DNA of 34,321 nucleotides from Lachnospiraceae bacterium (GCA_024684675.1 JAIKWO010000010.1:1-34321); one strand, 5' to 3'. Shown: positions 1 to 34,321, counted from the stretch's first letter. Numbers and translations: made by a program. Notes: generated by a model from the sequence alone, not told the origin.

Positions 1-15
1 AGGGGCATTATGACC

Positions 16-21
16 TATAAT
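16..21 (+). promoter_or_regulatory. -10-like TATAAT upstream of argB
   Basis: Exact TATAAT; the corresponding -35 would lie outside the window. Confidence 0.4.
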
Positions 22-121
22 AAGGATCGCAGAAAATCGCAGTGGAATGGCACTTTGTGCCTGCGATTTTCGCGTCGAAAATGAATAAATCATTTTCGTA
101 TCGGAAAGGGGAATGAAATAA

Positions 122-1012
122 GTGAAGGATAATGATTTACAGAAGGTGCTTCAGAAGGCAGAGGTCATGATTGAGGCGCTGCCTTATATTCAAAAATTCA
201 ACCGCAGGATCGTGGTCGTAAAATACGGCGGATCCGCAATGAGCAATGAAGAGCTGCAGAAGAACGTGATCAAGGACGTAACGCTCCTTAAGCTTGTCGG
301 CTTCAAGCCGATCATCGTACACGGCGGCGGCAAGGAGATCAGCAAATGGGTCGGTAAAGTCGGCAAGGAATCCACGTTTGTGAATGGTCTTCGCGTGACC
401 GACGAAGAGACGATGGAGATTGCGGAGATGGTGCTTTCCAAAGTCAACAAGCGCCTTGTGACCATGGTGCAGGAGCTCGGCGTAAAGGCGGTCGGTATCA
501 GCGGGAAGGATGGCGGTCTCTTCAAAGTGGAGAAAAAGTACGCATCCGACGGACAGGACATCGGATTTGTCGGTGAGATCACATCTGTTGAACCGCGTAT
601 CCTGACAGACCTTTTGGAAAAAGATTTCCTGCCCATCGTTGCCCCGATCGGTCTGGATGATTCTTTCCAGACATACAATATTAACGCAGATGATGCAGCC
701 TGTGCGGTTGCCAAGGCACTGCATGCGGAGAAGCTCGCATTCCTGACGGATATCGAAGGTCTTTACCGGGATATCAATGACAAATCATCGTTCATCTCGC
801 ACATTACGGCTTCCGAAGCGGAGCATCTGATTGAAGGCGGTATGATCGGCGGCGGGATGCTTCCGAAGCTTGCAAACTGCACATCGGCGATCAGAAGCGG
901 CGTGAACAGGGTGCATATTTTGGACGGCCGGATCGCACACAGTCTTCTTTTGGAGATCTTTACCAACGAAGGTATCGGAACCATGTTCCGTCCGGACGAT
1001 GAGACGGCGTAG
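122..1012 (+). CDS. argB: Acetylglutamate kinase
   Basis: [15 protein letters not shown] motifs, length 296 aa, followed by argD; GTG start with AAAGGGG Shine-Dalgarno. Confidence 0.95.
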
Positions 1013-1038
1013 GTTCTTGACATTTGGGAGATACAACT

Positions 1039-2235
1039 ATGATGAAACAATATATTGACGAAGCGGAGCAGGCGCTGCTCCATACCTATAATCGCTATCA
1101 GGTGGTGTTTGACCATGGTGAAGGCGTGCATCTTTATGACATCGAAGGGAAGGAATACCTTGATTTTGTCGCAGGAATCGCAGTTTATGCGCTCGGCTAT
1201 CATTACAAGGATTACGACGATGCACTGAAGGCACAGATCGACAAGATCATGCACACTTCCAATTACTACTATAATGTGCCTGCCATTGAAGCGGCGAAGA
1301 AGATCAAAAAAATCTCCGGCATGGATCGCGTGTTTTTTACAAACAGCGGTGCGGAGGCAATCGAAGGTGCTATTAAGGCGGCGCGAAAATACGCGTATTT
1401 AAAGGACGGAAAGACCGATCATGAGATCATCGCAATGAATCATTCCTTCCACGGTCGTACGATGGGCGCGCTGTCCGTAACGGGGAATCCGAAGTACCGT
1501 GAGGCATTTCAGCCGATGATCGGCAACATCCGTTTTGCCGACATGAACGATCTTGATTCCGTGAAGGCATGTATCACGGACAAAACCTGTGCGATCCTCT
1601 TTGAAACGGTTCAGGGAGAAGGCGGTATTTTCCCGGCAGATTCCGATTTTATCAAAGGGGTGCGTGCGCTATGCGACGAAAAGGATATTCTGCTGATCCT
1701 GGACGAGATCCAGTGCGGTATGGGGCGCTGCGGCAGCTTCTATGCATGGCAACGGTATGGCGTGAAGCCTGATATCATGACAAGTGCGAAAGCGCTCGGG
1801 GGCGGCGTTCCGGTCGGCGCGTTTATGATGACGGAAAAAGTGGGGCAGCATTCACTTGCAGCAGGTGACCACGGTACGACCTACGGCGGTAATCCGCTTG
1901 CATGCTGCGCTATCTCAAAGATGATCGATTTGTTCGAAGAAAACAAGATCATCGATCATGTCAATGCGGTTGCTCCTTATCTCATAAAAAAACTTGACGA
2001 ACTTGCCGAAAAGTATGATTATATTTCATTGAGACGCGGATGCGGTCTGATGCAGGGGCTTGTCTGCAAGGGACCGGTTGGAGAGATCATTTCCAAAGCC
2101 CTCGAAAAGGGACTTGTGCTGATCAATGCGGGGACGGATATCATCCGCTTTGTTCCGCCGCTGATCATTACGGAGAAGGACATTGATGACATGATCGTCA
2201 TTTTGGATGATGCTCTGTCGCAATGCGTGAAATAG
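1039..2235 (+). CDS. argD: Acetylornithine aminotransferase (class III PLP aminotransferase)
   Basis: FFTNSGAEAIEGAIKAAR, ILDEIQCGMGRCG, adjacent to argB; start moved from TTG 1024 to ATG 1039 preceded by GGGAG. Confidence 0.93.
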   Translation: MMKQYIDEAEQALLHTYNRYQVVFDHGEGVHLYDIEGKEYLDFVAGIAVYALGYHYKDYDDALKAQIDKIMHTSNYYYNVPAIEAAKKIKKISGMDRVFFTNSGAEAIEGAIKAARKYAYLKDGKTDHEIIAMNHSFHGRTMGALSVTGNPKYREAFQPMIGNIRFADMNDLDSVKACITDKTCAILFETVQGEGGIFPADSDFIKGVRALCDEKDILLILDEIQCGMGRCGSFYAWQRYGVKPDIMTSAKALGGGVPVGAFMMTEKVGQHSLAAGDHGTTYGGNPLACCAISKMIDLFEENKIIDHVNAVAPYLIKKLDELAEKYDYISLRRGCGLMQGLVCKGPVGEIISKALEKGLVLINAGTDIIRFVPPLIITEKDIDDMIVILDDALSQCVK

Positions 2236-2244
2236 GAGTATTTG

Positions 2245-3507
2245 ATGACGACAAAACGGAAAATCTTATCGCTCGGACTTATTCTGGGGCTCGTAGGCGG
2301 AGTCTATGTCGGAGCGAAGGTCATTCCCGATTTACAGAGCGGAAAAGCGCCGCACGGTAAGGATACCTTGTATCTCTGGTATACGGATGCGGCACTTACA
2401 GACTACCTGACAAACATGTCAACTTCGTATTATGAAGAGCACGGTGTGCCGGTTCTGCCGGTTTTAAAGGATGGACTTGAGTATACGGAGTCGATCTACC
2501 GCGCGTCGATCAGCGAGGATCAAGACGCAGAGCCTGCGCCCGATCTTTTTATCACGACCAATGATAATCTTGAAAAGGCGTATCTGTCGGGGATCGCAGC
2601 CGAAATTGTAAACGATACCGGCACGGTCAGTGACAAGAACTATCCGCAGACGGCGCTCGATGCAGTCACCTACAAGGGTAAGACGGTCGGTTATCCGTTC
2701 TATTATGAGACCAGCGTTTTTCTGTACAATAAGACGTTCCTGGATGAATCCGGGCAGAAGGTGCCTGCCAATCTGCAGGAGCTTCTTGAGTTTGCCGATA
2801 ACTATGATCCGCCTGAGACGGTTGAGACGATCTTCAGCTGGGATGTTTCCGATATTTTTTACAATTATTACTTCTCGGGCAACTACATGATCGTTGGCGG
2901 TGATACCGGCGATGATCCGACCAAACTTGACATCGACAATAAGAAGACGCGGGCATGCCTGGAGATGTACCAGCAGCTCAACCAGTTCTTCTCGATTGAT
3001 ACGAAGGAAGTCGATTACGATTCCGTTGTGCAGGATTTCATCGACGGTAAGATCGTGATGACGGTTGCAACGAGCGATGTGCTTGCAAAGCTTGAAGCCG
3101 CAAAGGCAGACGGGTCATTCGCGTATGAATATGCGACTGCGGCAATGCCGGACTTGAGCACCGAATTAAAGGGCAGAAGCCTTTCCGTTACGGATGCGAT
3201 CGTTGTGAACGGCTTCTCTGATAAAACGGGAAAAACGAACGATTTTGCAAACTACCTTTCTTACAGCAAAGCGCAGGAGCTCTATGATGCTTCCGGAAAG
3301 CTTGCTTCCAGAAAAGGTCTGTCATATGCCAATCCGGCCGTGCAGGGATTTGAGAATGAATATGCGCGTTCAATCTCGATGCCCAAGCTTCTGGGTGCCG
3401 GTAATTTCTGGGTTCAGCTTGAGATCTGCTTTTCCAAGATCTGGAACGGACAGGAAGTCGAGCCGCTCCTAAAAGAACTTGCAAAGAGTATGCAGGAACA
3501 GTTATAA
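2245..3507 (+). CDS. Extracellular solute-binding protein (ABC sugar-type), membrane-anchored or secreted
   Basis: N-terminal hydrophobic segment, SBP family 1-like fold pattern (PDLFITTNDNLEKAYLSGIAAEI, YPFYYETSVFLYNKTFL); ATG 2245 with AGGAG. Confidence 0.75.
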   Translation: MTTKRKILSLGLILGLVGGVYVGAKVIPDLQSGKAPHGKDTLYLWYTDAALTDYLTNMSTSYYEEHGVPVLPVLKDGLEYTESIYRASISEDQDAEPAPDLFITTNDNLEKAYLSGIAAEIVNDTGTVSDKNYPQTALDAVTYKGKTVGYPFYYETSVFLYNKTFLDESGQKVPANLQELLEFADNYDPPETVETIFSWDVSDIFYNYYFSGNYMIVGGDTGDDPTKLDIDNKKTRACLEMYQQLNQFFSIDTKEVDYDSVVQDFIDGKIVMTVATSDVLAKLEAAKADGSFAYEYATAAMPDLSTELKGRSLSVTDAIVVNGFSDKTGKTNDFANYLSYSKAQELYDASGKLASRKGLSYANPAVQGFENEYARSISMPKLLGAGNFWVQLEICFSKIWNGQEVEPLLKELAKSMQEQL

Positions 3508-3523
3508 AATTTGTCACAATTTT

Positions 3524-3554
3524 GGGAACGATATCTTGAATCGTTCCCTTTTTT
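3524..3554 (+). terminator. Intrinsic terminator after the SBP gene
   Basis: GGGAACGAT-atcttga-ATCGTTCCC followed by TTTTTT. Confidence 0.9.
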
Positions 3555-3605
3555 CTTCTAGAATAGGAATATCAGCGCAGAGGTTCTCTTGAAAAGGAGA
3601 GACTG

Positions 3606-4190
3606 ATGCATAAAAGATTATTTTTGACCAAAATGGTCATTTTGACGACGACCTGTGCTATGACGCTGTTTCTGCAAGGCTGCAGCAGGCAGGTCATGCC
3701 GACGTTAAAGAGCGAAGAGACATACCTGGTGGAAGAGTACGAGGATCAGGTGCTGGCGGAGGATGACAATGCCGCCGATGAGATCTGCTACGTGTATGTT
3801 TGCGGTGCCGTAACGACCCCGGGCGTTTATGAGATGAAGCCGGGAGAGCGGATCTTCCGTGCGATCGAAATGGCAGGCGGATTTACAGAGGATGCGGCGC
3901 CGGAGAAGGTGAATCAGGCACTTCCCGTGGAAGACGGGCTCTCGGTTGTGGTTCCGACCATAGAGGAGGCGCGGGCGGCTTCGGAAAAGGAAAGCGGTCT
4001 TGTCAATATCAACACGGCTTCCAGAGCTGAGCTTTGCACACTCAAGGGGGTCGGCGAGACGCGAGCCGACGCGATCATCGCATACCGTGAAGAAAAAGGC
4101 GCTTTTCGCAAGATTGAAGATATCATGCTTGTCTCCGGAATCGGAGAGAGCAGTTTTAACAAGATCAAGAACAGTATCATTGTAAGTTAA
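3606..4190 (+). CDS. ComEA-like SLBB + helix-hairpin-helix lipoprotein
   Basis: Lipobox-like LFLQGC; SLBB segment YVCGAVTTPGVYEMKPGERIFRAIEMAGG; HhH VNINTASRAELCTLKGVGETRADAIIAYREEKG. Confidence 0.85.
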   Translation: MHKRLFLTKMVILTTTCAMTLFLQGCSRQVMPTLKSEETYLVEEYEDQVLAEDDNAADEICYVYVCGAVTTPGVYEMKPGERIFRAIEMAGGFTEDAAPEKVNQALPVEDGLSVVVPTIEEARAASEKESGLVNINTASRAELCTLKGVGETRADAIIAYREEKGAFRKIEDIMLVSGIGESSFNKIKNSIIVS

Positions 4191-4233
4191 CGCTTTGCGG
4201 GATGGAACGCGGGGCGCATCAGACGGGAGAGAT

Positions 4234-4926
4234 ATGGCTAAGAAAGTTCTGGTAGTGGATGATGAGAAGCTGATCGTGAAAGGGATTCGTTTCAGCCTGG
4301 AGCAGGACGGCATGGAAGTGGATGCTGCCTATGACGGTGAGGAAGCCCTCCAGTTGGCGACGCAGAACAAGTACGATATCATTCTGCTGGATGTGATGCT
4401 CCCGAAGCTGACAGGATTTGAAGTGTGCCAGCAGATCCGCGAATTCTCCGATGTTCCGATCGTGATGCTGACAGCCAAGGGTGAAGATATGGACAAGATC
4501 CTCGGTCTGGAATACGGGGCCGATGATTACATTACCAAGCCTTTCAACATTCTGGAAGTGAAGGCCAGGATCAAAGCCATCATCAGAAGGACCGGCCGCC
4601 GACAGGGGGCGGAAGAGCAAAAGAAGCTCATTCTTGTAGGCGATATGAAGATTGATGCCGACAACCGCCGCGTTTATGTGGGCGATCGTGAGATGAATCT
4701 GACCGCAAAAGAATTCGATGTACTGGAGCTTCTTGCAACGCATCCCAATACCGTTTATTCGCGTGAGAATTTGCTGAAAGCGGTGTGGGGCAGCGATTAT
4801 CCGGGGGATGTCCGCACGGTTGATGTTCATATCCGCAGACTGCGTGAGAAGATCGAACAGAATCCCGGTGAACCGAAATACGTTCACACCAAGTGGGGCG
4901 TCGGATACTTTTTGCGGGAGCAATAA
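4234..4926 (+). CDS. OmpR/PhoB-type response regulator
   Basis: VLVVDDEKLIVKGI, DVMLPKLTGFE, KPFN receiver plus winged-helix C-terminus (VDVHIRRLREKIEQNPGEPKYVHTKWGVGYFL); ATG 4234 with GGGAGAG. Confidence 0.93.
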   Translation: MAKKVLVVDDEKLIVKGIRFSLEQDGMEVDAAYDGEEALQLATQNKYDIILLDVMLPKLTGFEVCQQIREFSDVPIVMLTAKGEDMDKILGLEYGADDYITKPFNILEVKARIKAIIRRTGRRQGAEEQKKLILVGDMKIDADNRRVYVGDREMNLTAKEFDVLELLATHPNTVYSRENLLKAVWGSDYPGDVRTVDVHIRRLREKIEQNPGEPKYVHTKWGVGYFLREQ

Positions 4927-4929
4927 CGC

Positions 4930-6426
4930 ATGAAACATCTGCTGAAACGATTTGAAATATTCAGAAGTCTGAAAGCACGTCTTTTTGTCATTCTGCTATT
5001 GGCCGGTCTGATCCCTGCGATCGGGATGCGGATCGGTATCCTCAGCAATTATGAGGACCGGGCGGTAGAACTCCGTACCAATGACGTTCAGAATCAGTTC
5101 AAGATTCTTGCAAACCACCTTGTCACACTCGGCTACATGCACAGCCAGGACTCGGATGTGGTCAATGCGGAGCTTGAGCAGTTTACGAATCTGTACGACG
5201 GTCGTGTCCTCATCATCGACAGAAATTTCAAAGTCATCAAGGATACATATGGGATCAGTGAAGGCAAGTTTATCATCTCCGAAGAGGTGATCAATTGCTT
5301 TAATGGGATCAGCACGTCCAACTATGACGATGTGAACGGCTATATTGAGATCACAACGCCGATCATCGAGACAGCACCGAAAGAGGCTCCGGTCGGCAGT
5401 TCCATCGCGGGAGCCGGTGCCGCAATTGATTCGGCGGCTGTGACCGGCGATACGACAGTTGGTGTTATGTTAACCAGCGTTTCCACGGACAATATTGTAG
5501 CGATGCTGAACGGCTTATCCAAGCGTGCGCATGTTTTCGAGATCATTGTCATGGTGCTTTTTGCTGCTTTCGCGTTCATCATGGCGCACCTTGTGACCGC
5601 TCCGTTTGAGAGGATCACAGCTGCGATCAATGCAGTCAAGGCCGGCTTTACGGATGAAAAGATCGAAGTGGACGACTATCTGGAGACAGAGCATATCGTT
5701 GATGCATTTAACCAGATGCGCGGACGCATGAAGCTTCTTGACGATTCCAGACAGGAATTCGTATCGAATGTCTCGCATGAGCTTAAGACGCCGCTGACTT
5801 CCATGAAAGTCCTTGCCGATTCACTGATCGCACAGGAAGAAGTGCCTAATGAACTGTATCGTGAATTTATGACCGATATTGCGGACGAGATCGAGCGTGA
5901 GAATACGATCATCAACGATCTTCTTTCTCTCGTGAAAATGGATCTGAAGGAAGCGCAGCCAAGCATCACGCAGGTGGATGTGAATGTGCTGATCGAACTG
6001 ATCATGAAGCGCTTACGTCCGATTGCCGCGAAGAGTGAAGTGGAGCTGATCTTCGAAAGTCTTCGTCCCGTTATGGCGCAGATCGACGAAGTAAAGATCA
6101 CGCTTGCGTTTACGAACCTGGTGGAGAATGCGATCAAATACAACAATCCGCACGGCTGGGTGCGTGTTACGCTTGATGCGAACCATCAGTATTTCACGCT
6201 GGAGGTTGCAGACAACGGCATCGGTATCCCGGAGGATTCGCTCGACCATATCTATGAGCGTTTTTACCGCGTGGACAAATCGCATTCGCGTGAGATCGGC
6301 GGAACAGGACTGGGGCTTTCCATCACCCGTAACGCGATCCTGATGCATCGCGGCACGATCGAAGCCAAGAGCACGGAAGGGGAAGGTACCCGCTTTACGG
6401 TTCGCATCCCGCTCATTTACACGTAA
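4930..6426 (+). CDS. Membrane sensor histidine kinase
   Basis: Two TM segments, HAMP-like region, H-box SHELKTPL, N-box NLVENAIKYN, G boxes DNGIGIP and GTGLGLS. Confidence 0.93.
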   Translation: MKHLLKRFEIFRSLKARLFVILLLAGLIPAIGMRIGILSNYEDRAVELRTNDVQNQFKILANHLVTLGYMHSQDSDVVNAELEQFTNLYDGRVLIIDRNFKVIKDTYGISEGKFIISEEVINCFNGISTSNYDDVNGYIEITTPIIETAPKEAPVGSSIAGAGAAIDSAAVTGDTTVGVMLTSVSTDNIVAMLNGLSKRAHVFEIIVMVLFAAFAFIMAHLVTAPFERITAAINAVKAGFTDEKIEVDDYLETEHIVDAFNQMRGRMKLLDDSRQEFVSNVSHELKTPLTSMKVLADSLIAQEEVPNELYREFMTDIADEIERENTIINDLLSLVKMDLKEAQPSITQVDVNVLIELIMKRLRPIAAKSEVELIFESLRPVMAQIDEVKITLAFTNLVENAIKYNNPHGWVRVTLDANHQYFTLEVADNGIGIPEDSLDHIYERFYRVDKSHSREIGGTGLGLSITRNAILMHRGTIEAKSTEGEGTRFTVRIPLIYT

Positions 6427-6443
6427 GGAGCAAATTTACCCAT

Positions 6444-7385
6444 ATGAAAAAAGAAGCAAAATGCCTTCTTTTCCTGCTTACGGCCTGCATGCTGTTAACA
6501 GTCGGCTGTACGCGTAGAGAGGAGGCGCCGGAAAGCGGTCAGATCGACTGCTACTATCTGAATAAAGAAGCCACGAAGCTTGTCAGTGAACCGGTGGAAC
6601 TGAAATCCGGTAAGACGCTTGATAAGATCAATGAAATGCTTGATTATATGACGACCGTACCGTCCGATGTCAACAAGAAAGCGGCATTTTCCGGCGATTT
6701 TGACATTCTCTCGGTCACCTATGACGGTTCCAAAGTGGCGATCGAGGTCAGTGAAAAGTACCGCGCACTGTCACCTTCGGCGGAGATCCTGACGCGGGCC
6801 GCGATCGTGCGCAACTTAACGCAGATTGACGGTGTTGACTATGTGACGATGAATATTCAGGGCGATTCCCTGACGGACAGATCAGGCAACCCGATCGGAC
6901 CGATGGAAGCGTCGATGTTTATAGACAATACCGGTAATGAGATCAATGCATATGAAAAGACAACGCTGAAGCTTTTCTTTGCAAATGAAGCGGGTGACAA
7001 GCTGATCGAAGCCAGCAGGACGGTCGTTTACAACACCAATATCTCACTGGAGAAGCTGGTCGTGGAGCAGCTCATCAAAGGTCCCAACAGTAGGTTGATC
7101 TATCCTGTTATGAACCCGGAGACAAAAGTGAACTCAGTGACCGTGAAGGATGGAATATGTTATGTCAACCTTGGAGAGGGATTCCTGACGCAGACGACCA
7201 ATGTTTCGACGGATGCAACGATCTATGCGATCACCAATTCGCTTGTGGAGCTGCCCAACATCAACAAGGTGCAGATCTCCGTGGAAGGCAACACGGACTT
7301 AAATTATCGTGAGACGGTTCCGCTTTCGACGATCTTTGAGAGGAATTACGAGATCGTGGTGAAGAATGGCGGAAGCAATGACTGA
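6444..7385 (+). CDS. Lipoprotein with two GerMN-like domains
   Basis: Lipobox LTVGC; two repeats of the GerMN pattern (second: VVEQLIKGPNS...VNSVTVKDGICYVNLGEGF). Confidence 0.8.
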   Translation: MKKEAKCLLFLLTACMLLTVGCTRREEAPESGQIDCYYLNKEATKLVSEPVELKSGKTLDKINEMLDYMTTVPSDVNKKAAFSGDFDILSVTYDGSKVAIEVSEKYRALSPSAEILTRAAIVRNLTQIDGVDYVTMNIQGDSLTDRSGNPIGPMEASMFIDNTGNEINAYEKTTLKLFFANEAGDKLIEASRTVVYNTNISLEKLVVEQLIKGPNSRLIYPVMNPETKVNSVTVKDGICYVNLGEGFLTQTTNVSTDATIYAITNSLVELPNINKVQISVEGNTDLNYRETVPLSTIFERNYEIVVKNGGSND

Positions 7386-7411
7386 AGCATAGAAAGAAAT
7401 GCATAATTAAG

Positions 7412-7430
7412 GGGACGGCGTTGCCGTCCC
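7412..7430. terminator. Hairpin between converging genes
   Basis: GGGACGGC-gtt-GCCGTCCC. Confidence 0.75.
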
Positions 7431-7444
7431 TTGCTTATTGTTTG

Positions 7445-8041
7445 CTATTTGGAGCTGCTTTTCACTGCCTTCTCGATCAGGTCTACGCACAGATCGTATC
7501 CGAGCGTGCCGACATCGAGCATGAGATTATAGTTGTGGCATTCGCCCCACGTCCTGCCGCTGAAGCGCTCGTAGTAGGCGATCCTGTTGCGGTCGTGCTG
7601 CTTTAAGACTTTGTGCACATCCTTTTCTTCAACGGGATGCTCGACCAAAAGCTCTTTTGTATATTTTTCGCGGAAAGAATCGTCTGCGTATAAGAACACA
7701 TGGAAGCTGTCGATGCCTGCTTCTGTCATGATATGATCCGAGCAGCGTCCCAATATGATGCAGGGCCCTTTCTGCGCAAGATCAAGGAGAATCTGCTTCT
7801 CACGTTCATAAATGTGCGTCTTCTCATCATAGGAAATGGGGGTGATGTGTCTCACAAAAGAGTTCATCGGCGTGATCTCTTCATCACCTTCGTATTCTGC
7901 CAGGTCATCCCAGCCGTGTTCTTTGCCGATCTGCCGCACAATGTCCCAGTCATAGAACGGGATTCTGAGACGCTCGGACAATGCTGCGCCGATCGAATGG
8001 CCGCCGGCACCGAATTCTCTGCTGATCGTGATTACTTTCAT
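7445..8041 (-). CDS. Cytidylate kinase-like family protein
   Basis: MKVITISREFGAGGHSIGAALSERL, ...IILGRCSDHI, typical of this family. Confidence 0.85.
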   Translation of the reverse strand: MKVITISREFGAGGHSIGAALSERLRIPFYDWDIVRQIGKEHGWDDLAEYEGDEEITPMNSFVRHITPISYDEKTHIYEREKQILLDLAQKGPCIILGRCSDHIMTEAGIDSFHVFLYADDSFREKYTKELLVEHPVEEKDVHKVLKQHDRNRIAYYERFSGRTWGECHNYNLMLDVGTLGYDLCVDLIEKAVKSSSK

Positions 8042-8191
8042 GATTCGCTCCTCGTTGTGGATTCATTTACGGTAGGAGAGATTTTCTCCTTATTCTGATT
8101 GTAGCACTGTTTTTCCCGGGTGTCATAAAAAAAGAAAAAACAGGCGGGATTTGTGATAAGATATAAAAACAGACAGGAAAGGAGGAGAGGC

Positions 8192-8899
8192 ATGGAAGAC
8201 CACAGCGTGATCCTGATCATGGACAATGAATCCGCAAAAGCCGAATATGCGTGTGCTCAATCGGACTTGCACGAATGTATTCTCGCAGGATCGCTTAAAG
8301 AAGCAAAGAACCTTTGTAAAAAGACCTGCCCGATCCTGATCTTTCTGTTCGATACACTGAATAGTGATGATCCGCTCGATGTTCTTTCGGAACTTCAAGA
8401 TGATTCGGATCTTTCCGATATCCCGATCGTGATGATCATGGATCATAAGCCGGAGCGGTCTGAGGAGATGCAGATCTATGGTGCAGGTGCTTCAAAGATA
8501 CTTGTCAGGCCGTTTACGAAGGAGACGTTTTCGAATCTTGTCTCCGAACTGACACGCAAGAAGACGGGATGCTACATTGATGAAGATGCGGCGATCGCAT
8601 ATTGTGGCGCATACGATGTCTTTAAAGAGGTGGCAACGACTTTTATCACGATCTGGCCGTCGGATCGGGCCAAGATCGCAGCAGCATGCGAACGCGAGGA
8701 TCTGAAGGATTATACGATCCGCGTGCATGCGCTTAAGAATGCCGCGAAAGTGGTCGGCGCGCTCCGTTTGTCGGAAGAGGCTGCGCGCATGGAGCAAAGC
8801 GGCAAGGCCGGAGCTTTTGGCAAGATTGAGGCATATACGCCGGCGCTTCTTGCGCTTTTTGATAAAAGTGCGGAAGAACTGAAAGGAATTGTTACATGA
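8192..8899 (+). CDS. Receiver-like domain fused to Hpt domain
   Basis: REC-like N-terminus (VILIMDNE...FLFD...LVRPF) and Hpt motif VHALKNAAKVVGALRL; ATG 8192 with GGAGGAG. Confidence 0.75.
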   Translation: MEDHSVILIMDNESAKAEYACAQSDLHECILAGSLKEAKNLCKKTCPILIFLFDTLNSDDPLDVLSELQDDSDLSDIPIVMIMDHKPERSEEMQIYGAGASKILVRPFTKETFSNLVSELTRKKTGCYIDEDAAIAYCGAYDVFKEVATTFITIWPSDRAKIAAACEREDLKDYTIRVHALKNAAKVVGALRLSEEAARMEQSGKAGAFGKIEAYTPALLALFDKSAEELKGIVT

Positions 8900-10248
8900 A
8901 GAAGTCTTATGAAATCGATATGTGCGAGGGGCCGATCTTCAGCAAAGTGCTGATTTTTACGGTTCCTCTCATTTTGTCCAGTATATTGCAGCTTTTGTTT
9001 AATGCGGCGGATGTGATCGTCGTGGGCAGATACGACGGGCAGCAGTCTCTTGCGGCCGTAGGATCGACGAGTTCTCTGACGAATCTTCTGATCAGCTTTT
9101 TTATGGGGTTGTCCGTCGGAGCAAATGTGCTCGTTGCCAGATATATCGGCGCCAGGAATGACAGGGAAGTATCGGATACCGTGCATACCGCGATCGCGAT
9201 TTCGCTGGCAGGCGGTGTGCTGATCGGCCTGATCGGCATTCTTTTTGCGTATCCGCTTTTAAATCTGATGGATACGCCTGCGGATGTCATCGATAAGTCA
9301 GCCCTTTATATGCGCGTATATTTTGTCGGTATGCCGGTGATCCTGCTCTACAATTTCGGCAGTGCGATCCTTCGTGCAATCGGTGATACGAGGCGGCCGC
9401 TTTATTATCTGGCGATCGCCGGTGTGCTCAACGTTTGCATGAATCTGCTTTTTGTTATTGTATTTCACATGGGCGTAGCGGGTGTGGCGCTCGCAACCGT
9501 GCTGTCGCAGTGCCTTTCGGCGTATCTTGTGATTCGCTGCCTGCAGAAAAGTGAGGGGAGTTATAAACTGTATCTGTCCCGGATCCATATCAATTTCGGG
9601 AAGCTTTTGAAGATCGCTCATATTGGGCTGCCGGCGGGCTTGCAGGGCTCTCTTTTTTCCATCTCCAACGTTTTGATCCAGTCATCTGTCAACTCATTCG
9701 GATCGATCGCGATGGCAGGCAACACGGCGAGCTCCAATGCGGAGGGTTTTATCTATGTCTCGATGAACGCGGTACACCATACATCGACCGTGTTTGTGAG
9801 TCAGAACCTCGGCGGTATGAAGTGGAAGCGGATCGACCGGGTCGTTGTGGAGTGTTTCCTTCTGGCGGCCGGGATCGGGATCTTCCTAGGGTGTCTGGCA
9901 ACCTTCTTTGGTGAAAGTATTTTGGGGCTTTATTCCGAGGATGCAAAGGTTATTTCGTTTGGAATTCTGCGTCTTACCATCATTGCACTTACGTATTTCC
10001 TTTGCGGTACGATGGATGTCATGGTCGGCGCGATGCGCGGCCTCGGCTACGCAGTGCTTCCGATGATCGTCTCCCTGACAGGTGCATGTCTTTTCCGCGT
10101 GATCTGGATCTTTACTGTATTTCGTGCGGATCACTCGCTGCAGACGCTTTACTATTCGTATCCGATCTCGTGGGGATTGACCACTTTGGTCCATGTAATC
10201 TGTTTTGTCATTGTGAGAAAACGGCTTCGAGCCAAATTGAGCATGTAG
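8896..10248 (+). CDS. MATE family multidrug/toxin exporter
   Basis: 12-TM pattern, PLILSSILQLLFNAADVIVVGRY, AIGDTRRPLYYL; ATGA overlap with upstream gene. Confidence 0.92.
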   Translation: MKKSYEIDMCEGPIFSKVLIFTVPLILSSILQLLFNAADVIVVGRYDGQQSLAAVGSTSSLTNLLISFFMGLSVGANVLVARYIGARNDREVSDTVHTAIAISLAGGVLIGLIGILFAYPLLNLMDTPADVIDKSALYMRVYFVGMPVILLYNFGSAILRAIGDTRRPLYYLAIAGVLNVCMNLLFVIVFHMGVAGVALATVLSQCLSAYLVIRCLQKSEGSYKLYLSRIHINFGKLLKIAHIGLPAGLQGSLFSISNVLIQSSVNSFGSIAMAGNTASSNAEGFIYVSMNAVHHTSTVFVSQNLGGMKWKRIDRVVVECFLLAAGIGIFLGCLATFFGESILGLYSEDAKVISFGILRLTIIALTYFLCGTMDVMVGAMRGLGYAVLPMIVSLTGACLFRVIWIFTVFRADHSLQTLYYSYPISWGLTTLVHVICFVIVRKRLRAKLSM

Positions 10249-10287
10249 GACACACAATTTTCACAAAATAAACAAAAAGTGTACACG

Positions 10288-10328
10288 AACCTCCTGTATG
10301 ATACATAATGAGTATAGGAGGTTTTTTT
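10288..10328 (+). terminator. Terminator-like hairpin containing the Shine-Dalgarno of the next gene
   Basis: AACCTCCTGTAT (10288-10299) pairs with GTATAGGAGGTT (10312-10323), 12 bp with two G-U wobbles, followed by T run 10322-10328; GGAGG of the RBS lies in the 3' arm; ATG at 10329. Confidence 0.6.
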
Positions 10329-11963
10329 ATGCCCGATGTAGCGAACAGGGACGAGGAGATCATTCTGCATCCCGTAAACAAAAAGAAACGCATTCTGATC
10401 GCAATCTGCGTATTGATCCTGCTTGGCGGGATCGGTGCGGCGGTATGGTTTTTCTTTTTTCGAGAGTTCAAAATGCCGGAACCGGAAATTCCGGTGCAGC
10501 TGCAAGGTCGCACAGATCTGGTGGCGGCGACCGGAACGACGATGGAAGGCGTGACCGATATCACGGTTGATACAACGTTTTTACAGACTGACCTGATCGT
10601 GGATGAGGTTTTTGTATCGGACGAGTCGGAAGTGCAGAAAGGGGATAAGGTCCTTACGATTACCGATACTTCCTATAAGGCTGCCTCAAGGGAGCTGGAG
10701 CGTGCTGAGCTGGACGCAGGACTCGCTTACAGGCAGGGACTGATCGACTATGAGACCAAGAAACTTGAGGCAAAAGAAACCTATGACAAGAGCCTGGTCG
10801 AGGCAGAACTGGCTGAGACGACGATGAATGATGCGATCGCGGTGGCAGAGATCAGTGTTCAAAAAGCGGAAAAAGAGTTAAAGGACGCGAATAAGCTTCT
10901 GGAGGAGTATCAGTCCGCAGTTGACGATAACTATTACTATACGAAATATGAAGTGGATCGGAAGAAATCCGATTATGAGAAAAACTTGCAGGATTTCTTC
11001 GATAAGCTTGAAGACTGGGGCTATGAGCTGGATGACGGCGATACATCGGCGGAAGGGTATGAATATGACCCCGATAATTTTACGATTGTCGGCGCGAAGA
11101 AGAAAGGCATGTCGATCGCGGAGAGCGGTGACGGCGAAGAGACGGTTCTGCAGCTTTTAAAGGACGAATACCAGAAGAATAAGGACGAATATGACGATGC
11201 GCTTGAAGATGCCGAGGCGGCGACCGAAAAGGCAAGAGCAGGACTGAGTGCGGCGCAGGATGATGCTGCACTAAAGACACTTGCGCTCGAAGAGGCAAAG
11301 ATCAAGCTTGAAAAAGATAAGACGGAAGCTGCAAACAAGAAGGCGGAATCCGAGGAAGAAGGAAAGCGCGCAAAGGCGACGTACGACCAGACGATCAAGA
11401 AGCTGGATGAAGATCTGAAGATCCTCAATGATGCGCAGGATGAGGCAACGGAGAACAGAGCGTATTTTGCCGGTCTATTCGAAGACGGCGCGATCTATAC
11501 CAAGAATGCGGGAACGATCATGTACATTGATGCGGCGGCAGGGAAGAAACTGGCCAGCGGCTTTCTGATGGCGTACACCAACACGGATACGCTCAGTGTG
11601 CATGCTTCGGTGGATCAGACGGATATCGCGAAGCTTAATGTCGGTGATACCGCAACCATTGTTCTGGAAGGAAAGGATCCGCTTACAGGCAAGATTAAGG
11701 CGATTGATCCTGTTTCAAAATCCGATTCCAAGGCGTCTGTATCATATAACGTGACGGTTGAAATGGAAGCCGGCGACGCAGATGTCGATTCCAATATGAC
11801 GGCGACCGTTTATTTTGGTATTGATGCGGATGAATACAACAAGATAATGGCAGAATCCGGCGAAGATGCTCTGATGATCTCGTCACCGGAAGGTGAGGGC
11901 GGCAGGCGCGGCGGCAGACCGAGCGGCGGACCGTCCGGGATGCCGGGAGGAGCAAGGCCATGA
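10329..11963 (+). CDS. Membrane-fusion/adaptor protein 1 (HlyD/MacA/YknX-like) of ABC exporter
   Basis: N-terminal TM, lipoyl-like half motif (VDEVFVSDESEVQKGDKVLTITD), long coiled coil, beta-barrel (LSVHASVDQTDIAKLNVGDTATIV). Confidence 0.85.
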   Translation: MPDVANRDEEIILHPVNKKKRILIAICVLILLGGIGAAVWFFFFREFKMPEPEIPVQLQGRTDLVAATGTTMEGVTDITVDTTFLQTDLIVDEVFVSDESEVQKGDKVLTITDTSYKAASRELERAELDAGLAYRQGLIDYETKKLEAKETYDKSLVEAELAETTMNDAIAVAEISVQKAEKELKDANKLLEEYQSAVDDNYYYTKYEVDRKKSDYEKNLQDFFDKLEDWGYELDDGDTSAEGYEYDPDNFTIVGAKKKGMSIAESGDGEETVLQLLKDEYQKNKDEYDDALEDAEAATEKARAGLSAAQDDAALKTLALEEAKIKLEKDKTEAANKKAESEEEGKRAKATYDQTIKKLDEDLKILNDAQDEATENRAYFAGLFEDGAIYTKNAGTIMYIDAAAGKKLASGFLMAYTNTDTLSVHASVDQTDIAKLNVGDTATIVLEGKDPLTGKIKAIDPVSKSDSKASVSYNVTVEMEAGDADVDSNMTATVYFGIDADEYNKIMAESGEDALMISSPEGEGGRRGGRPSGGPSGMPGGARP

Positions 11964-13660
11964 TGAAAATGACGCGTAAAAAGAAAAGAATACTCCTGGT
12001 TCTGGCTGCGCTTTGCGTTGCGATCTGCGGTGCGGTCTATACATTGACAACACGTGATGATACGGAAGAAGAGAAGTATATCTATAAAGAAACGCCTGTC
12101 GAGCACGGCGTTTTGATGCAGGGCATTCAGGAAAGCGGCAGCGTGACGTTGACATACAAATCGCAGAAATGCGAAGTCGAGATCAATGCGGATGACGACT
12201 CGAAGAAAAGTAGCAGCGATGATGATGACGAAGACAAGACGCTAAAGGTTGAGAAAATCTTTGTGACGCAGGGGCAGCGTATCAAAAAGGGCGATCAGCT
12301 CATGAAGCTTACTTCTCAAAGTGTACACAGCATCAGACGAAATATCCGTGCGGATAAGGCAGATGCTGAGCTTTCCGTCACGAATCTGGAGAATGAGCTG
12401 GCGACGCTTCGGGTTACCGCAAAGGGGCAGTACGATACGGATGTGCAGGACGGTACGTATGCCCAAGCGCAATATGATATTGACGTGAATCAGGTCACGC
12501 TGGAGATATCTGCGCTGCAGGATTCCGTGGCAGTCCTTGCCGATGAGATCAAATCGATAGAGAGAGAACTGGAGGATGGCTGGGAAGACTATCAGGATCT
12601 GAAAGAAGATTTCGAAAAATACGAGAGACGTTACTATAACTGGGATCCGGAGAATTTATACGATTACATCCCGCTTCGCGAGAACTACATTTCTTATCGG
12701 GATAAGTATACAAAGGAAACGAGATCCCGTGCCGATAAGCGGAAGGAGATTGAGAGAAAGCAGCAGGAACTCGCAAAGAAGCAGGCGGATATCGACAGAC
12801 TGATAGGTCAGACGGATCGTAAGCTTTTAGATGCGAAGCAGACTTTTGATGCGGCGAACCTGGCGGGCAGCATGGCATCCGATGTGTATGCATACTCTAT
12901 CAAATCACTTGAAGAGAAAATCAAGAAGGCACGCGAGACGCTGGAAGAAAAAGAGGAGATCCTGACAGACTTTGACAACTTTGTAGGAGACGACGGCATT
13001 GTCTATGCGGAAGCTGATGGAATGATTCTGGAAGTGCTTCTTTTGGAGGGCGATACCGTTAAGGAAAATACGCCGCTTATCAATTATACGGATGACGAAA
13101 GCTTCTCATTGTCAGTGGATGTGTCGGAAGAAGATATTGCCGGCGTGAAAGTCGGTGACAGTGTTTCGGTTGTCTTTACAGCATATCCGGACGAGACATT
13201 CCATGGCAATGTAAAAGCGATTAAGACGACGGAACCTTCGTCTGACATGGCGACGGTCAGCTTCCCCGTTACGATCTCCATAGAAGGCGATACATCCAAG
13301 CTTTACGGCGGCATGAGCGGTAATGTTACCTTTATCACGGACAAATCCGAAGAGGTCGACTATGTGTCGCGCAAGGCGATCGTCAAAGGCGATGATAAAA
13401 AGACATATGTCTATATTAAAAACGAGAACGGTGACATGGAACTCATCCCTGTTGAGACAGGCTTTACGGATGGTGTAAATGTACAGATCGTGTCAGGTTT
13501 ATCGAAAGGGGATACGGTCTATATCGCAAGCAAAGTCAGTGAAAGCGAAGCCTCTTTAAAAGACGGAGAGACGCCGAACGACGCTCCCGATGTGAACTTG
13601 GGGGATATGAAGGAATTTGGTAATGAAGAGATCAATTTCAGCAAAAATTTTGCGCCATAA
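11960..13660 (+). CDS. Membrane-fusion/adaptor protein 2
   Basis: N-terminal TM, VEKIFVTQGQRIKKGDQLMKL, coiled coil, FSLSVDVSEEDIAGVKVGDSVSVVFTAYP. Confidence 0.85.
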   Translation: MMKMTRKKKRILLVLAALCVAICGAVYTLTTRDDTEEEKYIYKETPVEHGVLMQGIQESGSVTLTYKSQKCEVEINADDDSKKSSSDDDDEDKTLKVEKIFVTQGQRIKKGDQLMKLTSQSVHSIRRNIRADKADAELSVTNLENELATLRVTAKGQYDTDVQDGTYAQAQYDIDVNQVTLEISALQDSVAVLADEIKSIERELEDGWEDYQDLKEDFEKYERRYYNWDPENLYDYIPLRENYISYRDKYTKETRSRADKRKEIERKQQELAKKQADIDRLIGQTDRKLLDAKQTFDAANLAGSMASDVYAYSIKSLEEKIKKARETLEEKEEILTDFDNFVGDDGIVYAEADGMILEVLLLEGDTVKENTPLINYTDDESFSLSVDVSEEDIAGVKVGDSVSVVFTAYPDETFHGNVKAIKTTEPSSDMATVSFPVTISIEGDTSKLYGGMSGNVTFITDKSEEVDYVSRKAIVKGDDKKTYVYIKNENGDMELIPVETGFTDGVNVQIVSGLSKGDTVYIASKVSESEASLKDGETPNDAPDVNLGDMKEFGNEEINFSKNFAP

Positions 13661-15242
13661 AAAAGCGTGCATTATCACCGGATCGACGCTGGTCCTTGTG
13701 CTAGCTTTGGGCGGGATCGGATACGGAATTTACAGGAGTGGATCTGATGATGAAGGGGTCTATAAGGAGACAACGGTCGAATACGGACCATTGACAGTCG
13801 GCGTGACAGAAGACGGAACTGTCAAAGTCGGAACCATTCAACAAAAATTTGACCTCGATATCAGTAAGTATGCAGCCGAGAATGACTGGTTCAGTGGCTG
13901 GTACGGCGGATTTGATGTGGAGGAAGCTTCTTCCAATAAAAGCGGCAGAACGCTTGATGTCGAGGAAGTCTATGTGAATGTCGGGCAGCAGCTTAAGAAA
14001 GGCGATCCGCTCTTCAAAGTGAGCGGGGAAAGTACCGAGACGATCCGAGCGGAACTTGTATCCGATGAAGAGAGTGCCGCAGTTACCTATGAAAAGCTCC
14101 TCGTAGAGCAGAAAAAGACGCAACTTGAAGCAAAACAGGAATATGACAAGAATGTCACCTACGGAAAAGCAGCTGATGCAGAGTACGAGGAAACCGTTTA
14201 CGATCTGCAGAAAAAAGTAGACGATGCCCTGGAGGATTATACGGATGCGGTCGAGGAGCTCTGTGAAATGCAGGAGGACTATGACAGACTCAAGGCTGAT
14301 TATCCAAAGGCGCAGGCTTACTTAGAGGAAGCAGAAGCCGCCCTGCAGTTCGACCAGACGACATATTGGAATCTGAAGAATGCGGATCTTCGAAAGACTG
14401 CAAAGGAACGCGTGGATTCCGAGAAGGATGCGATCGAAGAATACGAAGACAAGATCAAAGAGCAGAATCAAAAGCTGACACAGCTTAAGAGTGATTATGA
14501 CGATGCTGTTAAAGAGCTGGCAACCGGAAAAGCGTCGGCAGAGAATACAAAAGAGAAGCGGATATTTCAGTTAAACAGTGCGGCCGAGATCTACAGTATC
14601 GCGACGGACAAGATCGAATACAATGCGAAGGTTGCCAGAGAAGATCTGGAAGATGCGGGCGAAAAGCTTGATAAATTCGATACTTATATCAAAGACAATA
14701 TTGTCAGTGCAGAATATGACGGTGTTGTCACAACGGTCAGCTTATCAAAAGGCGATACCGTCCAGAAAGATACGGCAATCGTAATCCTCAACAATTACGA
14801 TGACATCATCGTGAAGGTAGATGTGGATGACGAGACGGTAGGAAATCTGAAAGTCGGAATCCCTGTTAAACTGCAGTTCCCGTCTGCACCGGACGGAAAC
14901 TTTACCGGAACCGTTTCCAAAATCGGTGATTCAACGATCAAGGATAATTCCGTTACCTATGCGATCGAGATCGCGGTATCAGGCGATGTGGCGGGACTTT
15001 ACGGTGGTATGACGGCGAATGTTACGTTTGTTACGAGGGAGACCGAAGCGGTCACTTATGTATCCAACAGAGCGATCATTCGTGAAGGCACAAAGAGTTA
15101 TGTGAAGATCAAAGATGCATCCGGAAAGATCACCAAACAGGAAGTCGTGACGGGCTTTTCGGACGGAAACAACGTGGAAATCAAGGAAGGACTGAAGAAA
15201 GGTGATACGGTCCTGATCGAAGGTAAGGTAAAAAGCGCATGA
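13623..15242 (+). CDS. Membrane-fusion/adaptor protein 3
   Basis: N-terminal TM, VEEVYVNVGQQLKKGDPLFKV, coiled coil, IIVKVDVDDETVGNLKVGIPVKLQFPS; start moved to ATG 13623 (AAGGA upstream), 38-nt overlap with the preceding gene. Confidence 0.83.
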   Translation: MKRSISAKILRHKKACIITGSTLVLVLALGGIGYGIYRSGSDDEGVYKETTVEYGPLTVGVTEDGTVKVGTIQQKFDLDISKYAAENDWFSGWYGGFDVEEASSNKSGRTLDVEEVYVNVGQQLKKGDPLFKVSGESTETIRAELVSDEESAAVTYEKLLVEQKKTQLEAKQEYDKNVTYGKAADAEYEETVYDLQKKVDDALEDYTDAVEELCEMQEDYDRLKADYPKAQAYLEEAEAALQFDQTTYWNLKNADLRKTAKERVDSEKDAIEEYEDKIKEQNQKLTQLKSDYDDAVKELATGKASAENTKEKRIFQLNSAAEIYSIATDKIEYNAKVAREDLEDAGEKLDKFDTYIKDNIVSAEYDGVVTTVSLSKGDTVQKDTAIVILNNYDDIIVKVDVDDETVGNLKVGIPVKLQFPSAPDGNFTGTVSKIGDSTIKDNSVTYAIEIAVSGDVAGLYGGMTANVTFVTRETEAVTYVSNRAIIREGTKSYVKIKDASGKITKQEVVTGFSDGNNVEIKEGLKKGDTVLIEGKVKSA

Positions 15243-16489
15243 GAATCTCGGAAATTTTCAGACTGGTATGGCTGAACCTTGTGCAGAACAAATCCAAGGT
15301 GATCCTGACGTCCATCGGTATTGTTGCCGGCAGCGCCACGATCATGATGGTGTTGGCGATCGGTCGGGGCGGTCAGATGGAAGTCGCGGAACAGTTTAAG
15401 AATCTGAATGCCGGTGCTGTGGATGTTTCCTATGAGTCTTCGGGTGATTCGGGAAGGGGCGGCGGCCCGGGCGGCTTTTTCATGTTCGGTTTCGGCCAGC
15501 GGGGGCGTGATCGAAATCAGGTAACGCTGAAAGAATCGGATATGGAAGATATTACGCTTTTTGTGCCGGGGCTTTCGGATGCCACGATCTCTTTTTCCAC
15601 GAATGCGGATGTAGAGGGCGGAACACTTGATTCGTCGTCTTCTTATACGATTGCCGGCGTAAAGCCGAATTATGCGGATCTAAGTAACTTAACGCTTGCG
15701 ATCGGGGACTTTTTAACGGAGGAGAACGAAGAAGGCAAAGAGAAAGTGTGCGTGCTTGGGTCGCGTGCGGCAAAGGAGATCTTCGGATCGGCATATGATG
15801 CCTATGACGGAACCGTTTACATTGACAGCCGACCTTACAGTGTTGCAGGCGTGATCGGTGAGATGGGAACGGTCGCTTCGGGCATCAGTCCGGACGATGC
15901 GATCTTCATTCCTTATGCAACCGGCATTAAATACCTGACAGGGTCGGATGTGAGCCCGACGATCACCGCGATCGCGGAGGATGTTGATAACGTACCGGTC
16001 ATAAAAGAGTATATTGCGGACACGCTCGCAGGCACATATCCGAATGCGGAATTTGAGATTTCAGATGCCGGATCTAAGATGGAAGCGGCGTCAAAATCCA
16101 ACGAAACTCTCCAACTTCTCCTGATCGCCATGGCTGCGATCGTATTTTTCGTCGGCGGTATCGGCATCATGAACGTCTTGTTTGTATCCGTTAAGGAGCG
16201 AACGAACGAGATCGGTATCTTAAAGGCGATCGGCTGCAGCAGGAAAGATATCCTGACCGAGTTTTTGCTTGAAGCGGCCTGCATCAGTTTTGTCGGAGCA
16301 ATCCTCGGCGTTTTGTTCGGTCTATGCATCACGCCGATCATAGAGAGTTTTTCGGTGCGCGTGGAGCTGACGGTGAGTGGGGCTGTTTTGTCCCTTCTGT
16401 TCGGTGTTTTAACCGGCAGTATCTTCGGATTCTATCCCGCGTATAAGGCATCAACGCTGATACCTGTTGTTGCCCTGAATCAGGAGTAG
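15239..16489 (+). CDS. MacB/FtsX-type ABC transporter permease
   Basis: N-terminal TM, large extracytoplasmic domain, three C-terminal TMs, VKERTNEIGILKAIGCSRKDILTEFLLEA. Confidence 0.92.
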   Translation: MRISEIFRLVWLNLVQNKSKVILTSIGIVAGSATIMMVLAIGRGGQMEVAEQFKNLNAGAVDVSYESSGDSGRGGGPGGFFMFGFGQRGRDRNQVTLKESDMEDITLFVPGLSDATISFSTNADVEGGTLDSSSSYTIAGVKPNYADLSNLTLAIGDFLTEENEEGKEKVCVLGSRAAKEIFGSAYDAYDGTVYIDSRPYSVAGVIGEMGTVASGISPDDAIFIPYATGIKYLTGSDVSPTITAIAEDVDNVPVIKEYIADTLAGTYPNAEFEISDAGSKMEAASKSNETLQLLLIAMAAIVFFVGGIGIMNVLFVSVKERTNEIGILKAIGCSRKDILTEFLLEAACISFVGAILGVLFGLCITPIIESFSVRVELTVSGAVLSLLFGVLTGSIFGFYPAYKASTLIPVVALNQE

Positions 16490-16496
16490 ACAGTCA

Positions 16497-16928
16497 ATGG
16501 ATAATTATATCGTTCAGAATAAGAAAAAAAGAAAACGCAAAGCACTGATCGTACTTCTTGTGCTCTTTTTGATCGCGCTTTTGGGCGGCGGGATCTTTTG
16601 GCATCAAAAGCGTGCGCAGGAAGCAGAAGCCAATGCGAATGCGGAGTCGGCCGTCAAGTTGCAAAAGAACCAGAGCTGGAAATACTATCGGATCAATGAG
16701 ATCATCGGCAACGAAGTAAAAGCGGTCGAAATTGAAGAGGACGGCAAAGAAATAGGAGAGGAAAAGATTTTTCTCATACCTGTTGGAACGGAAGTGATCA
16801 CAAGCATTCAGAGTGTGACCACATTTACGAGGCTTTCCGCAGGGAAAACGATCCATTGCCTGATGCAAGAGACGGATGATGCTGCATCGTCCGAGATCGT
16901 GAAGATATGGATCGTGGAAGATGAATGA
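16497..16928 (+). CDS. Small single-TM protein encoded between permease and ATPase
   Basis: Basic N-terminus KKKRKRK then one TM (ALIVLLVLFLIALLGGGIFW), ~100-aa external domain; good spacing in operon. Confidence 0.75.
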   Translation: MDNYIVQNKKKRKRKALIVLLVLFLIALLGGGIFWHQKRAQEAEANANAESAVKLQKNQSWKYYRINEIIGNEVKAVEIEEDGKEIGEEKIFLIPVGTEVITSIQSVTTFTRLSAGKTIHCLMQETDDAASSEIVKIWIVEDE

Positions 16929-16938
16929 TAGGAGACAT

Positions 16939-17634
16939 ATGGAAGAAGAATATCTGATTTCAATCCATCATATGAATAAAGGATACATGATCGGTGAAGA
17001 AAAGGTGCCTGTTTTAAAAGATATCAATTTTCGGGTAAAGCGCGGGGAATACGTGGCGATCCTCGGACCTTCCGGTTCCGGTAAGACGACGCTGATGAAT
17101 GTCATTGGCTGCATGGACATTATGGATAGTGGCGAATACTACCTGTCAGGACTTCCGATCCACGAGACGGATGAAGAGGATTTGACGGAGGTACGTAATC
17201 GGGAGATTGGTTTTATCTTCCAGAATTATCAGCTGATCCCGTCATACAATGTCATGCAGAACATCATCATGCCACTTGTAATTCGTGGGATGAGTCATCG
17301 GGAGGCCGAAGAGAAAAGCATCGAGACGATCAAGATGCTCGGGCTCGGGCATAGGCTTGCGCACAGACCGAACGAACTGTCCGGTGGACAAAAGCAGCGT
17401 GTGTCGATCGCACGTGCGCTTGTCGGACAGCCTGCGCTCCTATTGGCGGATGAGCCGACCGGTGCACTCGATCAGTCGAGTGGTAAAGATGTACTGCGGC
17501 TCTTCGGTGAACTGAATGATATGGGACACACGATCGTTATGATTACGCATGATCTGACGGTAGCAAAGGCGGCAAAACGCATCGTTCATATCATTGACGG
17601 TGTTCTTTCCGAAGAAACCGAAAAAGATACTTGA
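16939..17634 (+). CDS. ABC transporter ATPase (MacB/LolD-like)
   Basis: Walker A GPSGSGKTT, signature LSGGQKQRVSIARAL, Walker B LLLADEPTGALD; ATG 16939 with AGGAG. Confidence 0.95.
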   Translation: MEEEYLISIHHMNKGYMIGEEKVPVLKDINFRVKRGEYVAILGPSGSGKTTLMNVIGCMDIMDSGEYYLSGLPIHETDEEDLTEVRNREIGFIFQNYQLIPSYNVMQNIIMPLVIRGMSHREAEEKSIETIKMLGLGHRLAHRPNELSGGQKQRVSIARALVGQPALLLADEPTGALDQSSGKDVLRLFGELNDMGHTIVMITHDLTVAKAAKRIVHIIDGVLSEETEKDT

Positions 17635-17703
17635 GAAATTTTTCATTTTTTGGTACCCTATGTATTGTCGTAGAAAACGAGTTCTGAGTTGGGGGAATGA
17701 AAG

Positions 17704-18288
17704 ATGCAGCTTTTGGAGGATCGGATCCGCAGAGACGGGTTGGTCAAAGAAGGAAATGTGCTGAAGGTCGACAACTTTTTAAACCATCAGATGGACATTG
17801 AACTGTTCAATGAGATGGGTAAGGAATTCAGACGTCTTTTCCCGCAGAAAGAGATCAACAAGATCCTGACCATTGAGGCTTCCGGTATTGGAATCGCCTG
17901 TGTTGCTGCGCAGTACTTTCATGTTCCCGTTGTATTTGCCAAGAAGTCACAGAGCATCAATATCGACGGCAGCGTTTATTGCACCAAGATCGAATCGTTT
18001 ACGCACAAGCGTGTTTATGATGTGATCGTTTCAAAGAAATACATCGGCAAGGATGATCATGTACTGATCATCGATGATTTCCTTGCAAACGGCTGCGCGG
18101 TAAACGGACTGATCGAACTCGTCCAGAGTGCCGGCGCGACAGTAGAGGGCGTCGGGATCGCGATCGAGAAGGGATTCCAGGAAGGCGGTAAGCTCCTTCG
18201 CGGGAAAGGTCTTCATGTTGAATCACTTGCGATTGTGGACAGCATGGATGCTTCAACCGGAGAGATCGTTTTCAGATCACAGAATTAA
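17704..18288 (+). CDS. xpt: Xanthine phosphoribosyltransferase
   Basis: [35 protein letters not shown] motif [17 protein letters not shown]. Confidence 0.93.
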
Positions 18289-18293
18289 GTCTA

Positions 18294-18868
18294 TGAGCAA
18301 TCGAACGAATACAAAAGAGCGTCTTGTTGCAAGCTTTAAGAAGCTTGCCAAGCATCAGCCGATCGATAAGATGACCATCCGTGAGATCACGGATGATGCA
18401 GGTGTGCTTCGCTCTACGTTCTATCGTCATTTTCAAGATAAGTACCAGCTGCTCGAGCACATCTACAGATCGGAAGTGCTGGGACCTGCATCTCCGCTCA
18501 TTCAGAACGAGATGTTGACGGAAGCGGTTATTTTGATTTTCATCAGAATGCAGCAGGACAGAGATTTTTACGGAAAGGTATATCGCCTGGAAGGACAGAA
18601 TTCGTTCGAGAGTATTGTAACGGTCAGCCTGAAACAGACGATGCTGGAGTTCATCAGGACGCATTCCGAGAACAGGATCGCACGTCATGAACTCATGAGT
18701 ACAGAGATGCTTGCCGATTACTATTCCAAGCTCTGGACCGCTTTCATTCTCTCCTGGATGGAAGACGGTATGAAGACATCGCCGCAGGAGATGGGCGAGA
18801 TCTTCGAGTATCTGACCGGCAGATCGCTGACGCAGATCTTACGGGAGATGGAAGTCCGTGTGGAATAG
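18294..18868 (+). CDS. TetR/AcrR family transcriptional regulator
   Basis: IDKMTIREITDDAGVLRSTFYRHFQDKYQLLEHI HTH; start moved to ATG 18294, 5 nt after xpt stop. Confidence 0.85.
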
Positions 18869-18917
18869 GACATGGTCTTTCCTTTACAATTGTATTTCAT
18901 CTAAGCTTTAATATATG

Positions 18918-18953
18918 ACGAAGCCCCGTGTCACTTGTGACACGGGGCTTCGT
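18918..18953. terminator. Strong bidirectional terminator
   Basis: ACGAAGCCCCGTGTCAC-tt-GTGACACGGGGCTTCGT perfect inverted repeat between convergent genes. Confidence 0.93.
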
Positions 18954-18969
18954 TGGTGTCTTGCTATGT

Positions 18970-21639
18970 TTATTGTGCAGGTGCTGCACCCGGATCCGGG
19001 GCAGGAGCTGCATTCGGATCGGCCGGCGGTACAAGACCTGCCGCGATCTGCATTTCAAGTGTTTGCTGTTGGACGATCGCTTCCGCATTCGGCTGCGCAA
19101 AGAAGGCTGCATCATGCGGACATTTCTGATAATGCGAATCTGCTTCTTCTTCCGGTGTTTGCGGTGTTTCTGTTTCTTCCTTCTTCGGTGTGTACGAAGA
19201 ATAGTCATCTGTCAGAAGCTCCAGTGTACCAGGTACCTTAAACGGACATTCATCGCTTGCAGGCAGCATGCTGTAGGCGCAGACCATACCGGAGTAGTGG
19301 AGATTACAACTTTCGGAAGGAACCGTATCCTGTGCAAAAATCTCGCTCTTTAAGTACTGGTCACAGATACCGGAGATCGGTACCTTGCCGGAGCGGCTGC
19401 AGACCGTGGCGCTGACGATCCCTGCGGGTCTTGTGAATGATTCGTACGGGAGATCCTCATGTACTTTTGCCATGACCTCGCGCCAGATCTTTTTTGCAAG
19501 GTTCTTCTCGTCGCCCGAAAGCTTGGCGTTGTTGTCGAAGCCGGCCCATGTTGTGGCCGTATAATAAGGTGTATAGCCCGCAAACCAGACATCGTTGTAG
19601 TCGGATGTCGTACCGGTCTTGCCGGCGATTGCCATGTTGCCGAAGTTACAGGAAGTACCGGTACCTGCCGTGACAACATCCATCATGGCGTCTGTCAGAA
19701 GGTAAGCAGTTGTCTCTTTTAATACCTGGTGTGAAGGCGGCTTGGTATTATCGAGGATCACATTGCCGTCATGATCCGTGACTTTTGTATAGAGCGTCGG
19801 CTTAATGTATGTACCGTGATTTGCGATCGTCGCATAAGCGGCGTTCAGCTCTTTATTGGTAACACCTTTTGTGATGCCGCCGAGAGCCAGAGACTGCTGG
19901 ATATCGGAATAGATCTGTCCACCGATCTCCATGCGGTCAACAAGCGTTGTAAACCCGAAATTGATCAGGTAATCGTATCCAAGCTGCGGCGTGATCTGCG
20001 TCAGTGTCTTGACGGTGACGATGTTCAGGGAATCACGGATACCGTCGCGGAGAGAGCAAAGTCCTCTGTAGCCGCTCGAATACCAGTTGGAAACGGGACG
20101 TCCGTTCGTGTATTTAAACGGGGCGTCGTTCTGTACATCGGCAAGTGTCAGACCCGCACTGTCAAGCGCAGGTGCATAGGTCGATACGATCTTGAAAGTA
20201 GAGCCCGGCTGACGCATGGTGTCGGTTGCACGGTTCAGCGTACGGGATGCTTCCTTGGCGCCTCGCCCGCCTTCCATTGCGACCACATAGCCGGTGCTCT
20301 GATCCTGTATTGTTAATGAAACCTGCGGCTGCGGTGTCAGCGAGATATTTTCCGCAACTTCTTCGTCGCCCGGTTTCATGACGGATTCTTTATATTTCGT
20401 GATGGCTTCGTCCGCTTCTTCTTTGGAGGAAAACAGCATGTTGAAATTTGCTTTTTCCTGCTTGAAGAACGCCTTGAACATTTCGGAACTGAAGTTCTCG
20501 CGATCGCCGTTTTCGTGCTCGATCGTAAGCTCGTAGTTTAAATACCACTTCGTATTGGCAGGATAGTTCTCCTCATTGGAGAAAACTTCGTCTGCAATCT
20601 TCTGAACCTTCGAATCCTGCGTTGAGTAGATTGAAAGACCGCCGCTGTAGAGCAGATTGTATGCCTGCGTCTCGTTATATCCCGCTACATTTACAAGGTC
20701 GTCCAGAATATCCGCAGTCAGCGCATCCACGAAATAGGTGTAGATGGAATCGTCCTCGGATTCTTCATTGAATACCTTGATCCTGTCGTATACTTTGTCC
20801 TTCATGGCCGTATCGTATGCTTTCTGATCGATATAGCCCTGCTCCAGCATATTCAGGAGTACCTTTTCTCTTCTCTCGGCATTCTTGTCAGGATGGGAGA
20901 TGGGGTTATATTTGGACGGATTCTGCGTGATGCCCGCAATGACCGCATCTTCGGATAAGGTCAGCTCATAGACGGGCTTTCCAAAGTAGCGAAGCGCCGC
21001 AGCCTGTACGCCAAGCGTATTCTGCCCGAGGTTGATGGTGTTCATATAGTTCTCAAGGATCTTATCCTTGTCCATCACCTTTTCAAGCTCAAGAGCAAGG
21101 TACTGCTCCTGAATCTTACGCTTGATCTTTTCGATCGTGGTCTCTTTGGTCCATCCGCTGAAAACGTTGTTTTTTAACAGCTGCTGCGTGATGGTACTGG
21201 CACCCTGCGACAGATCGCGATTCTTGATCGCGACGATGCCCGCACGGATGATACCTTTGATATCGATACCGTTGTGTTCGTAAAAACGCTCATCCTCGAT
21301 CGCAACAAATGCGTGTGCGAGATCCTTCGGGATCTTGTCCATGGTAACAGGGATCCTGTTGGAGTCTGCGGCGACCAGCTTCGCGGTCTCATGTCCTTCG
21401 GAATCGTAGACAAAAGTCGAAAAGCCGGACGGCGACACATCGATGTTGGAAATATCCGGTGCGTTTGAGATGATCCCCTTAAATATGCCGATCGCGCCGC
21501 TCAAAAGTATGATACCGACTGCGATGCAAAGAAGGAGAGCCATTTCGGTTATAAGAAGGGACACTTTATGTCCCCATCTGGTCGAAGAGGAGTTGATTTC
21601 TTTCTGTCTCTTACGGATACCCTTTCTTCCGTAATTCAT
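18970..21639 (-). CDS. Class A penicillin-binding protein (PBP1A-type glycosyltransferase/transpeptidase)
   Basis: GT51 motifs EDERFYEHNGID, GASTITQQLLKN; transpeptidase QPGSTFKI, AGKTGTT; start moved to ATG 21639 with GGGAGG. Confidence 0.95.
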   Translation of the reverse strand: MNYGRKGIRKRQKEINSSSTRWGHKVSLLITEMALLLCIAVGIILLSGAIGIFKGIISNAPDISNIDVSPSGFSTFVYDSEGHETAKLVAADSNRIPVTMDKIPKDLAHAFVAIEDERFYEHNGIDIKGIIRAGIVAIKNRDLSQGASTITQQLLKNNVFSGWTKETTIEKIKRKIQEQYLALELEKVMDKDKILENYMNTINLGQNTLGVQAAALRYFGKPVYELTLSEDAVIAGITQNPSKYNPISHPDKNAERREKVLLNMLEQGYIDQKAYDTAMKDKVYDRIKVFNEESEDDSIYTYFVDALTADILDDLVNVAGYNETQAYNLLYSGGLSIYSTQDSKVQKIADEVFSNEENYPANTKWYLNYELTIEHENGDRENFSSEMFKAFFKQEKANFNMLFSSKEEADEAITKYKESVMKPGDEEVAENISLTPQPQVSLTIQDQSTGYVVAMEGGRGAKEASRTLNRATDTMRQPGSTFKIVSTYAPALDSAGLTLADVQNDAPFKYTNGRPVSNWYSSGYRGLCSLRDGIRDSLNIVTVKTLTQITPQLGYDYLINFGFTTLVDRMEIGGQIYSDIQQSLALGGITKGVTNKELNAAYATIANHGTYIKPTLYTKVTDHDGNVILDNTKPPSHQVLKETTAYLLTDAMMDVVTAGTGTSCNFGNMAIAGKTGTTSDYNDVWFAGYTPYYTATTWAGFDNNAKLSGDEKNLAKKIWREVMAKVHEDLPYESFTRPAGIVSATVCSRSGKVPISGICDQYLKSEIFAQDTVPSESCNLHYSGMVCAYSMLPASDECPFKVPGTLELLTDDYSSYTPKKEETETPQTPEEEADSHYQKCPHDAAFFAQPNAEAIVQQQTLEMQIAAGLVPPADPNAAPAPDPGAAPAQ

Positions 21640-21676
21640 TCCATTGCCTCCCTTGTACAAACATCCATACCAATTT

Positions 21677-21705
21677 AGTATAGCAAAAAGGTGGGGCTTA
21701 TTCAA
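21677..21705 (-). promoter_or_regulatory. Sigma-A-like promoter for the PBP gene
   Basis: On - strand TTGAAT - 17 nt - TATACT. Confidence 0.65.
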
Positions 21706-21710
21706 GAAAA

Positions 21711-21738
21711 GGCGGTCTCTCAAACCGGAGAGCCCGCC
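21711..21738 (-). terminator. Terminator after the family 3 glycosidase gene
   Basis: On - strand GGCGGGCTCTC-cggttt-GAGAGACCGCC then TTTTCTT. Confidence 0.75.
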
Positions 21739-21749
21739 CATTTCTTCTA

Positions 21750-23756
21750 CTAATAATTCAATCCATATCCCCTCGGATACAGGATCTCTCCCGTATACCG
21801 CAGCATCCCGTCTTCGCCGGCTTCAGCGCGCGGCAGGTTCACGGGCAGATGTCCTTTCGGCTTGTTTTGACCGAACACGGTCTCTACTGCCGCGATGATA
21901 TTCGCGTTGAACGCAGATGACCCTGCGGTGCCGGACCGCTCTGTCGGGTCGATGTTCAGCCCCGCGCCCAGATAAGCCAGGACGATCGCATCCGCTGCCC
22001 GGTAGACAGCCGCATCGTACGGCAGGTTCGTGCTGACAAGAATGAAACGTCCTCCACCCTCATGTGTATCGGCGATCGCGCTGTGGAGCGCTACAGACTG
22101 TGCATCTTTCAGATCCAGCACATTTTTGCCGGCTGCATAGGAAAAGCCGATGACCACATCCGCGTCTCTGATCGCCTGCTTCATCTCATCCGTGTAGTGC
22201 GGCTTTTTTGCATCCGCGGTATCACAGTTGTAAAAGACAGAGATTTTCGCTTCCGGATTAAGGGCTCCGGTCTCTTTCATCCTGCCTATCGCATATCCGA
22301 TCGCTTTGGCGTCGCCTTCCTGCCTGCCAAGTGCGACGATACGCGTCTGCTCTCTTGCAAGAGGGAGGAAATCCTGATCGTTCTTGACCAGTGTGATCGC
22401 CTCTCTTGCGATCGTCATCTCGGTATCATGATGTGACGCGGAGCCTATGACCGCTCCGGCCTGCTGCATTTTCACATTAAGATCCTCAGCGCCTTTTTCG
22501 TTTCCGTCCGGATCAAAGATTCCGTATTTTGCTTTGAGCATGAGGATCCTTTTCACGCTTTCATCGATCCTGCTTACATTGATCGAACCTTGTTCTACGA
22601 GAGAAGCGATCCCCGCAATGTAGCTGTCGTAGAACGAAGCCGCTTTTTCATCCGTCAGATCGAGTGGCAGAAGCAGGATATCCACACCGGCACTGATCAC
22701 TTTTTCCGCAATGCCGACATGATACCGGACGGAATCCTTTTCTCCGGGCACCAGCCTGCCGGACCGGATCGCTTCCATTTCCAGCGCATCCGTTACGACA
22801 ACGCCGTTGTATCCGAGGCGTGAGCGGAGGATACCGGAGATCATCACTTTGGACATTGTGGCAGGATAAAACCCTTTTGTCACACCGTCACCGAATGTCA
22901 CTTCCTCGTCGATCATGGGATACGTGATATGCGCCGTCATGATCAGATCAGCGCCTCCCTCGATCGCCTTCTTGAACGGAATGAGCTCACCGGAAGCGAT
23001 CTCTTCGTATGTCTTTGCAACGGAAGGTGTTCCGATATGACTGTCCGTCCCTGTATCACCATGTCCCGGGAAGTGCTTGAAGGTCGCTACGATCCCGCTT
23101 TTTGAAAGCCCATATGCATAGGCAGATGCAAGCTTTGCCACCAGATTCGGGTCATCCGAGAAAGATCTTGTGCCGATCACCGGATTGGCAGGATTGTTGT
23201 TTACATCCGCGACGGGTGCAAAGTCTGCGTTAAAGCCGGCTGCGGCAAGTTCTTCGCCGATGATCTCTCCGGTCTTTTTTGCATTTGATACGGCATTCTT
23301 TGTTGCGCCAAGCGCCATGTTGCCGTTCATGCGAGTCCCGGCGGAGAGTCGGATGACGATACCGCCCTCTTCATCGACCGGCATCAGATACGGAATATGC
23401 GTCGAGACACCGTCGATCGCGGCATTGTTTTGCTGTAACGACCGGACAAGGCGTGTAACCTGCTCGCTCCCGGTAATATTTGCACCAAACAGAATGATCC
23501 CGCCGTACTGATGCTTTTTCAGAACCGCGCTCAGACCGCCTGCAGCGTCAAGATCCGTTACGGGCGTGCCGTTCCAAGACCGGATCGCAGGAATGATCAT
23601 CTGAGAGATCTTCTCATCCAGCGTCATGTTCGCAACGATCTTATCGATCGTGTTTTCTTTCCGCATCTCGGCGGCCAGTGAGGTCGTGGAAAGCATCCCG
23701 AACAGCATCACAGACAAAAGTGCGTATGCGATCAGTTTTAGCAAAACATTTTTCAT
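21750..23756 (-). CDS. Glycoside hydrolase family 3 (beta-N-acetylhexosaminidase-like), secreted
   Basis: Signal peptide; KHFPGHGDTGTDSHIGTP and VVTDALEMEAI motifs typical of GH3 hexosaminidases; start chosen at ATG 23756 for spacing from AGGAGG. Confidence 0.88.
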   Translation of the reverse strand: MKNVLLKLIAYALLSVMLFGMLSTTSLAAEMRKENTIDKIVANMTLDEKISQMIIPAIRSWNGTPVTDLDAAGGLSAVLKKHQYGGIILFGANITGSEQVTRLVRSLQQNNAAIDGVSTHIPYLMPVDEEGGIVIRLSAGTRMNGNMALGATKNAVSNAKKTGEIIGEELAAAGFNADFAPVADVNNNPANPVIGTRSFSDDPNLVAKLASAYAYGLSKSGIVATFKHFPGHGDTGTDSHIGTPSVAKTYEEIASGELIPFKKAIEGGADLIMTAHITYPMIDEEVTFGDGVTKGFYPATMSKVMISGILRSRLGYNGVVVTDALEMEAIRSGRLVPGEKDSVRYHVGIAEKVISAGVDILLLPLDLTDEKAASFYDSYIAGIASLVEQGSINVSRIDESVKRILMLKAKYGIFDPDGNEKGAEDLNVKMQQAGAVIGSASHHDTEMTIAREAITLVKNDQDFLPLAREQTRIVALGRQEGDAKAIGYAIGRMKETGALNPEAKISVFYNCDTADAKKPHYTDEMKQAIRDADVVIGFSYAAGKNVLDLKDAQSVALHSAIADTHEGGGRFILVSTNLPYDAAVYRAADAIVLAYLGAGLNIDPTERSGTAGSSAFNANIIAAVETVFGQNKPKGHLPVNLPRAEAGEDGMLRYTGEILYPRGYGLNY

Positions 23757-23789
23757 TCGTTTCATCCTCCTTTTTTCTATCATACCACA

Positions 23790-23818
23790 TTGACAATGCC
23801 CGTGCATTCGAGTAAAGT
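23790..23818 (+). promoter_or_regulatory. Sigma-A-like promoter for mgtE
   Basis: TTGACA - 17 nt - TAAAGT. Confidence 0.7.
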
Positions 23819-23830
23819 TGAGGTGTTGAA

Positions 23831-23847
23831 GGCTGCCACGGGCAGCC
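23831..23847 (+). promoter_or_regulatory. GC-rich hairpin in the mgtE leader
   Basis: GGCTGCC-acg-GGCAGCC just downstream of the predicted TSS. Confidence 0.5.
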
Positions 23848-24000
23848 TGTTTATTGACTGTTCGCTGCTCTTACGGGCAAGACTTTGAAAGGTGGTGGTT
23901 TTATGAAGAAGCGGTCCAATCGAAATTATCCGAAGTGTTCGAAATCGGACGTTCCTCTCCCCAGTCAGAGCATAAAATCATCATTTGAAGGAGATTTGCC

Positions 24001-25350
24001 ATGGAAGAGATTAATGAACTTCAGGAGCTCCTGGATCTCTTAGCGGCAAAGAAGTACACAAAACTCCGTGAGAAGCTCTCTGAGATGAACGATGCCGATA
24101 TTGCGGCCTTCATCGAAGAGCTGGATGAGGAAGATTTTCTCAAAGTATTCCGTATCCTGCCCAAGAGCATCGCGGCGGATGTTTTTGCGTACCTGCCCGT
24201 CGATATCCAGCAGTTCATTATCACGGCACTGTCCGATCGAGAGGCGGCCAGCATCATCAACAACCTGATGGCAGATGATGCGACGGACCTTTTGGAGGAG
24301 ATGCCTGCGAATGTCGTAAAGAAGCTCCTGGCCAACGCGAATGCCGAGACCAGGCGCGATATCAATCATCTTCTGCGTTATCCGGAGGATTCCGCCGGCA
24401 GTATCATGACGGTGGAGTATGTCGATCTAAAGGAGAAAAGCACGGTTGCCGAAGCAATCGAGCGCATCCGTAAGATCGGTGTCGACTCCGAGACGATCAA
24501 CATCTGCTACGTGCTTGATGCGAAGCGTACCCTGAAGGGAACGGTTGCGCTTCGGTATCTTCTCATCAGTCCGCCCGATGCGATCATCGGCGATATCATG
24601 CATGAGAATGTCATCTCGTTGCAGACGATGATGGATCAGGAAGAGGTTGCACACCAATTCCAGAAATACGACTTTACGTCCATGCCTGTTGTGGACAATG
24701 AAAACCGGCTTGTCGGGATCGTCACGGTCGATGACGTTGTCGACATCATGACGGAAGAGGCCACCGAGGATATTGAAAAGATGGCCGCGATCTTACCGAC
24801 GGATAAGCCGTATATGAAAACAGGCGTTATTGAAACTTTTAAGAAGCGTATCCCCTGGCTGCTGCTTCTCATGATCTCTGCAACGTTTACCGGCAAGATC
24901 ATCTCATCGTTTGAAGATGCACTGAGCGTCTATGTGGTGCTGACCGCTTTTATCCCGATGCTCATGGACACGGGCGGCAATGCCGGCGGACAGGCATCCG
25001 TAACGATCATTCGTGGTTTGTCACTTGATGAGATCGAATTCGGCGATCTGCTCGCTGTTGTCTGGAAAGAGATCAGAGTAGCACTTTGCTGCGGTGTGAC
25101 GCTTGCAATAGCCAATTTTGCAAAGCTGATGCTGCTTGATAAGGTTGGACTACAGGTGACATTTGTTATCTGTCTGACCTTGATCCTGACAGTTCTGTTT
25201 GCAAAGGTTGTTGGCTGCATGCTACCGATGTTTGCAAAGAAGGCGGGGTTTGACCCGGCTGTTATGGCGAGTCCGTTCATCACGACGATCGTGGATGCAA
25301 TCTCGCTGCTTGTTTACTTTCGGATCGCGACACAATTATTGCACATTTGA
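24001..25350 (+). CDS. mgtE: MgtE-type magnesium transporter
   Basis: MgtE N domain, CBS pair (TSMPVVDNENRLVGIVTVDDVVDI), TM signature PMLMDTGGNAGGQASVTIIRGL; AAGGAG upstream. Confidence 0.95.
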   Translation: MEEINELQELLDLLAAKKYTKLREKLSEMNDADIAAFIEELDEEDFLKVFRILPKSIAADVFAYLPVDIQQFIITALSDREAASIINNLMADDATDLLEEMPANVVKKLLANANAETRRDINHLLRYPEDSAGSIMTVEYVDLKEKSTVAEAIERIRKIGVDSETINICYVLDAKRTLKGTVALRYLLISPPDAIIGDIMHENVISLQTMMDQEEVAHQFQKYDFTSMPVVDNENRLVGIVTVDDVVDIMTEEATEDIEKMAAILPTDKPYMKTGVIETFKKRIPWLLLLMISATFTGKIISSFEDALSVYVVLTAFIPMLMDTGGNAGGQASVTIIRGLSLDEIEFGDLLAVVWKEIRVALCCGVTLAIANFAKLMLLDKVGLQVTFVICLTLILTVLFAKVVGCMLPMFAKKAGFDPAVMASPFITTIVDAISLLVYFRIATQLLHI

Positions 25351-25364
25351 CACCGGAGGAATTT

Positions 25365-25967
25365 ATGATCCGTAATATTGTATTTGATGTAGGAAACGTG
25401 CTGACGACCTATGCATGGCGTGAGCATTTTGAAGATGTGGGTCTTCATGGCGATGTTCTGGAACGCGTTGCAGATGCGACCGTTCGAAGTATCCTTTGGA
25501 GCGAAGTGGATCGTGGTGTATTTAGCTACAATGAATTTGTTGACCTGATGGTCAAGAATGCACCTGAATTGGAATCGGAGATCCGGCTTGCGCTTAAAGA
25601 TCTGGTAGGGCTAGTCAGACGCCGTGATTATGCCATCCCCTGGCTCGAAGAATTAAAATCGAAAGGATTACATGTATTTTTCCTTTCCAATTTTTCCGAA
25701 AGAGTCTATGAAGACTGTGCGGATGCGCTGGATTTTGAATCACACATGGAAGGTGGTATTTGGTCCTATCGCGTTCAGCTGATCAAGCCTGATCCGGCGA
25801 TCTTTAAGCTTCTTCTTAAGCAGTACGACTTGAAAGCGGACGAGACTGTCTTCTTCGATGATACACCGCATAATGTCTATGTTGCACAGATGTTCGGATT
25901 TCACGGGATTGTTTTTAAAGACCTGGAAGATGCGAAGGCAAAGCTTCGCGAATTGGAAATTAAATAG
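25365..25967 (+). CDS. HAD family hydrolase/phosphatase
   Basis: IVFDVGNVLTTY, FFLSNFSE, KPDPAIFKLLL, FFDDTPHNV; ATG 25365 with GGAGG. Confidence 0.9.
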   Translation: MIRNIVFDVGNVLTTYAWREHFEDVGLHGDVLERVADATVRSILWSEVDRGVFSYNEFVDLMVKNAPELESEIRLALKDLVGLVRRRDYAIPWLEELKSKGLHVFFLSNFSERVYEDCADALDFESHMEGGIWSYRVQLIKPDPAIFKLLLKQYDLKADETVFFDDTPHNVYVAQMFGFHGIVFKDLEDAKAKLRELEIK

Positions 25968-25974
25968 TGGAAAA

Positions 25975-26006
25975 GGGTAGCAGGATTTCTCCTGCTACCC
26001 TTTTTT
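25975..26006. terminator. Intrinsic terminator between convergent genes
   Basis: GGGTAGCAGG-atttct-CCTGCTACCC followed by TTTTTT. Confidence 0.92.
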
Positions 26007-26658
26007 ATGCAAACGATCCTGAATCATCGATGTAATACGCATTTCCTTTCTTTTCGATCACGGCCGTTCCACCGGAGGCATCCGTTACGGCAGTGATGAA
26101 TGTATGCTCGACAGCTGCCGGCACCGTCACGGAGAACTTCGCAACATCGGTGTAGTCCGTCTTCTTAACCATGATCCCATTACCGGAAAAGATGTACTGG
26201 AGCTTGCCGACGAGTGTGTAGGCCACCTCCACATCATAAGCGATACCGTAGCGCATAAGGCCGATCTCGGAATTTAAGACGGCTTCCTTGGACGCAGCAC
26301 TGTAGGCTCTCGTAAGCCCGCCGGTTCCAAGGAGCGTGCCGCCAAAATAACGCGTCACCACGCAGACCGTGTTGGTAAGTCCCGCGCCTTTTAACACTTC
26401 CAGAATCGGGCGTCCGGCTGTGCCGCTCGGCTCGCCGTCATCGCTGCAACGTTCCAGATCTGAACGTTTCCCTATGATAAAAGCAAAGCAGTGGTGCTTG
26501 GCATCGTAATGCTTCTTCTTGATCGATTCGATAAACGCGTATGCTTCCTCTTCTGACTCTACCGCCTTTAAGTCGGCGATGAAACGGGACTTTTTCTCTT
26601 CGATCTCGCCGCTTCCGGCTGTCAGAAGCACGCGATAAGATTCTGTCATATCACTCAT
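26005..26658 (-). CDS. YigZ/IMPACT family protein
   Basis: EKKSRFIADLKAVESEEEAYAFIESIKKKHYDAKHHCFAFIIG; DDGEPSGTAGRPILEVL; RYFGGTLLGTGGLTRAYS. Confidence 0.93.
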   Translation of the reverse strand: MSDMTESYRVLLTAGSGEIEEKKSRFIADLKAVESEEEAYAFIESIKKKHYDAKHHCFAFIIGKRSDLERCSDDGEPSGTAGRPILEVLKGAGLTNTVCVVTRYFGGTLLGTGGLTRAYSAASKEAVLNSEIGLMRYGIAYDVEVAYTLVGKLQYIFSGNGIMVKKTDYTDVAKFSVTVPAAVEHTFITAVTDASGGTAVIEKKGNAYYIDDSGSFA

Positions 26659-26702
26659 GAATAAACTCCTTATTATCAGAATTATAACTTAAAGCAATAA
26701 AA

Positions 26703-26752
26703 AAAGAAACGAGCAGGCCGCAACAAAACGTGCGGTGAAAACCCGTTTCTTT
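26703..26752 (-). terminator. Terminator downstream of the XRE gene
   Basis: AAAGAAACG...CGTTTCTTT with inner CCGCA/TGCGG; T-rich tract on - strand. Confidence 0.65.
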
Positions 26753-26872
26753 CGTGCTGATATTACTATCGTTTCGAACAATTGTCAATATGAAAAAGGA
26801 CCCGTCTGTCGGACTAGCTCTTTCATAATCATTTCCACCTAAATAGATAAATAATGCATGTGAAGGGAAGGT

Positions 26873-27112
26873 TCAAGATAGCATTTCATCTATTGATTTG
26901 TTTAATACAGTTGACAACGCGCGAAGTTCAATGTCAGTAACAAATCTTTTCCCGCACTCGATACGTTGAATGGCATTCTTGTCTACATCCAAACCGGCTA
27001 TCTGTAACCGGTCAGCAAGTTCACGCTGAGATATATTCATTTTCTTTCTATATTTGGATACTTGCTTTCCGCAAATATTATTCCATCCGTTTGCCGCCTT
27101 ATTTGTAAACAT
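26873..27112 (-). CDS. XRE-family helix-turn-helix regulator
   Basis: VSKYRKKMNISQRELADRLQIAGLDVDKNAIQRIECGKRFVTDIELRALSTVLNKSIDEML. Confidence 0.85.
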   Translation of the reverse strand: MFTNKAANGWNNICGKQVSKYRKKMNISQRELADRLQIAGLDVDKNAIQRIECGKRFVTDIELRALSTVLNKSIDEMLS

Positions 27113-27142
27113 ATACGTCCTCTATATACAGCCTCGCCTGCA

Positions 27143-27161
27143 TGACATTCACTAATTGTCA
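27143..27161. promoter_or_regulatory. Operator-like palindrome 1
   Basis: TGACATTCACTAATTGTCA (TGACA-N9-TGTCA). Confidence 0.7.
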
Positions 27162-27184
27162 TCACTTATATTCTGTGGTAAGAT
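27156..27184 (+). promoter_or_regulatory. Promoter-like element for the 27342 gene, -35 overlapping operator 1
   Basis: TTGTCA - 17 nt - TAAGAT. Confidence 0.45.
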
Positions 27185-27195
27185 TGCAAATAGAA

Positions 27196-27214
27196 TGACA
27201 TCTAGTGAATGTCA
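27196..27214. promoter_or_regulatory. Operator-like palindrome 2 (inverted copy of palindrome 1)
   Basis: TGACATCTAGTGAATGTCA; its reverse complement matches site 1 at 17 of 19 positions. Confidence 0.7.
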
Positions 27215-27341
27215 CGACGTGTTGTTACCATTGATAGAAGAGTATAGTGTGCACGTTTTGTAGAATTATTTATTAAGAAAAAATTATTAATCAGAAGGCG
27301 TTTGGACGTTCCTACAATATGACTAAAAAAGGAGAAAGACT

Positions 27342-28496
27342 ATGAATGAACAACCTAAAAGAAAAACTTGGCTTTGGGTACTTGGATGGATTTTCTGTTT
27401 TCCTATTCCGGTTATGGTTTTAATATGGCGTAAAAAGAACACTTGGAAAACTCCAATAAAGATTGCTGTAACGATTGTATTCTGGATTCTCTTGTTTGTT
27501 CTTCTTGGATCACGCGATAGTGATACCGCTTCAGAAGAAACCGCTGGAGCACCAGTTGAAGAAGTAAAGGAAGAGCTGAAAGAAGAAACACCAGTAGAAG
27601 CAAGCAAAGAAACATCGGTTGAAGAAGTAGAACCGACTGAATTTGAAGTTTCTATTGATGTTAAAGGCAGTTTTGAAGGCGAAAAGGCTATATTTGATGT
27701 AGAAACCAATTTACCAGACAATACAGAACTTATGCTTTCACTTCGTTCTGGTGATTATAATACAGATACAAATTTCACTGCACAAACAAAAGTAACTGTA
27801 AGAGATGGGAAAGCAAAAACCGAAGGTTTTTCAAATAAGGGGGAAAAACTTAAGGGTGATTTTGACCTTTCAGTTTCATTGAGTTTGCCAAAACTTCAAG
27901 ATGAATCAGTTAGAAAAGTTATCGGAGAAAATGGCGAATACATGGGGGGCAAAGCAGTTGAAAAATCAACAATCGGCGATGCAAATGCCGTATCTGCACT
28001 TTTTGCCGTAAACGCGGGTGATGAAATTATCATTACATCAGAAGATGATTATTCAAGTACAACTTTCAGGGAAGAAGATGACAAAGCAAGTGCTGAAGAT
28101 GTTGAAGGCATTATGAAACAATATGAAAATGCCGACGAAGAAACTAGGAAAGTTGCAAAATGGGTTGACGATTATGTAAAGGAAAACTATACATATACAG
28201 ATATTGATAATATTTCAGTCAATCCAAACCTTGGAACAAATGATGAAAATGATTATATTTTATTGGTATATTTAACTTGGAATCAGAAGAACAAAGCAGA
28301 CACAACAAAGAAGATGATTGATATGTACAGTAGCGATATGGCTGTACGCGTTTACCAAGACATTCCAGAAATAAGTGAAATGTCACTATTCTGGACTGTT
28401 CCATACCTGAATAATGGAAATGCAAAAATTTCATTTGAAAAAGCCGACGGCGGTATGAAATACACTGATACAGTTTATGATAAGAAATTCAATTAA
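27342..28496 (+). CDS. Membrane-anchored protein of unknown function (two N-terminal TMs, long extracytoplasmic domain)
   Basis: ATG with AGGAG; TMs WLWVLGWIFCFPIPVMVLIW and IAVTIVFWILLFVLLG; Glu-rich linker then beta-rich domain; AT-rich composition. Confidence 0.8.
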   Translation: MNEQPKRKTWLWVLGWIFCFPIPVMVLIWRKKNTWKTPIKIAVTIVFWILLFVLLGSRDSDTASEETAGAPVEEVKEELKEETPVEASKETSVEEVEPTEFEVSIDVKGSFEGEKAIFDVETNLPDNTELMLSLRSGDYNTDTNFTAQTKVTVRDGKAKTEGFSNKGEKLKGDFDLSVSLSLPKLQDESVRKVIGENGEYMGGKAVEKSTIGDANAVSALFAVNAGDEIIITSEDDYSSTTFREEDDKASAEDVEGIMKQYENADEETRKVAKWVDDYVKENYTYTDIDNISVNPNLGTNDENDYILLVYLTWNQKNKADTTKKMIDMYSSDMAVRVYQDIPEISEMSLFWTVPYLNNGNAKISFEKADGGMKYTDTVYDKKFN

Positions 28497-28533
28497 ATAC
28501 CCCTACAATATCATAGCAATTAAAAAAAGAAAT

Positions 28534-28561
28534 AAAGAGCCCGCCTGCTGACGAGCTCTTT
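28534..28561 (-). terminator. Hairpin between convergent genes
   Basis: AAAGAGC...GCTCTTT with T-rich tract on - strand. Confidence 0.55.
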
Positions 28562-28571
28562 CATTTTCTCT

Positions 28572-29078
28572 TTACGCGTTCTTACCGCAGCATTTTTTGT
28601 ATTTCTTGCCGGATCCGCAAGGGCAGGGATCGTTGGGATAGATCTTTGCTTCCTTTTTGATCGTTGTGGAAGCTTTCTGTTCCTTGTAGAGTGCTTTCTG
28701 CGTATCCTTGTCGAAGATCGTATCCCACTCTTCAAGGCCGTAGAGCCAGTCTGCACCGGCACCGACCATGTTCTTGTAAAGAAGCTTGGTATCGAAGCCG
28801 AGCTGAACCTTTGTATCCTCTTTCATCTTCTCGATGTTGTTGGGCTTCTTCAGGGAATCGTTGATACCATCCAAAAAACCGACCATGGTCATGAGATCAA
28901 TGCCGAACTTCTCAGCAAGTTCCGAAACGGTACCTTTTACAACTTCATCGGGTGTCTTTAAAAGCTCAGCGTAGATTTCTTTTTCCTTCTGGAAGTAGTT
29001 CGCCCAGAGCTTTTTCAGTTCATTCTTGTCGGCCTGCTCATTATAAGCCATGCCTCTCCACTGTTCGAGTAATGTCAT
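28572..29078 (-). CDS. SEC-C metal-binding motif-containing protein
   Basis: C-terminal [22 protein letters not shown]. Confidence 0.88.
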
Positions 29079-29155
29079 GTATAAATCCTACCTTTCATGT
29101 CGCAAAGTGTGCGTTTATGCACACTACGAAGTAAATCGTAATCTTTTTTACGGAT

Positions 29156-29884
29156 TCAGTCAAGGAGTTTCCCTGCTTCCGCATCGACTACGACGGTAAC
29201 ATCGCCGTGAAGTTGCAGGATAGAAGCGGGGACCTGTGGCGAGACGGGACCGAAGAACGCTTTCTTTACGATCTCGGCTTTCTTGGCGCCGTTTGCAATG
29301 ATCAGGACTTTCTTAGCCTGCATGATCGTGCCGATGCCCATTGTGTATGCCTGTTTCGGAACTTCATCGATCGAAGAGAAGAACCGTGCATTGGCATCGA
29401 TCGTAGCCTGCGCGAGGTCAACGCAGTTCGTGGACGGTACAAAATGATCTGCGGGCTCGTTGAAGCCGATATGGCCGTTGGGACCGAGACCCAAAAGCTG
29501 CAGATCGATCGGACCGAACTTTTTGATGATCGCATCATAGTCCGCGCATGCTTTTACGGCGTCCGCTTCGAGACCGTTCGGTACATAGGTGTTTTCTTTC
29601 TTTATATTGATATGGTTGAAGAGGTGCTCGTTCATGAAATAACGATAGCTCTGGTCATTCTCCGGAGAGAGTCCTTTGTATTCGTCCAGATTGATGCTTG
29701 TCACTTCGGAAAAATCGAGCTCGCCGCTTTTCACCCTTTTCACAAGCTCTTCATAGGTTCCGATCGGGGTGGAACCGGTCGCAAGTCCGAGAACGCAGTT
29801 CGGCTTCACGGTTACCTGCGAAGCGATCAGATTGGCAGCAATGCGGCTCATATCCTCATAGGTATTCGTTTTAATGATCTTCAT
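29156..29884 (-). CDS. nagB: Glucosamine-6-phosphate deaminase
   Basis: GLATGSTPIGTYEELV, TSINLDEYKGL, LGLGPNGHIGFNEPA; ATG 29884 favoured over 29890 by AAGGAG spacing. Confidence 0.94.
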   Translation of the reverse strand: MKIIKTNTYEDMSRIAANLIASQVTVKPNCVLGLATGSTPIGTYEELVKRVKSGELDFSEVTSINLDEYKGLSPENDQSYRYFMNEHLFNHINIKKENTYVPNGLEADAVKACADYDAIIKKFGPIDLQLLGLGPNGHIGFNEPADHFVPSTNCVDLAQATIDANARFFSSIDEVPKQAYTMGIGTIMQAKKVLIIANGAKKAEIVKKAFFGPVSPQVPASILQLHGDVTVVVDAEAGKLLD

Positions 29885-30016
29885 TCTCATGCTCCTTCCC
29901 GTTTGTACGGTTTTGTTGTGTTTCTTACTGTTATAATGTATTACAAGTAATGCCTGAGTACAAGTTAAAAAAGTGGTGTGCCAGGGCTATATGCCAATCG
30001 CAGAAAGGGCGAAGAC

Positions 30017-31627
30017 TCAGTGAATCTGCCGTCCGCAAAAATACGTAGAGACAGCGTGCGCTTCTTTCAGCTCTTCAAGGCTACAGTTTATGATATCCCG
30101 ATCCGTGACCACGAAGTCGGCAGATTTGCCGGCTGTGATACTGCCAGTCTCGGCTTCGAGCCCAAGTTGTCTGGCACCGTTTATGGTGTAAGCCAGGAGC
30201 GCTTCTTCTCTTGTCATACGCTCCGTATCGGGCGGAAGACATTCGCTCCCGCAAATCTCTTTGTTACCGCGGGTGCACGCATAAAACATGCCCAGGAACG
30301 GATTCGCTGTCTCTTCCTCCAGACAACTGTCGCTTCCAAAGGAGACGGTCACGTCGCCGCGAACCATCTGCCCGACAGGGAACTGCGCCAGATATCTTGT
30401 ATCGCCAAGCCGCGCCCTTGTATAGGCATCGTCTTTCATCCAGTGCGGTGTCGTTTGGAAAAAAATATCGCCGGCTTTGGTGATCCGCCGGATATCCTCC
30501 GGACGGTAGAGCTGGTTATGTGCGATCGCTTTGGTTCCTTCAATCGAACCAAGCGAGCAGAGCACGTCAAGCGCACGACTGACAGCTCTGTCACCGATTG
30601 CATGGATATGCACGGAAAAGCCCATTTTTGCGGCTTTGGACGCTGCGTCGTTCATGTCATTTAATGAGACGATCTCGCTTCCACATCCTTTCTCACCGTC
30701 CAGATACGGCTCGAATAAAAGTGCAGAGTATTCCTCGACCGTGCCATCCGCAATGAGCTTCAGCGTATCCGGGTGCACATGGGCTGACGTGTATTTTCGG
30801 CGCTGCGTATCCATCAGATCGATCGCATCTGTAATCGGCAGGTAGTTTTCATCGTGATAACCAAAGCTTGTAGCGATCCGAAGCGACAATTGACCGTTTT
30901 GGTCCATATCATGCAGCGCCTTTAATATGCGGTCATCATCCGAATCGAGGCTCATCGCTTCAAAAACCGTCGTATACCCAAGCATATTGCAGGCCTTGAA
31001 AAGCTCTTGCAAAATCTTTGATACATCCTGTTCGCCGCCGCTTTCAATCAGTTTTTTGCACTGCATCATGGCAGGAATCTCAATGACCAGTCCGGTCGGA
31101 TCGCCATTCTCGTTTCTGACAAAATAGCTGCTTTCGCTCGGGTCTTTCGTATCTCGGTCGATGCCGAGAATCTGCATGGAAACGGCATTTAGCAGGGCAG
31201 CATGCCCGTCGTTGCTGACGACCATGACAGGTCTGTCAGGGAATGCGCGGTCAAGGTTTTCGGAAGAAAACGCTCCTTTGGTTAGATCGAATCCCATTGC
31301 CAGTATGGGGCGACCGTCTACGACGGGACGCTCCTTTAACAGTAAGAGCAGTACATCGCCGAGGGCGTTAGGTGGCGTATCACTATTTATAAAGCGCATG
31401 TCAGCCGAAGCGCTCTCTACGCCTGCCAGAATGTGGCAATGCGAATCAACAAGCCCCGGGATCACACACTGACCGTGTAGATCAACGCATGTATCAAAGC
31501 CTTCCTGCTCCGTATCATTTCCTACATATACAAATCGCCCGCCTTCGACAATAAATGCAGATACAGTCGGACAAGCGGGGTCGGCTGTGTAGACGACCCC
31601 GTTATGATAAAGTATTCTTTTTTTCAT
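30017..31627 (-). CDS. Amidohydrolase family protein (YtcJ-like)
   Basis: DSHCHILAG, SVHIHAIGDRAV, VSFGSDSCLEEETANPFLGMF, GSITAGKSADFVVTDRD. Confidence 0.88.
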   Translation of the reverse strand: MKKRILYHNGVVYTADPACPTVSAFIVEGGRFVYVGNDTEQEGFDTCVDLHGQCVIPGLVDSHCHILAGVESASADMRFINSDTPPNALGDVLLLLLKERPVVDGRPILAMGFDLTKGAFSSENLDRAFPDRPVMVVSNDGHAALLNAVSMQILGIDRDTKDPSESSYFVRNENGDPTGLVIEIPAMMQCKKLIESGGEQDVSKILQELFKACNMLGYTTVFEAMSLDSDDDRILKALHDMDQNGQLSLRIATSFGYHDENYLPITDAIDLMDTQRRKYTSAHVHPDTLKLIADGTVEEYSALLFEPYLDGEKGCGSEIVSLNDMNDAASKAAKMGFSVHIHAIGDRAVSRALDVLCSLGSIEGTKAIAHNQLYRPEDIRRITKAGDIFFQTTPHWMKDDAYTRARLGDTRYLAQFPVGQMVRGDVTVSFGSDSCLEEETANPFLGMFYACTRGNKEICGSECLPPDTERMTREEALLAYTINGARQLGLEAETGSITAGKSADFVVTDRDIINCSLEELKEAHAVSTYFCGRQIH

Positions 31628-31630
31628 TGG

Positions 31631-33352
31631 TTAACCTGCGGTGTTTTCCGTTTCCTGCACCAGTGCAAAGAAGAATTTGCGCTGCCGTTCATTCATGATC
31701 ACGCGAACCGGCTTCAACTGATTCAAAGAAGCACCGCGGAATACCATCATGTCACGGTACAGAAGCGATGTCTGTGGCTGCAGGAAGAGAACTTCCGGCA
31801 TATCGAGCCAGTGATCGTCATAGCAGTCGCGGTAAACAGGATTAGCTTCGCACAGGTTCTTAAAGATGCACGCCTGCAGAGCCTTCATATCAAAACGATC
31901 CACCTCATAGACCGGCTCAATCAGGAAATCATAGCGGTTCGGGGTAACATCCGTATTGGGATATACGCTGAAATCCGCCAGGTCGATGCCCATCTCTTTG
32001 CACGTTTTCTCAACAGCGATCTGAAGCGCTTTCTCCGTCGTCTTTTCCTCCGCAAGGTTGATCGTGCGGTTCACGCGGTACATAAACTGTACTTTGGGTG
32101 TCTTATTGAAAAAGCCGGTCACCTTTACGGCATCACTCATACGATAGCGCCAGAAACCGCTCAGGTTTGTGACAATCAGTTCGTAGATCTTGCCCTCTTC
32201 CAGCTTATCCATGGTCACGCATTTGGAAAAATCATCGCCCGCCTCCACGGGAAGGAATTCCAAAAATGCTGCGGAAGGAGCAAGAATGCTGTCAAAATCA
32301 TCGACACCGGCCGGAACGGACCACAGGCCTTCCGAAGCGGTAATGCCGGAGTAGATGTTCTTAACGCCGCCGCCTGTAAAGTGTTCTTTAATCATTTTGT
32401 CATAGATCTCAAAGCCGTCGCCGCCCGCACCCATCAGGTAGGAGAATTTCGGCCATACTTTCCTGACCCAGGGAAAATCCGCTCCGTTTTTAAAGACTTC
32501 GCGAAGCGCGGCTGCGCGTTCCGGCATGGGTTCGATCTTCTGTAAGAGGCTCTCGCGCACTTCGTCCGGCATGTCAATGTCTTTCGAGATTGTTCCTTTT
32601 TCAATATCATCGATCAGAAGCTCGTAGTTATCGGAGATATAGCGAAGGAAGAGGACGATCACGCTGTAGAAGCCGGTTACGATGCCGCGCAGCTCCCCAT
32701 CCATGAGAGCAAATCTGGTATGTACATACTTGGTGTCAACGCCGTGCGCCGGGTTCAGGGCTTCAAGCGGAGAGGTGTAGAGTGTGCGGATCATCTGATC
32801 GAGCGCAGCTGCGCCGCCTTTGATATGATCTGCCATCTTTGCGGAAGCTTCGCCGACCGTAAGGCCGCTTTTTAAAGTCCTGCAGTTACCGCTCGAGGTA
32901 CAGAAGGCGCGCCCTTCCATCCAGGAAGGATCCAGATATTTTCCCATAATACCGTATGCGTAGAGATTGTTGTATTTTGCAAAAACGCCTGCCTGTTCGT
33001 CGGTCATCGGGACTACCTTGGGAACACCGACTGTTCCGGATGTTTCGTTAAAATGATTATAGGAATAGGCTGTCAGGACGTTCTTCTCACCATCCATCAT
33101 TTTTTCAAGATACGGCGCGGTGTCATCGTAAACGATCACGGGCACCTTTTTCTGATATTCTTCGATGGAATGAATATCCGCAAAACCGTATTTGCGACCG
33201 TACTCGGTATCCTTGTTATCGGAGAGCAGTTTCATGAGAAGCGTTGTTGTATGCTCCATCGGTGCTTTGGTCTCCTCGATAAAGCTTTCAAGGACTGCCT
33301 GCCCCTGCGTCGCGCTTTGCTTGTTGGCTAGAAACGTTTTGCTTTCAGACAT
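31631..33352 (-). CDS. GH3 auxin-responsive promoter family protein (acyl-acid amido synthetase-like)
   Basis: ATP motif NETSGTVGVPKVVP, ITASEGLW, FWRYRMSDAVKVTGF; AGGAGG upstream of ATG. Confidence 0.88.
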   Translation of the reverse strand: MSESKTFLANKQSATQGQAVLESFIEETKAPMEHTTTLLMKLLSDNKDTEYGRKYGFADIHSIEEYQKKVPVIVYDDTAPYLEKMMDGEKNVLTAYSYNHFNETSGTVGVPKVVPMTDEQAGVFAKYNNLYAYGIMGKYLDPSWMEGRAFCTSSGNCRTLKSGLTVGEASAKMADHIKGGAAALDQMIRTLYTSPLEALNPAHGVDTKYVHTRFALMDGELRGIVTGFYSVIVLFLRYISDNYELLIDDIEKGTISKDIDMPDEVRESLLQKIEPMPERAAALREVFKNGADFPWVRKVWPKFSYLMGAGGDGFEIYDKMIKEHFTGGGVKNIYSGITASEGLWSVPAGVDDFDSILAPSAAFLEFLPVEAGDDFSKCVTMDKLEEGKIYELIVTNLSGFWRYRMSDAVKVTGFFNKTPKVQFMYRVNRTINLAEEKTTEKALQIAVEKTCKEMGIDLADFSVYPNTDVTPNRYDFLIEPVYEVDRFDMKALQACIFKNLCEANPVYRDCYDDHWLDMPEVLFLQPQTSLLYRDMMVFRGASLNQLKPVRVIMNERQRKFFFALVQETENTAG

Positions 33353-33461
33353 TAACTCAAACCTCCTGATAATATGTTATACATAAAGCCAATACATCTA
33401 CCTTTTATTGTACAATACGGAAGCGAACAGGTCAAAAAAGAAAAGCCGGGGAAATTAGTGG

Positions 33462-33490
33462 TTGACAGAGGGTACTTGGCATGTTACATT
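33462..33490 (+). promoter_or_regulatory. Sigma-A-like promoter of infC operon
   Basis: TTGACA - 17 nt - TACATT. Confidence 0.75.
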
Positions 33491-33496
33491 ATCACA

Positions 33497-33627
33497 GTAT
33501 GATAACAACAAAGCAGAGGCTACTCTCACCTCGGGGCAATCGGGCTACCGGGCGTTCATATTCTCATACCCCATGTGATGGGTTTAGAGGTTTATGATGT
33601 GGATGGCTTTTGCTGTCCACTTTTTTT
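33497..33627 (+). ncRNA. infC operon leader / attenuator (L20-leader-like)
   Basis: Structured leader between promoter and infC ending in terminator GTGGATGGC-tttt-GCTGTCCAC + T7 (33599-33627). Confidence 0.65.
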
Positions 33628-33653
33628 ATCGCATGAATATGGAGGGTAAAGCA

Positions 33654-34160
33654 ATTAGCGACTTATTTATTAATGAACAGATCAGAGATCGTGAAGTTCG
33701 TGTGATCGGTGAAGACGGTGAACAGCTTGGCGTTATGTCTTCAAGAGATGCGCAGAAGCTTGCGGATGAGGCCGGACTTGACCTTGTGAAGATCGCACCC
33801 ACGGCGAAGCCGCCCGTATGTAAGATTGTGGACTATGGCAAGTACAAATATGAGATGGCACGCAAGGAGAAGGAAGCGAAGAAAAAGCAGCGTGTGATCG
33901 AGATCAAGGAGATTCGTCTGTCGCCCAACATTGACACGAACGATCTTAATACGAAAGTTTCCGCGGCAAGGAAGTTCCTTACAAAGGGTGACCGCGTGAA
34001 GATCACGCTTCGTTTCAGAGGTCGTGAGATGGCGCATATGGCAAGCAGCAAGCACATTTTGGATGATTTTGCCGAGGCACTTGCGGATATTGCTGTCGTT
34101 GAGAAGGCACCCAAGGTGGAAGGCCGCAGCATGACAATGTTTTTGACGGAGAAGCGCTAG
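33654..34160 (+). CDS. infC: Translation initiation factor IF-3, probable AUU start
   Basis: ISDLFINEQIRDREVRVIGEDGEQLG; ATT at 33654 preceded by GGAGG with 8-nt spacing; track start 33594 falls next to the leader terminator. Confidence 0.9.
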   Translation: MSDLFINEQIRDREVRVIGEDGEQLGVMSSRDAQKLADEAGLDLVKIAPTAKPPVCKIVDYGKYKYEMARKEKEAKKKQRVIEIKEIRLSPNIDTNDLNTKVSAARKFLTKGDRVKITLRFRGREMAHMASSKHILDDFAEALADIAVVEKAPKVEGRSMTMFLTEKR

Positions 34161-34219
34161 ACGTTCCGTTGAAATATATTACGGTATGATGATCATTTGA
34201 TGATAGGAGGAATAAAACG

Positions 34220-34321
34220 ATGCCGAAAATGAAAACCAGCAGAGCAGCTGCAAAACGCTTTAAAGCAACAGGTACAGGAAAGTTAAAGAGAGCGAAAGCT
34301 TACAAGAGCCATATCTTAACG
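34220..34321 (+). CDS. rpmI: 50S ribosomal protein L35 (truncated by window end)
   Basis: [39 protein letters not shown] upstream; expected infC-rpmI order. Confidence 0.95.

Follow-up and report, generated by a model that had tools for sequence, protein, structure and literature searches.

Three divergent adaptors on one MacB-type exporter of Lachnospiraceae: a candidate mixed adaptor ring

The window, a 34,321-nucleotide stretch of DNA from a Lachnospiraceae bacterium, carries an operon in which three divergent adaptor genes precede the permease and ATPase genes of a MacB-type ABC exporter. Judged from gene content and conservation, this three-adaptor exporter of gut Lachnospiraceae is a real, conserved and unusual form of a known pump type, and the three adaptors, designated MFP1, MFP2 and MFP3, probably share one mixed hexameric tube on a single exporter of a single-membrane cell. 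The usual adaptor ring is composed of six copies of one protein seated on a transporter of two- or three-fold symmetry. Single-adaptor MacB-type pumps, the two-adaptor TriABC pump and a fused double adaptor are already known (PMC4338810, PMC8277102), and the role of adaptors in bacteria that lack an outer membrane has openly been called a knowledge gap (PMC4338810, PMC5985334). The open literature searched, which misses most subscription papers, yielded no account of a transporter with three adaptors.

The operon and its products

Six plus-strand genes follow one another in the order MFP1 (10329..11963), MFP2 (11960..13660), MFP3 (13623..15242), permease (15239..16489), small membrane protein (16497..16928) and ATPase (16921..17634). 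MFP1 starts at the ATG at 10329, which is preceded by seven T residues and, before these, by a Shine-Dalgarno sequence, AGGAGG, at 10316-10321. Overlaps join MFP1 to MFP2 (4 nt), MFP2 to MFP3 (38 nt), MFP3 to the permease gene (4 nt) and the small-protein gene to the ATPase gene (8 nt); the open reading frames and the overlaps thus uphold, at the positions claimed, the sequence-only reading of the region as one operon of three adaptor genes, a permease, a small transmembrane protein and an ATPase. Among the loci listed, 4-nt overlaps occur at 15, 12 and 22 of the 35-38 adaptor/permease junctions.

The permease, which has no fused ATPase, scores above the cut-offs for both MacB_PCD (84.9 bits) and FtsX (72.3 bits), and matches the solved MacB structures 5lil (8.6e-45) and the Spr0693-0695-type 5xu1 (2.2e-27). 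The ATPase scores 113.7 bits against ABC_tran, with MacB and LolD as its best NCBIfam relatives. The pair therefore has the parts of a MacB-type (mechanotransmission) exporter, namely a MacB core plus FtsX permease and a cognate MacB/LolD-type ATPase. It is not MacB sensu stricto, as the score against NCBIfam NF007826 is 158.8 bits (cut-off 966) and the ATPase is encoded by a separate gene.

MFP1 is an HlyD-type adaptor by its match to the HlyD_3 profile (37.2 bits, cut-off 22.2). MFP2 and MFP3 score 60.9 and 54.0 bits against HlyD_D23 (cut-off 30) and also exceed the TIGR01730 cut-off, which places them with the MacA/RND-type adaptors. All of the adaptor hallmarks, a split lipoyl domain, a helical hairpin, a barrel and a membrane anchor, are present in each protein, as established for MFP1 by a structure model and HlyD_3 and for MFP2 and MFP3 by the profiles. 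A complete membrane-proximal (MP) domain is evident from sequence in MFP2 and MFP3; MFP1 has only a variable tail beyond the barrel, and the C-terminal half of its MP domain is missing. MFP2 and MFP3 are 31% identical over nearly their full length, MFP1 and MFP2 are 22% identical, and the alignment of MFP1 with MFP3 is only partial. With three adaptor genes, the operon departs from the one-adaptor-per-permease rule of the MacAB/YknXYZ-type pumps.

The small membrane protein is modelled with one N-terminal helix and an OB-fold-like beta barrel (pLDDT 88). It has no Yip1 match and does not have the four transmembrane segments of a YknW-like protein. The best solved match in a fold search is CusF (E 0.0056), too weak to assign. 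A linker accounts for the spread in length of the protein among orthologues, 124 to 508 residues; in the window, L040, L056 and L063, this linker is variable and often rich in Gly, Pro or Met, and the barrel core IPVGTxVxT..GTxTTF is constant. The protein is found in 28 of the 38 three-adaptor loci listed, with weak matches in some one-adaptor relatives, a pattern from which it is probably older than the extra adaptors, but dispensable.

Distribution and ancestry of the three adaptors

A permease-based scan of genome contigs, which is not a census and in which many further loci end at contig edges, yielded at least 80 loci. The search suggested by the sequence-only reading, for three adaptor genes 5' of a MacB-like permease, found the order MFP1-MFP2-MFP3-permease in at least 37 other Lachnospiraceae-type loci (at least 38 with the window), so the arrangement reflects more than chance; all three adaptors are complete on the contig in at least 35 of these. 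The source genomes carry the label Lachnospiraceae or a less exact placement in Bacillota; Kineothrix alysoides and Butyrivibrio are among them. Within the same genus, 8/9 genomes have a close permease, as do 22/396 sampled genomes of the family, corresponding to 18/280 genera. Also among the matches listed are eight two-adaptor loci, from Roseburia and Eubacterium-like genomes, and 14 one-adaptor loci, from Oscillospiraceae, Christensenella, Dielma, Epulopiscium and two Propionibacteriaceae. Since two-adaptor relatives exist, three adaptors are no general need. In Roseburia sp. 831b, a two-adaptor version of the exporter (L114) resides on a 243-kb plasmid (NZ_CP135163.1) and, as in the window, has a MATE transporter gene before it.

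A tree of 66 adaptors resolves MFP1, MFP2 and MFP3 as one clade each (100/100 support) and groups the upstream adaptor of the two-adaptor systems with MFP1 (98/96). A 131-row tree recovers the same groups, and neither tree fixes the branching order among MFP2, MFP3 and the downstream adaptor of the two-adaptor type. In the permease tree, the three-adaptor clade (support 98) and the two-adaptor clade (96) are joined at 99, with the one-adaptor types outside, and only two changes of adaptor number are needed. Stepwise growth from one to two to three adaptors fits this topology; its direction depends on the root, which was placed on Christensenella-type rows with long branches flagged.

Could the three genes simply be redundant or decaying tandem duplicates? 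Tandem paralogues do often arise by duplication, and a few broken operons exist, but on every other count this explanation fares so poorly that we regard it as highly improbable. The adaptors are ancient, separate clades: paralogues at the same locus are less alike (identity 0.23-0.28) than orthologues between genera (0.33-0.38). The dN/dS ratio, calculated only from pairs with unsaturated synonymous sites, is 0.06-0.2 in all three, which indicates that purifying selection acts on MFP1, MFP2 and MFP3 alike, and complete triplets persist in at least 35 loci. A recent local duplication with degraded copies, named earlier as the outcome that would undo the proposal, is thus contradicted, and the description of three divergent, non-redundant adaptors on one MacB-like permease/ATPase is sustained by the families, the separate clades and the selection. 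Distances of the three adaptors correlate at 0.93-0.95 across loci, a value that co-inheritance of the operon as a unit would by itself be expected to produce.

In the broken loci themselves, the permease is damaged or most of the adaptor block is gone, rather than a single dispensable adaptor. Where enough upstream sequence is available, the exceptions in the three-adaptor clade are L101, L039 and L092, some of which may be assembly errors. In L101 (Butyrivibrio sp. XPD2002, 9011-10753), MFP1 as far as its hairpin is fused by an in-frame deletion to the C-terminal portion of the permease, so that MFP2 and MFP3 are missing; either the operon is broken here or the assembly is in error. In L039, MFP3 is truncated with nothing upstream, and in L092 the permease is truncated and the adaptors are absent. 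A seemingly degraded MFP1 in G516, with three stops inside the match, was dismissed because the stops fall beyond the natural end of the protein. No intact operon with one adaptor lost was found among the three-adaptor loci listed; this retention is only consistent with each adaptor being required.

Control region and neighbours

A promoter-region box conserved upstream of MFP1, ACACAnTTTTCACAnAATnAACA (10252..10274, plus strand), has one exact match in the source genome and no other there with fewer than three mismatches. With up to two mismatches allowed, the aligned loci have seven sites matching its core ahead of MFP1 where 0.29 would be expected, an optimistic comparison as the motif was chosen from those same loci. 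The sites lie within about 165 bp upstream of MFP1 in loci without an adjacent two-component system (the window, L041, L052, L054, L061, L063 and L072). By its sequence the box looks like an OmpR/PhoB-type activator site; in several loci its ACA ends recur at a spacing of roughly 11 bp, and downstream lies a TATAAT-like hexamer. Between the box and MFP1, a 13-bp RNA hairpin is predicted at 10287..10324 on the plus strand (-20.2 kcal/mol, z -3.05); it covers the AGGAGG of MFP1, is followed by the seven T residues, and is conserved in sequence in L061. The hairpin could act as an attenuator, terminate the MATE gene or serve the downstream TetR gene as an operator, and an Rfam search of the MFP1 leader gave no match. 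The MATE efflux gene (8896-10248) ends about 80 bp before MFP1, is kept in L061, and may share the exporter transcript.

No neighbour family is conserved across the 38 loci listed. A response regulator and histidine kinase lie within 2.5 kb upstream in eight of the loci listed, divergent in L042, L065, L066 and L068 and in the same direction in L047, L051, L059 and L060. In the window, L061 and L035, the operon is followed by a TetR gene. With a two-component system upstream in some loci and TetR downstream in others, control of the exporter appears to have been swapped.

A probable mixed adaptor ring

MacB-type pumps work as dimers, driving substrates from outside the cytoplasm into a tube of adaptors, and in Gram-positive bacteria the adaptors assemble into hexamers proposed to span the inner wall zone; hexameric tubes on a dimeric transporter are described for MacA and for the Gram-positive Spr0693 (PMC5985334, PMC5768738). 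That divergent adaptors are able to share one pump is established by TriA and TriB (PMC4338810, PMC13328181). In the mechanism we propose, the permease/ATPase dimer would act as the mechanotransmitter, collecting substrate at the membrane's outer face, and a tube jointly built by MFP1, MFP2 and MFP3 would carry it through the wall-side space. By analogy with the Gram-positive MacB-type pumps already described (YknWXYZ, Spr0693-0695) and in view of the linked regulators, the substrate is most likely an antimicrobial peptide or other amphiphile.

The sequence-only reading had left two options, a hetero-oligomeric ring or alternative adaptors on one MacB-like dimer, and the evidence favours the first on three grounds: the absence of adaptor loss from intact operons, the match in hairpin length, and the presence of the MacA ring-closing positions in all three adaptors. 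The hairpins of MFP2 (230 residues in the window) and MFP3 (228 residues) match in length at each locus; across orthologues, 228-248 and 228-236 residues, respectively, separate the lipoyl halves (about 115 per arm). The two lengths co-vary (Spearman 0.70, a raw value that includes ancestry), with the longest MFP3 hairpins in loci with long MFP2 hairpins, a correlation that shared ancestry alone could produce. No such correlation links the MFP1 hairpin to MFP2 or MFP3, the variable tip being part of the MFP1 length. MFP1 has a longer span from lipoyl to lipoyl, the excess being largely a tip block of 2-119 residues across orthologues. Its model (33-row alignment, mean pLDDT 80, pTM 0.50) has a transmembrane helix, the split lipoyl domain and barrel, and helices at residues 113-230 (with short breaks) and 268-383. 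These give 116-118 residues per arm, or about 170 Å predicted for helices of about 116 residues at 1.5 Å per residue; the tip loop (11043..11114, plus strand) is of low confidence and variable in length between orthologues. E231, Y276 and T293 of MacA have been described as ring-closing (PMC8277102). With few exceptions, the equivalents are Q, Y and T/S in MFP1 (34/34 Q, 33/34 Y), Q/E, Y and T in MFP2, and E/D, Y and T in MFP3.

The same residues would persist if the three adaptors instead made separate homo-hexamers on the shared permease, altering the substrate range or serving different conditions, and the unequal domain make-up of the adaptors, with MFP1 lacking half of the MP domain, might suit different partners. 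We consider such alternative adaptors unlikely: encoded in one operon by overlapping or nearly abutting genes, the three proteins are probably made together, and interchangeable parts should occasionally be lost, whereas no intact operon listed is without one and the MFP2 and MFP3 hairpins keep matching lengths at each locus.

A distinct role for one adaptor, most plausibly MFP1, must also be weighed, with the ring built from only one or two of the proteins and the remaining one binding peptidoglycan, delivering substrate or recruiting the small OB-fold protein. Of the three adaptors, MFP1 diverges most; it also lacks the C-terminal half of the MP domain and has a flexible, variable tip; the nearest solved folds to its model are EmrA, described as having no MP domain (PMC4446572), and then MacA, and purified YknX binds peptidoglycan (PMC5985334). 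Yet MFP1 retains the barrel, the lipoyl domain and the ring-closing positions, and its hairpin arms are of the common length, so that we hold this division of labour to be rather improbable.

For the mixed ring, the simplest arrangement would be (MFP1-MFP2-MFP3)x2, two-fold like the permease dimer. A six-fold ring on a two-fold permease presents three unlike positions, and we infer that three adaptors can therefore each fit one. With such an order, the mismatch in symmetry between MacA6 and MacB2 would disappear. MFP1 would be the odd member, with half of its MP domain missing and a floppy hairpin tip, and MFP2 and MFP3 the rigid members contacting the transporter. We advance only tentatively, as somewhat less than an even prospect, this ordered 2:2:2 hetero-hexamer, with adaptor types matching the unlike positions and arising by successive duplications that took the system from one adaptor type to two and then to three. 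In this pump family, versions with one, two and three adaptors occur naturally, and their adaptors can be separately labelled, deleted or placed, making testable both the job of each ring position and how a ring of one subunit turns into an obligately mixed one.

Comparison with known systems

The exporter resembles MacAB-TolC of E. coli in its permease, which combines the MacB periplasmic core with FtsX and matches solved MacB, and in its MacA-like MFP2 and MFP3. MacAB-TolC has one adaptor and an ATPase fused to MacB, whereas here the ATPase is separate and a search of the source genome (83% complete) for a TolC-type outer-membrane factor gave nothing above the cut-off, in agreement with the earlier view of a host without TolC. 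YknWXYZ of Bacillus is closer in several respects, with a single-membrane host, separate permease and ATPase, a MacA-like adaptor and an extra membrane protein (PMC4338810, PMC8277102), but it has one adaptor, and YknW has four transmembrane segments of the Yip1 type in place of one helix and an OB-like barrel. Spr0693-0694-0695 of Streptococcus pneumoniae is likewise a Gram-positive MacAB-like pump whose adaptor hexamer sits on a dimeric transporter; it too has one adaptor, with a traced hairpin barrel of 56 Å in contrast to the length predicted for the MFP1 helices, and the modelled pump reaches 154 Å from the membrane (PMC5768738).

Two systems with more than one adaptor complete the comparison. 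DSY0927 of Desulfitobacterium hafniense, from the ABC-type system of a Firmicute, combines an adaptor that resembles the RND type with another that does not (PMC4338810), but both are fused in one polypeptide and there is no third. TriABC-OpmH of Pseudomonas aeruginosa also places divergent adaptors on one transporter, TriA and TriB being 36% identical and both needed (PMC4338810); it differs in having an RND trimer, an outer-membrane channel and two adaptors, where the present system has an ABC permease. TriA and TriB on the RND trimer are thus the two-type counterpart of the three types on a dimer, and if the ordered ring is correct, the number of adaptor types would equal the number of unlike positions that the transporter presents, three on the dimer here and two on the trimer in TriABC.
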